Made by a program: the position numbers and the translations under genes. A stretch of 64,000 bases of DNA from Bacteroidota bacterium. Its GTDB lineage: Bacteria > Bacteroidota > Rhodothermia > Rhodothermales > UBA10348. Location of the stretch: contig JADFHF010000006.1 in NCBI GenBank assembly GCA_022567305.1, positions 62,001-126,000 on the forward strand. The letters run 5' to 3'. Below the pieces are notes generated by a model. That model saw only the letters and a list, made by a program, of their open reading frames with translations. It had not been told where the DNA came from and did no database searches. Below, in pieces: positions 1 to 64,000 of this stretch (position 1 is its first letter; every line of letters starts with the position of its first letter).

Positions 1-2
1 AC

Positions 3-974
3 GGACGCCTGCCGTCTTCCGAGGAGACGGAAGTGCTGATTCGGAAATTTGCCGCTGAGCGAACACTCCCGCCCATGATCGTCGACATTCTACGAATGAC
101 CCCGGAGGATGCCAATCCAATGGCGGCCCTTCGAACCGGCATATCCGTTCTTTCACTTTTTGATGGTGAAGCGGATGATTCGTCTCCAGAGGCCAACTAT
201 CGGAAAGCCATCCGATTGACCGCCCGAATTCCTGTGTTGATTACCACATTCGATAGAATTCGAAAAGGAAAGGAAATCGTGCAGCCGTTGCGAGAAGGGT
301 CGGAAGCCCACAATTTTCTCTACATGCTCTTAGGTGAGGAACCGGGTGAAGCCGCGGTACGCACATTCGATGCATGCCTCGTGCTGCACGCCGAACACGG
401 CCTCAATGCTTCAACGTTTGCAGGCAGGGTCATTGGGGCCACCTTGTCGGATATGTATTCTGCCATAACCGGCGCCGTCGGCGCACTTAAAGGACCTCTG
501 CATGGCGGCGCGAATATTCGAGTGATGGAGATGCTCAATGATATTGATCGGAAAAACGCCAATCCGAAAGCGTATATCCAGTCTCTTCTTGCTCAGAAAG
601 CGCGCGTGATGGGTTTCGGACATCGCGTTTACAAAACTCTTGATCCCCGGGCAGCTATCCTTCGTGAAATGCTGGACGACCTGAGCCGCGAGCGAGGAAC
701 AAGAAAGTGGTACGAGATGAGCCTCGAGATCATGGATATCATGGAGACTGAAAAAGGGCTCTATCCGAACGTAGACTTTTTCAGCGCCTCGGTCTACGCA
801 ACGCTGGGTATAGACTCGGATCTCTTCACACCCATATTCGCTCAATCCCGGATTACCGGCTGGACCGCGCATTTGCTTGAACAATGGAAAGACAATCGAT
901 TGATCCGTCCGAGAGCCGCATACACAGGCCCTCGCGGTCTTTCGACAAAAAGGCTGAATTTGAATCCCGGATGA
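3..974 (+). CDS. gltA: Citrate synthase, 5' end outside window
   Basis: Condenses oxaloacetate and acetyl-CoA to citrate, first step of the TCA cycle. The frame is open to the left edge, and the residues before the first in-window GTG (33) read GRLPSSEE, which matches the usual GRLP segment of citrate synthases, so the gene starts upstream. Visible landmarks are the substrate/catalytic His segment GPLHGGAN, the second His in GFGHRVYK, the catalytic Asp in NVDFFSA, and the CoA-side Arg in SRITGWTAH near the C-terminus. The visible length fits the shorter Gram-positive/archaeal-type enzyme (about 370-430 residues), missing its first part. The sdhCAB genes follow on the same strand after about 225 bases, so TCA functions are clustered. 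A 2-methylcitrate synthase cannot be fully excluded from sequence alone. Confidence 0.93.
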   Translation, partial: GRLPSSEETEVLIRKFAAERTLPPMIVDILRMTPEDANPMAALRTGISVLSLFDGEADDSSPEANYRKAIRLTARIPVLITTFDRIRKGKEIVQPLREGSEAHNFLYMLLGEEPGEAAVRTFDACLVLHAEHGLNASTFAGRVIGATLSDMYSAITGAVGALKGPLHGGANIRVMEMLNDIDRKNANPKAYIQSLLAQKARVMGFGHRVYKTLDPRAAILREMLDDLSRERGTRKWYEMSLEIMDIMETEKGLYPNVDFFSASVYATLGIDSDLFTPIFAQSRITGWTAHLLEQWKDNRLIRPRAAYTGPRGLSTKRLNLNPG

Positions 975-1200
975 GTCTTCGGTGGTTTGATTGAGATCGG
1001 GCAATCGCTCTTGCCGCAGCCCGCAATTCCCGTATTCTTCGTCTCGGTGGCAGTGATCTACGCTCATTTCAACATTATTTGAAGGCCTCCGTTTGTAGAT
1101 TTCAAACGCAGGCGAAATGTACGTTCACTGCGCGCTTGAACGCTCTCCCGGTTGCCACCACAACACGAACTTCGGATTCGTTCATCCTCATTCTGCGGAA

Positions 1201-1890
1201 ATGACTCAATCCCGCTCGAAGCTTCGAAGTCTTTTCTCGTCCCAGGTTGGCAAGAAACTGTTGACGGGAATCACAGGTCTCGCCCTGGTCGTCTTCGTGC
1301 TGGAGCACATGCTGGGGAATTTGCAGTTTCTAGCCGGGGATGATGCATACAACGCGTACGCCCACTTCCTCGTGGGTCTCGGCCCCGCGTTATGGGTGGT
1401 CGAAGTCATTCTTCTCGTATTTCTACTCATGCACATCGCACTCGGCATCAAGATTTGGATGGGCAGCCGTCGGGCTCGTACGTCTCGATATCGGAAGAGC
1501 AAAAGTGCGGGTGAACCGAGTCGTCAAACGCTTAGCTCACGAAGTATGCTGGTGACGGGGCTCGTTATCGGCATTTTCCTGGTCATCCACCTCGCGTCGT
1601 TTAAGTACGGAGCATACTACGAGACTACGATCGATGGCACGGTTATGCGGGACCTCGCACGGCTCATGCGACAGAAATTTCATGATCCGGCGTACGCATT
1701 CGGGTATCCAGCAGTCGTATTACTCCTGGCCGTTCATCTCAGACACGGGATCTGGAGTGCTTTTCAATCCCTTGGCGCCATGAGACCATCTATTTCTAGA
1801 CCTGTGTACACCTTGGGTGGATTGTTGGGGCTCGGAATTGCCGTCGGCTTTCTGATCGTTCCCATCGCCATATTTTTTGACTGGGTATAA
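1201..1890 (+). CDS. sdhC: Succinate dehydrogenase cytochrome b558 subunit
   Basis: Membrane anchor of succinate:quinone oxidoreductase (complex II); carries haem and the quinone site. The protein of 229 residues has five hydrophobic segments, as in the single-anchor b558 family of Bacillus, Chlorobi and Bacteroidota. Histidines suited to haem ligation sit in these segments ([31 protein letters not shown]). An in-frame GTG lies 28 codons upstream, but the ATG at 1201 gives the normal MTQSRSK start with a basic N-terminus before the first helix, so I chose it. No sdhD follows, consistent with the type B enzyme. It precedes sdhA by 29 bases and is surely cotranscribed. Confidence 0.93.
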
Positions 1891-1919
1891 TTCCAGACGA
1901 CACGAATTCCGCACAACTC

Positions 1920-3839
1920 ATGCATTCAGTTCTTGCTTCAAACGTTCCACCGGGCCGACTAGAAGAAAAGTGGGACAATTATAAGAGCCGTGTGAAGTTG
2001 GTCAATCCAGCCAATAAAAGAAATCATACGGTTTTGATCGTGGGAACAGGTCTTGCCGGAGCGTCGGCAGCTGCAACCCTTGCCGAATTGGGATATCAAG
2101 TCAAGAGCTTTTGCATCCAGGACTCACCGAGGCGGGCTCACTCTATTGCGGCGCAGGGGGGAATAAACGCCGCCAAGAATTATCCGAACGACGGCGATAC
2201 CATCTGGCGGCTATTCTACGACACGATTAAAGGTGGAGATTATCGATCGCGGGAGGCGAATGTGTATCGTCTGGCCCAGGTCAGCAACGAGATTATAGAC
2301 CAATGCGTGGCCCAGGGTGTTCCGTTCGCCAGAGAATACGGGGGATTGCTTGATAACCGATCGTTCGGAGGAGCGCAGGTTTCCAGAACGTTTTACGCGC
2401 GAGGACAAACCGGACAGCAATTGTTGCTCGGGGCCTACCAGGCGATGAGTCGCCAGGCGGCCGCCGGAAACGTCAAGATGTTTTCACGGCGCGAAATGCT
2501 CGATCTGGTTCTCGTGGATGGTCATGCCCGTGGAATCGTCACCCGAAACCTCGTCACGGGGGAAATCGAAAGGTATTCGGGCGACGCGGTGCTCCTCTGC
2601 ACGGGTGGATACGGGAACGTCTATTACCTGTCAACGAACGCCAAAAACTCGAACGTGACAGCCGCATGGCGATGCCATAGGCGCGGTGCATACTTTGCCA
2701 ATCCGTGTTTCACACAGATTCACCCTACATGTATCCCGGTATCAGGAGATTATCAATCGAAGCTTACACTCATGAGCGAGAGCCTCCGAAACGACGGGCG
2801 TGTGTGGGTTCCGAAAAATCCAGGGGATGAGCGCGCGCCCAATCAAATACCGGAGCATGACCGGGATTACTTCCTGGAAAGGCGCTATCCCGCTTTCGGC
2901 AACCTGGTTCCACGAGACGTTGCGTCGAGAAATGCCAAATATGCGTGCGACGAGGGACGAGGTGTAGGCGACACCCATCTGGCGGTTTATCTGGACTTCC
3001 AGAATTCCATCGAACGGCTCGGCCGTCAGCGCATCGAAGAGCGTTACGGAAATTTATTCGAAATGTATGAACGCATAACGGGTGAAGACCCGTATCAGGT
3101 TCCCATGCGAATTTATCCAGCGGTCCACTACACCATGGGCGGACTCTGGGTGGATTACGAGTTAATGACCACGATTCCCGGTCTATTCGTTCTCGGGGAA
3201 GCCAATTTCTCAGACCACGGCGCCAACCGGCTCGGTGCCAGCGCGCTGATGCAGGGCCTAGCGGACGGCTATTTCATCATTCCCTATACGCTGGGCAACT
3301 ATCTCGCCGGCTCAAAGATGGCCGGTGTAGATCCATCCGGGGATGCCTTTTCTGAGGCCGAGACGGAATCGAGAAGCCGAATTGATCGACTGCTCTCTGT
3401 CCAAGGAAACAAGACGGTCACGGAATATCATCGCGAATTGGGTTCAATTATGTGGGATGATGTCGGAATGTCCCGGAATGAAGATGGGCTCAAATCAGCG
3501 ATGGGTCGGATCGCCAGTTTGCGGGAGGAATATTGGCAGAATGTCCTCGTCCCCGGCGACGCGACATATCATAACAAATATTTGGAGTTTGCTGGACGGG
3601 TCGCGGATTTCCTCGAGCTTGCAGAATTGATGGCCCGCGATGGTCTTCACAGAACCGAATCCTGCGGAGGTCACTTCCGGGAAGAATACCAGACCCCCGA
3701 CGGAGAGGCTGTGCGGAACGACGATCTAATGGCGTACGTCGCCGCCTGGGAGTTCAGTCAAGAAGAGCATGGACCAAGAATGCACGCGGAGTATCTCGAG
3801 TTCGAAAATGTGCGTCTGACCACAAGGAGCTATAAATAG
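1920..3839 (+). CDS. sdhA: Succinate dehydrogenase/fumarate reductase flavoprotein subunit
   Basis: Catalytic FAD subunit of complex II, oxidising succinate to fumarate on the cytoplasmic side. Near residue 40 is the dinucleotide fold [11 protein letters not shown]. The covalent-FAD His lies in [11 protein letters not shown]. Further on are the substrate-binding segments HPTCIPVSG and [14 protein letters not shown] and the C-terminal FAD clamp [13 protein letters not shown]. Length 639 fits the long SdhA/FrdA form partnered with b558 anchors. ATG at 1920, 29 bases after sdhC; sdhB begins 18 bases after its stop. Direction (succinate oxidation versus fumarate reduction) cannot be read from sequence, but the adjacent citrate synthase favours an oxidative cycle. 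Confidence 0.96.
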
Positions 3840-3857
3840 CCACGTAATCAGCGAACC

Positions 3858-4619
3858 ATGTCAGACAGGATGACCATCCATTTGAGCGTGTGGCGACAGG
3901 CCGGTCCGGAATCTTCCGGTGCGTTTGAAAACTATACCGTGAACGACGTGAACGAGCACATGTCGTTTCTGGAAGTACTCGATGTCCTGAATGAAACGCT
4001 CATCCGGAAAGGCGAACTACCGGTTGAGTTCGACCACGATTGCCGCGAGGGTATTTGCGGAGCTTGCGGTGTGGTCATCAACGGGGTTGCCCACGGCCCA
4101 CAAAAGCGCACAGCCTCGTGTCAGTTGCACATGAGGCAGTTCAAAGACGGCGACACGATTGTCGTCGAGCCCTGGCGAGCCGACGCGTTTCCCATCATCA
4201 GAGATCTAGTTGTTGACCGAAGCGCTTTTGACCGAATCATCGAGGCTGGCGGATATGTCTCGGTAAGTACGGGCAATGCCCCGGACGCCAACGCCGTACT
4301 GGTTCCGAAGGACGACGTTGATCGAGCGTTCGACTACGCTTCGTGCATCGGGTGCGGCGCCTGCGTTGCAGCCTGCCCCAATGCATCAGCGTCCCTGTTC
4401 ACGGCGTCGAAGATCGGGCATCTGGCGCTACTGCCTCAGGGTGATCCGGAGAGATCCCACCGGGTGGTGGCCATGGTCGATCAAATGCAAAAAGAAGGGT
4501 TTGGAGACTGTTCAAACCATGCGGAATGCGAAGCCGTTTGTCCGAAAGGGATTTCGATATCCTCGATTGCACTCATGCGACGCGAATACATGAAATCGCT
4601 GGTGTCGTCTGGCGGCTGA
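3858..4619 (+). CDS. sdhB: Succinate dehydrogenase iron-sulfur subunit
   Basis: Electron-transfer subunit linking SdhA flavin to the SdhC haem/quinone site. The 2Fe-2S plant-type ferredoxin domain carries [10 protein letters not shown] around residue 62. The C-terminal half holds the 4Fe-4S motif [12 protein letters not shown] and the second cluster motif beginning CSNHAEC and ending CPKGI. Length 253 is normal for the family associated with cytochrome b558. Third gene of sdhCAB. Its stop lies two bases from the stop of the convergent FKBP gene, with no room for a separate terminator. Confidence 0.95.
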
Positions 4620-4621
4620 GT

Positions 4622-5257
4622 TTACTGGAGACGGATTTCGACCAGTTCGACGTCGAAAAGCAGTGAGGCGCCCGGCGGAATATCGGGACCGGAACCTCTA
4701 TCACCATACCCTAATTCGGGGGGGATCGTCAGTATTCGCCGCTCACCCACCATCATTCCTGCAACACCCAGATCCCAGCCCTGGATCACCTGGCCGACAC
4801 CCAACTTGAACGCAAACGGTGTTCCTCGGTCGCGCGAGCTGTCAAATTTGACGCCTTTCCCGTCAGGCGCTCCTTCATCGTACAACCAGCCAGTATAATG
4901 AACACGGGCAACTTCACCGGATTTGATTTCTTCTCCCTCTCCTTTGAAAACGATCTGAATCCTCAGCCCATTTTCCAATACTGTAACGTCCTGTATATCT
5001 TGTATTTGCGCCGCCCGCGTCTCAACCGAATCGGTCACTTCCTGGGTCTCGACCGTGTCCGTCACTTCCTGGGTCTCGACCGTGTCCGTCACTTCCTGGG
5101 TCTCGACCGAATCGGTCACTTCCTGGGTCTCGACCGAATCGGTCACTTCCTGGGTTTCGACCGTGTCCGTCACTTCCTGGGTTTCGCCCTGCTGTGCTAA
5201 ACAACCAGAAAGCCCCCCCGTGATGAGGAAAAGCCCGAACAGTCCGTTCTTGAACAT
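4622..5257 (-). CDS. FKBP-type peptidyl-prolyl isomerase lipoprotein with repeat stalk
   Basis: Predicted outer-membrane or periplasmic lipoprotein that isomerises X-Pro bonds during protein folding. Residues 1-18 form a lipoprotein signal ending at lipobox LSGC (Cys19). Residues 28-81 are six tandem copies of a nine-residue unit EVTDxVETQ, where x is Ser or Thr; the last copy ends in Arg. The C-terminal ~115 residues are an FKBP domain with landmarks [34 protein letters not shown] and [11 protein letters not shown]. The repeat probably acts as an extended acidic spacer between the lipid anchor and the catalytic domain (inference). The gene is minus strand, convergent with sdhB, with purQ upstream. 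Confidence 0.9.
5015..5176 (-). repeat. Six-copy 27-bp tandem repeat inside the FKBP lipoprotein gene
   Basis: Six head-to-tail 27-base units encode the nine-residue repeat EVTDxVETQ. Units are nearly identical at DNA level. They differ mainly at the Ser/Thr codon and the neighbouring Asp codon (gaatcggt versus gtgtccgt on the plus strand). Such near-identity implies recent expansion by slippage or recombination, so copy number is likely to vary between strains. Both strands stay open in several frames across it, a by-product of the 27-base period. Confidence 0.95.
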
Positions 5258-5301
5258 AAAATTGTTAATTAAATTGTTGTTTGACAGGGTTTACGCAGAG
5301 T

Positions 5302-6000
5302 CTAGACAGGGACGCCCGTGCTCACCAAGATAGATTCGAAGATCATAGCACCATCCGAACGACCCAAAATCTCTTCAGCACATCGCTCTGGATGGGGCAT
5401 CATGCCTAACACGTTGCCGGCTTCATTCAGGATTCCGGCAATGTTTCTGGCCGACCCGTTCGGATTGGACTCCGATGTCGCCTCGCCTTCGTCATTGCAA
5501 TATCTGAAGGCGATTCGATTCTCGTCCTCAAGTCGACAGAGCACGTCGTCGGCGGCGATATAATTGCCTTCGCCATGCGCAATTGGAATCTGAAGGACAG
5601 AATCCGAATCCAGTGTCCGTGTAAACGGTGATGTCCTGTTCTCCGGCCGGACAAAAATGTTCTTGCAAACAAACCGAAGCAACGCATTTTTCATAAGCGC
5701 CCCGGGAAGCAATCCGCTCTCACAGAGAATCTGAAATCCATTGCAGATGCCGAGCACCAGACCACCGTTATTCGCAAATCGAATCACATCTTTCATGATC
5801 GGGGAAAACCGAGCGATGGCTCCTGATCGAAGCGCGTCTCCATAGGAAAATCCACCGGGTATGATGACTACGTCGACGTCGCCTATCGAATGATCCTTGT
5901 GCCAGATAAAAGACGTTTGCTGATCGAAGACATGCTTCGCAACGTAGTATGCGTCGTGATCACAGTTCGAGCCTGGAAATTCGATAATGCCAAATTGCAC
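5302..6000 (-). CDS. purQ: Phosphoribosylformylglycinamidine synthase subunit PurQ
   Basis: Glutaminase subunit supplying ammonia to PurL for the FGAR to FGAM step of purine synthesis. The start reads MQFGIIEFPGSNCDHD, the typical PurQ opening. The class I glutaminase nucleophile is in LGICNGFQIL, and the His-Glu pair is in MPHPERCAEE near the C-terminus. Length 232 matches stand-alone PurQ of the PurL/PurQ/PurS system. PurS and PurL are not in this window. About 250 bases separate its start from the divergent Bat operon, so the promoters of both lie in that gap. Confidence 0.95.
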   Translation of the reverse strand: MQFGIIEFPGSNCDHDAYYVAKHVFDQQTSFIWHKDHSIGDVDVVIIPGGFSYGDALRSGAIARFSPIMKDVIRFANNGGLVLGICNGFQILCESGLLPGALMKNALLRFVCKNIFVRPENRTSPFTRTLDSDSVLQIPIAHGEGNYIAADDVLCRLEDENRIAFRYCNDEGEATSESNPNGSARNIAGILNEAGNVLGMMPHPERCAEEILGRSDGAMIFESILVSTGVPV

Positions 6001-6247
6001 GTATCTGACTTCAATAATGATTGGCGTAATTCTCTTCCGTTAGAATTTACGGGAATCTGAAAGCATCTCCATGAGATCATTGCTCGATTGATGTGAAGAC
6101 GTGCGAAGAGCTGAGGATAGACCACCCGAATGCCGATACGAAAAGGAGTAGCAATTTCTTAACGCACTTCACAACATGTTTTGGTTAAAATGCGTTATAT
6201 GCTCGACTTGAACCCGAGCAAAAGCCGGCAAACACTACCGTGCGTCT

Positions 6248-7120
6248 ATGATCCCCAAAGAACTGTTTAAAAAGATTCGAAAGTTGGAGATTCGAACAAA
6301 GGGTCTAGTCAGCAATATTTTTGGAGGCGAGTATCAATCGGCCTTCAAAGGGCAAGGAATGGAGTTCGCCGAGGTTCGCCCGTATCAGTATGGTGATGAC
6401 ATCCGAAGTATCGACTGGAATGTTTCCGCTCGATACGATGATACGTTTGTTAAGATTTTCGAGGAAGAACGTGAACAGACCCTTCTATTGGTGGTCGACA
6501 TCTCGGGCTCGGGAGATTTTGGGTCTTCTTACAAATTCAAGAGAGAAATCGCAGCCGAAATCTGCGCAATCGTCGCTTTCAGTGCCATCCTGAACAATGA
6601 TAAAGTCGGATTGCTACTTTTTTCGGATCATGTCGAACTCTTTGTACCACCTAAGAAGGGACGTCGGCACGTTCTCCGCTTGATCCGAGACCTGTTTGCC
6701 CACGAACGCACATCGACGCAAACAAATCTGTCGGTGGCCCTCAACCACGTTGTTCACGTACTGAACAGGCGTTCGATCGTGCTCCTCGTGAGCGATTTCA
6801 TGGATGACGATTTCGAGGCTCCACTTCGAGCCGTTGCTAGGCGCCACGATACGGTAGCCGTTCACTTATTGGATCCCAGGGAAATGGAACTTCCGGAGGT
6901 TGGCCTACTGGAACTCACCGATGCCGAGACGGACGAGAATATTGTTGTGGATACCAGCAGTGAACGGGTGCGAACGGCATTCGCTACACGAGCCCGATCT
7001 CGTTGCGATCTCGTAGAAGAGGTCTTATTCCGATCGCGCGTCGACCGGATCCCGATTCATACGGACAAAGGGTACATCGAACCCCTTATTCGATTCTTTC
7101 GATACCGCAATAAGGGTTAA
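6248..7120 (+). CDS. DUF58 protein, first gene of the Bat operon
   Basis: Cytoplasmic DUF58/von Willebrand-like protein of the kind that accompanies MoxR ATPases. The signature YQYGDDIRSIDWNVSARYD is at residues ~50-70, followed by a VWA-type strand with a metal-site-like VVDISGSGDFG. Length 290 is usual. In most Bacteroidota a moxR gene precedes it; here purQ is divergent instead and no moxR is present, so the ATPase partner, if any, is elsewhere. The six-base gap to the next gene shows cotranscription. The role proposed for the operon is envelope stress or oxygen tolerance. This rests on family knowledge from Bacteroides and Leptospira, and the molecular function is not settled. Confidence 0.85.
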   Translation: MIPKELFKKIRKLEIRTKGLVSNIFGGEYQSAFKGQGMEFAEVRPYQYGDDIRSIDWNVSARYDDTFVKIFEEEREQTLLLVVDISGSGDFGSSYKFKREIAAEICAIVAFSAILNNDKVGLLLFSDHVELFVPPKKGRRHVLRLIRDLFAHERTSTQTNLSVALNHVVHVLNRRSIVLLVSDFMDDDFEAPLRAVARRHDTVAVHLLDPREMELPEVGLLELTDAETDENIVVDTSSERVRTAFATRARSRCDLVEEVLFRSRVDRIPIHTDKGYIEPLIRFFRYRNKG

Positions 7121-7125
7121 TCAGA

Positions 7126-8184
7126 TTGTCCTGGCGCTCCAACATCGTTTTCACCGCAGGCCTGATCACCGTTTTGATCTGGCTTTCGACTCCTTCGTCA
7201 GTCGTCGCCCAGCGATATGACGCTTATTCGCGGGTCGACAGTGTGACCATTGGCGAGCGATTTGAAGTCGTGGTTACTATCGAGCACGACGGCACGCGGA
7301 ATCCGCTCTTTCCCCACAACTTTCTTCCTGACTCGCTAAAAAACCGTCCGACATTCGAGCTCGGAGGGTTCACAATTCTCGGAAATAGTTCGCCAGCCAG
7401 AAGACAATTAAGTAACAACTGGTACATCGATAGTCTTCGATACGAAGTTGCGACGTTCGAGCTGGATTCGGCCTACGTCCCGACTTTTCCCGTCGGGCTG
7501 GCCTCACCGACAGACACGTTGGTAGCCGGAACAGCCGGAGTGCTCGTTTGGATCGAGTCCCTGGTGCCGGAAGACGCAGAAGGAATTCGGGATATCACTG
7601 GTCTCGCCGATTTCCCTGGAATTCCTCTGTTCTGGTACATTTTACCGATTCTCCTCTTGGGCGTGGCCTATTGGCTTTGGAGACGAAGTCGCAAGGATTT
7701 AGCGGTCGAATTGCCTGAAGAAGAAACCGAACCCATCGAGCCCCCGTGGGATGAAGCTCAGCGTAGACTCAGGTTGCTCGAGCAGATGGACTTGAGTCAA
7801 CCTAGCAACATTAAACCCTTTTATGTTGAGTTGTCCGAGCTGCTCAGAACCTATCTGGCTCGCCGCGCTGACGTCCCGGCGCTCGAGACGACGACGCGAG
7901 AGCTGGTCGCTCGTCTCCAGAGTGCGTTGGAAGAAGGGGTTGTACCGGCCGACATCGTGGGCGAAATGGAGGAAGTCCTGTCCCATGCGGATTTGGTCAA
8001 GTTTGCGGATATGAAACCAGGCAACGAAGCCGGCAGAGCAGCCCTCTCCAGGACGAGTTCAGCCATTGTGAGTACAGAAAAAGAATTCGTGTCCCGTCGC
8101 GCAGCCCTTCGCGTAGCCGCTGAGGAGAAAGAAAATTCTCGCATCGAGGAATTGAAGACGAACGGGGTTGGCGATCATGAGTAG
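7126..8184 (+). CDS. BatX-like membrane protein with signal peptide
   Basis: Unnamed membrane protein typical of the slot between DUF58 and batA. It starts at TTG 7126, which gives a clear signal peptide (hydrophobic core ITVLIWLS, cleavage after SVVAQ). A periplasmic beta-rich region of ~130 residues follows, then one membrane helix around residue 175 (FWYILPILLLGVAYW). The basic RRSRK after it puts a Glu/Arg-rich C-terminal domain in the cytoplasm. No catalytic motif is recognised. Its last eight bases overlap the ATG of the sirtuin gene, implying translational coupling. The TTG start is inferred from the signal peptide and position; no better start is seen. Confidence 0.72.
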   Translation: MSWRSNIVFTAGLITVLIWLSTPSSVVAQRYDAYSRVDSVTIGERFEVVVTIEHDGTRNPLFPHNFLPDSLKNRPTFELGGFTILGNSSPARRQLSNNWYIDSLRYEVATFELDSAYVPTFPVGLASPTDTLVAGTAGVLVWIESLVPEDAEGIRDITGLADFPGIPLFWYILPILLLGVAYWLWRRSRKDLAVELPEEETEPIEPPWDEAQRRLRLLEQMDLSQPSNIKPFYVELSELLRTYLARRADVPALETTTRELVARLQSALEEGVVPADIVGEMEEVLSHADLVKFADMKPGNEAGRAALSRTSSAIVSTEKEFVSRRAALRVAAEEKENSRIEELKTNGVGDHE

Positions 8185-8971
8185 CCGTACCGCCCATTTG
8201 ACAGAGCCGTCAGAGCAGCTTCTTGGAAGACTAGAGCAGGCGACGTCCCTTTGCGTTTTGACCGGAGCGGGTATTAGCGTCGAAAGTGGGCTTTCTACCT
8301 TTCGCGACCCCGAGGGACTTTGGGAGAAATACAATCCGTCAGACCTGGCTACCGAAGCCGCATTCAGACGAAATCCCAAACTGGTTCAGGGTTGGTATCA
8401 GGCGCGATTGGAACAGGCGATCAGTGCTCAGCCCAACGCCGGGCACCTTGCGATTACGGAATTGGACGAATTAAGTGAGTATTTTCTTTTGGTCACCCAA
8501 AACGTGGATACACTCCATACACGCGCAGGCACGAAGAGATTGGTGGAGCTCCACGGAAATATTTCCGACGAGCGATGCGTTGATTGCGGACAGCCGTCGG
8601 ACCGTCTCGTGTTCTCGGAGGAAGGACTCCGATGCTGCGCCGACTGCAATGGATTTTTACGCCCGGGAGTTGTGTGGTTTGGGGAAACACTTCCTACAGA
8701 ACCCTTCGAGAGAGCGTCGGAGGCCGCCTCGCGCGCAGACGTGTTTCTGTCCGTGGGGACCAGCTCAATCGTTTATCCGGCAGCCGGCCTGCCGCTTTTA
8801 GCCAAACAGAATGGAGCTTTTGTCGTGGAGATCAATGTAGAACCGTCTGCTCTTTCACATACAATGCATGAACTCATCCTTGGGCCGGCGGGCGAAATTT
8901 TGCCTCTTCTCGTTGAACACATACGATCTCTCCAGCCCTTGAACAAACTCGAACCTAACACAAGTCGTTAA
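8177..8971 (+). CDS. cobB: SIR2-family NAD-dependent protein deacylase
   Basis: Sirtuin removing acyl groups from lysines using NAD. Landmarks: NAD-binding GAGISVESGLSTFRD near the N-terminus, TQNVDTLH, the catalytic His in VELHGN, and two Cys-x2-Cys pairs (CVDC and CADC) for zinc. NAD-fold motifs VGTSS and EINVEPS lie near the C-terminus. The segment WYQAR has the Tyr-x-x-Arg pair that, in SIRT5/CobB-type class III sirtuins, binds acidic acyl groups, so desuccinylase/demalonylase activity is likely (inference). I chose ATG 8177 over the upstream TTG at 8168 because it overlaps the preceding stop. It sits between BatX-like and batA, an unusual place that suggests co-expression with the Bat proteins. 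Confidence 0.92.
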   Translation: MSSRTAHLTEPSEQLLGRLEQATSLCVLTGAGISVESGLSTFRDPEGLWEKYNPSDLATEAAFRRNPKLVQGWYQARLEQAISAQPNAGHLAITELDELSEYFLLVTQNVDTLHTRAGTKRLVELHGNISDERCVDCGQPSDRLVFSEEGLRCCADCNGFLRPGVVWFGETLPTEPFERASEAASRADVFLSVGTSSIVYPAAGLPLLAKQNGAFVVEINVEPSALSHTMHELILGPAGEILPLLVEHIRSLQPLNKLEPNTSR

Positions 8972-8996
8972 CCGACTGAATGTAATCTGATATTCT

Positions 8997-9980
8997 ATGG
9001 AATTCGCTCAACCTCAATGGCTCATCCTGCTTGTGCTGGTTCCCCTGTTGGGAGTTCGCTCATGGTGGATGGCTCGACGTTCGTCGGGACTTCGTTATAG
9101 CGCCGTTACAACCATTCAGAAAGGTCCCAGAACCGTTCGAAATCGGATTCGGGCCCTACCGGCAGTGTTACGAATGGCGGGCCTCACGCTCGCGGTCCTG
9201 GCGATGGCGCGACCCCAAGATCAGGATGTCGTACAAGAGCGATTTGCAGAAGGGGTTGATATCGTCATGGTTTTGGATACGTCCACATCGATGCGCGCCG
9301 AGGACTTCAGACCCAATCGGTTTGAAGCGGCCCGAGCGGTAGGTGCAGAATTTATCCGTGAACGCACGTCAGACCGCGTTGGACTTGTCGTCTTTGCAGC
9401 GAAGGCTTACACTCAGGCGCCTTTGACACTTGACTACGACTTCCTTCTTGAAATGCTTGAAGAAGTAGAAGTCGGGGTTATTGAAGATGGAACGGCGATC
9501 GGGACAGCGCTCGCCATGGCTGTCAATCGTCTGAAGGACACAGCGGCAGAGAGCAAGGTGATCATCCTCCTGACGGACGGACAAAATAATCGCGGCGAAC
9601 TGAGTCCTGAAACAGCGGCAGAGATTGCTCGCACGCTGAATGTCAGAATCTATGCCATTGGTGTCGGCGCCCACGGGGAGGCTCCTTTTGTTGTCGACCA
9701 TCCGTTCGCAGGTCGACAGCGCCGCATGGTTCCGGTCGAAATCGATGAAGAAATGCTCATCTCCGTCGCACGCATGACCGGAGGTAAGTACTTCAGGGCC
9801 ACCAACAATCAAGCCTTGCGAGAAATTTATGATGAAATAGGAGAACTCGAGAAAACGAAAATCGAGGAACGAATTTATACCAATTACGAAGAGAAGTATG
9901 CAGGATTTCTGTTCCCGGGAGTCGGGCTGATTCTTCTCGATATTCTATTGTCGACCACGTTCCTCAGGAGATTTCCTTAA
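8997..9980 (+). CDS. batA: BatA-like von Willebrand factor A membrane protein
   Basis: Inner-membrane VWA protein of the aerotolerance operon. N-terminal hydrophobic segment (LILLVLVPLLGVRSWW), a second near residues 55-70, then a VWA domain with the metal-ion site DTSTSMRAEDF (DxSxS), the Thr of TAIGTAL and the Asp of LLTDGQNN. A final hydrophobic helix lies at the C-terminus (FLFPGVGLILLDILL). Length 327 matches BatA. Followed by batB after 17 bases. The VWA metal site is complete, so ligand or partner binding is expected; the partner is unknown. Confidence 0.88.
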   Translation: MEFAQPQWLILLVLVPLLGVRSWWMARRSSGLRYSAVTTIQKGPRTVRNRIRALPAVLRMAGLTLAVLAMARPQDQDVVQERFAEGVDIVMVLDTSTSMRAEDFRPNRFEAARAVGAEFIRERTSDRVGLVVFAAKAYTQAPLTLDYDFLLEMLEEVEVGVIEDGTAIGTALAMAVNRLKDTAAESKVIILLTDGQNNRGELSPETAAEIARTLNVRIYAIGVGAHGEAPFVVDHPFAGRQRRMVPVEIDEEMLISVARMTGGKYFRATNNQALREIYDEIGELEKTKIEERIYTNYEEKYAGFLFPGVGLILLDILLSTTFLRRFP

Positions 9981-9997
9981 CGCTACCCTATTTGTAT

Positions 9998-11077
9998 ATG
10001 GATTGGCTTTATCCAGAAAATTATTGGATCGTTGTGGCAACGCCCGTAGCGGTCGTTCTTTTCGTCTACGCAGCATTCAAGCGAAGGGGACTCGCCGACG
10101 TCTTTGGTGAACGTGAGCTCGTGGCAAAGCTTACCTCGTCAATTAGCCGCCGTCGCCGTCACTGGAAAGCAGCTATTACAGCCCTCGGGGTGATGTTTCT
10201 GGCGATTGCATTGATCGGCCCACGTTTCGGGACGCGTCTTACTGAGGTCAAGCGTGAGGGAATAGACCTGGTTATTGCACTGGATGTGTCCGCTTCCATG
10301 ATGGCCGAAGACGTGTCGCCCAATCGATTGGAACGCGCTCGAAACGAAATCAAAAAGCTGCTCGGAGATCTCAGAGGTGATCGGGTCGGGTTGGTTACGT
10401 TTGCAGGCGATGCGTTCATTCAGTGTCCCCTCACCACCGATTACGCCGCTGTTCGACTCTTTTTGGATGTTGCCGACCCTTCTCTAATCCCCACCCCGGG
10501 AACCGATTTTGGCGCTGCCCTGGCCATGGCGATGAAAGCGTTTAAGGCGCCGGCTGCCGATCCGGACGGGGAAGCCAGGACTCGGGCCATACTTTTCGTT
10601 TCTGACGGCGAAAATCATGTAGCCGAACTCGAAACGATTCTCCAGGATGCCCGCGACGAAGGAATTATCGTGTTCTCCGCGGGCGTGGGGGAAACGGAGG
10701 GCGTTCCCATACCGGTTTATGCCAATGGGCGCCGAGTCGATTATAAACGGGACCGTTCGGGTCATGTCGTAACTACAAAATTGGAAGAAAATGCCCTCCA
10801 GGATCTCGCGCGGGATGGTTCCTATTTCAGAATTGCCCGAACATCCAGCTCGCTGAGTAAAATAACAGCTGCTCTCGATCGTTTAGATAAAACGACGTTT
10901 GGACAAGACGAATTTGAGGAATATGACGAAAAGTACCAGTGGCCTCTATTTCTCGGCCTTCTGCTTCTTTTCGCCGAACGGACGATATCGGATCGGCGAT
11001 CGTCGACCGGGGGTTATCCGGCCATGATGTACGGGGATCTGAAGGAAGAGGACAACGTTGACGATTTTTCCGACTGA
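9998..11077 (+). CDS. batB: BatB-like von Willebrand factor A membrane protein
   Basis: Paralogue of the preceding gene with the same architecture: two N-terminal membrane segments, VWA domain with metal site DVSASMMAEDV, Asp of FVSDGENH, and a C-terminal hydrophobic segment (WPLFLGLLLLF). ATG 9998 chosen; a TTG two codons upstream is possible. The C-terminal ~30 residues after the last helix are acidic. In studied species BatA and BatB associate in complexes (family knowledge). The next gene, batC, starts about 45 bases downstream. Confidence 0.88.
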   Translation: MDWLYPENYWIVVATPVAVVLFVYAAFKRRGLADVFGERELVAKLTSSISRRRRHWKAAITALGVMFLAIALIGPRFGTRLTEVKREGIDLVIALDVSASMMAEDVSPNRLERARNEIKKLLGDLRGDRVGLVTFAGDAFIQCPLTTDYAAVRLFLDVADPSLIPTPGTDFGAALAMAMKAFKAPAADPDGEARTRAILFVSDGENHVAELETILQDARDEGIIVFSAGVGETEGVPIPVYANGRRVDYKRDRSGHVVTTKLEENALQDLARDGSYFRIARTSSSLSKITAALDRLDKTTFGQDEFEEYDEKYQWPLFLGLLLLFAERTISDRRSSTGGYPAMMYGDLKEEDNVDDFSD

Positions 11078-11121
11078 TCAAAAAGACGGGATAAAGTATC
11101 ATCCAAATTCAATCCATTTAA

Positions 11122-11853
11122 GTGAGGATATTTCTTCTTATAGTAGCCTTGACGCTTCTCGGACCTGGCGATGCCAAGAAAAAGGGCCGACGTGGGAATG
11201 CCTTGTATGAAGAGCAGGAGTTTACCCAGGCTGCATCGCTGTTTCGACAAGGGGTTCTGGACGTCCAGGAGAACGGCCCCGGTACAGTCCACTCGGGCCT
11301 GCTTAACAATCTCGGTGCTTCGCTCTATAAGCAAGGAGATTACGAGCAGGCTGCCTCGGCGTTTGCCAGTGCCTCTCGAATGTCCAAGAACTTTGACGGC
11401 ACCGTTCGCGCCAATTACAATGCAGGAAACGCAGCCGCGATGCAGCAACAGTTGGAGCCGGCCCTGGAATTCTACAAAAGCGCCTTGCTTGCCGACCCGA
11501 ATAACGAGAACGCTAAATTCAACTATGAGTTTGTCAAGCGTCAGCTTGAAGAACAGCAGCAGCAACAGGACAAGGATCAGGATTCAGATCAAAAACAGGA
11601 TCAGAATCAACCACCAAACGATCAGCTGGACGACCAAGATCAGGAGCCGGATCAACAGCAGAATCCGGAACAGGACCGACAACAAGAACCGCAGCAGGAT
11701 CCATCGGATTCCAGGGAACAGCAAAACCCGAACGAGCTGAGCCCGGAAGAGGCGCAGCGCATCCTACAGGCTCTTGAGAATGAAGAGAAGCAACTCCTTC
11801 GCCAAATCCAGAAGATGAAATCTCGTCCCCGGCGCGTAGAAAAGGACTGGTAG
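11122..11853 (+). CDS. batC: BatC-like TPR protein with Gln/Asp-rich tail
   Basis: Exported TPR protein of the Bat operon. A GTG start at 11122 gives a signal peptide (RIFLLIVALTLL). TPR-like helices follow at residues ~25-140 (LYEEQEFTQAASLFRQG, YNAGNAAAMQQQLEPALEFY). A strongly Gln/Asp/Glu-rich low-complexity stretch runs from ~142 to ~205. The last 30 residues contain SPEEAQRILQALENEE, a short helix found at the C-terminus of many BatC proteins, and end in a basic tail. The low-complexity part is rich in CAG/CAA/GAT codons and may vary in length between strains. Role presumed: protein-protein scaffold in the periplasm. Confidence 0.82.
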   Translation: MRIFLLIVALTLLGPGDAKKKGRRGNALYEEQEFTQAASLFRQGVLDVQENGPGTVHSGLLNNLGASLYKQGDYEQAASAFASASRMSKNFDGTVRANYNAGNAAAMQQQLEPALEFYKSALLADPNNENAKFNYEFVKRQLEEQQQQQDKDQDSDQKQDQNQPPNDQLDDQDQEPDQQQNPEQDRQQEPQQDPSDSREQQNPNELSPEEAQRILQALENEEKQLLRQIQKMKSRPRRVEKDW

Positions 11854-11890
11854 TATCTGCACGGAATAACCTCCGGGCACATGACATGTG

Positions 11891-13753
11891 ATGAGGAAGC
11901 TTTTTATCATACTTCTCCTGTTGCTTATTCCCGCGGTGCTTCTCGCACAGGGAATCACGGTCGTGGCACATGTCGACCAGACCACGATCGGAACGGAGGA
12001 GACGGTCACGCTTACCATCGAAATTGGGGGAGCACCCGCAAATGTCATTCAGACACCTTCCCCACCCGACGTGAGCGGTCTTTCCCTTTTGCAAGCGACC
12101 CCGAGCACTCAAAGTAGCGTCTCTATTGTTAACGGTGTGATGGCACAGAGCTATAGTTTTCGCTGGGCGTATCGCCCGCTCGGTGAAGGCTCAGCCCGGT
12201 TTAACTCCGCGTTGGTTACCGTTGGTGAAACCGTTTATAAGACCGAATCGATCGATATCACGGTCGTTCCTCAGTCGCAGCGGCCGGTGCGTATGCCTCG
12301 GCGTTCGACGCGGCGCCTGGATCCATTTTCGTCGCTATTTCGATCCCCGTTTGACTCGGCGGAACTGGTTGACGAACCTGCGCCTGACCCAACTGATCTC
12401 TTTATAAGAGCCATCCCCAGTGACCGCAGTGTGGTTCAAAACGAACAGGTTACCATCGAGTACCAGCTTTTCTTCCGGGAAGGGGTCCAATTGAGGCAGA
12501 GTCGACTGACGGATTCCTGGGATGCTGAGGGATTGTGGCGAGAAGAATTGGATGTTGAAACGAGACCGATACCGCAAATCGTCATCGAAAATGGCAAGCG
12601 GTATAACAAGATCGTTTTAAAGCGGGCGGCCGTTTTTCCTACACGTACGGGAACGCTTGTGGTCGACTCGCTGAGAATCGAGAGTGAAGCCCTCTTTCCC
12701 GTGCGCTCGTCGAACCCGTTTCAGTTGTTTTCACTTCGAAGCACCTACAAACCGGTGAAATTAGCGTCACCAGAAGTCACGATTGATTCAACGCCTCTAC
12801 CCGCTGGTGCCCCAGACTCGTTCATTGGTGCGGTCGGTTCGTATCGACTCAGCACGCAGATTGATCGCACGGTTCTGGACGTGGGTGGATCAATACAATT
12901 TATCATTACGATTTCTGGAACGGGAAACCTTGCCACACTCGAAGCCCCATCGTTTTCCCCTCCGGCGGCATTCGAATTATACGAGCCGCAGGTCAGTACC
13001 CATCTAGATCGTTCGGGTGCTCGTCTGGCCGGTTCGAAATCGTTTACGTACATCATGGTACCTAGGGCCAATGGGACATTTGAACTTCCCGGCGTTGAAT
13101 TTACACACTACAATCCTGCAGCGGGTGATTATCAAACCGAGCGTAGTAATCCGATAGAGATCCTTGTTACGGGGGCCGCCACAACTCCTCTGGCTGCGAC
13201 AGCAACGAGGAACGGTCTTCCGGTTGATGATGTAGCGCCACCGATCGAAGATGCGGGACACTGGGTGCATCTTTCGCCAACATCCTTGCACCATTCGTCA
13301 TGGGTCTATGCCGCGCTCCTGCTCCCCTTACTGATATTGGGCGTCACGTTTGTCTATCAGCGCCATCAGGACCGTCTAGTGGCTGACGTCGGGTACGCTC
13401 GAAAACGTAGAGCCAATCCGCTTGCTAAAAAACATCTCAAACAGGCAAAATTCCTCCTCGGCTCCGGAACAAAAGTAGAATTTTTTGGCGAAGTTGAACG
13501 GGCGGTCCTGGGCTTCCTCGGAAACCGATTGAATATCTCGGAGCGGGGACTTACGAGGGCTCAGTTACTTGGACAATTGGCGCGAGCGGGAATCGATGAG
13601 GCTTTACGGCAGAGGATTCAGACCCTGTTGGAGCTTTGTGATCGTGGCCGATTCGTTCCGGGCACAATCGAAATGAATGATCTTGAGAAGGCATTTGAAG
13701 GAGCTGCCTCGATCATTGTCGAAGCCGATTCGGCGCTTGGAAAATCACTATGA
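11891..13753 (+). CDS. batD: BatD oxygen-tolerance family protein
   Basis: Large periplasmic protein anchored by a C-terminal helix. Signal peptide at the N-terminus (hydrophobic core FIILLLLLIPAVLLAQ), then beta-rich immunoglobulin-like repeats (starting TVVAHVDQTTIGTEETV, and a later copy around residue 300). One membrane helix lies near residue 475 (WVYAALLLPLLILGVTFVY), followed by a cytoplasmic helical domain of ~130 residues. ATG 11891 is preferred over an adjacent GTG at 11888. Length ~620 is normal for BatD. The stop overlaps the batE start (ATGA), so the two are translationally coupled. Confidence 0.87.
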   Translation: MRKLFIILLLLLIPAVLLAQGITVVAHVDQTTIGTEETVTLTIEIGGAPANVIQTPSPPDVSGLSLLQATPSTQSSVSIVNGVMAQSYSFRWAYRPLGEGSARFNSALVTVGETVYKTESIDITVVPQSQRPVRMPRRSTRRLDPFSSLFRSPFDSAELVDEPAPDPTDLFIRAIPSDRSVVQNEQVTIEYQLFFREGVQLRQSRLTDSWDAEGLWREELDVETRPIPQIVIENGKRYNKIVLKRAAVFPTRTGTLVVDSLRIESEALFPVRSSNPFQLFSLRSTYKPVKLASPEVTIDSTPLPAGAPDSFIGAVGSYRLSTQIDRTVLDVGGSIQFIITISGTGNLATLEAPSFSPPAAFELYEPQVSTHLDRSGARLAGSKSFTYIMVPRANGTFELPGVEFTHYNPAAGDYQTERSNPIEILVTGAATTPLAATATRNGLPVDDVAPPIEDAGHWVHLSPTSLHHSSWVYAALLLPLLILGVTFVYQRHQDRLVADVGYARKRRANPLAKKHLKQAKFLLGSGTKVEFFGEVERAVLGFLGNRLNISERGLTRAQLLGQLARAGIDEALRQRIQTLLELCDRGRFVPGTIEMNDLEKAFEGAASIIVEADSALGKSL

Positions 13754-14544
13754 CTCAAGCTCTTCTCCATACCGCCACAGCTCGTTCCAGAAGGGTTCTG
13801 GTTGTTCTTCTCTTCTGTTTGACCTCCAGTGCATCGAGCCTCGCACAGAATGTAGAACCCACTCGAGCTTTTGACGAAGGCACTCGATTCTTGAATTCTG
13901 GCGACTTTCGAAGCGCCATTGCCTCCTTCGAATATGCCGAATCATTAGGACGCGGTAGCAGCGCGCTGTTCCACAATCGAGCGATCGCTCATTTCAGGTT
14001 GGATGAGATCGGGCATTCGATTCGATTCCTGGAAAGAGCTGCTTTGATCTCGAAGGACGACCCCAGGGTCATGCACAGCCTGGACATCGTCTCGACAAGA
14101 GTCGTCGATACTTACTCTGAATTACCGATTCCGATCTGGACGCGGTTCCAGAGAGTTGTTCTGAATATTGCCTCCGAAAGGGTCCTCATGGTCACCGGAA
14201 TTGGATTTTATTTGATCCTCTGCCTGATGCTGTTCATGAACATTCTGGGTTACTGGAGCGGCGCCTGGCGCCGCCCAATTCGAGCGGTGAGCGGCCTGGT
14301 ATCAGTGATACTCATTTCGATGGCGCTGACCTCGTCCATTTGGCCGGCCTACTCAAAAGAAGCCGTTGTCATTGTTGGCGAAGCAGATTTACACAACCAA
14401 CCGGATTCGGACGCCAACGTCTCGGAGTATATTCACGAAGGACTCGTCGTGGGGATCGTTTCGGAAGGAGATACGTGGGCCCTTGTGCAACTTCCAAACG
14501 GAGCGCGAGGGTGGATATTGACTCAGCAACTGGGCGCAATCTAG
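13750..14544 (+). CDS. batE: BatE-like TPR and SH3-domain membrane protein
   Basis: Last Bat gene. A signal peptide (residues 1-33, ending SSLAQ) is followed by TPR helices (residues ~40-110), two membrane segments (FYLILCLMLFMNILGYW and VSVILISMALTSSIW) and a C-terminal bacterial SH3-like domain of ~65 residues (landmarks ADLHNQPDSDA, EGDTWALVQL, RGWILTQQL). SH3b domains often bind peptidoglycan, so the Bat complex may contact the wall (inference). Starts within the batD stop (ATGA overlap). No clear terminator follows before tdk. Confidence 0.82.
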   Translation: MTQALLHTATARSRRVLVVLLFCLTSSASSLAQNVEPTRAFDEGTRFLNSGDFRSAIASFEYAESLGRGSSALFHNRAIAHFRLDEIGHSIRFLERAALISKDDPRVMHSLDIVSTRVVDTYSELPIPIWTRFQRVVLNIASERVLMVTGIGFYLILCLMLFMNILGYWSGAWRRPIRAVSGLVSVILISMALTSSIWPAYSKEAVVIVGEADLHNQPDSDANVSEYIHEGLVVGIVSEGDTWALVQLPNGARGWILTQQLGAI

Positions 14545-14657
14545 AATTTTTTTCATGTATCTTTGAACACTGTTTGGAGGTCACGAACGGGTCGATTTGT
14601 TGATCCCCGTGGCTCGAACAACACAATTCCCGTTCTCCATAGAGATCCCCAGGAATC

Positions 14658-15299
14658 ATGGAACCGCACGTTTTACGGAGTATGCGCACATCCGGTTGGA
14701 TTGAGATCGTCTGCGGATCCATGTTCAGTGGAAAAACGGAAGAACTCATTCGCCGTTTGAAACGGGCTAAAATTGCCCGCCAATCGGTCGAAATCTTCAA
14801 GCCCGGGGTCGACACCCGGTTTAGCGACGACGAAGTCGTTTCTCACGATGCGAATGTCATTCAATCCACGAGTGTCAGCTCTGCGTCTCAGATCATATTA
14901 CTCGCCTCGAATGCTGATGTCGTTGGAATCGACGAGGGCCAGTTTTTCGACAATGACCTCGTCGATGTCTGTCGAGAACTTGCAACACTCGGCAAGCGCG
15001 TGATCGTCGCGGGCCTGGATCAGGACTACCTGGGTCGTCCGTTCGAGCCTATCCCACAGCTCATGGCCGTCGCAGAATTCGTGACGAAGCTCCACGCAAT
15101 ATGCATGGTGTGCGGTGCGCCCGCCAATCATTCTCAGCGCCTTACCGCAGGCGATCAACGGGTCATTCTTGGTGCTACCGAGACGTACGAACCCCGCTGC
15201 CGTGATTGTTTCGACCCGTCTGATTCACACGACCTGCCGAAGCTCGAATCAGACGGGAGCACGACGGAGTCGATAAATCAGCTCATCGACTCCAAATAG
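14658..15299 (+). CDS. tdk: Thymidine kinase
   Basis: Salvage enzyme phosphorylating thymidine with ATP. P-loop [11 protein letters not shown] near the N-terminus, the catalytic/Mg segment [11 protein letters not shown] with the base Glu, the lasso region, and zinc-binding CMVCG plus CRDCF. Length 213 is slightly longer than the usual ~190-200 because of an N-terminal extension; ATG 14682 (MRTSGWIE) is an alternative start. The 3' end overlaps the convergent DUF445 gene by 51 bases. Confidence 0.94.
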
Positions 15300-16454
15300 G
15301 ACCGTTCCAGTGGCAGTAAAAAGGATCAAGGCCGGAATGGGTTGCCAGATGACAAGGCCACCGACCATTCCGAGTATCCCACCCAGGTACTTGATGTAGT
15401 TGAGCTGTTCGTTCGTCGAACGCTTCAGGAGATCCTCGAGTCTGCTCTCGTCGTACTGAATCATGTTGCTCATTATCATATCGTAAACGTCCAGATTTTC
15501 GACGAACGCGAGTACGATTCGAGTTGCCCAATCCTCAATCTCTTCTGACCGAGCCTCAATTTTCGCGGGAATCAGGTCCAGCAGTTGATCCATCTCATCA
15601 AGTACGAAATCCAGCTGACCGGGTATGGAGTAAATCGCCTTGTCAATTCGGTTTTTGAAATCATCCTCGCTAACAAAGCGATAGGCTTTCAACGCCAGCC
15701 CTCCCACTCCCTCGCCTACATACGTTTCAATTTTTTCAATAATGTACTCGACGATTCGGCTCCGGACTTCGTCGGACGTCAGAACCTTCTGCACGTAATC
15801 GGCTGTGAGCACTTTGAGTTCGGCCCTAAATTCCTCGTCCTCCAGAATGCCTCGGGTTACCGAAAGAGCCATCTCCCGGTACTTCGGAATAATTTCGTTC
15901 TCCTCAATTTTCTTCTTAATGATTTCCTCGTTGATGAGGTCTTCGGAGACCGCCTTCGCCAGTCGATAGATGACTCGTTCTCGCTGTGCAGGAATGAGGC
16001 CCTGGCCAAAGATTGGGCGCGCCACTCTGGGGTTGAACAGCATGGTTATGGCCACCCAGTTGGTCAGAAACCCAATCAACCCGCTGACCGCGACTATTCG
16101 AAGAAGACCTTCAAGTATATAGCTCGTTCCGAAGACGGTAAGCACGACTCCGGTAAAATCCCACACGAATGAAAATGCAAACAGGAGCGCGAGAGAAAAG
16201 GGAATCAATCGCAGAAGAGGAAGAAGCGCCGCATGGGTCCCTTTCAAGCTCGGGGCTTCGAAATCGTCGGTTGCCTTCTTCTCTGTCCGAGGACTATGGC
16301 GATGGATATATTTAGCCAGGAGCGCTCGAAGGTCCCGCACCCGTGCACGCGTTATCTGACGCGCTTCCGGAATCGTAGTCACGGGATTCTCGATGGCCGC
16401 TCCATCAGTGACAGATTCGTCTGCCAAATTATCATATGCTGGTTCGTCAACCAT
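15249..16454 (-). CDS. DUF445 family membrane protein
   Basis: Membrane protein of unknown function. An acidic N-terminal region of ~80 residues precedes two hydrophobic segments (residues ~95-150, [18 protein letters not shown] and [15 protein letters not shown]). The family hallmark of hydrophobic turn plus [11 protein letters not shown] and [11 protein letters not shown] is present. A long charged helical region is followed by a final hydrophobic hairpin ([15 protein letters not shown]) and the usual C-terminus DELIYRLRR. It ends by reading 51 bases into the tdk coding sequence on the opposite strand; both ends look genuine. No function is claimed. Confidence 0.85.
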
Positions 16455-16495
16455 ACGATCCGCAATCCCAGGTGCAAAAAGGGTTTTGTTAGCCG

Positions 16496-16519
16496 AAAAT
16501 CAGCCACAGCGCTGATTTT
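16496..16519 (-). terminator. Hairpin downstream of the HD gene
   Basis: A perfect nine-base inverted repeat (aaaatcagc / gctgatttt) with a six-base loop lies just beyond the stop of the HD-domain gene (16525) and before the DUF445 gene. On the minus strand the right arm ends in a T run. It plausibly terminates or attenuates the mlaEFD-HD transcript. Confidence 0.5.
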
Positions 16520-16524
16520 CTGTA

Positions 16525-17088
16525 CTACTCGGACGGAATCAACCCCAATCGGGTTGCATCTACTTGCATAGCAGCAATTACGTGGGCGATGTGAACATCT
16601 AATTCAATTTCAAGCTCTTCGGCGCCTTTTCGGATATCGTCCCGGCTGACGGCAGCTGCGAATGCCTTGTCCTTCAGTTTCTTTGTGACAGACCTGGGTT
16701 TCATCCCCTCCAGGCGCGTTGGACGAACATAGGCCACTGCCGTGATAAAACCCGACAGCTCATCGACGGCGTAAAGCACCTTTGCGAGCTGTGATTCTCT
16801 TGGAACGCCAGAATAATCTGCATGGCCCAAAATGGCTGTTCTCATTTCTTCCGGATATCCGAGTTCTTCAAGTACCTTCACACCGACGAATGGATGATCT
16901 TCTTGGGTAGGATGCCTCTCGTAATCCATGTCGTGCAGAAGACCGGTCATTCTCCACAACTCCTCATCCTCCCCGTAAAAACGGGCATAGAATTTCATTC
17001 CGGCCTCTACGCCAAAGGCATGGCGGATCAGGCTCCCAGATTGGGTCCAGCGATGAAAAAGTTGGAGTGCGTCGTCGTATGAGGGCAT
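16525..17088 (-). CDS. HD-domain metal-dependent hydrolase
   Basis: Predicted phosphohydrolase of the HD superfamily. Metal ligands: N-terminal His (LIRHAFGVE), the HD pair in LLHDMDYERHP, later His in DHPFVG and GHADYSG, and Asp in YAVDELSG. Length 187 and the GLLHDMDYE pattern match the stand-alone HD hydrolases found in many bacteria with unknown substrate. The gene begins eight bases after the mlaD stop, suggesting it is the last gene of that transcript, although no functional tie to lipid transport is known. Confidence 0.82.
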   Translation of the reverse strand: MPSYDDALQLFHRWTQSGSLIRHAFGVEAGMKFYARFYGEDEELWRMTGLLHDMDYERHPTQEDHPFVGVKVLEELGYPEEMRTAILGHADYSGVPRESQLAKVLYAVDELSGFITAVAYVRPTRLEGMKPRSVTKKLKDKAFAAAVSRDDIRKGAEELEIELDVHIAHVIAAMQVDATRLGLIPSE

Positions 17089-17095
17089 GGTTCTG

Positions 17096-18028
17096 TTAGA
17101 ATATTTCGACGAGACGAAATTCCTTCATAAACTTGTCGGGATTGGTGCGAAATTCGATGAGCAGGGCATCGAGACTCGACAGTACAGAATCCAACTTCTG
17201 GTAAACGCCCGGATCGTTCACGAAGAGTCCGAGGGTGCCTTCCCCCTCATTAATTTTGCGCATTACGTCCGAAAGTGACGCCGAGACCATTTCGAAAGAT
17301 TCTAAATTTCGATCCAGTCGAACCAGAGCCTGATTTAGATGGCTCACTACAGCCGACAAAGAGTCTGCACTATCGGAAGAAAATCCAGCCATGTTTCCCG
17401 TGAACGACTCAACGTTTTGTAGAATCTCACTCAGGCGTGTTCGTTCGGAAGACAAAAAATCGTCGAGAACGGCGGCACTTCGTTGAACGGAGACCAGGGT
17501 CTGTCGAATATCAGAGTCAGGTTCACTAAGCAAAGACCCCGCTGTGCCAAGGACTGAATTGAGTGTCTCCAGCGTTGACTCGATTCCATCAAAGAGTGTC
17601 GGTGCTTTCTCGGAGAGACTGCCAAGAATATCTGGAGCTTCGATCCCCTCCACGAGTCCGGCCTCGGGAATTACAGGAGCATCGACAGGCCCCAGCTTTA
17701 CATCCAGTCTCACCACTCCGAGGGCCTCGAAACCGGCAATCTGGGACGTAGATCCTTCTGTGACCGGAATACTTTTATGGACATGGAATTCGACCCGAAC
17801 CCGCTGGGTTTCGGGATTGATGAAGACATCATCCACCGAACCAACACCCACCCCGTTGATTCGAACAAGATTTCCGGAAATCAGTCCACCGGCATCATCA
17901 AATTCGGAAACAAGATGATACGTGCCCCGAAATAGCGGCAGGTCCTGGAAGTATCGAACCCCCAGGATAAAGACCGCGATGGCTACGATGAGCGTAACGC
18001 CCACTTTGAATTCATTGGTGTATCTCAC
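17096..18028 (-). CDS. mlaD: MlaD-like MCE-domain lipid-transport protein
   Basis: Periplasmic substrate-binding component of the Mla/Mce phospholipid transporter. N-terminal membrane anchor (GVTLIVAIAVFILGVRYF), then an MCE domain (residues ~35-120; landmarks FDDAGGLISGNLVRINGVGVG and the final RLDVKL). A long helical C-terminal region of ~190 residues follows, with heptad-like hydrophobics that could form an oligomeric barrel or needle. Follows mlaE and mlaF in the same direction. Longer than E. coli MlaD (~183), closer to the MCE proteins of Chlorobi and Bacteroidota. Confidence 0.88.
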   Translation of the reverse strand: MRYTNEFKVGVTLIVAIAVFILGVRYFQDLPLFRGTYHLVSEFDDAGGLISGNLVRINGVGVGSVDDVFINPETQRVRVEFHVHKSIPVTEGSTSQIAGFEALGVVRLDVKLGPVDAPVIPEAGLVEGIEAPDILGSLSEKAPTLFDGIESTLETLNSVLGTAGSLLSEPDSDIRQTLVSVQRSAAVLDDFLSSERTRLSEILQNVESFTGNMAGFSSDSADSLSAVVSHLNQALVRLDRNLESFEMVSASLSDVMRKINEGEGTLGLFVNDPGVYQKLDSVLSSLDALLIEFRTNPDKFMKEFRLVEIF

Positions 18029-18091
18029 GTGTTTTCAGTTTTTGGCAGAGGCTATGCGTACTGTTGCAAGTTGGTAAAATACGTTTTCGAT

Positions 18092-18844
18092 CTATTCTTC
18101 TTTTGGATTGCCGATCTGATATTCATTCGCTTTCACGAAATCGTTCAGTATCTGGTCATCGCTCGAATGTAATTCCTGAATCGACCCCACCCAGTGCATA
18201 CGGCCCATGTAAATAAGTGCAGCCCTGTCCGCAATAGAAAGAACGGAATGCATATCGTGGGTAATTACAATGCTAGTTACGTTTAACTGGTCCGTCAAGC
18301 CCTTGATCAGCTCGTCGATCGTATTCGACGTCTCCGGGTCAAGACCACTGGTCGGTTCATCGTAGAGGATGTATCGTGGCTTCAGGGCGACCGCACGCGC
18401 CAGGGCAACACGCTTTTTCATTCCACCGGAAAGCTCGGCAGGCATTTTGGATCCTACATCGACCAGATCCACCATTTCCAGACAGATATGGACCTCCTTT
18501 ATTATCTCTCGCTCGTCCATCGACGTGAATGTGCGCAGTGGAAAGGCGACATTTTCAAAAGCGCTAAGAGAATCAAACAATGCTCCACCCTGAAACAATA
18601 CTCCGAATTGTCTTCTGACTCGTCTCAATTCCGTATACGATATTCGATTGATATCCGTGCCGTCTACCGTGACGCGGCCGCTTTCAGGCTGCATCAATCC
18701 GATAATATGTTTCATCAGGACGGTTTTTCCCGACCCCGAACGTCCAATGATCGCTAGCGTTTCCCCCTCGAAAATCTCAAGAGAGACATCGACAAGAACG
18801 TGCTTGTCTCCAAAATGCTTGTTAATTGATTCTATCGTAATCAT
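18092..18844 (-). CDS. mlaF: MlaF-like ABC transporter ATP-binding protein
   Basis: ATPase driving the MCE lipid transporter. Walker A GRSGSGKT near residue 35, Q-loop FGVLFQGGALFD (the GGALFD form typical of MlaF), signature LSGGMKKRVALARA, Walker B RYILYDEPTSGLD, and the switch His in VITHDM. Length 250. Lies between mlaE (upstream, 12 bases) and mlaD (downstream, 63 bases). The signature GGMKKR, instead of the common GGQ, is characteristic of the family. Confidence 0.93.
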   Translation of the reverse strand: MITIESINKHFGDKHVLVDVSLEIFEGETLAIIGRSGSGKTVLMKHIIGLMQPESGRVTVDGTDINRISYTELRRVRRQFGVLFQGGALFDSLSAFENVAFPLRTFTSMDEREIIKEVHICLEMVDLVDVGSKMPAELSGGMKKRVALARAVALKPRYILYDEPTSGLDPETSNTIDELIKGLTDQLNVTSIVITHDMHSVLSIADRAALIYMGRMHWVGSIQELHSSDDQILNDFVKANEYQIGNPKEE

Positions 18845-18856
18845 CGGGGCCGGACA

Positions 18857-19627
18857 CTAAAGAAGAGTGGCTGCTAGAATGAGGTCGGCCACAAGAATAA
18901 ATACACAGCTGGAGACCGCAGCCTGCGTGGTACTTTGCCCGACGCCTTCGGCTCCACCGAGTGTAAAATATCCTTTGTAGCACGAAATTGATGTGATCGT
19001 GAAACCGAATACGAAAGACTTGATCAGTCCGAATATCGGATCAAAGGGTTGGAAAAATTCTCGGGCGCCTTGCAAAAATTCACCAGCGGGTACAAATCCG
19101 AAAAAGTGCCCGACCAGGATGCCGCCCGATATTCCGACGAAACAGGCCACTACGTAGAGCACGGGAAACATCAATATGCCGGCAAGAACCCGCGGTAGAA
19201 TCAGATACCCTATTGAGTTAAGTCCCATCGCCTCGAGCGCGTCGATTTGCTCCGTTACCCGCATCGTTCCGAGCTCGGCGGCAATTCGGGCTCCCACTCT
19301 TCCGGCCAAAATAAAACCGGTAACGACCACACCCAGCTCTAGAATCATCGACGGAACGACAATCGACCCGATGATACTCTTGGGTAGAAACGGAGATACG
19401 AGTTGGTATGAAGTCTGAACAGTCGTAACAGCACCTGAAAATGCTGCGGCAAGGGCCACGATCGGGATCGACTCCACGCCGATCTGTACCATCTGGCTGA
19501 ACAGGTTTTTTCGGTATGTAGAAAAGTCGGGAAGCGCACTTCCCGCGTGGATCAGCAGCATACTGTACCGACCAAGCGCCTTTACGGGCCCTTGTATAAG
19601 TTTTCTATAGGCTAGTACGTGTAACAC
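18857..19627 (-). CDS. mlaE: MlaE-like ABC transporter permease
   Basis: Inner-membrane permease of the MCE phospholipid transporter. About five membrane segments, with the family's cytoplasmic signature ELGTMRVTEQIDALEAMGLN in the middle and a C-terminal GVGQSTTQAAVSS. Length 256 is normal. The start is GTG at 19627. First gene of an mlaE-mlaF-mlaD-HD set; the ~195 bases to the divergent radA must hold promoters for both. Confidence 0.92.
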   Translation of the reverse strand: MLHVLAYRKLIQGPVKALGRYSMLLIHAGSALPDFSTYRKNLFSQMVQIGVESIPIVALAAAFSGAVTTVQTSYQLVSPFLPKSIIGSIVVPSMILELGVVVTGFILAGRVGARIAAELGTMRVTEQIDALEAMGLNSIGYLILPRVLAGILMFPVLYVVACFVGISGGILVGHFFGFVPAGEFLQGAREFFQPFDPIFGLIKSFVFGFTITSISCYKGYFTLGGAEGVGQSTTQAAVSSCVFILVADLILAATLL

Positions 19628-19824
19628 TTGGTGCTTAACAGGCTAGGAATTGAAGCGCGAGGAAGGTATAAAAACTTTTGAACGTTTCGATGATCGCTTT
19701 GTATTCGGGCAGACCAAACCCTGACGAATTGCCTCACGGGAGACGCAAGACTTCCCGTGTATGACACAGGATAGTCAGTCAATCCCTCTATATTGACAGT
19801 GATCTCAAATACTCCTACCCGTTG

Positions 19825-21189
19825 ATGGCCAAAATTAAGACCGTTTTCATTTGCCAGGAGTGCGGAAACGATTCGCCTCGTTGGATGGGCCAGTGTGCCT
19901 CTTGCGGGGCGTGGAACTCCATCGTGGAAGAGACACCACTCTCGGTGGCGCACGCACGGGGGGCGCTCTCCAAAATTCAAATAATGAATGGGGGAAAACC
20001 GATTCGCCTTGATGAGATTGGCTCGGAGCTGGAAATCAGAATTCCAACGGGTGTTCCAGAAATTGACCGCGTTCTCGGGGGAGGTATCGTTCAGGGCTCC
20101 GTCGTACTGGTTGCCGGAGATCCTGGAATTGGAAAAAGCACCTTGATGACGGAATTGGCTCTCTACCTGAAGAATCGTTCAATCCTGTACATCGCCGGAG
20201 AAGAATCTCCATCGCAGATCAAAATGCGAGTCAAGAGAATCGGCGATACCGGAGATCACCTGGCGTTGCTGGCTGAAACGAACGTTGAATCCATCATCCA
20301 CACTGTTCTCGACGATCCTCCAGAGATTCTCATCGTCGACTCCATTCAAACCCTATTCAGCAGCGACGTTCAAGGCGCCCCGGGATCGGTAGCGCAAGTT
20401 CGAGAATCAGCGGCAGCTCTTATTCAGCTTTCCAAATCCAGCAATATTGCGGTGTTTTTAGTTGGCCATGTCACGAAGGACGGAGCGATCGCCGGCCCAC
20501 GAGTTCTCGAACACATGGTCGACACCGTCCTGTACCTGGAAGGTGATCGACATCATGCATTTCGAATTCTCCGCGCCGTAAAGAACCGGTTCGGGTCTAC
20601 GAATGAAATTGGCGTATTTGAGATGACCGAGACCGGACTTTCCGCTGTTGAAAATCCAGGTCGGGTTTTTCTCTCAGACCGAACGGATGAGTCACCGGGC
20701 GCCGTGGTTGTTTGCTCGGTAGAGGGTACTCGTCCGATACTGGCTGAAATCCAAGCCCTGGTCGCTCCCACTTCGTATGCCACACCTCAACGAACAGCTA
20801 CGGGTTACGACGCGCGACGACTGCAGATGCTACTTGCCGTCCTCGAAAAGCGCGAAGGAATGCGTCTCTCAGGGAACGATGTATTCGTGAATGTGGCTGG
20901 TGGATTGCGATTGTCCGAACCCGCTATCGACCTGGGAATTGTCGCAGCGATCACCTCTTCGTTTCGAGATCTTCCAGTTGAGCGAAGCACGGTTCTAATC
21001 GGGGAGGTTGGATTGAGTGGGGAAATACGGGCCGTTTCACACCTGGAGCAGCGATTGAAGGAATCGGCGAACCTCGGATTTACCTGCGCCCTCGTTCCAT
21101 CGTCGGGGTTGGGTGACAAACGCCCAGTGAACGGAATCGACGTCCAGGCTCTCGAGACCATACACGATCTCATAGAAACGATTTTCTAA
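19825..21189 (+). CDS. radA: DNA repair protein RadA
   Basis: RecA-like ATPase that helps branch migration in recombination. N-terminal C4 zinc finger (CQECG then CASCG), Walker A GDPGIGKST, Walker B ILIVDSIQTL, the RadA-specific KNRFG motif, and a C-terminal Lon-protease-like domain (GDVFVNVAGGLRL-type segment, LGIVAAITSS). ATG 19825 chosen over the adjacent TTG at 19822. Divergent from mlaE and convergent with rpiA. Confidence 0.95.
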   Translation: MAKIKTVFICQECGNDSPRWMGQCASCGAWNSIVEETPLSVAHARGALSKIQIMNGGKPIRLDEIGSELEIRIPTGVPEIDRVLGGGIVQGSVVLVAGDPGIGKSTLMTELALYLKNRSILYIAGEESPSQIKMRVKRIGDTGDHLALLAETNVESIIHTVLDDPPEILIVDSIQTLFSSDVQGAPGSVAQVRESAAALIQLSKSSNIAVFLVGHVTKDGAIAGPRVLEHMVDTVLYLEGDRHHAFRILRAVKNRFGSTNEIGVFEMTETGLSAVENPGRVFLSDRTDESPGAVVVCSVEGTRPILAEIQALVAPTSYATPQRTATGYDARRLQMLLAVLEKREGMRLSGNDVFVNVAGGLRLSEPAIDLGIVAAITSSFRDLPVERSTVLIGEVGLSGEIRAVSHLEQRLKESANLGFTCALVPSSGLGDKRPVNGIDVQALETIHDLIETIF

Positions 21190-21228
21190 TCGAGATCCGT
21201 TTCAGATACGATCGACATCCGGTGGGTG

Positions 21229-21936
21229 CTATCGTTGAAGGTGCTCGACAGAACCATCGCTTTTCCCGAGAAGAACATCCGTCGTCATGTCGAGGAAGAG
21301 CCCGTGATCCAGCACACCGGGAGTCCCCAACAGCGTATCATTCACTCGAGCCAGATCTGAAATGCCGTCGAAGGTGGCATCAATTACCCATAAACCTTGA
21401 TCCGACACGACCGGGCCTTCTTTTCGGGCAGCCATTCGGAGTTCTGGACGACCCCCCAGGGACTCTATCACGCGCATGACGGGCCCGACAGCCAAAGGAA
21501 CGATTTCTACAGGAAGGGGCATTCTTGTTCCGAGTTGGTCAACCATCTTGGTCTCGTCAACCAGGATGACGAGCCGACGTGCCTGAGACGCGACGATTTT
21601 TTCTCTCGTGTGAGCGGCTCCCCGGCCCTTGATCAGATTCAAGTTCGGATCCACTTCGTCGGCTCCATCAAAAGCCAAGTCGATTTCTTCAATATCGTCG
21701 AGATTCACGACTGGAATATGATGCCGTTGCGCCAGACGTTCAGCAGCAAACGATGTCGGAATTCCACTGACGGAAATGTGTTCTTCAGCGATACGCCGGC
21801 CGAGCGCTTGAATGGCCATGGCGGCTGTTGATCCCGTGCCGAGGCCGAGTACCATACCGTCTTCAATCCATTCAGCGACTCGTTCCCCGACCAGTCGTTT
21901 CGCATCATCCTGGGTCGTCGGCGAAGAAGATTGCAT
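21229..21936 (-). CDS. rpiA: Ribose-5-phosphate isomerase A
   Basis: Interconverts ribose-5-phosphate and ribulose-5-phosphate in the pentose phosphate pathway. Motifs: LGLGTGSTAAM, FDGADEVDPNLNLIKG, GRGAAHTREKIVA, and MPLPVEIVP. I placed the start at ATG 21936, giving 235 residues, the usual family size. The open frame continues 33 codons upstream to an ATG at 22035, but that extension is basic and unlike the family. Lies after the two permease genes on the minus strand, convergent with radA. Confidence 0.93.
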   Translation of the reverse strand: MQSSSPTTQDDAKRLVGERVAEWIEDGMVLGLGTGSTAAMAIQALGRRIAEEHISVSGIPTSFAAERLAQRHHIPVVNLDDIEEIDLAFDGADEVDPNLNLIKGRGAAHTREKIVASQARRLVILVDETKMVDQLGTRMPLPVEIVPLAVGPVMRVIESLGGRPELRMAARKEGPVVSDQGLWVIDATFDGISDLARVNDTLLGTPGVLDHGLFLDMTTDVLLGKSDGSVEHLQR

Positions 21937-22037
21937 GGTAACGTGTTCCGGAAGAGTGTAAAAAGGAATCTTTCGAGCGATTGCACGCCGGGCGCCGACA
22001 CGCGAACGAAAGGTACTCAGCAGCTCGATCTTCAACG

Positions 22038-23267
22038 CTATTCGTATCGAAGGGACTCGATCGGGTGCAGTCGTGCGGCCTTGAACGCCGGATACCCTCC
22101 GAACAGCAAAGCGATTCCGGTAACCATCCCGACCGCTCCTACGGCCCAGCCGACAGGAAATGCCGTTGAAATATCAAAGTAAAGAGCCACGCCATTACCA
22201 ACGACACCACCCAGTACGATTCCGAAAAACCCCCCGATCTGGCAAAGGAAGAACGCCTCCAGAAGAAACTGCCACAGAATGTCCTTACGCCGGGCTCCAA
22301 CGGATTTTCGAATTCCGATTTCTCTCGTCCGCTCCGTCACCGAAACGAGCATGATGTTCATAATCCCGATCCCGGCGCCAAGCAGAGCAATCAGCCCGAT
22401 CACGGCTCCGCCAACCGTTAATGTCCCTGTAAATGCTTCAAAAATCGCCTTCATCGTGTCGTTTGTGGAAATCTCAAAGTTGTTTTTATCCCCGGGAGCC
22501 ACTCTGCGGATCACCCTCATTCGACCTGTGGCCTCCTCTATCGCCGCTCTCAGTTGTCGTTGTTCGTGAACCCGAACACTGATTGCTATGTCCCTGTTCT
22601 GGCTACCATAGATCGAAAACGCTCGCGTGATTGGAGTGAACACCCGGTTGTCCTGTGAAAAGCCGAATACGCTACCTTTGGGTTTCAGAACCCCGATCAC
22701 CTGATATCGTCGCCCGTCCATCCGAACGGACTTTCCGTTGGGGTTTTCGTTTGGAAAGAGCTCGGTTACCACGTCTGAGCCAAGAACAGCGACGGGTCTC
22801 GCATACTGAACGTCTTCTTCAGTGAAAAACCGACCCGAGTCCAGCTCAAACGAATAATTCGCGAGCATCTCCTGATTGCTTCCAATCAGACGGATGTTGG
22901 GTTCGGCCGTTTCCCTATTCTCAAATTTGACCTTACCCATGTGAAATCCTTCCATGGGGCTGAGCGACACGGGCAGTTGCATCATTTCTCCGAGTCGCTC
23001 CAACTGTTCATACGTAACGCGGGGTCGATTACGCATCGCCCGGTCAGTATGTCCGAGACTTATCGTCGGCATCCGTGTTACGGTGAATGTCGATGATCCC
23101 AGAAATTGAAGGGATTCTTTGAAATAGACATCGATGACGGCCACGGCTGTGACGGATACGATGATCGCGAATACACCGATAACCATTCCCAGCAGCGTCA
23201 GAGAAGAACGAAGTCGGTGACTGCGTATCGACTCTAGAGCCATTCGTAATGCATCCAATACGGCCAT
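22038..23267 (-). CDS. MacB/FtsX-type ABC transporter permease (second of pair)
   Basis: Inner-membrane component of a MacB-type mechanotransmission transporter. One N-terminal helix (SLTLLGMVIGVFAIIVSV), a periplasmic core of ~220 residues, then three C-terminal helices with the FtsX signature (GIGIMNIMLVSVTERTREIG). 409 residues; the C-terminus ends in the typical PIESLRYE. Homologous throughout to the next gene upstream, so the two may form a heterodimer. No ATP-binding partner gene is adjacent. Confidence 0.88.
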   Translation of the reverse strand: MAVLDALRMALESIRSHRLRSSLTLLGMVIGVFAIIVSVTAVAVIDVYFKESLQFLGSSTFTVTRMPTISLGHTDRAMRNRPRVTYEQLERLGEMMQLPVSLSPMEGFHMGKVKFENRETAEPNIRLIGSNQEMLANYSFELDSGRFFTEEDVQYARPVAVLGSDVVTELFPNENPNGKSVRMDGRRYQVIGVLKPKGSVFGFSQDNRVFTPITRAFSIYGSQNRDIAISVRVHEQRQLRAAIEEATGRMRVIRRVAPGDKNNFEISTNDTMKAIFEAFTGTLTVGGAVIGLIALLGAGIGIMNIMLVSVTERTREIGIRKSVGARRKDILWQFLLEAFFLCQIGGFFGIVLGGVVGNGVALYFDISTAFPVGWAVGAVGMVTGIALLFGGYPAFKAARLHPIESLRYE

Positions 23268-23297
23268 TTAGAATTCCATTTGCGATAGGTTTGCGAT

Positions 23298-24536
23298 CTA
23301 CTCGTATCTGAGAGCATCGATGGGCTGAGATTTAGCCGCTGTCCACGCCGGTGCGAGACCGAATACGATTCCGATGAGCATACAGGCCGCAAAAGCGGCG
23401 GCGACGACCTCCCAACCGAGATACGCAGGAAGTATCGCCTTGATCAGCATGGCAAGTGGGATCGAAAGGCCGATTCCAATCAAACCACCCATAAGACATA
23501 TCAGGACCGCTTCGATTAGAAACTGAATCAGAATCGCCCGACGTTTTGCTCCGACGGCCTTTCTAATCCCGATTTCCCGCGTTCGCTCTCGAACCGTAAC
23601 AAACATGATATTCATCACACCTATGCCACCCACGAGAAGTGCCAGCGCAGTTAGTCCGATCCCAATCGCGTAGATCGCGTTCTTGATCGGGGCAATTTGC
23701 TCCCGAAGCGTCTTCTGTTCGTTAATCTCAAAATTGTCTTCTTCCTTGGCATCCAATCGTCTTGCAACTCTGATAATTCCTCGAATTTCATCCTTTGCAT
23801 CCTCCAATTCAGCGTCTTCATACAATTTGGCCTGAATGGAAACGTCCCTCCATCTAACCCCGAAGTGTTTCTTGAACGAATTGTAGGGGATGCGAATCAT
23901 GATGTCCTCGGAACTGGCATTGTCAGTACCCTGACCCTTTCGCTCAAAAATTCCGATGACACGAAATTTTCTACCGCGAACGCGTATCTCCTTCCCGATC
24001 GGATCCGAAAACGGAAACAACTCATCAGCAACTTTTGCTCCGATAACCGCCACATCTCGAGCGCTCTGCTCATCCATGTCGGAGTAGAAAAATCCATCGC
24101 TCAGATCAACGTGATGAACCGATGGGTAGGATGCGAGAGCTCCCCGGATTCGAACCCCTGAAATGCTCCGGTTCTTATACGAAGCACCTCCACCGGTGCG
24201 AACCTCAGCCGTTGCAGCATCCACAAAGCGCGAACGATCACGCAGCGTTTCGGCAATATCCGCGGTGAGGTTGGGTCGGTTGATATAGTTCCACCATTTG
24301 AAACCACTTCCCTGAACCCATGGCCATTTTTCGATATAGAGAACGTCTGTACCCAGGCTAGCCATATCATTTTCGAAACTGCGTTCAATTCCGTTGACGA
24401 CCGTCGCCATACTGGTCACCGAGACGATTCCAATGATGATACCGAGCGTTGTGAGCAGCGATCTCATCTTGTTGGATCTCACCGCCCGGAAGGCGATTAG
24501 TAGACTTTCCCAGACTTCAAGAAAGAATAGCTTCAC
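23298..24536 (-). CDS. MacB/FtsX-type ABC transporter permease (first of pair)
   Basis: Same architecture as the following gene: N-terminal helix (LLTTLGIIIGIVSVTSMA), periplasmic MacB core, three C-terminal helices with GGIGVMNIMFVTVRERTREIG-type signature (split here for length: GGIGVMNIMF then VRERTREIG), and terminal PIDALRYE. 412 residues. Thirty bases separate the two permeases. MacB-type permeases without a fused ATPase need a separate LolD/MacB-like ATPase; none occurs nearby, so it must be encoded elsewhere. Substrate unknown. Confidence 0.88.
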   Translation of the reverse strand: MKLFFLEVWESLLIAFRAVRSNKMRSLLTTLGIIIGIVSVTSMATVVNGIERSFENDMASLGTDVLYIEKWPWVQGSGFKWWNYINRPNLTADIAETLRDRSRFVDAATAEVRTGGGASYKNRSISGVRIRGALASYPSVHHVDLSDGFFYSDMDEQSARDVAVIGAKVADELFPFSDPIGKEIRVRGRKFRVIGIFERKGQGTDNASSEDIMIRIPYNSFKKHFGVRWRDVSIQAKLYEDAELEDAKDEIRGIIRVARRLDAKEEDNFEINEQKTLREQIAPIKNAIYAIGIGLTALALLVGGIGVMNIMFVTVRERTREIGIRKAVGAKRRAILIQFLIEAVLICLMGGLIGIGLSIPLAMLIKAILPAYLGWEVVAAAFAACMLIGIVFGLAPAWTAAKSQPIDALRYE

Positions 24537-24655
24537 GTAAAATTTTCTTACGGTTCAATAGATGAATACGGCGTGGGCTATAGTACCCGCGAATACGTCC
24601 CCAGACTTGGAGGGTTGCGGAATGCGCGGGCTCTTCAAACCCAGATGGAGAATAA

Positions 24656-25141
24656 TTACGCGATTTGCAGCTTTTTCTCAAAGCGCAGTCTATACTCGCG
24701 ATAAGCCGTATTGTAATCGGACTTGATGAGCCTGAATCCCTCGGTGACAGCGAGCACGGTCATCCCCGGGTGCAGATTGGGGAACGTGTCAAAAGCAAAA
24801 CGGGAATATCCCAGTTCGCGCGCTCGATCCATCATCGCATACATCAAAAATCGTGCAATACCTCGCCGACGGAAATCCGGAAGAACTCCTCCTTTGGCCG
24901 AGTAGAACACAAATCTATTCTCCCGATACCCCACCTTAAAACCGGCAGGCATGCCTTCAAAACGGGCAATAAGGAGTACGAGATCTTTCCGATCAAACGA
25001 GTTGATGATTCGATCTTCGTTGAACAACAATCGATTCATGTCCCGGATGAGATCGAGTTCGTCCAGAGAAATCGAGGAGATCGTGAGGTCTGGAATACCC
25101 GTTTCGGACAGGGACGCCGAAATTTGCTGTAGTATGTCCAT
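24656..25141 (-). CDS. GNAT-family N-acetyltransferase
   Basis: Predicted acyl-CoA-dependent acetyltransferase, 161 residues. The GNAT acetyl-CoA pyrophosphate loop is visible as PDFRRRGIARFLM, preceded by the beta-4 strand GGVL. The C-terminal half has the aromatic strand SRFAFDTFPN and a final KSDYNTAYREYRLRF. Substrate not predictable. Begins seven bases after the helicase stop on the same strand, so probably cotranscribed with it. Confidence 0.78.
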   Translation of the reverse strand: MDILQQISASLSETGIPDLTISSISLDELDLIRDMNRLLFNEDRIINSFDRKDLVLLIARFEGMPAGFKVGYRENRFVFYSAKGGVLPDFRRRGIARFLMYAMMDRARELGYSRFAFDTFPNLHPGMTVLAVTEGFRLIKSDYNTAYREYRLRFEKKLQIA

Positions 25142-25148
25142 CGAAAAG

Positions 25149-27209
25149 TCAATTGGTCGGGGTGGGTGGAAGGATTAAACCCTGAATTTCCTCTTCAGTT
25201 TCAGCCGGCGCCCCCTCGACGACGGACACGGCTTCTTCAACAATGGATCCCTCATCAAGCAAATTTGCCGGAATATTTTCCAAAAAGCGACTCGGAGAGG
25301 CGAAATATTGACCTTCGTACCTGCGATACTGTAGCGTCGGATACGAAATGAAGAGTCGAGTCGCGGCCCGCGTCACCGCGACGTAGAGAAGACGCAACTC
25401 CTCATCAAGCGCATCGGAATCGTCCACGGAGTAGGATGATGGAAGAATCCCATCCAGCGCGTGAATAAGAAAAACGGTATCGAATTCAAGTCCTTTTGCG
25501 GAATGGATGGTTGACAGAACGAGGGGTGGTTCATCGTCTTGAACTGGATCGGTATCTATGGCAGTCAGTTCAATGGGATCAAGCGCGAGAGAGGAAAGCA
25601 GTGTCGCCCGGTCTGGAAAGCTCTCTGCAATTCCAATAAAATGCTCTAAATCCTGGAGTCGCTTTGGATGGTCGTCGTAGTGTACCCGTTTTAGAATGGG
25701 CTCATAGTATGCGACGATTCTTTCCAATTGCTCCGTAATGGACCCCTTTTGGTTCAACACGCGGCGTAGAACATCAAAAAGTCCTCGAACAGAATCAATG
25801 TATCTGGGTGAAAACCGAGCTTCATCCAGTTCGAAGGCCTCGCCCGGCCCGGATTCCATCCATTCGATAATTCGCTGGGCGGTTTTCGGACCCACTCCCT
25901 CGAGCAACTGCAGAATTCGGTTCCAGGACACCGCGTCGAGCGGATTCTCCAGCACCTTCAGGTGTGCCAGCACGTCCTTGATGTGGGCGGCTTCACTGAG
26001 CTTCATCCCGCCGTACTTGACGAATGGAATTCCACACCGATTTAGTTCAACTTCCAGATCGTACGAGTTGAATCCGTTTCGGAAGAGGACCGCCATCTGG
26101 TTGAGTGGTAGACCGTTCTCTCGGATTTCCAGAATCTGTTGGGCCACGAAGCGGCTCTCGAATCGATTATCCGCTGCCTGAACCAGAACAGGGAGTTCAC
26201 CTCCGACCTTCTCAGTAAAGAGTTTTTTCTCAAACTTGTACCGCGCATTTGAGATCACGTGGTTTGCCAGGTCCAGAATTCGCTGCGTGGACCGGTAGTT
26301 GTGTTCGAGCTTCAGTGTGAGCGTTTTCGAAAACTGCTGAGGAAAGGATAAAATGTTTCTAAAATCAGCACCCCTAAACTGGTAAATGCTCTGTGCATCG
26401 TCTCCCACCACCATGATGTTGGTATGCTCGGATGAAAATGCCCGGACCAGGGCCGCTTGCGAAAGATTGGTGTCCTGGTACTCATCCACCAGAACATGGC
26501 GACAGCCACCGGCTACTCTTTTTCGAACGTCTTCATGTTCTTCAAGCAAGAACAGGCAGTGGAGCAAAAGATCGTCGTAATCCATGAGACCGTGGCTTCT
26601 TTTGTACCGAGAATAGCCATCGTTGATGTCGCCGATCACCTCGATATACTCGACGAACTGAGGAAACTTCGCCTCCACATACTCTTGAAGGGTCGTATCT
26701 CGGTTCCGGACCCCGGAAATGATAGACTGGATCGTGCGTTTACGTGGAAAACGACGACGATTCTTTCGGATGTTCAGTCCAGTCCGGACCACGTCGACCA
26801 CGTCGGCGGCGTCCGAAGAATCCATAATGGTGAAGTTGTTCGGGAAGCCGATCCGGGGGGCGTACTGTCGAAGGATGCCCAGACAGAACGAATGAAACGT
26901 GCCGCCGCGTACATGTTGGCACCGGCCATCGAGCAACATCGACGCACGCGATATCATCTCGTGGGAGGCGCGCCGTGTAAATGTGAGGAGAACGATTTGC
27001 TCCGGTGGCGTCCCGGTTTCGACCAAATATGCGACGCGGTAAACGAGCGTGCGAGTCTTTCCAGTTCCCGCTCCAGCAACCACCAGGACCGGCCCACCAC
27101 CTGCCGTAACAGCTGCGTATTGCTGCGAGTTCAGTGCCTCCTCGTAGTTGATCGTCAACGTCGGAGCGTCTCGTTCTGGATCCAATTTGATAACGAAACG
27201 GCGAGCCAT
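25149..27209 (-). CDS. UvrD/PcrA/Rep-like superfamily 1 DNA helicase
   Basis: 3'-5' ATP-dependent DNA helicase for repair or replication restart. All SF1A motifs can be read: Q motif LNSQQYAAV, motif I GAGTGKTRTL, Ia LLTFTRRA, II LVDEYQDTN, III VVGDDAQSIYQFRGAD, IV HNYRST, V LSTIHSAKGLEFD, VI LYVAVTRA. Length 686, nearer Rep/UvrD than RecB. The region after motif VI is short, with no long PcrA-type C-terminal tail. Which paralogue it is (UvrD, PcrA or an accessory form) cannot be fixed without alignment. Confidence 0.93.
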   Translation of the reverse strand: MARRFVIKLDPERDAPTLTINYEEALNSQQYAAVTAGGGPVLVVAGAGTGKTRTLVYRVAYLVETGTPPEQIVLLTFTRRASHEMISRASMLLDGRCQHVRGGTFHSFCLGILRQYAPRIGFPNNFTIMDSSDAADVVDVVRTGLNIRKNRRRFPRKRTIQSIISGVRNRDTTLQEYVEAKFPQFVEYIEVIGDINDGYSRYKRSHGLMDYDDLLLHCLFLLEEHEDVRKRVAGGCRHVLVDEYQDTNLSQAALVRAFSSEHTNIMVVGDDAQSIYQFRGADFRNILSFPQQFSKTLTLKLEHNYRSTQRILDLANHVISNARYKFEKKLFTEKVGGELPVLVQAADNRFESRFVAQQILEIRENGLPLNQMAVLFRNGFNSYDLEVELNRCGIPFVKYGGMKLSEAAHIKDVLAHLKVLENPLDAVSWNRILQLLEGVGPKTAQRIIEWMESGPGEAFELDEARFSPRYIDSVRGLFDVLRRVLNQKGSITEQLERIVAYYEPILKRVHYDDHPKRLQDLEHFIGIAESFPDRATLLSSLALDPIELTAIDTDPVQDDEPPLVLSTIHSAKGLEFDTVFLIHALDGILPSSYSVDDSDALDEELRLLYVAVTRAATRLFISYPTLQYRRYEGQYFASPSRFLENIPANLLDEGSIVEEAVSVVEGAPAETEEEIQGLILPPTPTN

Positions 27210-27275
27210 ATCGAAAGAACCCGTGGTTTGAATTTTGCGGCGAGAAGACCTAACGATTAAAGTGTCAAAAATGGT

Positions 27276-27774
27276 TCACCAAGAAACGTGACATCGTAAC
27301 AAGAGCACGTTTTGAGTTGCGCGGACGACTCCTGCTGCCTCTAGGCGAACGAGATACACCCCACTAGCCAGACGGCCTCCGCCAAGTTCAGCCTCGTGGC
27401 GGCCAGCGGGCACCTGCCTGTCCAGTTACGTTGCAATCTTGCGGCCGAAGATATCGACGACCGTCAAGTGGACGAGCGCCGCTTCCAGCACCGCGAACGG
27501 CACGACTGCACGAGGGTTAAACGGATTCGGATAAGGCGTCGATAACAGATAGCTTCAGGGAAAGTCCACGGCCATTTCTACCACGGTCGGGAAGATGTTA
27601 TCGTACATGTACGCCGAGCCCCTAAAGTTGAGGTCCCGCCAGGCTCCAACGAGGGTGCCCCCCCCCCGAAAGTGACACCGACCCGCCGAAGTGGTCGCTC
27701 CTGGCACTGTCGGAGGCGGTGAGCTTGTGCTCTCTTACTTGGGCCCAGACGGACCCGACGAGTGCCAGCACCAT
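27276..27774 (-). pseudogene. Broken secreted FG-GAP protein with T9SS-type C-terminal domain
   Basis: On the minus strand from ATG 27774 a signal peptide is readable (MVLALVGSVWAQ). One FG-GAP beta-propeller repeat follows (HKLTASDSARSDHFGGSVSLSG). A run of ten G (plus-strand C at 27658-27667) then breaks the frame. In the next frame the repeat continues (TLVGAWRDLNFRGSAYMYD). A stop (27555-27557) precedes STPYPNPFNPRAVVPF, the start of a secretion-system C-terminal sorting domain, which contains a second stop (27426-27428) between VVDIFGRKIAT and LDRQVPAGRHEAEL and then runs SGVYLVRLEAAG to the end. With only one FG-GAP repeat, much of the propeller has also been deleted. Three lesions make it a pseudogene. 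Confidence 0.85.
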
Positions 27775-28072
27775 TACAACCGGCAGGACGAGACAAAGCG
27801 CGGGTATCTCACGGTAGAAGCGAGCACAGTCAGTAGGTCTTGCGTACTAACCAGTAGTTCCGACCGAGAGAGTAAATGCGAGGCTTGCCACGAAGAACGA
27901 CATGTCAGGGTCATCAGAGCCGATAATAGTAAACTATCTGACAAACAGGTTGGACAGGCGAACATAAGAATCTCAGGCTAAGAGCATGTTTTGACTTCCC
28001 TTTCTCGTCCATACGTATATATTGTAGGTACGTCTTGTCAGAAGATTATGCTGCAGGACTAAGGGGCACGCC
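27775..28072. other. Intergenic stretch before the NfeD gene
   Basis: No credible gene. The frame of the decayed secreted protein continues a little upstream of 27774 (FYREIPALCLVLPVV), so its true start may have been earlier. The right end is A+T-richer and carries the probable promoter of the NfeD-slipin pair. Confidence 0.5.
27991..28021 (+). promoter_or_regulatory. Possible promoter of the nfeD-slipin operon
   Basis: TTGACT at 27991-27996 and TATATA at 28016-28021 are spaced 19 bases, about 50 bases before the NfeD ATG. They resemble a standard sigma-70 promoter. Bacteroidota-type sigma factors prefer a different -7 element (TAnnTTTG), which I do not see here, so this call is weak. Confidence 0.3.
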
Positions 28073-29500
28073 ATGTTGTCGCAACGACACTCAGGATACG
28101 GGTCTGTTATCGTCGTCATAGTGTTACTCCCGCTACTTTTTGCGGTTGCTGCCACGCCGGATGGACGAGGGCCACCAATATCATTTCAGGATGTTCGTTC
28201 ATCCGTTCTGGTTGCCCGAATTGAAGACGATGCGATCACACCGGTCACATCCGGATACCTGCAACGGGCGCTGCGAGAGGCCATCGAATCAGGGGCCGTC
28301 TGTCTGATAATCGAGCTGGATACGCCTGGTGGACTGCTCGAATCGACTCGGACCATCGTCAAGGATCTGTTGGCTAGCAGCGTACCGGTCGTTGTATATG
28401 TCGCGCCGTCAGGCGCACGCGCCGCTTCCGCTGGAGTCTTCATTACACTTGCTTCCCACGTTGCAGCAATGGCCCCTGCTACCCATATCGGGGCCGCACA
28501 TCCTGTTCAGATGGGCGGCGCACCGGGACAACCGCCCGATCAGGAGCCGGCTTCTGATTCTCCAACGCCGTCGACCATGGACGAGAAGATCCTCAACGAC
28601 ACGGTGGCCTGGGTTCGCTCGATTGCAGTGCTGCGCGGACGTAACGAAGAATGGGCAGAAAAGTCGGTCACCGAGAGCGTCTCCATCCCAAGCACCGAAG
28701 CTCTTGAGCTCAACGTAATCGATGTGCTGGCCGACGATATCAGTGATCTGCTTCGCCAGATTGACGGATGGGAGGTCGAATTAGAATCCGGCACAGTAAT
28801 CCTCGAAACCGTTGACGTAGAAGTGGTTCGGATTGAAATGTGGTGGGGTGAAATGCTGCTTTCCGTGATCTCGAATCCGAACATTGCATTCTTGCTGCTC
28901 ATGCTCGGTTTCTACGGGCTCCTGTTTGAGTTTTACTCTCCAGGTTGGGGAATCTCTGGTACGCTGGGTGCCATTTGCATCATTCTCGCTTTCTTCGGAC
29001 TCGCTGTTCTTCCTATCAACTATGCCGGTCTTGCACTTATTTTCCTCGGCATCGGATTGTTCGTGGCGGAAGCGTTTTTCACCAGTTTCGGAATTCTAAC
29101 CGTAGGTGGAGCCGTCTGCCTGATTTTGGGAGGAATCATGCTTGTTGATACTCCAGTGCCGATCATGCGTATTTCGTGGTCGGTTGTCGTACCGGTTGCG
29201 ATTGCCAGCGCTGCCATCGCTTTTTTCCTGGTATCACGAGTTGTAAAAACCCACCGAACCCGCGTTCAAACTGGCGAGGAAGGGCTTCTCGAAGAGATCG
29301 GTGTCGTCTTCGAGCCATTTAAGGAGAAAGAAGGTCAGTATGCAGGTGTCGTACAAATCCATGGTGAAATCTGGCAAGCGGTATGCACGCGCCCGCTAAG
29401 AAGCGGAGACGAGGTTAATATTCTTTCGCGAACAAATCTCACGCTGAATGTGAGAAAGTCGACTGGGTTGGAGAAATCGAAGTTGTCCAGCGACGCATAA
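28073..29500 (+). CDS. NfeD family membrane serine protease (long, ClpP-domain form)
   Basis: Membrane-bound protease of the long NfeD type that cleaves partner stomatin-like proteins. Signal/anchor segment at the N-terminus (VIVVIVLLPLLFAVAA), a ClpP-like domain (residues ~45-230) with LDTPGGLLESTR, the catalytic Ser region ARAASAGVFITLA and AHPVQMGG, and a Lys-bearing helix (NEEWAEKSVTES). About five membrane helices follow (residues ~265-400), then a C-terminal OB-fold NfeD domain (~65 residues; TGEEGLLEEIGVV). Slipin follows after 16 bases; this pair is conserved across bacteria and archaea. Confidence 0.92.
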   Translation: MLSQRHSGYGSVIVVIVLLPLLFAVAATPDGRGPPISFQDVRSSVLVARIEDDAITPVTSGYLQRALREAIESGAVCLIIELDTPGGLLESTRTIVKDLLASSVPVVVYVAPSGARAASAGVFITLASHVAAMAPATHIGAAHPVQMGGAPGQPPDQEPASDSPTPSTMDEKILNDTVAWVRSIAVLRGRNEEWAEKSVTESVSIPSTEALELNVIDVLADDISDLLRQIDGWEVELESGTVILETVDVEVVRIEMWWGEMLLSVISNPNIAFLLLMLGFYGLLFEFYSPGWGISGTLGAICIILAFFGLAVLPINYAGLALIFLGIGLFVAEAFFTSFGILTVGGAVCLILGGIMLVDTPVPIMRISWSVVVPVAIASAAIAFFLVSRVVKTHRTRVQTGEEGLLEEIGVVFEPFKEKEGQYAGVVQIHGEIWQAVCTRPLRSGDEVNILSRTNLTLNVRKSTGLEKSKLSSDA

Positions 29501-29502
29501 AT

Positions 29503-29509
29503 CAAGGAG
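29503..29509 (+). promoter_or_regulatory. Strong Shine-Dalgarno site for slipin
   Basis: AAGGAGG stands seven bases before the slipin ATG at 29517. This near-perfect match is unlike most genes in the window, which have weak or no visible ribosome-binding site. It fixes the slipin start and suggests high translation. Confidence 0.7.
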
Positions 29510-29516
29510 GTAAGCC

Positions 29517-30284
29517 ATGGGAATAGAAATCGGTGGAATTGTTCTTGCGATCGTCGCGCTCTATTTCGTCAGCACCATTCGAATCCTTTTTGAGTATCAA
29601 CGGGGAGTCATTTTTCGCCTTGGTCGCGTACTTCCTTCGCCGAAGGGTCCTGGAATCCTGTTGGTTTTCTGGCCAATCGACCGAATGGTTCGCGTGGACT
29701 TGCGCGTGATCGTTCAGGATGTAGCCTCACAAGATGTAATCACGCGCGACAACGTTTCGGTCAAGGTCAATGCGGTTGTCTACTTCCGGGTGATCGATCC
29801 ATTAAAAGCGATTCTCGAAGTCGAGAATTATCGTTATGCGACCGAGCAGCTCTCGCAAACCACGCTTCGAAGCATTCTGGGTCAGATTGAACTGGATGAA
29901 CTGCTAGCCGAGCGCGACAAGATCAACATCCGCTTGCAGGACGTGCTCGATCGTCACTCGGATCCGTGGGGAATCAAGGTATCCCTCGTCGAGGTCAAAC
30001 ATGTTGACCTACCTGAGCATATGCAGCGTGCGATGGCGAAGCAGGCGGAGGCCGAACGTGAGCGCCGGGCAAAAGTCATTCATGCAGAAGGCGAGTTTCA
30101 GGCCGCTGCCAAGCTTCGAGATGCGGCCAAGGTGATCGAAAAGCATCCGATGGCCATGCAGATGCGCTTTCTCCAAACGCTCGTGGACATCGGCGCCGAG
30201 AACAACACGACGGTCGTATTCCCAATGCCAATTGACCTCGTGCACGCGCTGTTCGCAAATGTCGACGGGGCGGGTAAGGAGTAG
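29517..30284 (+). CDS. Slipin (stomatin/prohibitin SPFH-domain protein)
   Basis: Membrane-microdomain scaffold protein. A hydrophobic N-terminal anchor ([14 protein letters not shown]) is followed by an SPFH domain with the slipin pattern [36 protein letters not shown] and [21 protein letters not shown] coiled-coil-prone region follows ([17 protein letters not shown]). Near the end, [12 protein letters not shown] corresponds to the hydrophobic tail that NfeD proteases cut in the Pyrococcus pair (family knowledge). 255 residues is typical. Cotranscribed with the NfeD protease immediately upstream. Confidence 0.93.
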
Positions 30285-30421
30285 AATGTGTGGTTATGTA
30301 CTGGACGTATTTCATGAGCTTCGCCTGTCGATTGTTCTCGCGAAGCCGATGGAAGGACTCCTTGCGGATCTTGTGGTGAATAAGTACTCTCCGAGCCTAG
30401 CTACTATCTAGGAGGCTCACG

Positions 30422-30590
30422 ATGTCCTTCCTTCCACGCACGTTTGGACTCCTCTCTCTCGCTGTCTTGATTACTGGTCTCGTGGCCTTGGCCCGTAGCC
30501 CATTCCGGCGAGCACGCCACGCTTACGAGTCGCTCCTGCAAGAGCCTCTTAAGCCTCACGGACTTCCAGTTCTCGGTTGTCGGGGCACAC
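30422..30590 (+). pseudogene. Signal-peptide portion of the tannase gene, in a different frame
   Basis: ATG 30422 follows a good ribosome-binding site (aggagg, 30410-30415) and encodes a signal peptide (TFGLLSLAVLITGLVALA). Continuing in this frame gives sequence unlike the family. In the frame of the downstream esterase, the bases just before 30591 read CKSLLSLTDFQFSVVGAHM, which resembles the N-terminal segment of tannase/feruloyl esterases but has no start codon. A one-base shift between about 30485 and 30536 therefore separates export signal and enzyme. It could be a real mutation or a sequencing error. Confidence 0.65.
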
Positions 30591-31955
30591 ATGGAACCGG
30601 CTTCCGAGGACGCACCCGAACACTGCCGCGTGTACGGCCGCATCCTGCCTGACATTCGGTTCGCGGTTTTCCTCCCGACCGACTGGAATGGACGCCTGTC
30701 CATGGTAGGCAACGGCGGTTGGGCTGGTTCGATACCGGAAGGAAGGATGGGATTCGCCCTCCGTGAGGGGAGCGTGAGCGTCGGCACGGATACGGGACAC
30801 GACGCTCGACGAGAACTCGGGGGGATCTTTACGCTCGATCGGCAAAAGATGATCGACTTCGCCTACCGATCCGTGCACCTGACGGTCGAGGCCGCCAAGC
30901 AGATCACGGCTTCATACTACGCGTCGCCCATCCAGTACTCGTACTTCGTGGGGTGCTCGACGGGGGGACGTCAGGGCTTGACGGCGGCGCAACGCTTCCC
31001 CGCTGACTTCGACGGTATTCTCGTGGGGGCCCCCATCCTCGACTGGGTGGGCGAGCAGCTGGCCGGGGCCTGGGAAGCACGGATCATGGAGCGCGCCGCC
31101 ATCAGTGTCGAGCAGCTTGAGATCCTGGCGGCCGCCGTGTACGAGAAGTGTGACGGATCGGACGGCCTCGAAGACGGAGTCATCGAGCATCCACCCGCGT
31201 GCGCCTTCGATCTCGCCACGGACCTGCCCGTCTGCGACGGCGCATCAGCGGGAGAGGACTGCTTCACAAAGGACCAGATCGACGCCCTGAAGAAGATCTA
31301 CGACGGACCGCCCTTCTACCCCGGCCGCGTGGTCGGGGCGGAAGTGTTCGTTGAAGACCGGAATGGCCGGTTCAGTCCCTGGCAGCGGATTATAAACCCC
31401 AACGTCGGCCGGTATACCGAGCCCTTTCTCAAGTACATGACCTTTGAAGTGCCCGACACCACGTACGATTGGCGAACGTTCGATTTCGTAGAGGATCTTT
31501 CGAAAGTGGAGTGGCTGCGACGGATCATCGACGCCACCGACCCGGATCTGAGGCGCTTTCGCGACCATGGCGGCAAGATGCTCATGTACTTCGGCTGGGC
31601 CGACCCGGCCCTCAGTCCGCTACGAGGCGTGCGCTACTACGAGACCGTTCTGGATGAGATGGGCGCCTCGACAACCGACTTCTTCCGCCTCTTCATGGTT
31701 CCGGGCATGTTCCACTGCGGCGGCAGTGTCGGAGTGAACCGATTCGAATACGAAGGCGATCGGAGCAGCTGGTTTTCGAATTTCCTGGAGGCGTGGGTGG
31801 AAGAAGGCGTGCCGCCAGAGCAAATCCTAGGGCTTCGGGTCGAACAGGACAGTGTCCTCTGGACCCGGCCGATCTGCCTGTATCCGCGCGTGGCCCGCTA
31901 CACCGGACGCGGTGACAGCAACGATGCCGCCAACTTCGAGTGCGTGGATGCCTGA
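30591..31955 (+). CDS. Tannase/feruloyl esterase family hydrolase (5' end frameshifted)
   Basis: Secreted alpha/beta-hydrolase that splits esters of plant phenolic acids. Family opening CRVYGRILPDIRFAVFLP and WNGRLSMVGNGGWAG. The nucleophile is in VGCSTGGRQGL, with the Cys next to Ser; the acid lies in FGWADPALSP and the His in MFHCGGSVG, with a Cys next to His. That is the CS-D-HC arrangement, in which a disulfide joins Ser and His neighbours. The Ca-site-like loop EKCDGSDGLEDGVI is present. The coordinates cover only the long open part; the true start is probably 30422 in another frame. The gene is visibly richer in G and C than its neighbours, hinting at horizontal transfer. Whether it is active depends on the frameshift. 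Confidence 0.85.
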   Translation: MEPASEDAPEHCRVYGRILPDIRFAVFLPTDWNGRLSMVGNGGWAGSIPEGRMGFALREGSVSVGTDTGHDARRELGGIFTLDRQKMIDFAYRSVHLTVEAAKQITASYYASPIQYSYFVGCSTGGRQGLTAAQRFPADFDGILVGAPILDWVGEQLAGAWEARIMERAAISVEQLEILAAAVYEKCDGSDGLEDGVIEHPPACAFDLATDLPVCDGASAGEDCFTKDQIDALKKIYDGPPFYPGRVVGAEVFVEDRNGRFSPWQRIINPNVGRYTEPFLKYMTFEVPDTTYDWRTFDFVEDLSKVEWLRRIIDATDPDLRRFRDHGGKMLMYFGWADPALSPLRGVRYYETVLDEMGASTTDFFRLFMVPGMFHCGGSVGVNRFEYEGDRSSWFSNFLEAWVEEGVPPEQILGLRVEQDSVLWTRPICLYPRVARYTGRGDSNDAANFECVDA

Positions 31956-32438
31956 GTAACACCAGCGGGCGCGCAGGATTCGGGTATTCGGCCGCTCAAT
32001 TCTTGGTGGTTTATTGTCGTGGCGTCGATGTTATCGATTATGGCCGCGGCCCAAGTCGATGACCGTGAGCAGGAGAAACCCAAATGATCGACGCGCCTAA
32101 CGAGCGATTGCTGACGCTTCCGGAAGAATACTGAAATCGGCTCTTCAACCATCAGACTCCGGGCGTATCACGCGTTCGGGGTTATTCAATTCCTCTCAGG
32201 CGCTCCAGATCTCTGCCGAGCTGGGTACCCCCCCCGGTCCATCTTTCGAGCGAGAAACGATCTACTAGACGAAAAAAACGGCCTCCCTGAGGGGAAACTG
32301 GTCTTCAGAAGTAAGTCGCTGATTCGTGATACCCGGACTGAAACCGAACTGTCGCATCTCTCTATAACATTTGTACCGACTCAGGATCGTATGCGCTATG
32401 AACATTTGAGGACGAGCGGTCCGTAGAATACCTATTCG
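31956..32438. other. Gene-poor gap with possible membrane-protein remnant
   Basis: No intact gene. On the plus strand, about 31972-32087, a short frame reads QDSGIRPLNSWWFIVVAS followed by MLSIMAAAQVDD and soon a stop. This is the sort of C-terminal tail seen in integral membrane proteins, but it has no upstream continuation. A run of eight C lies at 32228-32235. The rest shows nothing recognisable. Confidence 0.35.
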
Positions 32439-33389
32439 TTGCAGGACTATATAAAACAGACTCTGCATGCTGTGACGGGTGCTTTCGGATACTCGGGAAA
32501 GTACATCGCCAAGCGTCTGCTTGATCAGGGTCATGAAGTCATCACTCTGACCAACTCGCCTGATCGAGCGAACCCCTTCGCTGGTCGGGTCAAGCCATAC
32601 CCCTTCAACTTCGATCACCCGGAAGAACTGACGCAATCGCTTCGGGGCGTGTCCGTGCTCTACAATACGTACTGGGTTCGGTTCAATCACAGGCTATTCA
32701 AGCACGCTGACGCAGTCAGAAACACTGAACGACTGTTTGAGGCGGCCAAAGAGGCCAATGTCGAGAGAATCGTCCACCTCAGCATCACAAATCCCTCTGA
32801 GGATTCATCGCTGGAATACTTTAGCGGAAAGGCGCGACTCGAACGAGCGCTGGCAGACTCTGGCATTTCGTACGCGATTCTTCGCCCGACGGTCCTGTTT
32901 GGCAAAGAGGATATACTGATCAACAACATCGCCTGGGCCTTGCGACGCCTTCCGGTGTTTGGTGTATTCGGAGATGGGGAGTACCGTCTGCAACCCATCT
33001 ATGTTGACGATATGGCTGCCCTTGCCGTAGAGCAAGGTGCGAGGCGAGACCATGTTACTATAGATGCCATCGGTCCAGAAACGTTCGCTTACAGAGAGCT
33101 GGTGAAAGTTATTGGCGAGACGATTGGCAAGAAACGACCGGTAATTTCAGTTCCACCAGCAGTCGGAGTTCTTGCCGCCTGGATTCTCGGCAAGTTTGTT
33201 GGCGACGTCTTGATTACCCATGAAGAAATCAAGGGACTGATGGCAGACCTTCTTCATGTAGATTCTCCCCCCGCAGGGGCCACAAGGTTGACGGACTGGA
33301 TTCGAGAGCACGCTGATTCACTGGGTAGGAAATATACAAGCGAGCTTGCTCGCCGAAAAAATACACGTACAGAGTATCAGAGCAACTAA
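32439..33389 (+). CDS. NAD(P)-dependent SDR-family (NmrA/epimerase-like) protein
   Basis: Extended short-chain dehydrogenase-like protein, 316 residues. Dinucleotide motif TGAFGYSG near residue 14, the YxxxK pair in YFSGKARLERAL, and the following ISYAILRPTVLFG, as in the NDUFA9/atypical-SDR group. The C-terminal part includes a hydrophobic segment (AVGVLAAWILGKFVG). The start is uncertain: the only in-frame start before the glycine motif is TTG 32439, without a ribosome-binding site, so the 5' end may be damaged. Substrate unknown. It might be a ketoreductase for the lipid locus at 36-41 kb, but parAB lies between, so that is speculation. Confidence 0.72.
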   Translation: MQDYIKQTLHAVTGAFGYSGKYIAKRLLDQGHEVITLTNSPDRANPFAGRVKPYPFNFDHPEELTQSLRGVSVLYNTYWVRFNHRLFKHADAVRNTERLFEAAKEANVERIVHLSITNPSEDSSLEYFSGKARLERALADSGISYAILRPTVLFGKEDILINNIAWALRRLPVFGVFGDGEYRLQPIYVDDMAALAVEQGARRDHVTIDAIGPETFAYRELVKVIGETIGKKRPVISVPPAVGVLAAWILGKFVGDVLITHEEIKGLMADLLHVDSPPAGATRLTDWIREHADSLGRKYTSELARRKNTRTEYQSN

Positions 33390-33793
33390 CAAAGGTAGGC
33401 ACCGGAAGCGCGATCGCGCGCCGGTGACGATCAGGTACGATGCTGAATGCAATACGCTACTTTTCGGCTCCAACGAAACACTATTCAGGATGGTTTTACT
33501 CAGTAGACACCCGAAACCTTATCCCTCACGTTAATCATTTGAAATAATAATGGTCCTAAGTATTTGTTAAACAAGTACCTATATCTAAGTTATTTTACTT
33601 CACTACGAAATGACACTGGTTTGACGGACGGAATATCCATAAATTTCAGACATCGCCAGGGGCTCAATTATCGGACGGGAATCATCTTTACTGTCCTCGT
33701 AAGTAGCCGGTCCAATCTGCTCTTATCGGCTGCGCGTTCATTCCAGTAAGTGAGCAGGCAAATCATTTCAGATCTGGCCGAGGCTTTTTTCAA
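33390..33793. other. A+T-rich intergenic region upstream of parA
   Basis: About 400 bases without a gene. It begins with a G+C-rich palindrome (33400-33426) and turns A+T-rich from about 33500, where the parAB promoter should lie. I looked for the parS core with central CACGTG and did not find it here. Confidence 0.5.
33400..33426. repeat. G+C-rich palindrome after the SDR gene
   Basis: caccgg..ccggtg arms enclose an inner self-complementary gcgcgatcgcgc. The hairpin could act as a terminator or a transcript-end stabiliser for the SDR gene (11 bases upstream), but no T run follows. Confidence 0.45.
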
Positions 33794-34663
33794 ATGGGAA
33801 AGGTAATCGCCGTAGCGAACCAGAAAGGCGGCGTCGGAAAAACGACGACAGCGGTGAATATTGCTTCGTCGCTTGCAGCGATGGAGCATCGTACGCTACT
33901 CATCGATTTCGATCCACAGGCCAATGGAACATCAGGCGTAGGCGTGGACCCAAGAACGGTTTCTGCCTCGACGTACGAAGTGCTTATCGGGACGAGCTCG
34001 CTTGCTGAGACGATTCTCGAGACGGACATGACGTTCCTTTCTTTGGCGCCGAGTCACATCAACCTCGTGGGTGCGGAGATTGAGATGGTCGATGTCCCTG
34101 ATCGGGAGCGCATTCTCCTGAATCACCTGGTTGATGTTCGCGATCGATTCGATTTCATCATTATTGACTGTCCACCATCGTTGGGTTTGTTAACGCTTAA
34201 TTCGCTTACGGCGTGCAATTCGGTGCTCATTCCCGTCCAGGCAGAATATTTTGCACTCGAAGGGCTCGGTCAACTCCTGAACACAATCAAACTCATTCGT
34301 CAGCACTTGAATCCGGGTCTGGAAATTGAAGGTGTACTGATAACCATGTTCGACAGACGATTGCGTCTCGCCAATCAGGTAGCTGGAGAGGTCCGCCGCT
34401 TTTTTGGAGAGAAAGTGTTCGATACCATCGTCCAGCGAAACGTCCGGCTTTCGGAGGCACCCAGTTTTGGTCGTCCGGTATTGCTGTATGACGCTACGAG
34501 TGTGGGCGCCAGAAATTACCTGGCCCTTACTCGTGAAATACTCATGGCCAACCGGAGCTTTCTCGAACAGTTGTCTTCGGGCGGTTCCGGTGGACCGTCG
34601 GAACTACACGAAGCGGAATCAGAGGAGGAGTTGATCGGGCACGCAGACAGAAAGTCTGCCTAA
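33794..34663 (+). CDS. parA: ParA-family chromosome partitioning ATPase
   Basis: Deviant Walker-A ATPase (Soj type) that positions ParB-DNA complexes during chromosome segregation. P-loop [12 protein letters not shown] with the signature first Lys at residue ~10, switch [12 protein letters not shown], Walker [14 protein letters not shown], and the DNA-binding Arg region [13 protein letters not shown]. Length 289; the last ~30 residues are acidic and beyond the usual Soj end. parB follows after 33 bases. Confidence 0.95.
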
Positions 34664-34696
34664 ACCGTATTCGCTTAACCAGAGGAAATCAGTCGA

Positions 34697-35635
34697 ATGT
34701 CGAAAAGGAAATCAGCACTGGGAAAAGGCCTTGGCGCGCTCCTCCGAACCGAGTCAGCAGAAGACCATATCGGCTCTGATCTTTCCAAAACCAGGCTGTA
34801 TAATTTCGAGGATCGTGTCCGCACGGCCGGGCAGGTCAGTGAGACGAGTATCGACTTGATCGATGCAAATCCGTATCAACCACGTACCAAGTTCGATGCC
34901 AATGGACTTGAGGAATTGGCTGCTTCGATTCGTCAATTGGGGATTATTCAACCCGTTACCGTACGATCGGTGGCCTCAGGACGGTTTCAACTGATCTCTG
35001 GGGAGAGAAGACTCCGGGCTGCTGAAATGGCCGGCCTGACTTCACTTCCGTCCTATATACGGGAGGCCGACTCCGAAGCCATGCTTGAAATGGCCCTCGT
35101 TGAGAACGTCCAACGGGAGGCTCTCAATCCGATCGAGCTTTCGCTAGGCTATCAGCGCCTGATCGACGAGTGTGGCCTGACCCAGTTCGGTGTGGCCGAA
35201 AAAGTCGGAAAGAGCAGAGCGACCGTAGCTAATTTTCTGCGTCTTCTGAAGCTGCCTCCAGAGGTTCAGGCAGCTCTGAAAGACGGAGAGGTCACGGTGG
35301 GTCACGCCCGTGCGCTACTGGCGCTGAACAGTGATAAACGAAAGATCAAACTGCTCCGTCAGATCCGATCAAAAGGACTTTCGGTTCGTGCCGTTGAAGA
35401 GTCGGTTCGAAAAACCCTGGCCGGCACGACCAATAGCGATCGGTCGAATACGACCAGATCCAAGATCGAATCCTCAGCAAGTCCGGCCGTTCGTGAACTG
35501 AGGGATCGACTTAGAAACACACTCGGCACACAAGTCCTCATCAAACCGAAATCGAACGCCAGAGGTGGGCGTATCGAGGTCGAATATTATTCGAATGACG
35601 ACCTGGATCGGCTTGTGGATTTGATGGCTGGCTAA
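34697..35635 (+). CDS. parB: ParB/Spo0J chromosome partitioning protein
   Basis: parS-binding CTPase switch. N-terminal basic KRKSALGKGLGALL (ParA-activating Arg/Lys tail), ParB box NPYQPRTKFD, the CTP-binding segment ISGERRLRAAEMAG and LVENVQREALNPIE, and a central HTH around FGVAEKVGKSRATVANFLRLL. The C-terminal dimerisation part contains LRNTLGTQVLIKP. Length 312. Cotranscribed with parA and followed after 19 bases by a DUF5683 gene. Confidence 0.95.
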   Translation: MSKRKSALGKGLGALLRTESAEDHIGSDLSKTRLYNFEDRVRTAGQVSETSIDLIDANPYQPRTKFDANGLEELAASIRQLGIIQPVTVRSVASGRFQLISGERRLRAAEMAGLTSLPSYIREADSEAMLEMALVENVQREALNPIELSLGYQRLIDECGLTQFGVAEKVGKSRATVANFLRLLKLPPEVQAALKDGEVTVGHARALLALNSDKRKIKLLRQIRSKGLSVRAVEESVRKTLAGTTNSDRSNTTRSKIESSASPAVRELRDRLRNTLGTQVLIKPKSNARGGRIEVEYYSNDDLDRLVDLMAG

Positions 35636-35654
35636 CTGGAAGACGTTCAGACAA

Positions 35655-36254
35655 ATGTCAGCTGTCACGCGGTCGATCCCTTGCGTCTTCACGCCGATCT
35701 TCCTTCTGTTCTTCTTCGGATTGGTATATACCGTCTCTGGGCAAGTACGAGATCCGCCCCCTCCCGACATACGAACACCGACAGGTGCTCTTTGGAGAGC
35801 AGCCGCCGTACCGGGATGGGGACAAGCCTATAACGGGCAGTACCTGAAGTTGCCCTTCATTTACGGGGCCATGGGCGGTCTTCTATACGCCGCAACAAAG
35901 ATTGACAACGACTATAAGCTATACCGAAGAGCTTTCCTGTATAAGGCATTTCAGGAACAGCTTGATTCGGGACTGATCGAATTAAATCCTTTTGAAAATA
36001 ATCGACCCTCTTACGACGAGCTGGCCGCAAAATTTGGCCAGATCTCCTCGAGTCCCATACGGGCTCAAAGGGATACCTTTAAACGCAATAGAGATCTTTC
36101 TTATCTGGGTGTCGGCCTCGTTTACGCCCTTTCTATCCTGGACGCATATGTGAGCGCGCATCTTCTTGATTTCAATGTCGATGAAAATTTGGCCTTTCGA
36201 ATCGACCCGTCTCCGAACGGCATCCGCTTATCCGGTCGTATTGTACTACCCTGA
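35655..36254 (+). CDS. DUF5683 membrane protein
   Basis: Small membrane protein of unknown function. Signal peptide or first helix (TPIFLLFFFGLVYTVSGQ), then the family core PTGALWRAAAVPGWGQAYNG and LPFIYGAMGGLLYAA, and a second conserved block near the C-terminus (LSYLGVGLVYALSILDAYVSAHL). Placement directly after parB is common in Bacteroidota and Rhodothermota, where it often precedes lepB; lepB is absent here. No enzymatic motif is seen. Confidence 0.82.
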   Translation: MSAVTRSIPCVFTPIFLLFFFGLVYTVSGQVRDPPPPDIRTPTGALWRAAAVPGWGQAYNGQYLKLPFIYGAMGGLLYAATKIDNDYKLYRRAFLYKAFQEQLDSGLIELNPFENNRPSYDELAAKFGQISSSPIRAQRDTFKRNRDLSYLGVGLVYALSILDAYVSAHLLDFNVDENLAFRIDPSPNGIRLSGRIVLP

Positions 36255-36484
36255 GTCTAGATTCATTTTGGCGGTCCCGAAAGTCCGCCTGGAACCGAAA
36301 GTGGACGTTTTGCATTAATCGGAGCTTAATTCTTCAATCACTTCTCAAATCTTCTCCGAGAGCAGATTTGGGTGGTTGAACTACTTAGTTTACAGCTAGA
36401 TCGTATATTCAAGGATCGGTGCATGGTCTCATTTCGGTCTCAGTCGCGCACTAATGCCTCTCACCCATATTGGGGGCACCGTTT

Positions 36485-37783
36485 ATGATGCCAGAAGGCA
36501 AAAACAAGTTGGAAGCCCTGTCCAAAGTCCCTACGGTGCAGACAGCTGTCCGTAAGGTGCCAGGGCTGTTTGATAAGTGCGCGCGTTTCCTCGATCCGGG
36601 AGAAATCTACAAACAGATTAAAGAGGCCGGACTCTATCCATACTTCCGCCCGATCGAAAGGAATGATGGCACGCGTGCGATAATCAATGGCCGCGAGATC
36701 ATCATGGCGGGCTCTAACAATTACCTGGGGCTACTCTCAGACCCCCGCGTAAAAGAAGCGGCTGAAAAAGCGATTCATCAGTACGGAACTGGATGTACCG
36801 GTAGTCGCTTTCTCAATGGAACGCTCGATATCCACATTGATCTCGAGGAGCGTCTCGCCCGGTTTTTAGGTAGAGAAGCCTGCGTACTGTTCTCAACAGG
36901 ATACATGACGAACGAAGGCGTCCTGCAGGCCATTGCCGGTAAGGGTGACATCATATTCTCCGATAAGGATAATCATGCATGTATCGTTGCGGGTACGAAA
37001 ATCAGTCTCGCTGACACGATTCGTTTTCAACACAACGACACAGAGCAATTGGCCCGGCTGCTCGAGAAGTCTCGGGAGGAGCGGCCAGACGCTGGAAAAC
37101 TAATTGTCTCGGACGGTGTGTTCTCGATGAGCGGTACCATTGCTCGTATTCCGGAGCTGGTCGAACTGGCTGACTCGTATGGCGCCGCACTCTTACTGGA
37201 TGATGCCCACGCCATCGGTGTAATTGGTCCGGGGGGTCGGGGTAGTGCCGCGCACTTTGGTATACATAGTGGTGTCCACTTGACAACCGGTACGTTTTCG
37301 AAAAGTTTTGCGTCTCTCGGGGGGTTCTGTGTAGGTGATCACGATATCATTGACTATATCCGGCATACGAGTTCAACGCACATTTTCAGTGCATCGATGC
37401 CACCGGCTAATGTGGCGACCGTCCTTGCATGTCTCGATATCCTGGAACAAGAGCCCGAACGCTTGGAAAGGCTGTGGGAAATTTCCGACTACATGCGCAA
37501 CGGCTTCAGGGACGCCGGTTTAAATGTCTGGACGAGCCAGACACCAATCATTCCCGTCGTGGCAGGCAAACTCAGAGCGTGCTTCGAGATCTGGAGAGAT
37601 CTGCTAGAGGAGGGTGTCTTCGTGAATCCAATTGTTCCTCCTGCCGTGCCAAAGGGTCAATCCTTGCTGCGGACATCGTATATGGCAACACACACCAATG
37701 AAGAGCTCGATTTCATCTTGGATGCTTTCCGGCGAATCGGTCGCAAGTATGGAATCCTGAATGTAAACGGACAACCGTCTTAG
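36485..37783 (+). CDS. Serine palmitoyltransferase-like PLP enzyme (alpha-oxoamine synthase family)
   Basis: Condenses an acyl thioester with an amino acid. The PLP-binding Lys is in TGTFSKSFASLGG; other family motifs are MAGSNNYLGLLSDP, GTGCTGSRFLNGT, FSTGYMTNEGV, the substrate His region DKDNHACIV, and DDAHAIGVIGPGGRG. A ~55-residue N-terminal part (VPGLFDKCARFLDPGE and so on) precedes the catalytic fold. This, and the next two acyltransferases, favour serine palmitoyltransferase (sphingolipids) or cysteate acyltransferase (sulfonolipids) over KBL or BioF. Start ATG 36485 chosen over TTG 36470. The gene has its own 215-base leader and is followed by a terminator-like hairpin. Confidence 0.82.
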   Translation: MMPEGKNKLEALSKVPTVQTAVRKVPGLFDKCARFLDPGEIYKQIKEAGLYPYFRPIERNDGTRAIINGREIIMAGSNNYLGLLSDPRVKEAAEKAIHQYGTGCTGSRFLNGTLDIHIDLEERLARFLGREACVLFSTGYMTNEGVLQAIAGKGDIIFSDKDNHACIVAGTKISLADTIRFQHNDTEQLARLLEKSREERPDAGKLIVSDGVFSMSGTIARIPELVELADSYGAALLLDDAHAIGVIGPGGRGSAAHFGIHSGVHLTTGTFSKSFASLGGFCVGDHDIIDYIRHTSSTHIFSASMPPANVATVLACLDILEQEPERLERLWEISDYMRNGFRDAGLNVWTSQTPIIPVVAGKLRACFEIWRDLLEEGVFVNPIVPPAVPKGQSLLRTSYMATHTNEELDFILDAFRRIGRKYGILNVNGQPS

Positions 37784-37820
37784 TTTCCGAACAACTCGGT
37801 ACCGTGGAAGTAACGCAGAC

Positions 37821-37852
37821 AGGGGGCGTTCCGTTTGACGGCGCCCCTTCTT
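37821..37852 (+). terminator. Terminator-like hairpin after the palmitoyltransferase gene
   Basis: agggggcg (37821-37828) pairs with cgcccct (37842-37848) with one bulged G, followed by ttctta. It may stop or reduce transcription into the GNAT-HAD genes 95 bases on. Confidence 0.5.
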
Positions 37853-37946
37853 ACGTTAGGGAAGTGGCCAGGAAAAGGTATTGTCATCCTGAACCCTCCG
37901 ATCGATTTTCCTGGATTTTCTCTATTCATTCGATCAAAAAAGAGAC

Positions 37947-39083
37947 ATGGCTGCAGTTAGCGTATTCCGGGTAAACTCAAGCTCTGCGCGGCGAGCGTTT
38001 ATCAGCTATGTGTACAGACTGTATCAAAGTGATCAATTTTGGATACCACCGCTACGGCTTGATGCCGCGCGAGTACTGAACCCGAAGAAGAACGCCTTTT
38101 TTGAACACGGGCAAATTGAACTTTTTTTGGCAAAGGATAAAAGCGGTTTGATCGTTGGAAGAATTGCGGCTATAGTCAACGGAATGCACCTGAAGAAATA
38201 TGACGATGGTGTAGGTTTTTTTGGGTTTTTTGAATGCGAAGATGACTCGAATGTCGCCCAACTGCTTTTTGAAACAGCATCCGATTGGCTCCGGAAACAG
38301 GATCTGCGGGCTATGCGCGGACCTGTCAACCCGTCTCTTAACGACACGGCTGGATTACTGGTAGACGGGTTCGAACGCCGGCCTGCCATTCTCATGCCAT
38401 ACCACAAACCCTATTACGAGCGGCTGTTGTTAGAGGTAGGGTTCGAACGAGTCATGACCATGTGGTCGTACTACGCCCATCCGAGACTGATCAACGAAGA
38501 GCGACTGAACCGGGGTGCTAAGATTGTTCTCGGGAGGAATCCCAACTTTACGATTCGAATTATTGACATGGACGACTGGGAGAACGAAGTACGTATCATG
38601 CTCGATATATTCAACGATGCCTGGTCCGAAAACTGGGGTCATGTCCCCATGACCAAACGTGAAGTCCAGCAGCTTGCGGACGAAATGAGAATGATTGTGA
38701 TTCCAGAACTCTTCAATTTTGTCGAAGATGATGGAGAGCCTATCGGATTTAGCGCTTCCTTACCCGACCTCAATTACATCTTTTCAACGATCCGAAACGG
38801 TCGTCTTTTTCCTACGGGCGGGTTAAAACTCTTACTGGGTATGAAATTGAAGCTCGTGCGTGAGACGCGCATGCCGTTGATGGGTGTAAAGAAAAGTCAC
38901 CATGGAAAAGGTGTGGATGCTCTCATTGTTGCCGACATGCTAAAACGACATAGGTCGATCGGTATGCAGGGATGTGAGATGAGTTGGGTTCTCGACAGCA
39001 ACAACCGTATGAAGAATTTTCTAACTAGCATGGGCGCGGTGAAGGAAAACGAATACGCGCTCTACGAGAAGTCTATCCAGTGA
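37947..39083 (+). CDS. GNAT-fold acyltransferase, copy 1 (candidate ceramide-synthase-like)
   Basis: 378-residue protein with an acyl-CoA N-acyltransferase (GNAT-like) character, closely paralogous to the gene at 39715. Conserved blocks shared by both: RVLNPKKNAFFEHG-type N-terminal block, IVGRIAAIVNGMHLKKY, GVGFFGFFECEDD, MRGPVNPSLNDTAGLLVDGF, NDAWSENWGHVPMT, IRNGRLFPTGGLK and MPLMGVKKSHHGKGVDALI, the last resembling an acyl-CoA-binding loop, and a final QGCEMSWVLDSNN. Size and neighbourhood match bacterial N-acyltransferases of sphingolipid synthesis such as Caulobacter bCerS (from memory; inference). The stop overlaps the HAD start (TGATG). Confidence 0.72.
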   Translation: MAAVSVFRVNSSSARRAFISYVYRLYQSDQFWIPPLRLDAARVLNPKKNAFFEHGQIELFLAKDKSGLIVGRIAAIVNGMHLKKYDDGVGFFGFFECEDDSNVAQLLFETASDWLRKQDLRAMRGPVNPSLNDTAGLLVDGFERRPAILMPYHKPYYERLLLEVGFERVMTMWSYYAHPRLINEERLNRGAKIVLGRNPNFTIRIIDMDDWENEVRIMLDIFNDAWSENWGHVPMTKREVQQLADEMRMIVIPELFNFVEDDGEPIGFSASLPDLNYIFSTIRNGRLFPTGGLKLLLGMKLKLVRETRMPLMGVKKSHHGKGVDALIVADMLKRHRSIGMQGCEMSWVLDSNNRMKNFLTSMGAVKENEYALYEKSIQ

Positions 39084-39730
39084 TGGCCCGATTCTCCTTT
39101 GTTTACTTCGGTCTTGATGACACACTGTTGGATCTCCGGCGAACCGAGTATATGGCGCTTGCAGACCTTCACGTCAAGAACTACCTCGCCAGGTACCCGG
39201 AGTACGGGTCGAATATCCCTGGAGCCCAGGCCGCTTTTGTCATCACCGCCGAGGCGTATTCGGTGGGCATTTTGACTAACGGATTTGTCGAGGTTCAGCA
39301 TGCAAAAATGGACCAGTTTCCCGAACTAAGGGGTCGTGCGTCCGCCATGGTTATCAGCGAGGAGGTAGGTTTCATGAAGCCGGACCCGAGGATCTTCGCG
39401 CATGCAACCCAACTAGCTGCTGCAGACCCAGGCGAGATCCTGTATACCGGAGATTCCTATCGATCGGATGTACAAGGAGGAGCCGCAGCAAGATGGAATG
39501 CGGCCTGGTTCTCTCCAGGCGAAGATGACGGAAAACCGGACCATCGATTCCAAGACTCAACGGAACCAGCTTCTTTGCATAAATCTGCAGTAGCCCGCGG
39601 GTCAGCGACCCCCCCCATATCTGTTTCTTTCCTTCAGTATGGGCTGTTATTTTGCCAGTCTCTATTATTCTTTCAAAAATTCGATCCCGCCTCTCATCAT
39701 CAGCGTAGGCACGCATGGCAACATCCTTGA
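39083..39730 (+). pseudogene. Degenerate HAD hydrolase, copy 1
   Basis: Paralogue of the gene at 40851 but damaged in three ways. The nucleophile Asp10 of FDLDDTLLD is Gly (FGLDDTLLD; GAT to GGT). Compared with copy 2, residues 31-93 are missing by an in-frame deletion that removes most of the cap domain. After DGKPDHRF the sequence no longer matches and continues through low-quality coding with a run of eight C (39609-39616) into the next gene. Motifs II-IV remain (ILTNGF, MKPDPRIF, GDSYRSDV). It still follows copy 1 of the acyltransferase with the same TGATG overlap, so it was once functional. Homology ends near 39547. Confidence 0.85.
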
Positions 39731-40851
39731 TTTCCCGAGTGACATCCGGCTCGGACCGAAGGGCCTTTCTCGGCTATCCGTATCGTCTGTATCGGGAAGA
39801 TCGGCACTGGATTGCGCCTCTTCGACTCGATACCAAGCGCATTCTTAACCCGAAGAAAAACGCATTCTTCGAACACGGCGACATTCAGCTTTTTGTCGCC
39901 AGAGATTCGAGTCGTACGATCGTCGGAAGAATTGCAGCCATTATCAACGGGATGCACCTCAAGAAATACAACGATGGGGTAGGCTTCTTTGGCTTTTTTG
40001 AGTGCGAAGACGACACAGAAGTGGCCAAACAGCTGATTGACGAAGCCTCTGCCTGGCTCGTCGACCACGGATTGAAAACGGTCCGCGGGCCCGCAAACCC
40101 ATCTCTGAACGATACCTCAGGCCTCCTTGTCGACGGCTTTCACCGCTCTCCTGCCATCCTTATGCCCTACAACAAGCCCTACTACGAGCGATTGTTTGCA
40201 GACTGCGGATTAGAACGGGTGATGACGATGTGGTCGTATCACTTAATCGAACGGGATGCCGATATGGAGAGACTCGAGCGCGGTGCAAAACTCGTCCTGG
40301 CTAGAAATCCTATGTTGTCGGTCCGAATTTTCGACATGTCGGATTTCGAAAACGACATGCAAACGATGCTAGACATCTTTAATGATGCCTGGTCGGATAA
40401 CTGGGGGCATGTTCCAATGACTGACGGAGAGATCCGGCAGATCGCGGCTGAGATGAAGATGATCATTAGACCGGAACTGATCAATTTCGTAGAGGATGAC
40501 GGCGTCCCGGTCGGTTTCAGCGCTTCCATTCTAGATCTCAACTATACTTTATCGACGATTCGGAACGGTCGACTCTTCCCTACGGGTGCGCTGAAACTGT
40601 TTTTCGCTTTGAAATTGAACCTGATCAAAGAGATCCGGATGCCACTCATGGGGGTGAAGAAAAGCCATCATGGACGAGGGATCGACGCGCTGTTGGTCGC
40701 CGACATTGTGAAACGCGGCCTGGCGATCGGAATACAGGGATGTGAGATGAGCTGGGTTCTGGACGACAACGAGCGCCTGAAGAATTTTCTGGTCGGCATA
40801 GGCGGAGTAAAGGAAAACGAATATGCGCTGTTCGAAAAAGGCCTGACCTGA
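39715..40851 (+). CDS. GNAT-fold acyltransferase, copy 2 (candidate ceramide-synthase-like)
   Basis: Tandem paralogue of the gene at 37947: also 378 residues, with about two thirds identical residues by eye and no gaps seen. Same conserved blocks (NPKKNAFFEHGDIQLF, IINGMHLKKYNDGVGFFG, RGPANPSLNDTSGLLVDGF, MPLMGVKKSHHGRGIDALL, QGCEMSWVLDDNE). Differences concentrate at the N-terminus and between residues ~165 and 190, where substrate preference could have diverged. Coupled to an intact HAD gene by a TGATG overlap. Probable role: N-acylation of a long-chain base made by the enzyme at 36485 (inference from neighbourhood). Confidence 0.74.
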   Translation: MATSLISRVTSGSDRRAFLGYPYRLYREDRHWIAPLRLDTKRILNPKKNAFFEHGDIQLFVARDSSRTIVGRIAAIINGMHLKKYNDGVGFFGFFECEDDTEVAKQLIDEASAWLVDHGLKTVRGPANPSLNDTSGLLVDGFHRSPAILMPYNKPYYERLFADCGLERVMTMWSYHLIERDADMERLERGAKLVLARNPMLSVRIFDMSDFENDMQTMLDIFNDAWSDNWGHVPMTDGEIRQIAAEMKMIIRPELINFVEDDGVPVGFSASILDLNYTLSTIRNGRLFPTGALKLFFALKLNLIKEIRMPLMGVKKSHHGRGIDALLVADIVKRGLAIGIQGCEMSWVLDDNERLKNFLVGIGGVKENEYALFEKGLT

Positions 40852-41555
40852 TGGCCGACTACTCGTTCGTTTATTTTGATTTGGATGATACATTGCTCGA
40901 CCACCGCAGAGCAGAACGGCTCGCCCTTGGCAATCTCCACGAATTCTATTTGACCCTGTTCGACGGGCTTAACTTGACGTCTGTCCAGGACACCTACCAT
41001 GAGGTGAATACGGATGTTTGGCACAGATACGGAGATGGTCTGATCTCGAAAGAAAGGGCGAAACTGGAACGATTTGAACTCCTGCTTGAGAGACTTTTGA
41101 TAGATGGTCGCGCCCTTGCAGCGGATCTGAGCACCTATTACATGAGTCGATACGCGGAACATTGGTCCTTCGTACCGGGTGGCCGGGATGCGTTTCTAAC
41201 GATCGCTGACTCATTCCAGGTTGGCATCTTGACGAACGGTTTTACTGAAGTCCAGAATGACAAATTGGCTCGGTTCCCAGAAATCAAACGAGCAAGTTCT
41301 ACGATCGTTATCAGTGAGGAAGTCGGTTTCATGAAGCCTGATCCTCGCATCTTCCACCATGCAGCTGCGTTGGCGAACTGTTCTCCTGCGGATATACTCT
41401 ATATCGGAGATTCGTACCGCTCAGATGTCACGGGAGGAAAGGTTGCAGGATGGAATGTGGCCTGGTTCTCCCCTGGTGGAGAAAATGGAAAACCGGAACG
41501 TTGCTTCCGGGCCTGGCCAGAAATACTGGCGTGGATGGATCTTCCATCCGAGTGA
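40851..41555 (+). CDS. HAD-superfamily hydrolase (YjjG-like), copy 2, intact
   Basis: Phosphatase or nucleotidase of HAD subfamily IA. Nucleophile motif FDLDDTLLD (Asp10, Asp12), helical cap (residues ~30-105), motif II LTNGF, motif III Lys in MKPDPRIF, motif IV GDSYRSD. Layout and the VISEEVGFMKPDPR stretch are those of the YjjG group of noncanonical pyrimidine nucleotidases, but the lipid-like neighbourhood leaves other phosphomonoesters possible. Length 234. Translationally coupled to acyltransferase copy 2; the first module's HAD is broken, so this may serve both. Confidence 0.86.
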   Translation: MADYSFVYFDLDDTLLDHRRAERLALGNLHEFYLTLFDGLNLTSVQDTYHEVNTDVWHRYGDGLISKERAKLERFELLLERLLIDGRALAADLSTYYMSRYAEHWSFVPGGRDAFLTIADSFQVGILTNGFTEVQNDKLARFPEIKRASSTIVISEEVGFMKPDPRIFHHAAALANCSPADILYIGDSYRSDVTGGKVAGWNVAWFSPGGENGKPERCFRAWPEILAWMDLPSE

Positions 41556-42058
41556 TCGGTGGTTAATGACCACCTTTCCCGTGCAGATTGCGCTTTCTGC
41601 AAACAAATTCTACGAACAAAAAAAGCCACTCTCGCGGAGCAGCCCCTTTTGTTTCCTGACGCTCGAACCTCCCTTGGATTGGATCTCCCACCGAAGCAGT
41701 AGTGCCGCACCATCTGGGAGGTTCAGAATCTCTTGGTTTCCATTTCACCGGTTGCCCGGTGTCCTGGAGACACAGTCGGTTCTTTCGAACGTTCTGCGCT
41801 CGTCTAATACCGTATGGGCACACGACGTAGACAGCTCGCCCACGGACGGTTTCATGTGATCCTTCTTGAACCCGAAGGTTCTTTCCGGTCACACTTTCAT
41901 GTGTTTCGTCCGTCGCTCCGAAGAGTGATTTTCGTTGCACACTTTCACACACGCCAGATTCGATCCCGAAAGATCAATTCCGTTGTGCATGACCATGGAT
42001 CTGCTCTGAATTACCGAAGTATTTCTGAGATGGTACACGGTTCTCTTCCCTTCTGACC

Positions 42059-42074
42059 CGTCTCCGAAGAGACG
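42059..42074 (-). other. Hairpin with cUUCGg tetraloop
   Basis: Minus strand reads cgtctc-ttcg-gagacg, a perfect six-base stem closed by the extra-stable cUUCGg tetraloop common in structured RNAs. No gene adjoins it. Confidence 0.4.
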
Positions 42075-42770
42075 CGACAGCATGTAGAGAAGATGATTCC
42101 TCGCTTGCTACGTAACCCACCCGCTCGCCCATTAACGGCCGAAGCCATTTACGGTCTTGCTGATAGTATAGCATGCGGGGTTCTCCTTGGACCTGAACGA
42201 TTCGCCGGGACGATTCAATTCTGGTTCCAGGGAGGAATTGCTCACTTTACACGAACCTCTCTTTTGCCGAAGCAATCGAGTGATCGGTGCCAAGCCATCT
42301 TCTACCTTTCACCGGTCACTTGCCTTAAATGTCCAAACCTTGCGGTCCTTCGATTTTCGGCATCACGGTGATCGACATCCGATGCGAAACTAACTCCAGT
42401 CATTTACTCTCGAGAAGTTCATGACCTTCATCGCTAGCCGGAGCGTCGTCCTTGCGATCTTTCGATCGCGTGCGGGCCAACCTCATGCAGCCTAGAGACT
42501 CAGTCGCGTCAAGGAACGGTGCCGTTAAGCACTGGACGTATAATATCTAGGGACTGTCCGTAAGTCAATAGGACCCGGCTCGCTTTTAGTCCACAAAGAG
42601 TGCACAGAGATATCCACAGGTTTTCAGATGTTCTTGGGCCACAGAGCCTACGCGGGCTCGGGGGACGTGCGAACTTGAGCCGAACAAATTGGGTCTCGCA
42701 TGGGCTGAGTATTTCATAGCTTCCTGAGACTTCCGCCGGTCTCTACCGAGCACCCACTTCCCCAAAGCGC

Positions 42771-42801
42771 AAAAAGCCCGGCCGAAGAGACCGAGCTTTT
42801 T
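42771..42801. terminator. Intrinsic terminator-like hairpin
   Basis: aaaaagcccgg (42771-42781) pairs with ccgagcttttt (42791-42801) with one mismatch; the loop is nine bases. The A/T-ended arms make it usable on both strands: for the minus-strand rhomboid gene (stop at 42988) and for any plus-strand transcript from the GNAT-HAD genes. Confidence 0.6.
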
Positions 42802-42987
42802 GGTGCCCATTTTCTCTACGCGACTGAGAGCTCCCGGTCCGGGGTGCTTTCCAGGCGACATGAGTAATCCAAAGATACGCTGACATTCTCAGTTACGCAA
42901 AAAACAATAACGGTTTATTCTCTCGTTCTAGTAGAAAAACGAAAGGATATTGCAAAAATACGTGATAACAGTCGAGTCCAATAACGG

Positions 42988-43608
42988 TTATAACCCGATC
43001 TGTCCTAAAAAGATTTGGATCGATCTCGGCTCGATGAGAATGGTAAGGAGCACACCTCCGATAGCACCCCCGAGATGAGCCTCGTGTGCGATTCGACCCA
43101 GTTCGCCTTTGAATTTCTTCTTCATAGCGTAAATGGAAAACCCGACGAAGGCGAGCGCAAAAAACCATGCTGGCATCGGAACGACAAAGAACAATATCAG
43201 CTGCCGAAAAGGATTAAATAGACAAAAGGCGAAGACCAGTCCAGATATTGAACCGGACGCCCCGACCGCCGAGTAATTTTCATTCGAGCGATGAATGAAG
43301 TAAGAGAAAGCGCTCGCGGTCAAACTGGATCCGAAGTAAATCAAGAGGAAAGAAACGGAGCCAAGCGTGAGCTCGAGAAATGGCCCAAAATAATAGAGCG
43401 TAATCATGTTGAACGCCAGATGACCCAAGCCCGCATGAACGAATCCTCCGGTGATCAGTCTGTAGTATTCACGATGATCTCGAATTCGACTCGGTGTAAA
43501 GGCCATTCGACCTACGAGTGACGGATCCATGTTGAGCGAGTAGAGCCCTATCAGTCCGTTCACGAGAAGCAGAAAAAGGGAGAATGGAGCCTCTGTAAAA
43601 ATGCTCAT
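42988..43608 (-). CDS. Rhomboid-family intramembrane serine protease
   Basis: Six-helix intramembrane protease, 206 residues. Conserved His pair in GGFVHAGLGHLAFNM, catalytic Ser in GASGSISG (GxSG) and catalytic His in HEAHLGGAIGG. Active-site residues are complete. Substrate unknown. Minus strand, facing a 1.4-kb gene-free region; the sigma-factor gene lies ~175 bases upstream in the same direction. Confidence 0.92.
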   Translation of the reverse strand: MSIFTEAPFSLFLLLVNGLIGLYSLNMDPSLVGRMAFTPSRIRDHREYYRLITGGFVHAGLGHLAFNMITLYYFGPFLELTLGSVSFLLIYFGSSLTASAFSYFIHRSNENYSAVGASGSISGLVFAFCLFNPFRQLILFFVVPMPAWFFALAFVGFSIYAMKKKFKGELGRIAHEAHLGGAIGGVLLTILIEPRSIQIFLGQIGL

Positions 43609-43783
43609 GGTCGACGCAAATCCTCTATTGAAGGGTTTGTACTACGGTTCTCAAGTCAGACCCGGTGTACGGATGCATTTGGGCTAAGTTCAAGCCTGAG
43701 ATGCCCTGTGAAACCCGCGTCCACCCAGTCAACCGCCCGCATTTGATGTTCCACCGGACGATTCGTTCAGGCTTCAGATGGAT

Positions 43784-44440
43784 CTAGCCAATCAGCCGGT
43801 GCCGAGCTCTTTCCCGTGCGTATCGATCACGGACCCTTTTGTTGAAGCGCGCCATTCTCATTCGCAACGAGGTTTCCGTTGCGTCTACCAGCTCTGCGAT
43901 CTCACGATAGGTCATGGGTCCTTCGAACACTCGATAACGGAACAACTCTCGAACGACTTGCTCGGCGTTTTGAAGCTCTTCAAATGCGAATTGTACTTGA
44001 CGACGCTGTTCGTCACTGAACGATTCGAACTCGAATTTGGGATGGACAGAGACTGAATCTGTTCCTATCTGCTCGATGTCTACTGACGATAGCGCACACA
44101 CACGGCGCAAGTTTATGCGCTTTTTCTTCAGAAATCGTCGAAGATTGTTCTTGTACATCCGCCGACAGTAGTGAGAAACCAATCGAATCCGGTGCCATGA
44201 CTTCGAGAACTCGAATACACACTCACTTGCCAGGTCCTGAGCATCCTGCGTAGAGAGCAAGGATTCAGAACGACTCTTTGATATGAAATAGACCAATGCG
44301 CATCCATGTACCCACTCAAACATTCGGGATTTACTCAACTCATTTCCCTCCAGCGACTCGTCCAGCCACTCCTGAGGAAAATCAGTGTCGTAAACTGCGA
44401 GCTTTTTTGATTCGGCCGCTGGATTTTGCCTGTGTGACAT
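43784..44440 (-). CDS. RNA polymerase sigma-70-like factor, divergent
   Basis: Probable ECF-type sigma factor, 218 residues. The N-terminal half has a region-2-like helix (LSTQDAQDLASECVFEF, YCRRMYKNNLRRFLKK). The C-terminal part holds a region-4 helix-turn-helix (MTYREIAELVDATETSLRM then RMARFNKRV). The first ~45 residues are a non-standard extension, and region 2 departs from the consensus, so this may be a specialised branch. No anti-sigma gene adjoins; a universal stress protein gene is divergent 144 bases away. Confidence 0.75.
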   Translation of the reverse strand: MSHRQNPAAESKKLAVYDTDFPQEWLDESLEGNELSKSRMFEWVHGCALVYFISKSRSESLLSTQDAQDLASECVFEFSKSWHRIRLVSHYCRRMYKNNLRRFLKKKRINLRRVCALSSVDIEQIGTDSVSVHPKFEFESFSDEQRRQVQFAFEELQNAEQVVRELFRYRVFEGPMTYREIAELVDATETSLRMRMARFNKRVRDRYARERARHRLIG

Positions 44441-44584
44441 GAGTTCGGGTGTTCAAGCTGATCTGCCTCCTGACCCCGTTTGAATCAATTCATAACTAAC
44501 CAGTATGAAGATTTTCGGTACAACATTGCCCCTCCCCGAAAACGCGGCTATACTGAGATATCATCAATTAAGCTGGAGGTCGAA

Positions 44585-45040
44585 ATGAGAATTCTTTTTG
44601 CGACCGATTTGCGCGAACCATCGAGTATTACGGCTCAGGTTCAAGAGCTGACAAACAATTTGAACAGCGATCTTTATGTTCTTCACGTTCACGTGCCCAC
44701 CCCAACCGCACCGTTGGCTGTCGATCCGATGAGTGGCTTTGGGGAAATGGCCTACGCGCTATACGATCCATCTATCGAGCGCTCGATCGTTGAAGCGGAA
44801 CGCCATGAATTTGATCGTTTCGTGGGCGATCGATTTGCGAGGCCCGTCAGACCCGCCCTTCTGACCGGGGATCCTGCAAGAGTCATTCTCGATAACGCAG
44901 ACGAACTCAAGGTGGACATGATTATCATGGCCAAGCGACGTCATAGCGCCATCCAGAGAATGCTTCTTGGAAGTGTGACCAACGTCGTGGCTAGAGAATC
45001 CAGCCATGCCGTTCTCTTACTTCCGATCGGTGAAGAGTAG
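44585..45040 (+). CDS. Universal stress protein (UspA family)
   Basis: Cytoplasmic stress protein of 151 residues with a single USP fold. Starts MRILFATDLREPS at ATG 44585, preceded by a good ribosome-binding site (ctggaggt); an in-frame ATG 35 codons upstream gives an implausible extension. The ATP-binding pattern near the C-terminus is partly kept (GSVTNVVARESSHAVLLL), so nucleotide binding is possible. Convergent with dsbD. Confidence 0.85.
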   Translation: MRILFATDLREPSSITAQVQELTNNLNSDLYVLHVHVPTPTAPLAVDPMSGFGEMAYALYDPSIERSIVEAERHEFDRFVGDRFARPVRPALLTGDPARVILDNADELKVDMIIMAKRRHSAIQRMLLGSVTNVVARESSHAVLLLPIGEE

Positions 45041-45059
45041 GCCGCGGAGATTACACCCT

Positions 45060-47111
45060 CTACGGAACCGGGGGAGTCGGGCGTTGCTGACTTCGGTCAA
45101 TCAATCGCTGATACGTGCCGATTCCCGTGTCCAGGAATGCCGAAAACTTTTTCAGGTCCATCACGCCGCTTCGTTTTGCCAAGACGCGTCGTCCGACCGG
45201 TTCCACTACGACATATGTAGGTAGGGCAACGGTTCCTGTAAGCTGGAGTTGATATCGGGCCAAGTCCTCGCCCTTTTCCAGGCCGTCGGTATACAGTCTC
45301 AGCAAGACATACCCTGACTCAAATCGATCGATGACCGGCTTCCGGATGAAGACGTTGGCCTCCATCTCGCGGCAATTGGTACACGTATATCCTGTAAAAT
45401 CGATGAGTACCGGTCTGCCTTGATCAGCCGCTTCTCCAAATGCGGCTTCGATATCGTCCACGAACCATCCGGTGTCCGAAGACGCGTTTACCTTCATATC
45501 GGACGATGGAAACAAGGAGAGAATACTCACATCAGTCCCCTGTCGAGGAGGTAAATAGGCATCCAACTTATTGAGTGGTGCACCCAGCAGGCCCGGAAGC
45601 ATGTAGAGTGCTGAAACGAAGAAAAATATAGATGTGAGAACACGGCCCACTCCAACCGTTTCCACTGCGGGTTCGTGGGACAAACGTAATTTTCCAAGCA
45701 GATAGAGTCCCGTGAGAAAGAACACGACCACGATAAATGCAATACCCAGAGGACGGGAGATCAACCCCCAACCCCAGAGTAAGTCTGAGTTCGAAAGAAA
45801 TTTCACCGCCGCCGCTAGTTCTACAAACCCGAGAACGACTTTTATGGCGTTCATCCATGATCCGGAGTTCGGCAACGAGTGAAGAGCGTTCGGAAAGATG
45901 GCCAACAGGATAAAAGGGAGGGCAAAAGCCCCGCTATAAACGATCATACCGAGGAGTGGGTAGATCCACGTTCCCCCAGATGCCGCAGCAAGCAACCCAC
46001 CGACGAAGGGTGCCGTGCAGGAGAAAGAGACGAGCGTAAGTGTGAGCCCCATAAAGATGACTCCACTGAAGCCCGAATGCTCTTTGCCCCGGCGATCAAA
46101 ATAATTGACGAGACGGCTGGGAAGGCGGAGCTCGTACAGTCCCAGTAGTCCCAGAGCAAATCCGATCAGTACCATCGCAATAAAAAGATTCACCCACGGA
46201 TTGGAAGCGATCCGCTGTGCCCCGGCCGCACCAACAACGATTGCCGCGACAATTCCGATGACTGTAAAGGTGACGATGATCGACCCGCCAAAAAGGGTCG
46301 CCATTCGGACGGCTTTTAGCCGGTTCTCGGCGTGTTTCGTAAAGTAGGAGATCGTCAATGGAATCATCGGGAATACGCACGGCGTCAGGAGCGATGCAAG
46401 CCCCGCGCCTAGAGCCAGAAGCAGAAATCCCCAAAAACCACTCGATCGACTCGCATCAAAATCAGTCGTCACAGAAATCAGCAACCCGCCGGCCGTGTTC
46501 TGATCGGTCGCTCCCGCAACAAGAGATTCGAGGTCTATATCGGACGCCGTACACTGACTGCCTTGACAATCGGGATCAATCGTGAAATGCGCCGTAAGCA
46601 AGATGGTGGTCGGACGCAGACACATCTTTCGCTCGTCACTGCATATCTGATATCGAAGGTTCGCTCCAACCGTAACCGAATCCGCTTCGGCTCCGGGTGA
46701 GATGATTAAGACTTCTGCAAACCGTGCCGACCCGTGGAAGAATTTCAGAGAGATATCGAATGTCGGATCGTACCCAATTTCAGGCTCGGCCTGAAAGCGT
46801 GACCCCGAATTAGTAACACTGTCCGGAAGGTCAATCCAGTCGATCTCAACCCCATACGGGCGCGACAGCACGGATTCCTGAGGCGGCAACGACTCGTCTA
46901 GAGCGTACATTTTCCAGTCACCGGAGATCTCTGCACGGAACTGGACGTGCACCCGACCGCCAGGCAGCACCGTACCGGGATTTACGGTCGTTTGCCACGA
47001 AACAAAGTCTGCTGCCGAAATGATCTGGTCGAACTGACCGAAGGCGGCTTTCACCGGGTTCAGCGCCAGTACACAAAGAAGAGCGAGGAAAGAGAATTTG
47101 CGGTTGTACAT
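45060..47111 (-). CDS. dsbD: Thiol:disulfide interchange protein DsbD
   Basis: Carries electrons from cytoplasmic thioredoxin across the inner membrane to periplasmic partners (disulfide isomerisation, cytochrome c maturation). Signal peptide (FSFLALLCVLALNPVKA), N-terminal periplasmic domain (~200 residues, with a Cys-rich CSDERKMCLRP). Eight-helix core with both essential Cys (LLTPCVFPMIPL and SFSCTAPFVGG), and a C-terminal thioredoxin-like domain with CTNC in DFTGYTCTNCREME. ATG 47111 gives 683 residues; an upstream ATG at 47162 would disrupt the signal peptide. Three-domain fusion as in E. coli. Confidence 0.92.
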   Translation of the reverse strand: MYNRKFSFLALLCVLALNPVKAAFGQFDQIISAADFVSWQTTVNPGTVLPGGRVHVQFRAEISGDWKMYALDESLPPQESVLSRPYGVEIDWIDLPDSVTNSGSRFQAEPEIGYDPTFDISLKFFHGSARFAEVLIISPGAEADSVTVGANLRYQICSDERKMCLRPTTILLTAHFTIDPDCQGSQCTASDIDLESLVAGATDQNTAGGLLISVTTDFDASRSSGFWGFLLLALGAGLASLLTPCVFPMIPLTISYFTKHAENRLKAVRMATLFGGSIIVTFTVIGIVAAIVVGAAGAQRIASNPWVNLFIAMVLIGFALGLLGLYELRLPSRLVNYFDRRGKEHSGFSGVIFMGLTLTLVSFSCTAPFVGGLLAAASGGTWIYPLLGMIVYSGAFALPFILLAIFPNALHSLPNSGSWMNAIKVVLGFVELAAAVKFLSNSDLLWGWGLISRPLGIAFIVVVFFLTGLYLLGKLRLSHEPAVETVGVGRVLTSIFFFVSALYMLPGLLGAPLNKLDAYLPPRQGTDVSILSLFPSSDMKVNASSDTGWFVDDIEAAFGEAADQGRPVLIDFTGYTCTNCREMEANVFIRKPVIDRFESGYVLLRLYTDGLEKGEDLARYQLQLTGTVALPTYVVVEPVGRRVLAKRSGVMDLKKFSAFLDTGIGTYQRLIDRSQQRPTPPVP

Positions 47112-47190
47112 GAGTCGAAAGGACCGGACGAGATCTCCGTTTGGTACACGGCACCGCTGCAACTGTTACGAACCGCTACTTGTTGCCACG

Positions 47191-47210
47191 ATTGCGCGAT
47201 ATGGCGCAAT
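47191..47210. other. Inverted repeat between dsbD and rplI
   Basis: attgcgc (47191-47197) and gcgcaat (47204-47210) form a seven-base stem with a six-base loop. It lies ~60 bases past the rplI stop and ~80 bases before the dsbD start. It could end the ribosomal transcript or act as a regulator site for dsbD. No T run follows on the minus strand. Confidence 0.35.
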
Positions 47211-47270
47211 TTATAACGACTGTTCGCGTTCGACGACGCAGTCGTACGGATGACTAGATTGCCCGGTTCT

Positions 47271-47717
47271 TCAATCCTCAGGGTCCACCCGAACTTTTAC
47301 TTCGGCAGTCACTTCCGGATGAATCTTCGCAGAAGCCGTATATACGCCTAGAACGCGAATATCGTCCTCCAACTGAATCTGCTTACGATCGACCATGATT
47401 CCATGGCCGGCCAGTGCCTGTGCGATATCTTGAGAGGTAATCGTCCCGAATATCCGGTTCTCCTCACCCACTTTCGCCGTGATGACCAATTCCAAGGCTT
47501 CGATTTCCTTGGCCAATACCTCAGCATCTTCCTGATGTTTGGCGAGCTTCCGCGCTTTCTGACGTCTCTCTTCTTCCCACGCCTTGACGACACTTGACGT
47601 GGCAAGACGCACCAAACCTCTCGGAATCAGGTAATTCCGTCCGTAACCATTTTTGACACTTATGATTTCGCCGGCTTCACCAAGATCCTCGATGTCCTGC
47701 AAGAGAAGTACTTTCAT
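47271..47717 (-). CDS. rplI: 50S ribosomal protein L9
   Basis: Binds 23S rRNA at the L1-stalk base. N-terminal domain MKVLLLQDIEDLGEAGEIIS and KNGYGRNYLIPRGLV, long connecting helix, and C-terminal domain (IFGTITSQDIAQAL). 148 residues, full length. Last gene of the rpsF-rpsR-rplI set. Confidence 0.97.
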   Translation of the reverse strand: MKVLLLQDIEDLGEAGEIISVKNGYGRNYLIPRGLVRLATSSVVKAWEEERRQKARKLAKHQEDAEVLAKEIEALELVITAKVGEENRIFGTITSQDIAQALAGHGIMVDRKQIQLEDDIRVLGVYTASAKIHPEVTAEVKVRVDPED

Positions 47718-47769
47718 GATAAAATTGAGTCTTCGATCTCATGCCCCCGTATCAAAACCGGGCAAGACA

Positions 47770-47976
47770 TTACTTAAGTGAATCCGCCACAAACGGGAGT
47801 AATGCCAGGTGACGTGAACGTTTGACTGCGCGAGTTAGTTGGCGCTGAAAATTAGATGGAACATTCGTAACTCGACGCGGAAGGATTTTTCCTTGCTCAT
47901 TGAGATACCGCTTTAGTAGCTCGATATTCTTGTAGTCGACGTATTCCAGTTCTGTGATATTGGTCGATCTCGACAT
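47770..47976 (-). CDS. rpsR: 30S ribosomal protein S18
   Basis: Platform protein that pairs with S6. Contains the family core YVDYKNIELLKRYLNEQGKI, LPRRVTNV and RQLTRAVKRSRHLALLPF. 68 residues. The zinc-type Cys residues of some S18 are absent. Lies between rpsF and rplI; ssb, often found between rpsF and rpsR, is missing here. Confidence 0.97.
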   Translation of the reverse strand: MSRSTNITELEYVDYKNIELLKRYLNEQGKILPRRVTNVPSNFQRQLTRAVKRSRHLALLPFVADSLK

Positions 47977-48020
47977 AATTCTTCTCGGCGTTTCTGCTAA
48001 AAGTTCTGCGTGGTGGTGAT

Positions 48021-48779
48021 CTAAGCCTTGTTCTTTTCGTTCTCTTCGGGATCGTCCGGAGTTTCAGCCACGTCTGCCGCTGGTTCAAGTGAACTTTCCT
48101 CCGAGTCCATGGCAGCTTCGTCGGCGTCCTCGGCCATTTCGGTGGGTTTATCTTCCTCTTCGGCCGGCTTCTCGTTGATAGAGGCCGGCTTTTCGTCCGC
48201 GTCTGCTGCCTTCTCATCCGTTTCGGCCGGCTTTTCGTCCGCGTCTGCTGCCTTCTCATCCGTTTCGGCCGGCTTTTCGTCCGCGACGACTGGCCTCTCG
48301 TATGTCTTTGCCCGCTTCTCCTCCTTCTCCGCACCCTCCCTTGAAACAGGGGCTTTCCGCACACCTTTGCCTATCTCCATCTTGTCTCTGTCTTTAGAGC
48401 TCCCTCTGGACCGCTCTTCTGCTATTAGACCAATCGCATCAGGGTCGGCAACTTTCCGATTCTCGTAGTGGCGAATCATCTTCGCATCCATCTTCAGGGT
48501 GAGATACCGAAGGATGTTATCATCGATCTCCAATGCCCGCTCCATTCTGGCTATTACAGTTCCAGTTGCCCGGAAGTACATATTGACGTAATAGCCATTT
48601 CGCTTTTTCTGGATGGGAAAAGCCAGTCGACGGGACCCCCATTCTTCCACGTCAATGATCTCGCCGCCGTTTTCAGAGACATAGGACGTGACGCGCCGTA
48701 TCAGATCCTTAATCTGATCATCGCTAATGACGGCGTTGACGATATACGTCAGTTCGTAGGTATTCTTCTCTACCGACAT
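48021..48779 (-). CDS. rpsF: 30S ribosomal protein S6 with long acidic C-terminal tail
   Basis: Residues 1-~100 are a normal S6 (NTYELTYIVNAVISDDQI, IIDVEEWGSRRLAFPIQK, GYYVNMYFRATG, DDNILRYLTLKMD). The remaining ~150 residues form an extension: first a basic/charged part (ERSRGSSKDRDKMEIGKG), then Ala/Glu/Asp/Lys/Pro-rich low complexity with a 14-residue repeat EKPAETDEKAADAD in two full copies and a partial one. Total 252 residues, against ~95-140 for usual S6. ATG 48779 follows a gagggg ribosome-binding site and gives the standard S6 N-terminus. The tail is presumably disordered; its function is unknown. Confidence 0.93.
   Translation of the reverse strand: MSVEKNTYELTYIVNAVISDDQIKDLIRRVTSYVSENGGEIIDVEEWGSRRLAFPIQKKRNGYYVNMYFRATGTVIARMERALEIDDNILRYLTLKMDAKMIRHYENRKVADPDAIGLIAEERSRGSSKDRDKMEIGKGVRKAPVSREGAEKEEKRAKTYERPVVADEKPAETDEKAADADEKPAETDEKAADADEKPASINEKPAEEEDKPTEMAEDADEAAMDSEESSLEPAADVAETPDDPEENEKNKA
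48183..48285 (-). repeat. 42-bp tandem repeat in the rpsF tail
   Basis: Two perfect 42-base units (48183-48224 and 48225-48266) and 19 bases of a third (48267-48285). They encode the 14-residue motif EKPAETDEKAADAD. Perfect identity points to recent duplication; copy number may vary between strains. Confidence 0.95.
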
Positions 48780-48939
48780 GAAATCCCCTCGGATTAAATT
48801 TGGATGGGATGTGCCCCTCACAATATGTGCGGAGCAGGGATTAACTAGCCCGCGAAGATAAGGCTGAGCTCCGTTCTGTTCTCAATTCAGATCAAAACTT
48901 CGCGTGAATTGCAAAATCGACCCGGGTAAGCACTTCAAG

Positions 48940-50016
48940 CTATAGATTGGCCAACCGCTCAGCGTTTTCAGCCGTTCTGAGGGCACGTATCAGATCATCA
49001 AGCTCTCCATTGATGACTTTCTCGAGCGCATGATTCTTCTGGTCTCCCTCCAATCGATGATCGGTGACGCGTCCCTGTGGCCAATTGTATGTGCGAATTT
49101 TTGCGGACCGATCCCCCGTGCTCACCATCGACCGTCGGGCTTCACTTCTCTCTGATTCACGCAATGCCAACTCTCGTTCGTACAGCCGAGAGCGAAGAAC
49201 CCTCATCGCTTTATCGCGATTCTTGTGCTGGCTCTTTTCATCCTGGCACGTAACCACCAGACCCGTAGGAATGTGGGTGATTCGAACCGCCGAGTCCGTC
49301 GTATTCACACTCTGCCCTCCAGGGCCACTCGATCGATATACGTCGATTTTCAACTCGTGGGCAGCAATACTCACATCCACCTCCTCCGCCTCTGGAAGCA
49401 CCGCTACGGACGCAGCGGAGGTGTGAATTCGTCCACTTGACTCCGTAGCAGGGACTCGTTGAACGCGGTGCACGCCACTCTCGAACTTCATCGTACCAAA
49501 CGCATCCGGACCAACTATACTGAATATGATCTCTTTGAACCCCCCTTGTGTCCCCTCAGACGTACTCATTAATTCCGTTTTCCATCCACGAGATTCTGCA
49601 AATCGGGTATACAACCGGAACAGATCCCCGGCGAATAGAGCGGCTTCATCGCCTCCTGTTCCGGCTCGGATCTCGACGATAACGTTCTTTGAATCCTCCG
49701 GATCTTTCGGAATGAGTTCGATGCGGAGATTTTTTTCAGTCTCCGGGAGTTTTTCTTGTACTTCGTCCAACTCTTGACGGGCGAGCTCCTGGAGTTCCGG
49801 ATCTGATTCCGACCCGACCATTTCGGTTAACTCACCTTCCTCTCGTAGCAGTCGCTCATACTCATCGATCAACTCGACAACGGCTTGTAGAGAGACGTGC
49901 TCACGACCCAGTTCGGCCATGCGGACCGGATCGACCGCGACATCAGGGCGAGACATTTCGTTGGTCACTTCCTCATGGCGGGACTTTATGCCCTGAAGAA
50001 TCTCGAGGTTTATCAT
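48940..50016 (-). CDS. prfA: Peptide chain release factor 1
   Basis: Terminates translation at UAA and UAG. PAT tripeptide in VQRVPATESSGRIHTSAA (RF1 type, not SPF of RF2) and catalytic GGQ in SSGPGGQSVNTTDS. Start ATG 50016 (MINLEILQGIKSRHEEV) is the family-like start, giving 358 residues; the frame continues 28 codons upstream without family resemblance. prmC, often adjacent, is not here. Confidence 0.95.
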   Translation of the reverse strand: MINLEILQGIKSRHEEVTNEMSRPDVAVDPVRMAELGREHVSLQAVVELIDEYERLLREEGELTEMVGSESDPELQELARQELDEVQEKLPETEKNLRIELIPKDPEDSKNVIVEIRAGTGGDEAALFAGDLFRLYTRFAESRGWKTELMSTSEGTQGGFKEIIFSIVGPDAFGTMKFESGVHRVQRVPATESSGRIHTSAASVAVLPEAEEVDVSIAAHELKIDVYRSSGPGGQSVNTTDSAVRITHIPTGLVVTCQDEKSQHKNRDKAMRVLRSRLYERELALRESERSEARRSMVSTGDRSAKIRTYNWPQGRVTDHRLEGDQKNHALEKVINGELDDLIRALRTAENAERLANL

Positions 50017-50168
50017 GGCGGGTTCGTGGTCTCCGTAGGAAGAATCGAGCCGTTTACGCACGCATGGGCGTGATGGTTCAACGGATCGTATCGGCAGCAA
50101 TTAGGCAGCGATTCGGTCTCGCTTCTGGATGGCTCCAGCCGATCGGCTAGAAAGATCAGGCTGGTTGG

Positions 50169-52001
50169 TTACTCAACCGTAACACTTTTCGCCAGATTTC
50201 GAGGCTGATCCACATCACATCCCCGCAGCACGGCGATATGATAAGACAAAAGTTGAAGCGGTAGGACCGTTAAAACCGGCGACAAAAACTCAAGGGTTTT
50301 GGGAACTCTAATAACGTGATCACACAAGGTGTCCAATTCGCCATTACCTTCGTCTGTGATCGCGATCACGTAACCACTTCGGGCCACGACTTCTTCAATA
50401 TTTGAGACGACTTTTTCGTACGTGCTGTCCCGGATGGCAATAAACACGACCGGCATCAGCTCGTCGATGAGTGCAATCGGACCATGCTTCATCTCGGCCG
50501 CCGGATACCCTTCGGCGTGGATATATGAGATCTCCTTTAGCTTGAGAGCTCCTTCCAATGCCACCGGGAAATTTGGACCACGCCCCAGATACAGGAAATT
50601 CGATGCGTACCGATGCATCTGTGCTAGTTTTTTAATCTCGTCGTTTTGGTCCAAGACCCGACGAATCTTGTCGGGCAGGGCTAAGAGTTCGGATAGGTAT
50701 CCGTCGAGCTCTTCCTTTGACAAAGATTTGCCCTCTGCCAGCTTGAGAGCCAACATCGTCAAAACCATAACCTGTGCCGTAAATGATTTCGTCGATGCGA
50801 CACCGATTTCTGGTCCGGCATGCAGGTAGACGCCGGCATCGCTTTCTCGGGCTATTGTAGACCCGACCGTATTGCAGATGGCAAACGCAGGGGTACCCCG
50901 ACTCTTGGCTTCCCTCAGGGCGGCCAGCGTATCGGCCGTCTCTCCACTCTGAGAAATCACCAAAACCACATCGCCTTTCCGAAGAATAGGCTGCCTGTAA
51001 CGAAACTCACTGGCGTACTCGACTTCAACGGGAATTCGAGCCAGTCCCTCGAGTAGATATTCACCAACGAGGGCAGCGTGCCATGACGTTCCGCAGGCAC
51101 AAATGATAATCCTGTCGGCGTTTTTGAGCTCGTCCATGACATCTAACAGTCCACCGAGCATGATCCGCTGCTCTTCTAGACGCACACGACCCCTCATTGC
51201 GTTCTCGAGTGAGGTGGGTTGCTCGAAAATCTCCTTCAGCATGAAATGCGAGAAACCGCCTTTCTCAATCTCTTCAAGATCTAATTCCAAACCGTGCACT
51301 TCCTTGTCCAGTAAGACATTATCGATCGTGCGGACCTCATATCCAGATCGTCGCACCACAACCATCTCTCCATCATTCAGGTAGACAACCTGTCGAGTGT
51401 ACTCCACGATAGGGGCCGCATCCGACCCCAGGAAATATTCGTTTTCACCGACACCGAGAATCAGCGGACTTCCATTTCGGGCCGCAATCAAAAGATCCGG
51501 ATCCTGAGCAGAAACCAGAGCGAGTCCGTAAGTCCCGACGACGTGAGCGAGAGCTTGCTGCAGGGATTCAATCAGACATGCGCCCGAAGAGGCTTGAAAG
51601 TCCTCGATAAGACGGACGAGCACTTCCGTATCTGTCTGGGTTTCGAACTCGTGCCCATTTTGGGTGAGCCGTTCTCTGAGCGCTGCGTAGTTTTCGATGA
51701 TTCCGTTATGTACGAGGGCAAAATCACCGGACTTACTACTGTGAGGGTGGGCGTTTACATCGGTAGGAGCTCCGTGGGTTGCCCATCGAGTATGTCCAAT
51801 CCCCAGGCTGCCCTCGATGAGTGTGAGGTCGAACGCCTCTGAAAGGTCGCCGACCTTCCCCTTCTTTTTGCAAATCTTGAGACCCCCATTGACAACGGCG
51901 ACACCAGCGGAATCGTATCCGCGGTACTCCAGACGTTTCAATCCCCCCATGAGGACATCAACTGCCTTGCGTTCGCCGATGTAGCCGACAATTCCACACA
52001 T
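50169..52001 (-). CDS. glmS: Glutamine-fructose-6-phosphate aminotransferase
   Basis: Makes glucosamine-6-phosphate, the entry to UDP-GlcNAc for peptidoglycan and LPS. N-terminal glutaminase with nucleophile Cys2 (MCGIVGYIG), RGYDSAG, HTRWATHG and HNGIIEN. Two SIS isomerase domains follow (ACGTSWHA, SQSGETADTLAAL, KSFTAQVMVL, and C-terminal LRGCDVDQPRNLAKSVTVE). Length 610 is standard. No glmS-type ribozyme is expected or seen in this lineage. Confidence 0.97.
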   Translation of the reverse strand: MCGIVGYIGERKAVDVLMGGLKRLEYRGYDSAGVAVVNGGLKICKKKGKVGDLSEAFDLTLIEGSLGIGHTRWATHGAPTDVNAHPHSSKSGDFALVHNGIIENYAALRERLTQNGHEFETQTDTEVLVRLIEDFQASSGACLIESLQQALAHVVGTYGLALVSAQDPDLLIAARNGSPLILGVGENEYFLGSDAAPIVEYTRQVVYLNDGEMVVVRRSGYEVRTIDNVLLDKEVHGLELDLEEIEKGGFSHFMLKEIFEQPTSLENAMRGRVRLEEQRIMLGGLLDVMDELKNADRIIICACGTSWHAALVGEYLLEGLARIPVEVEYASEFRYRQPILRKGDVVLVISQSGETADTLAALREAKSRGTPAFAICNTVGSTIARESDAGVYLHAGPEIGVASTKSFTAQVMVLTMLALKLAEGKSLSKEELDGYLSELLALPDKIRRVLDQNDEIKKLAQMHRYASNFLYLGRGPNFPVALEGALKLKEISYIHAEGYPAAEMKHGPIALIDELMPVVFIAIRDSTYEKVVSNIEEVVARSGYVIAITDEGNGELDTLCDHVIRVPKTLEFLSPVLTVLPLQLLSYHIAVLRGCDVDQPRNLAKSVTVE

Positions 52002-52111
52002 TTGCTGTACTCAAAACTCCTTTTTAAACGCTCCTGCCTCGCGGGGTCTAGCATCCGCAAATTCCGCGCCATTAACGGTTGAGGGAGCCCAATCGACGCC
52101 TGTTGAGCGGT

Positions 52112-53143
52112 TTACGTCGCCTGAAGCTTGCCAACAGAACGGCCTATTGCCTCAGCAATGAGGGATATCTGACGCATCAACTCCTCAAATTGATCAAAAT
52201 AGAGAGATTGAGGACCGTCACTCAGGGCGTGTTCGGGATCGGGATGAGTCTCAATCAAGAGGCCGTCTGCACCAGCTGCCACTGCCGCTCGAGCCATCGG
52301 AATGACCTTGTCCCGAATTCCGGTCCCGTGACTGGGATCTACGATGATGGGCAAGTGACTTTTGTCCCTGACCACCGGTACCGCCGAAAGATCGAGCGTA
52401 TTTCGGGTGTAGGTTTCAAACGTTCGAATGCCCCTCTCGCAGAGAATGATATCCTGATTACCTTCGGCCATAATATACTCCGCACTCATAAGCCATTCTT
52501 GGATCGTCGCCATCAGCCCACGCTTCAACAAAACGGGTTTCCGAATTTTCCCCAGGCCTTTAAGCAAGGTGTAATTCTGCATATTGCGCGCGCCAACCTG
52601 TACGATGTCCGTTAGTGGAAGAATCGAATCGATGTGAGCCACGTCCATCACCTCGGTGATCACGCTGAGTCCGTGCCGATTGGCGGCTTCGCGCATGAGT
52701 TCCAATCCGGGAAGCCCCAGACCCTGAAATGAGTATGGGGAGGATCGCGGCTTGAATGCGCCGCCGCGTAGGATTGTGACGCCACATGCGGCTACATGCG
52801 CTGCTGTCCTTTCGATTTGATCTTCGCTCTCAACGGCGCACGGACCTGCCATCACCGTGACCTCTTCGCCCCCGATGTCAGCGTCGCCGACGCTGATGAT
52901 CGAATTTTCCTTTTTCCATGCTCTACTGGCAAACTTGAATGGCTCGGTTACCCGATGTACGTCTCCAACTCCTTCGAGCAATCTGATGTGGCGGATATCA
53001 AAGTCAGGCTGCACACCTATCGCCCCGAGCACGGTCTGTTGAGTACCGCTCGAACGATGCACATCGAATCCGTTCTCGTTGAGCTGGTCAATGACGGCTT
53101 CGATCTGTGCCTCCGTCGCGCCAACCTGCATGACTACAACCAT
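52112..53143 (-). CDS. aroF: DAHP synthase (type I-beta) with N-terminal regulatory domain
   Basis: First step of aromatic amino-acid synthesis: condenses PEP and erythrose-4-phosphate. N-terminal ferredoxin-like/ACT-type domain of ~75 residues (MVVVMQVGATEAQIEAV), as in Thermotoga DAHPS, where it gives Tyr/Phe feedback control. Catalytic barrel: MAGPCAVESEDQ, LRGGAFKPRSSPYSFQGLG, VGARNMQN, KRGLMATIQEWL, VDPSHGTG, and metal-site IETHPDPEHALSDG. 343 residues. tyrS is next to it on the same strand, so two tyrosine-related genes are neighbours. Confidence 0.94.
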   Translation of the reverse strand: MVVVMQVGATEAQIEAVIDQLNENGFDVHRSSGTQQTVLGAIGVQPDFDIRHIRLLEGVGDVHRVTEPFKFASRAWKKENSIISVGDADIGGEEVTVMAGPCAVESEDQIERTAAHVAACGVTILRGGAFKPRSSPYSFQGLGLPGLELMREAANRHGLSVITEVMDVAHIDSILPLTDIVQVGARNMQNYTLLKGLGKIRKPVLLKRGLMATIQEWLMSAEYIMAEGNQDIILCERGIRTFETYTRNTLDLSAVPVVRDKSHLPIIVDPSHGTGIRDKVIPMARAAVAAGADGLLIETHPDPEHALSDGPQSLYFDQFEELMRQISLIAEAIGRSVGKLQAT

Positions 53144-53175
53144 GATTCGTATTTTTCCAGTTTACCCAGAATGGA

Positions 53176-54453
53176 TTAAATGACCTGGACTACTCTATAG
53201 TTTTTCTGACCCTTCCTGAGCACGACTAGTTTGCCCTCAATGAGGTCATTGACCGTTACACGGACGTGCTCATCATTCTGTCGAATATTGTTCATGTACG
53301 CTCCCCCGGACCGTACGAGTCGCCGAGCTTCTCCCTTCGACGCTGTCAGCCCGCTATCGGCCAAGAGATCGAGTAAGCCGATTCCCTCTCCGTCAAATTT
53401 TCCTCGTTCTACATCGCTCGACGGAACGTCCTCAAAAACGTCTAAAATATCGGTAACCGAGAGCGAATCCATAGCCTCACCAAACATAACGAGGGAAGCC
53501 TGTCGAGCACGACTTAATTCCGACTCACCGTGGACCATCTCCGTGACGGCATCGGCCAATGCGTGTTGTGCGGCTCGTTTTTCGGGATGATCAGTGGCAT
53601 CCACTGCAAGGCCTTCAATTTCTTCTTTGGACAGCCACGTGAAGTACTTCAGATGGCTGATAACGTCTCGATCGTCGGTATTGAGCCAGTACTGATAGAA
53701 GCGATAAGGCGACGTTCGAACGGGATCCAACCAGACGTTTCCGGCTTCCGTCTTTCCAAATTTTGTCCCGGCAGCATTCGTGACCAGCGGAAACACGAGA
53801 CCGTGGGCCCGTTCACTGCGAAGCCGGCGGATCAAATCCGCCCCGGCTACAATATTTCCCCACTGATCACTTCCACCCAACTGAAGCGTGCAATGGTATC
53901 GGTCGTACAATTGCAAATAGTCGTAGGCTTGGAGCATCATATACGTGAATTCGGTATATGAGATACCATCCTCAGCCTCTATTCTGCGCTTGACCGATTC
54001 TTTCGCGAGCATGTAGTTCACGGTGAAATACTTTCCAACATCACGGAGAAAATCGATCATCCGGACTGTGCCCAGCCAGTCCAGGTTGTTTACGATCCGC
54101 GCTGCATTGGACGTTGCATCGAAATCGAGAAATCGTTCGAGTTGACCACGGATACCGGCCAGGTTTTCCTCCACCTTCTCCGTATCGAGAAGCTGTCTTT
54201 CTGCCGTGTGTCCGCTTGGATCACCGATGAGACCTGTGCCGCCACCGACGATGGCGATAGGGGCGTGGCCAAATCGCTGTAGCCGCGCAAGTCCCATTAC
54301 GGGTACGAGAGACCCGACATGGAGACTGGAGGCGGTCGGATCAAATCCGATGTAAGCGGTCAGTGAGTTTTTGCCCAGTATTTCGCGTAAATCCGGCGTC
54401 GCGTCGTACAACAGTTCACGCCACTCGAATTCATCGTATACGTTGGTAGCCAT
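53176..54453 (-). CDS. tyrS: Tyrosyl-tRNA synthetase
   Basis: Charges tRNA-Tyr. Class I motifs: HVGS (HIGH equivalent) in ASSLHVGSLVPVM, QLGGSDQWGNI, and KFGKT (KMSKS equivalent). The C-terminal S4-like RNA-binding domain contains SKGEARRLVRSGGAYMNN. 425 residues. The final motif residue is Thr rather than the common Ser, a tolerated variant. Confidence 0.96.
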   Translation of the reverse strand: MATNVYDEFEWRELLYDATPDLREILGKNSLTAYIGFDPTASSLHVGSLVPVMGLARLQRFGHAPIAIVGGGTGLIGDPSGHTAERQLLDTEKVEENLAGIRGQLERFLDFDATSNAARIVNNLDWLGTVRMIDFLRDVGKYFTVNYMLAKESVKRRIEAEDGISYTEFTYMMLQAYDYLQLYDRYHCTLQLGGSDQWGNIVAGADLIRRLRSERAHGLVFPLVTNAAGTKFGKTEAGNVWLDPVRTSPYRFYQYWLNTDDRDVISHLKYFTWLSKEEIEGLAVDATDHPEKRAAQHALADAVTEMVHGESELSRARQASLVMFGEAMDSLSVTDILDVFEDVPSSDVERGKFDGEGIGLLDLLADSGLTASKGEARRLVRSGGAYMNNIRQNDEHVRVTVNDLIEGKLVVLRKGQKNYRVVQVI

Positions 54454-54511
54454 CTTGGCGATTGTACTCTCGATCTATGGGCTTTACGATCAAAAAATGA
54501 AGCAAATGTAG

Positions 54512-54532
54512 ACCCCGATTCATCTTTGGGGT
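54512..54532 (-). terminator. Weak terminator-like hairpin after the lptB gene
   Basis: acccc (54512-54516) pairs with ggggt (54528-54532). Read on the minus strand it follows the stop at 54537, with a T-rich stretch ~20 bases later. It may separate the LPS genes from tyrS. Confidence 0.4.
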
Positions 54533-54536
54533 TCCG

Positions 54537-55604
54537 TTAGCGATATCTCTCCAGGGTAAATTTCTCGCCCAGATATCGCTCTCTGACCTCCGGATCGGCT
54601 GCCAGGGCTTCAGCGGTGCCCTGCTTTAGAATCTTACCTTCGTAGAGCAGATAGGCACGATCCGTGATTGCAAGCGTTTCATGTACATTGTGATCGGTGA
54701 TCAAGACACCGATACCACGGGATTTCAGTCCCGCGACAATGTTCTGAATGTCCTCGACGGCAATCGGATCGACGCCGGAGAACGGTTCGTCCAGGAGGAA
54801 AAATTTAGGTCGTGTAGCCAAGGCACGGGCAATCTCGGTACGCCGACGCTCACCCCCGCTGAGCATGAACCCTTTTGATTTTCGAATTCGCTCAAGGCCG
54901 AATTCATCGATGAGCTCAGATACACGCTCAGTTCTCTGGGCCTTCGTCAAAGACTGAAATTCCAGAACAGCATGGAGATTATCTTCAACCGTCAATTGGG
55001 TGAAAATGGATGCTTCCTGCGCGAGGTATCCGATCCCAAGTCGGGCCCGTTTATACATTGGAAGGGTCGTAATGTCTTCGTCTCCAAGGAAGACATTCCC
55101 GCCGTCGGGACGCACCATACCCACGATCATGTAAAATGTAGTCGTTTTACCCGCTCCGTTGGGGCCCAACAAACCAACGATTTCTCCCTGTCGTACCTCA
55201 AGCTCAATTGCCTTCACAACCGAGCGCTTTTTGTATCGCTTAATCAGATCGGTAACTCGAAGCGCGATAGCATCCGGGGCTATACCGTCATCAACGGCCA
55301 CGCCGGGTGTCGGCGCCCGACCGGCCGAGATGTCCGCCAATTGCGAGAAAAATGAATCATATTCTTCCTTCTCCGAGTCAGCCGATGCAGGAATAGGACT
55401 ATTGGGAATCATCCGATATGCTTGCCGCCACGCCCGGACCGATTTTTCTTCCTGCAAAGTGGATTCATAGGCTTGAGCAAGCAGCACGTGTGCAATCACG
55501 TATGTCGGGACCAATTCAATCACTTCCTCAAGGATCGGAATCGCCGCTTCCGGTTCTCCACGTTTGAAGTGATCAAGCGCCTTTTCGATTTCTGCAATGG
55601 CCAT
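54537..55604 (-). CDS. lptB: LptB-type LPS-export ABC ATPase fused to N-terminal TPR domain
   Basis: Residues 1-~80 are two TPR-like helix pairs (DHFKRGEPEAAIPILEEV, AHVLLAQAYESTLQEEKSV). A linker of ~35 residues follows, then a complete LptB ATPase: GPNGAGKTTTFYMIVG (Walker A), LGIGYLAQEASIF, LSGGERRRTEIARAL, FFLLDEPFSGVDP and ITDHNVHE. 355 residues against ~240 for ordinary LptB. One continuous frame, and no start codon is seen at the usual LptB start, so the fusion looks genuine. Followed upstream by OstA-like and LptC genes. The TPR might link the ATPase to other envelope machinery (inference). Confidence 0.9.
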   Translation of the reverse strand: MAIAEIEKALDHFKRGEPEAAIPILEEVIELVPTYVIAHVLLAQAYESTLQEEKSVRAWRQAYRMIPNSPIPASADSEKEEYDSFFSQLADISAGRAPTPGVAVDDGIAPDAIALRVTDLIKRYKKRSVVKAIELEVRQGEIVGLLGPNGAGKTTTFYMIVGMVRPDGGNVFLGDEDITTLPMYKRARLGIGYLAQEASIFTQLTVEDNLHAVLEFQSLTKAQRTERVSELIDEFGLERIRKSKGFMLSGGERRRTEIARALATRPKFFLLDEPFSGVDPIAVEDIQNIVAGLKSRGIGVLITDHNVHETLAITDRAYLLYEGKILKQGTAEALAADPEVRERYLGEKFTLERYR

Positions 55605-55624
55605 AAGATCGGGCTGTGCGTCTG

Positions 55625-57163
55625 CTATTTATTATTCTCGGATTCATCGGATTCCGCAAGGTCGTTCGTTGTTCGATTCCGATCGATACGATTTCTATTC
55701 CTTCTTCCGAGCTCTTCCAGCATGGTTTTTCTTTTCGGCCGCCGATCTGGGTCCCACGCGTATCCGGCCAAATCCTGGGCCTGGTCAATCAGATTTTCGG
55801 GGTAGAACGTCCCTCGTACCCCACTCACGGCGTGCACATCCATAATGGCACCCTCCTCGAAAGTAAATTCGATTCGATCGGCCGTCGAGTGAATGGCCAC
55901 AGTCGGCTCACCCGGATCAGGCTCAATATAATACAGTGCTTCGGCGTTCGGGCTGACCGTCATCGTCTTGAGCGTATCGCTTTCGAAGTAGGCGATCAAG
56001 GATCTCCCCTTCAGCTGCTGAATTTTATTAATCGTTGTATCCAGGCTAGCGATAAAAACGCTACCGGATGCCAACAACGAATCAGTCGCGCTGGCCGTAC
56101 CCCAAACCTGCAGAGTGTCGGCCGTAATCTGAGAATCCGCCAGCCAGGCAATCGGCTCTCCAAACATTCTGGACTCAAAGCGTTCATCCTGATCGCGCCC
56201 CAGACGATCGTATACGAGAGAATCACCCACGACACTAAAATTCGATTCTATAACCGAAACGGAGTCTCTGGCGATGACGTTATCCCCGTCTTCACCACGA
56301 CTTAAAATCATCGACTGAGCCATCACCATCAAAGAATCCATCCCCGATGCTCCGTCTTGCGTTCTCAGAAGGAGGACTCGCCCGGAGACCCAACTCGAAT
56401 CGACCTTTCCGTCGTGCCGAACCGAATCGCTAAACAGCAGTGACCGAAAATCCGTGTCCAAGAATCCTAGGATCTCATTGGAGGCATTCACCCAAGAAGT
56501 TCTGTCCGCATCTTCGGGTTCTCCGTCCAATCGGTCGATGACGACGTTTCCCTGGGCGAAAAAAACATCCTCCTCTCTGGCATAGCTCACAGAGTCTGCT
56601 TCTACATAGAGACCTTTCTGCCGAAGACGGACATTTCCTGAAAAATTTGCGCGTGCATCATCCGACCAGTAGACCCCTCGTCGGGCCGTCAGAAGCGTAA
56701 GGCTATCTGCATACTGAACGCCCGTGTGGAATTCGATTCGCTTCTCATCGGTGTAGTACACGGCTGACGTGGAATGAAGCGATACCGCGCCATCGGTCAT
56801 ACGAACCGCACCGGATGCCCGGCCGATTTTCGTCTCGCTGTCATACTGAACCATATCTGCAAAGACCGAATCTCCGCGCTCTATGATCAGCACATTTCCG
56901 GTAAACAGACGAACGTTTGAACCCTTATCTCTCATACGATCTGCTCTTAGAAACGTCTCTCCCTGACGAATCGCTGCGTTAATCAAGTGAATGATTTCGA
57001 CACCATCTACGACCGATTGCTCGGCTTCGTCCCACTGAACGATCACCTCTTGCGCGGACTGGTCCTGGTGGGCAAAACTGTCGCTCGACATCCAGAACGC
57101 CCAAAAACACGCTAACACAAAGCAGTTTGGGGCCCGAAATGAAAATTTCGGCGATCTTGTCAT
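55625..57163 (-). CDS. OstA-like LPS transport protein
   Basis: Exported periplasmic protein of 512 residues with an OstA/LptA-type beta-jellyroll fold. Signal peptide (FVLACFWAFWMSSDSFA), then repeated strands of the type VRLFTGNVLIIERGDSVF, AVYYTDEKRIEFHTG and VYYSDDA-like segments marking the LPS-transport fold. The C-terminus is charged (RRPKRKTMLEELGRRNRN). Larger than E. coli LptA, comparable to the OstA-like proteins of Bacteroidota. Its ATG overlaps the LptC stop by one base (TAATG), so the two are coupled. Confidence 0.85.
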   Translation of the reverse strand: MTRSPKFSFRAPNCFVLACFWAFWMSSDSFAHQDQSAQEVIVQWDEAEQSVVDGVEIIHLINAAIRQGETFLRADRMRDKGSNVRLFTGNVLIIERGDSVFADMVQYDSETKIGRASGAVRMTDGAVSLHSTSAVYYTDEKRIEFHTGVQYADSLTLLTARRGVYWSDDARANFSGNVRLRQKGLYVEADSVSYAREEDVFFAQGNVVIDRLDGEPEDADRTSWVNASNEILGFLDTDFRSLLFSDSVRHDGKVDSSWVSGRVLLLRTQDGASGMDSLMVMAQSMILSRGEDGDNVIARDSVSVIESNFSVVGDSLVYDRLGRDQDERFESRMFGEPIAWLADSQITADTLQVWGTASATDSLLASGSVFIASLDTTINKIQQLKGRSLIAYFESDTLKTMTVSPNAEALYYIEPDPGEPTVAIHSTADRIEFTFEEGAIMDVHAVSGVRGTFYPENLIDQAQDLAGYAWDPDRRPKRKTMLEELGRRNRNRIDRNRTTNDLAESDESENNK

Positions 57164-57738
57164 TACTGTTCCGGTGTGAAGACCGCTTTTCCTCGGGAAA
57201 TTTTGAATTCAGTCAAGTCCTCGTTTGCCTCGAATTCGTACCCTGTGACAAGCTGGTTCGGGGTTATATATCTGACGAATCCGGCCGTGCGCACCATGTG
57301 ATCTTTCTCGGACCACGCAAGATGTTCGCTCTCGAGCCTCGAACTGTCCCGTGTTGTTACAACGACGTTGCCCCGGGCTACGAATCGCTTCTCGCGATCA
57401 TAGTAGATCAACCGATCGGAGACGACGACCGCCGATGAATCACCTTCTGCGTCAAAAAGATCAACATAGACACGAACGACACCATCTTCCGTGCCGGAGA
57501 GAATCATATACGTACTATCCGGTCGGTCATACCGCGCCAGATATCGCGCTCTCATGTGAATGCGAGGGAGACCCTCTTCACTGATGAATAATTCCAGATT
57601 CCAGCTCTCTTGATCTGGATCTTCCTCCGCACGAAGCGAGGCTACGGAAACGGGCGACTCTCGTTCTCCACAACCTAGAATGCACGCCAGGACATTTACG
57701 AGCATCACCGACCATATAATCGTTCCAGGAATCCGCAT
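57163..57738 (-). CDS. lptC: LPS export protein LptC (lipoprotein type)
   Basis: Bridges the LptBFG complex to the periplasmic LPS conduit. An N-terminal hydrophobic segment ends in a lipobox-like ILGC (LACILGCGERES). An LptC beta-jellyroll follows, with typical LFISEEGLPRIHMRARYL, MILSGTEDGVVRVYVDLF and FVARGNVVVTTRDSSRL. ATG 57738 gives 191 residues; an upstream ATG at 57819 adds an implausible extension. First of the lptC-ostA-lptB set. Confidence 0.86.
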   Translation of the reverse strand: MRIPGTIIWSVMLVNVLACILGCGERESPVSVASLRAEEDPDQESWNLELFISEEGLPRIHMRARYLARYDRPDSTYMILSGTEDGVVRVYVDLFDAEGDSSAVVVSDRLIYYDREKRFVARGNVVVTTRDSSRLESEHLAWSEKDHMVRTAGFVRYITPNQLVTGYEFEANEDLTEFKISRGKAVFTPEQ

Positions 57739-57837
57739 GGTATCGTGAACGTGTCCTAGTCTGAGTAACGTGCCCTGCGTATGGTGGCCTGTAGATTCGG
57801 CCGAAATGATTGCCAGCATGATACGCCGAATGGCCGA

Positions 57838-58533
57838 TTAAATCCGCACGGTCGACCCCGGAAGCACGATGCACGATGCCGCTTTGGATTCTAAACCGCA
57901 CATGGATAAGAGATCACAAAACAGATCGCAAACTGACTCCAACGATTCTAAGGGTCCATCCTCGGTCCGGGCGTAGATGATCGCTCCGATCCGCCGAGTC
58001 GATTCGGAGGTCTTGGTGTCCATGCTGTCTTTTACAGGATTTACGATGGGAACACCATCGGGGAAATTTTCCGTGACGGTGCATCCGACAACCAAATCTT
58101 TTAAACCGATTCGCTGCCCGACTGTATTGAATTCGTAGCCTTCTCCTTCCAAACCCAGACGCACCGTGTATACACTTGAAGAGGCCTTGTCCAGATCCCA
58201 TAGAGAAACAGGGAGAAGCGAATATAGACTGATGTAGTTGCAGACATCGACAGGAGCGTTGATTCTCGGAAATTTGTCCTCCGCTGAAGCACGAATCAGA
58301 TATTCACTTGCCGGTTTGCCACGCCCGGTGGGTTTATAGGTCGCGTTCCTCAAAATATCCCGTACGGACTGGCGCCAGGAATCCTCTTGTTCAGACAAGC
58401 CTTCCCTTCGGGATTGAAGCAGGCCCTCAAGTCTTAATTCAAACTCATTTGGATAAATCGTTGTATCCAGGCCTTCTGCTTTCACAAAACCGAGTCGAAG
58501 GTGTTTGGGGCCGGCGTGATGTACTGAAATCAT
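57838..58533 (-). CDS. Free-standing B3/B4 domain protein (PheT-like editing domain)
   Basis: 231-residue cytoplasmic protein resembling the B3/B4 tRNA-editing domain of phenylalanyl-tRNA synthetase beta subunit: RINAPVDVCNYISLYSLLP followed by WDLDK, and LKDLVVGCTVTENFPDG with NPVKDSMDTKTSESTRRIG. Stand-alone versions occur in many bacteria and are thought to edit or bind tRNA or amino acids (family knowledge). The synthetase catalytic parts are absent. Lies ~100 bases upstream of lptC on the same strand; the link is probably positional only. Confidence 0.75.
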   Translation of the reverse strand: MISVHHAGPKHLRLGFVKAEGLDTTIYPNEFELRLEGLLQSRREGLSEQEDSWRQSVRDILRNATYKPTGRGKPASEYLIRASAEDKFPRINAPVDVCNYISLYSLLPVSLWDLDKASSSVYTVRLGLEGEGYEFNTVGQRIGLKDLVVGCTVTENFPDGVPIVNPVKDSMDTKTSESTRRIGAIIYARTEDGPLESLESVCDLFCDLLSMCGLESKAASCIVLPGSTVRI

Positions 58534-58768
58534 GGAGAACTAAAAATTAATCTATCGCCGATGATCAAAAGTAGCTCGATAGGCCGTTGTAGAGACGTAT
58601 ATTGACACCGATCTCGTGTGCTCTTAACGCTTCTGTTCTATCTCACTTCAAATAAGTGAAAAATCCGACTCAGTGAGCATTTTACGTATCTCCGAGAGCT
58701 TTAGGTTCTATCCCCTGTGCCGATAATTGGGTTAAGTCTTTACGTGAAAAACTAGCTCACCTACGGTC

Positions 58769-59122
58769 ATGCAAGTATCCGCAATGGATTTTTTAGTTGA
58801 GCCTGTCTCCGGTGACATGGCGGTCATCAGAATTGGGAAGGCTCTTGATTTTCGCAACGCAGCGGAATTCAAGAATACGACTCAGGAACAGGTCCGAAAT
58901 GGCGTTCAGAATTTTATTCTGGACTTCACTGACACGGGCATCCTCGATTCTACGGGCCTCGGCTCGATCTTCTCGCTGTATCGCCAGGTGTCTCCATTGA
59001 GTGGACAGGTTGTTTTTGCTTCGGTATCGCGACCGGTTCAAGTAGTCGTCCAACTGACGCGCACATACAAAGTGTTTCGCCAGTACCCGACCGTTGACGC
59101 TGCCCAGCAGGGTATGAAGTAA
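58769..59122 (+). CDS. STAS-domain anti-sigma factor antagonist
   Basis: RsbV/SpoIIAA-like protein of 117 residues. STAS fold with phospho-acceptor loop GILDSTGLGSIFSLYRQ; Ser61-Thr62 stand where the regulatory Ser lies. Unphosphorylated STAS proteins bind the partner kinase and free its target. The next gene encodes that kinase type, so they form one partner-switching pair. The upstream 235 bases are A+T-rich and should contain the promoter. ATG 58784 is an alternative start. Confidence 0.88.
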   Translation: MQVSAMDFLVEPVSGDMAVIRIGKALDFRNAAEFKNTTQEQVRNGVQNFILDFTDTGILDSTGLGSIFSLYRQVSPLSGQVVFASVSRPVQVVVQLTRTYKVFRQYPTVDAAQQGMK

Positions 59123-59155
59123 AAAAGCACTGAATTCTCCAAATCCGATTCTGTT

Positions 59156-59608
59156 ATGGAAATCACCCGTCAGTCCTTTCGGGATCTTGACGGCGTCATT
59201 GACGATCTCCATAAGACCCTAGATCGTTGGGAATCAAATGGCGCATTCACGTCCGAGTTAGAGCCGGATACGATTCAACTCGCAAAGCTAGCTATCCATG
59301 AATGGGTGGCTAATCTGGTTCAGCACGCCGACTTCGGAGACACCCACCCTGAGATTATTCTGGATATTTATCCGAATGGTCAAAGTATCCGCTGCGTAAT
59401 ACAGGATAACTCCAAGGGTTTTGATGCGGCAAAGCATCTCCGAATTCGAATGGAAAACCTCGAACCCCTACCCGAGCGTGGTATGGGGCTTTTGATGCTG
59501 GACGCTGCCACAGATTATTTTGAATACCTCCGGTCCGAGAACGGACTCCACCGGCTGGAATTCTCCGTTTCATCAGATATGGACCCATGGCTGAATATTC
59601 CCTTTTAA
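59156..59608 (+). CDS. RsbW-like serine-protein kinase / anti-sigma factor
   Basis: 150-residue GHKL ATPase. The N box is in LAIHEWVANLVQHADFG, G1 in QDNSKGFDAAKH, and G2 in ERGMGLLMLDAATD. Such proteins phosphorylate the STAS partner and in its absence hold a sigma factor or other regulator. No sigma gene is adjacent; the one at 43784 is 15 kb away, so the target is open. The 3' end overlaps the next gene by 22 bases. Confidence 0.88.
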   Translation: MEITRQSFRDLDGVIDDLHKTLDRWESNGAFTSELEPDTIQLAKLAIHEWVANLVQHADFGDTHPEIILDIYPNGQSIRCVIQDNSKGFDAAKHLRIRMENLEPLPERGMGLLMLDAATDYFEYLRSENGLHRLEFSVSSDMDPWLNIPF

Positions 59609-60759
59609 TAGTAGAGGATGAATCGACGCTGAGACGACTTCTCGAGTATCGACTTGGGAAGGAGTACAACGTTCGTACAGCCGAGAATGGAGTCGAAGCC
59701 CTGGCCCTCCTTGACGAAGAAATTCCCGATCTCATCATCTCGGACGTGATGATGCCTAAGATGGATGGGTTTGCGTTGCAGACCGCCGTCCAGGAAAGAG
59801 AGGACACGAAGGCGATTCCGTTCATTTTCCTGACGGCGAAAGCCGACGAGGAAAGCCGAAAGAAAGGTCAGATGACCGGCGTGGACGACTATATCACGAA
59901 GCCCTTTGATATTGACCGGCTGATTTCCCGTGTAAATCGCCTTTTGGAACGCACGAAGATATTCCAGACTCAGCTGGACGCCAAAATCGGCCAGGACTTC
60001 TCGCAGAAGTTGACTCCGAAAACGATGCCAGTCGTTTCCGGTTACACGACGCACTTCTACAACGTTCCAAAAGGACACGGCGGAGGCGACATTTTTGACT
60101 GGACAGAAACACGACCGGGTACTTATTTCATCACGATCGGTGATGTGATGGGCAAGGGTCTTCAGGCGAAATTCTACGCGTTCAGTTTCTTTGGCTACAT
60201 CCGAAGTACGATACATACGATGCTCGGCGCCACCGATTCGCCCGCAGCGCTCGTTGCGGGGGTTAATCAGGCTTTGGTAAACGATTCCACGATGGAAGAA
60301 ACGTTCGCCTCTCTCCTCCTCCTCCGGTGGGAGCCTGAACACAATACCATTACCTATGCAAACGCCGGGCATTGCAGACCGATATTGGTCAGTGAGCGGG
60401 GTGCAGAGATCGTCACCTATTCGGATATCGTACTCGGTCTAACCCCTAATTCAGAGTTTAAAGACACATCCATCTCGATGAAGCCCGGATCGGCGCTCGT
60501 TGTTTATACGGATGGTGTATCAGAACAGGTGGGAAAGTCAGACGAGATGCTTGGAGAGGAAGGGATCATCAAAGTAGTACAGAATGCGTACGGTCACGCG
60601 GAGCCTATCGACGCCATGGTCCAGGGCATTCTAGACGAGTCGAAGCATCCGGAATTCGACGACGATGTACTCATCTTTTGGCTGGAGCGTCTCACCTCGA
60701 TGGATCGCCAGACGCCACGGTGGTTCTCACCGTTCCGCGACGTCGCAGAAGGCAGTTAG
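59587..60759 (+). CDS. Response regulator with PP2C (SpoIIE-type) phosphatase output
   Basis: RsbU-like activator of the switch. Receiver domain, residues 1-~125: acidic pair Glu10/Asp11 in LIVEDEST, phospho-acceptor Asp53 in ISDVMMPKMDG, Thr-Lys in FLTAKADEE. Linker helix, then PP2C domain with metal ligands in GGGDIFDW, GDVMGKGLQAKF, YANAGHCRP, VVYTDGVSEQ and DDVLIFW. When phosphorylated by an unknown histidine kinase it should dephosphorylate the STAS protein. 390 residues; overlaps the kinase gene upstream and, by four bases, the convergent aminotransferase. Confidence 0.92.
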   Translation: MAEYSLLIVEDESTLRRLLEYRLGKEYNVRTAENGVEALALLDEEIPDLIISDVMMPKMDGFALQTAVQEREDTKAIPFIFLTAKADEESRKKGQMTGVDDYITKPFDIDRLISRVNRLLERTKIFQTQLDAKIGQDFSQKLTPKTMPVVSGYTTHFYNVPKGHGGGDIFDWTETRPGTYFITIGDVMGKGLQAKFYAFSFFGYIRSTIHTMLGATDSPAALVAGVNQALVNDSTMEETFASLLLLRWEPEHNTITYANAGHCRPILVSERGAEIVTYSDIVLGLTPNSEFKDTSISMKPGSALVVYTDGVSEQVGKSDEMLGEEGIIKVVQNAYGHAEPIDAMVQGILDESKHPEFDDDVLIFWLERLTSMDRQTPRWFSPFRDVAEGS

Positions 60760-61898
60760 GGTTCGCGTAATGACGATTCTTCCGATCGGATCTCCTGCAT
60801 GGCCTCGATGAGGTGCTCAAGATCGTTTTCGTTGTTGTACGCGTGGACAGAGATCCTCAAACTCCCGCGCCTGGACGAAACCCATACATTTCGCCTCTGA
60901 AGCGCTTCCGCCCATTCGTCTGACTCTTCGACGGCGATCAGGGTGATTCCCGATGTCGTACCGGGTTCCAAACTCGAAACAATCCGAAATCCTCCATCAC
61001 GCAGTCGGTCTCGAAGTTTTTCGCAGAGCCTGTCTATTCGAGCGCTAACGTTTTCAACTCCGAACTCGTCAAAGAGAGATAGCGCCGCTCCGAGCGTAAA
61101 GATCCCCGGGAACGTCGGATGACCCATTTCATGGCCAATTCCAGACGTCGATAGATTCAGGCGGTCGTTTTCGAGGAGATAGGGCGCGTCTGCGCTCCGC
61201 CATCCCACGAGAGGCGGTTGGCGTTCTGCCAGCTCACCTTTCAGGCACATCACGGCGATTCCGTATCCCGCTGTTGCCCATTTGTATCCGCTAAAGACAA
61301 GGCCGTTTATATGATCGCGCACCATGTCGAGCTCATAGGAACAGATCGACTGTGTAGCATCGACGACAAAGTGGACACCTGCATTCTCGCAAACCGATCC
61401 AAGTTGTTCCAGATTCGATCTGAATCCGGTTGCGAACTGAACGGAACTGAGAACAAATACCTGGTCTGATGGGCGCAGGGCTCGTCTGAGATCGTTGGGG
61501 TCGAATGAGCCGTCAGGCGGCGTCTCTATAAATCGAACCCGATGTCCGGCCCGCATCCAGGGTGTTGTGCAAGACGGAAACTCCTTGTCGAGTGCAACGA
61601 CATTGGTGGGCTGTTCGAAGCTCCTGGCGATCACATTCAGGCCAAGCGACGAATTCTGAAGAAAAGACACCTGAGATGCCTCTCCACCCACGAGCGATGC
61701 TACCTGCTCGCGAACCTTATCACTCCGATGGAGCCAGTCATTCCACGCCGTATCTGCACGTTGTTCGGCTTCGTCGTAGTACGCTCTTCCGGCGCTGGCA
61801 GCCCGATCGGAAATGGGCCCGCCTCCTGCGGTGTTGAGGTAAGTGTACTTATTAAGAGCCGGGAATTTTGACCTAAATGCAACCCAATCCATGTTCAT
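60756..61898 (-). CDS. Class V aminotransferase (cysteine-desulfurase-like)
   Basis: PLP enzyme of fold type I. N-terminal YLNTAGGGPISDRAASAG, PLP-contact FLQNSSLGLNVI, Asp in HFVVDATQSICS, and the PLP Lys in FSGYKWATAGYG. The C-terminal domain has SGITLIAVEES and SSRRGSLRISVH. A Cys loop typical of IscS/SufS is not evident, so desulfurase activity is doubtful; isopenicillin-N-epimerase-like or kynureninase-like roles are alternatives. ATG 61898 chosen (ATG 61892 also possible); the longer frame to 61973 adds unrelated residues. About 380 residues. Confidence 0.82.
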   Translation of the reverse strand: MNMDWVAFRSKFPALNKYTYLNTAGGGPISDRAASAGRAYYDEAEQRADTAWNDWLHRSDKVREQVASLVGGEASQVSFLQNSSLGLNVIARSFEQPTNVVALDKEFPSCTTPWMRAGHRVRFIETPPDGSFDPNDLRRALRPSDQVFVLSSVQFATGFRSNLEQLGSVCENAGVHFVVDATQSICSYELDMVRDHINGLVFSGYKWATAGYGIAVMCLKGELAERQPPLVGWRSADAPYLLENDRLNLSTSGIGHEMGHPTFPGIFTLGAALSLFDEFGVENVSARIDRLCEKLRDRLRDGGFRIVSSLEPGTTSGITLIAVEESDEWAEALQRRNVWVSSRRGSLRISVHAYNNENDLEHLIEAMQEIRSEESSLREP

Positions 61899-62004
61899 TA
61901 AATTCAACAAATGGTTGTCTGAAACGTACGAAGATGATTCAATACACGCAGCCCCCACGAAATCCCTTGACACGGCGCGCTTCTTGCTCCATTTTTAGGC
62001 AACC

Positions 62005-62472
62005 ATGAGTCGCCTTCTGCCATATATCATTGTGCTACTGCTTCTCCCCTTTGCCGGGTGCGTACGTGAGGCTTTCGTTGAATCCGACGATTCAGACCAA
62101 ATCCTGACGAAGCGAATTTCAGTCGATTTGGAACAAGAATTCGAGCTCGGTTTGGGTGACACGGCTCTCATCATAGGCACCAACATCGAGGTTACGTTTT
62201 CGTTTGTTTCTTCAGACAACCGATGTCCCTCAGATGTGGTCTGCATTATTGCCGGAGAGGGTGTAATTCTGTTAACATATAGTGATGGAGAAATTATCAG
62301 CGGGCAACTTCGGGCAGCGATTCCGGGATTGGTTCCGACACCGTTTCACGGCAACGAGGTTCTTCACCACAGTGGCAAAGAGATCGTGCTGCTGCGTCTG
62401 AATCCGTATCCGGATACGACGGTTACGAGTTCGCTACAAGATTACCGGGCCCTTCTCATCATCAGATCCTGA
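62005..62472 (+). CDS. Small predicted lipoprotein, function unknown
   Basis: 155 residues. Signal peptide with hydrophobic core PYIIVLLLLPF and lipobox FAGC (Cys19). The mature part is beta-rich and begins acidic (ESDDSDQIL). Landmarks are a Cys pair in SDNRCPSDVVCIIAGEGVIL and a C-terminal PYPDTTVTSSLQDYRALLI. The pattern resembles small secreted proteins with a CPxDVxC motif seen across Bacteroidota, without assigned function. Divergent from the aminotransferase gene. Confidence 0.72.
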   Translation: MSRLLPYIIVLLLLPFAGCVREAFVESDDSDQILTKRISVDLEQEFELGLGDTALIIGTNIEVTFSFVSSDNRCPSDVVCIIAGEGVILLTYSDGEIISGQLRAAIPGLVPTPFHGNEVLHHSGKEIVLLRLNPYPDTTVTSSLQDYRALLIIRS

Positions 62473-62597
62473 TTCACGGGTTCTTCCCGTCTGCGACACG
62501 ACGGATTCCCTTCCGCAGCCATTATCTTTCGGCGCACGACCGGGCGTGAGACGCTTTGGCGGTTTGTAACTAAGGGTATTGTTCGAATTTGATTGAT

Positions 62598-63026
62598 ATG
62601 GCATCGGAACGAACGCTGGCGATAATGAAGCCGGACTGTGTACGAAAGCACCTAGTAGGTGAAGTTCTCCGACGAATTCAAGATGCGGGATTTGTTATCC
62701 GCGCAATGAAGATGATCCGGATGAGTAAGCCCGAGGCAGAAGAGTTTTACGCAGTACATCGTGAGCGACCTTTTTTCGGCGAGTTAACGGATTTCATGTC
62801 CAGTGGTCCGTGTGTCCCGGTCGTCTTGGAAAAGGAAAATGCCGTCTCAGATTTTCGAATTCTCATGGGGGCTACGAATCCGGCTGATGCAGACACCGGA
62901 ACCATCCGCCATGATTTTGCGGACTCAATGGGAGAGAACATGGTGCATGGATCCGATTCCGCAGAGAACGGAAAAATTGAATCAACTTATTTCTTCACGG
63001 AGCACGAGCTCGTCAACAGTAGTTAG
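62598..63026 (+). CDS. ndk: Nucleoside diphosphate kinase
   Basis: Balances NTP and dNTP pools by phosphate transfer from [16 protein letters not shown] at the N-terminus, [20 protein letters not shown], and the phospho-His in [12 protein letters not shown]. 142 residues from ATG 62598; a TTG three codons upstream is an alternative. Full length for the family. The next gene appears to start inside its 3' end. Confidence 0.96.
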
Positions 63027-64000
63027 CCGAGTCGTCATTGCCACCGCACTCTTTTTGGTTGTGGGAAGTGGGTGCCGGGCGTCCGGTGAAGTGGGCGGGC
63101 GTTCAATCCAGACGGGTGCTCACGTGCTTCGGAACAACCACTTCGACGTCCTCCGGGGAAAACGGATCGGGCTCATCACCAATCACTCAGCCCGCGTCGA
63201 TTCGGTACACCTCATCGATCTGCTCCACACGGCCCCGGAAGTGGATCTGAAAGCTCTGTTCGGGCCGGAGCACGGACTTCGAGGAGATACTGAAGCCGGC
63301 ACCTCCGTAACCGACACGATCGACGTTCGGACGGGTGTCCCCGTTTACAGCTTGTACGGTACTGAAAACCGCCCGAGTGATGAGATGTTGGCCGGACTCG
63401 ACATACTGGTTTTCGACATCCAGGATGTGGGCGCTCGCTTCTACACGTATATCTCGACCATGGGTCGGGCGATGCAGTCGGCCGCAGAAGTCGATATTCC
63501 CTTCGTGATTCTCGATCGGCCTAATCCACTGGGTGGTGTCCGCATCGATGGCTACGTGCTCGATTCGCTCCACGTCTCGGGCGTCGGTCTGTATCCGATC
63601 CCCGTTCAACACGGCATGACCGTAGGAGAGCTGGCAGGAATGATCAAAGGCGAAGCTTTTCTTCCCGGCCTCGACAGCCTCGAGCTCGTCGTCGTCCCCA
63701 TGACAGGATGGACCCGGGAGATGCTCTGGCCGGATACAGGAGTGGCGTGGATTCCTACCAGTCCGAACATTCCGACTTTTGAGACTGCGCTCGTTTATCC
63801 CGGGACCTGCTTTTTCGAAGGCACATCGGTGAGCGAGGGTCGCGGCACGGACCACCCGTTCCTAACGATTGGCGCTCCCTGGCTTGACGCCAAAGCGGTG
63901 GTCGAGCAAATGAATGCCATGGAAATGCCAGGGGTTGTGTTTTCGGAAGTGAAAACTCAACCTCATTCTATTCCGGGAGTAGCGGAGGGCCCCAAGTTTG
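62977..64000 (+). CDS. namZ: DUF1343 lipoprotein, NamZ-like exo-N-acetylmuramidase, 3' end outside window
   Basis: Open to the right edge. Family motifs: [80 protein letters not shown] and [13 protein letters not shown]1343 proteins include NamZ, which removes terminal MurNAc from peptidoglycan fragments during wall recycling (family knowledge). The N-terminus reads as a lipoprotein signal ([15 protein letters not shown]). The only suitable start seen is TTG 62977, overlapping ndk by 50 bases, so the exact start is uncertain. Confidence 0.87.

Follow-up and report, generated by a model that had tools for sequence, protein, structure and literature searches.

The window (the whole stretch of 64,000 nucleotides of DNA analysed here) contains a gene for a putative serine palmitoyltransferase (Spt), followed by two tandem pairs of genes, each encoding a 378-residue GNAT-type protein (GN1 and GN2) and a protein of the HAD hydrolase family (HAD1 and HAD2). 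An in-frame TTG codon is present at 36470, upstream of the spt ATG. Within each pair the two genes overlap in the sequence TGATG (stop TGA 39081-39083 and ATG 39083 for GN1/HAD1; stop TGA 40849-40851 and ATG 40851 for GN2/HAD2). A scan of the locus for promoters and terminators gave no clear signal where the genes begin or end. The usual gene order in Rhodothermales is parAB-DUF5683-spt-bcerS-HAD; the segment parB-DUF5683-spt-GNAT is conserved in relatives, and parB and DUF5683 lie beside spt in most loci. Two loci carry inserts unrelated to lipids: polyamine-type genes between spt and the GNAT gene in G030, and a methyltransferase/transposase between the GNAT and HAD genes in G032.

Table 1. 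Predicted genes of the spt locus and its surroundings in the window
Feature	Coordinates	Strand	Basis or remark
parA, upstream context	33794-34663	+	named from sequence
parB, upstream context	34697-35635	+	named from sequence; order kept in relatives
DUF5683 protein, upstream context	35655-36254	+	Pfam DUF5683; order kept in relatives
spt, predicted serine palmitoyltransferase (alpha-oxoamine synthase), 432 aa from ATG 36485	36485..37783	+	NF047600 best NCBIfam model; PDB matches; Ala at PLP-Lys+30; tree
GN1, first putative bCerS-type N-acyltransferase copy, 378 aa	37947..39083	+	identity to GNATs of Spt clusters; sister of GN2; family-conserved positions mostly kept
HAD1, apparent decayed HAD hydrolase remnant	39083..39730	+	nucleophile Asp -> Gly, cap deletion, C-terminal frameshift
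GN2, second putative bCerS-type N-acyltransferase copy, 378 aa	39715..40851	+	identity to GNATs of Spt clusters; GNAT-type fold model
HAD2, intact HAD-IA hydrolase, YjjG/YfnB-like, 234 aa	40851..41555	+	TIGR02254, Pfam PF00702/PF13419, PDB 3qnm, YfnB
rhomboid protease, downstream context	42988..43608	-	Pfam PF01694; same place in relatives

The earlier note had described the PLP enzyme as being of the palmitoyltransferase type, and several lines of evidence bear this out. Its best NCBIfam model is NF047600 (SerpalmtaseCFB), with 490.6 bits against a cut-off of 640, so that the product scores below the NCBIfam equivalog cut-offs. The best PDB matches are structures of Spt from Sphingobacterium multivorum (8guh/3a2b, E 5e-119). 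The sequence has the PLP lysine in TFSKS, GTFSKSFASLGG and FSASM, with alanine at the position PLP-Lys+30. In a phylogenetic tree the enzyme groups with the Spts of Spt-GNAT clusters from Bacteroidota and Ignavibacteriota, and the KBL/BioF-type paralogues form a group of their own (support 97/90), apart from it. The tree thus ruled out a KBL or BioF identity; the KBL of this genome, its sole other alpha-oxoamine synthase, is a different gene (655 bits vs. a cut-off of 493). Judged by these features, the window enzyme is an Spt-type serine palmitoyltransferase, for which condensation of serine with acyl-CoA or acyl-ACP is predicted.

No model in the Pfam and NCBIfam libraries matches GN1 or GN2, a single-sequence search of the PDB with the GNAT protein gave no match, and a profile search returned only weak GNAT matches. 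The two proteins were compared with GNATs from Sphingomonas, Pseudomonas, Roseomonas and Streptomyces, whose genes lie in Spt/CerR/AcpR/LptFG clusters, and with GNATs from a cluster of Aureispira; these clusters hold genes for Spt, AcpR, a CerR-like protein, LptF/LptG and a nucleotidyltransferase. GN1 is 32-35% identical to these GNATs over nearly its full length, and GN2 is 32-36% identical. The homology to the Caulobacter ceramide synthase CerS (CC_1154) was traced via its syntenic relatives: the Roseomonas order LptF-LptG, GNAT, nucleotidyltransferase matches Caulobacter CC_1156-CC_1153 (PMC11324152), and the Pseudomonas cluster has the same gene set. As the library and PDB searches gave so little, the fold was modelled: a structure prediction for GN2, made with an alignment of proteins from the window and from other genomes, yielded a GNAT-type fold (pLDDT 81). 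Its matches were the tandem GNAT MAB_4324 (7q3a, Z 24.2), mycothiol synthase (20.5) and N-myristoyltransferase (about 16), which share the fold over nearly the whole model but only 8-15% identity, and act on other substrates.

Since the identity to N-acyltransferases of Spt clusters extends from end to end, GN1 and GN2 are, on sequence grounds, homologues of the bacterial ceramide synthase (bCerS/CerS). In addition, spt adjoins the GNAT gene in nearly all Rhodothermales loci and in many other phyla, and the GNAT is present in all 77 good-quality Rhodothermales genomes. Because the locus pairs an Spt-type enzyme with homologues of the bacterial ceramide synthase, N-acylation of a long-chain base is the best assignment for GN1 and GN2, and the role predicted for them in the earlier note can be retained. 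As the reductase of the pathway, the better candidate is an unlinked NAD-dependent enzyme of the CerR type (G000:C97:4125-5099); an epimerase-like reading frame in the window (32439-33389) was set aside, since it is only 22-27% identical to the cluster reductases.

GN1 and GN2 are 68% identical and are sisters with 100/99 support in a tree of 61 homologues, so that the duplication is not a chance match. A tandem duplication of the bCerS-HAD pair was found in one of 114 Rhodothermales genomes. The duplication is old, as judged from the 68% identity of the copies and the saturation of their synonymous sites; this saturation also makes dN/dS between them uninformative. Both acyltransferases are still conserved at most of the family-conserved positions. 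Since silent sites are saturated and both copies nevertheless persist largely intact, and since GN1 was retained though its partner HAD was lost, it is quite conceivable, although we lean slightly against it, that the two copies split the work, acting on different acyl chains, acyl carriers or long-chain bases. Such a division would add to the explanation preferred below. However, each copy departs from the family at 9 of 111 conserved positions, with 5 departures common to both, which gives no one-sided signature; no active-site signature separates the copies, and dosage alone might retain them.

The second HAD protein has the nucleophile motif FDLDDT and the cap region, as do its orthologues. 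It matches Pfam PF00702/PF13419 and, in the PDB, 3qnm and YfnB. The noncanonical pyrimidine nucleotidases YjjG/YfnB (TIGR02254) are its best match, yet with 141 bits it remains below the cut-off of 159.9; HAD2 may act likewise, whereas HAD1 has no nucleophile. In motif I of HAD1, FVYFGLDDT is found in place of FVYFDLDDT (D10 -> G), about 62 residues of the cap are deleted, and a frameshift near the C-terminus carries the frame into the start of the GN2 gene. HAD1 deviates at 12 of the 49 positions that are conserved in at least 95% of the orthologues; the next worst orthologue deviates at 4. The lesions in the assembly indicate that HAD1 is a decayed remnant. They rule out two intact GNAT-HAD modules: both 378-residue reading frames and both TGATG-linked HAD frames described in the earlier note exist, but HAD1 is not intact and the modules are unequal.

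The link between the HAD and the acyltransferase was then considered across Rhodothermales. According to gene coordinates, the HAD gene adjoins the GNAT gene in about 74 of 86 HAD-bearing genomes; the two overlap by 4 bases in 12 of 29 distinct loci, and overlap or close spacing is seen in many relatives. A pathway phosphatase, acting on a sphingoid intermediate (long-chain base phosphate or ceramide phosphate) or on a head-group precursor and coupled to bCerS by the overlap for joint production, would account for this arrangement. We consider such a role unlikely. Adjacency is weak evidence here, because most of these loci also have parB and DUF5683 beside spt. No HAD orthologue is present in 23 of the 77 good-quality genomes, all of which keep the acyltransferase; the orthologue is missing, with the acyltransferase kept, from all listed members of one family (f15). 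In f4 and others the HAD gene is unlinked to the GNAT gene, and in the loci of other phyla examined no HAD was found near spt or GNAT. Moreover, the nearest relatives of the HAD are soluble nucleotidases, and the HAD of the first window module is decayed. As 23 of the 77 genomes have bCerS and no HAD, the HAD is dispensable, and its link to the locus was seen only in Rhodothermales.

The proposal that a repeated, functional coupling of a HAD phosphatase marks an extra dephosphorylation step is thus not supported, in view of the dispensable HAD and the decay of the copy in the first module. Of the trio Spt, GNAT and HAD, Spt-GNAT is near universal in the order and the HAD is not. A literature search found no paper joining HAD hydrolases with Spt. 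It is very doubtful that the translationally coupled Rhodothermales HAD performs a dephosphorylation in sphingolipid assembly for which other bacteria have no known counterpart and that in the window lineage bCerS has split into specialised copies, only one still needing the phosphatase. It is equally improbable that HAD1 still functions, as a pseudoenzyme or regulator without a cap. The deletion that removed the cap preserves the reading frame, which is open in the remainder, and HAD1 and HAD2 have diverged about as much as HAD2 from its relatives, which suggests that the decay was recent or that the remnant is still useful; however, there are three separate lesions, and the frameshift replaces the C-terminus and enters the next gene.

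Salinibacter relatives are known for sulfonolipids, and the earlier note had envisaged a sulfonolipid branch via an Spt-like cysteate acyltransferase. SulA and Spt have a common fold, and SulA carries Lys281 where Spt has Ala (PMC9304779). That the PLP enzyme is such a cysteate acyltransferase (SulA/CFAT) and that the GNATs N-acylate capnine is most improbable despite the common alpha-oxoamine synthase fold and the sulfonolipid-making relatives: the window enzyme and 30 of 30 distinct Spts of relatives have Ala at the Lys281 position, the cysteate acyltransferase 28eh (E 2e-72) and 7u7h match far behind the Spt structures, and Salinibacter altiplanensis and Salinivenus lutea hold only Spt and one homologue at 34%, which in S. 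altiplanensis is KBL. Because of the Spt-type Ala and because the only other alpha-oxoamine synthase of the window genome is KBL, the sulfonolipid branch is left unsupported.

The explanation we prefer, and hold to be very probable, is that this locus encodes the core of ceramide synthesis in a Rhodothermales bacterium, and that bcerS-HAD was doubled, the first HAD decayed and HAD2 performs no required step. Homology and gene context suggest that the bCerS-type GNATs would add the second acyl chain to the amine, and the unlinked CerR-type reductase is predicted to reduce the keto group. The bcerS-HAD pair was probably duplicated in tandem long ago in the window lineage; selection would have kept both acyltransferase copies, and the upstream HAD presumably lost its catalytic nucleophile, cap and C-terminus later. 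For HAD2, the most likely role is that of a soluble, YjjG/YfnB-like phosphatase of small molecules that shares the operon and would not be required for ceramide synthesis. A literature search found no paper on ceramide in Rhodothermota and no genetic account of Rhodothermales sphingolipids, and the Spt-bCerS locus is nearly universal in Rhodothermales. The HAD link, which first resembled a new pathway step, proves to be lineage-limited and dispensable. The duplicated pair offers a natural ceramide synthase duplication, the copies of which can be compared for chain choice.

What is new here is the tandem doubling of bCerS-HAD; the pathway itself is an ordinary set of bacterial ceramide genes. 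With the Spt/bCerS/CerR system of Caulobacter crescentus (CC_1162, CC_1154 and CC_1164) it has in common Spt, a full-length GNAT homologue, connected via the syntenic proteobacterial clusters, and a CerR-like reductase in the genome. In contrast to Caulobacter, the CerR gene lies away from the locus, spt has neither AcpR nor AasR beside it, bcerS is doubled and a HAD gene lies downstream. In Ignavibacteriota, Calditrichota, Planctomycetota, Saprospirales, Chloroflexota and others, the GNAT gene of the Spt-bCerS pair comes immediately after spt, as in the window; these pairs have a single acyltransferase copy and no HAD neighbour was found beside them, whereas the window has both a second copy and a HAD neighbour.

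The locus, carried by a 3.76-Mb genome of 115 contigs (the window covers bases 62001-126000 of contig 19), is of the canonical Spt-bCerS type, with a tandem duplication specific to this lineage and a dispensable HAD neighbour, one copy of which has decayed. Its homology, gene order, distribution and lesions were demonstrated; all of its catalytic steps and its lipid product are what we infer. An earlier note had proposed a sphingolipid or sulfonolipid locus made of a palmitoyltransferase-type PLP enzyme gene (spt) and two modules, each pairing a 378-residue GNAT-type acyltransferase (GN1, GN2) with a HAD hydrolase (HAD1, HAD2). All frames of the two modules were borne out, together with the TGATG overlap of the 378-residue gene's stop and the HAD gene's ATG in both, but HAD1 proved to be decayed. 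The order parB-DUF5683-spt-GNAT-HAD, with a downstream rhomboid gene, is conserved across most of Rhodothermales. The window's spacer before the rhomboid gene is listed in the table.

Features of the window
Feature	Position	Strand	Remark
Epimerase-like ORF	32439-33389	+	316 aa, NAD-dependent type, upstream of parA
spt	36485-37783	+	reading frame present
GN1	37947-39083	+	378-aa reading frame present
HAD1	39083-39730	+	reading frame present
GN2	39715-40851	+	378-aa reading frame present
HAD2	40851-41555	+	reading frame present
HAD2-rhomboid spacer	41556-42900		~1.3 kb without convincing gene

The palmitoyltransferase assignment of the PLP enzyme held. Its best curated model was NF047600 (Bacteroidota-type serine palmitoyltransferase; 490.6 bits, below the 640-bit equivalog cut-off), followed by BioF (382 bits) and KBL (312-370 bits), and its best relatives of solved structure were those of Sphingobacterium Spt (E 5e-119, compared with 2e-72 for a cysteate acyltransferase). 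Spt has Ala in place of SulA Lys281, which lies 30 residues past the PLP lysine, and this difference can serve as a discriminator (PMC9304779); Ala was found in the window enzyme and in the Spts of 30 out of 30 relatives read. In a tree of 37 homologues the enzyme grouped with GNAT-neighbouring Spts of Bacteroidota and Ignavibacteriota, apart from the KBL/BioF-type paralogues of the same order. Apart from it, KBL was the only homologue that the genome yielded (655.7 bits against a cut-off of 493). In a related genome, G030, one alpha-oxoamine synthase (L153:1531-2643) carries Lys where SulA has Lys281 (IFAKSLP); it lies within a 1171-residue open frame and may be a fused SulA-like enzyme.

GN1 and GN2 were sisters in a tree of 61 homologues (support 100/99, branches 0.27 and 0.31), nested in a clade with G006, G005 and G012, each single-copy; no tandem GNAT pair was found in any other of the order's 114 genomes. 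Since silent sites are saturated (pS 0.75) and yet 68% of residues are identical, the sequences indicate an old duplication with purifying selection on both copies. Each copy departs from 9 of 111 conserved positions, and a one-sided change of function is therefore unsupported; use of different substrates by the two is compatible with these equal departures.

The GNAT is present in 111/114 genomes of the order (77/77 of good quality), and a HAD orthologue (E up to 1e-30) in 86 (54 of the 77). The HAD adjoins the GNAT by coordinates in ~74 of the 86 and clearly does not in seven; in the other five, the end of a contig or the lack of a GNAT hit prevents a call. All listed members of one family (f15), as well as G005 and G033, have retained the GNAT but have no HAD orthologue. 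Outside Rhodothermales, the loci scanned showed no HAD relative near spt or the GNAT. This, with the HAD's absence from 23/77 good-quality genomes, makes the HAD a lineage-specific, dispensable neighbour, and HAD-less, acyltransferase-bearing f15 genomes (e.g. G038, G044-G058) are natural controls for any HAD role. The nearest families are YjjG/YfnB nucleotidases, with scores under the cut-off.

Alignment with 43 orthologues showed that in HAD1 the nucleophile of motif I is replaced (D10 to G), ~62 residues of the cap are missing and the usual C-terminus is lost; SKTQRNQLLCINLQ, which can be read in a different frame and ends at a stop, is likely what remains of that C-terminus. The decay is probably recent relative to the duplication, because the rest of the frame is open and its divergence is similar to that of HAD2 from relatives; the same observations would suit a residual role, which HAD1 may retain.

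For the third step, the Aureispira spt-adjacent reductase has one clear relative in each of 10 Rhodothermales genomes searched (35-42% identity). That of the window's genome (C97:4125-5099, adjoining an RNA methyltransferase-like ORF) is, by homology only, a candidate ceramide-pathway reductase (CerR). The window's epimerase-like ORF is only 22-27% identical to cluster reductases.

Two further divergent GNATs were observed. One, in the window's genome (376 aa, 28% to GN2), is bCerS-like; the second lipid-like cluster to which it belongs (contig C57, L034:5388-16534, minus strand) also contains a phosphatidylserine decarboxylase family protein, MMPL transporter pieces, a DUF3419 (BtaA-like) protein, a PEP-utilising/PPDK-N enzyme and a male-sterility-type (fatty acyl reductase-like) protein. 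The other (G035; 41% to GN2) is near an Spt-like enzyme (40%), a P450-like ORF and one more ORF in a region (L036:6738-12671) separate from that genome's standard locus, and may belong to another sphingolipid-like pathway.

GN1 and GN2 matched no Pfam or NCBIfam model. The predicted structure of a window acyltransferase (pLDDT 81) shows a fold of GNAT type, and its nearest structural matches are tandem GNATs, mycothiol synthase and N-myristoyltransferase, as evidence of fold only. A named-genome scan found GNAT relatives adjoining spt in KSB1, Ignavibacteriota, Calditrichota, Planctomycetota, Stahlbacteria/WOR-3, Chloroflexota, Elusimicrobiota and Saprospirales. The expected similarity to bCerS-type acyltransferases emerged from annotated plasmids, whose full-length relatives (32-36% identity) lie in several cases within clear sphingolipid clusters: in Sphingomonas with an NAD(P)-binding protein, acyl carrier protein, Spt-type enzyme, LptF and LptG; in Pseudomonas with an Spt-type enzyme, acyl carrier protein, CerR-like reductase, acyl-AMP ligase, nucleotidyltransferase, LptF, LptG and a lipid kinase-like gene; in Roseomonas with LptF, LptG, a desaturase and a nucleotidyltransferase; and in Streptomyces between an Spt-type enzyme and an epimerase in a three-gene run. 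In Caulobacter, the CC_1152-CC_1168 region encodes the N-acyltransferase CerS (CC_1154), a nucleotidyltransferase (CC_1153) and LptF2/LptG2 (CC_1156/1155) (PMC11324152). We took GN1 and GN2 as bCerS homologues, by comparison through the cluster GNATs rather than CC_1154 itself, because the gene set of their relatives' clusters agrees with that of this Caulobacter region.
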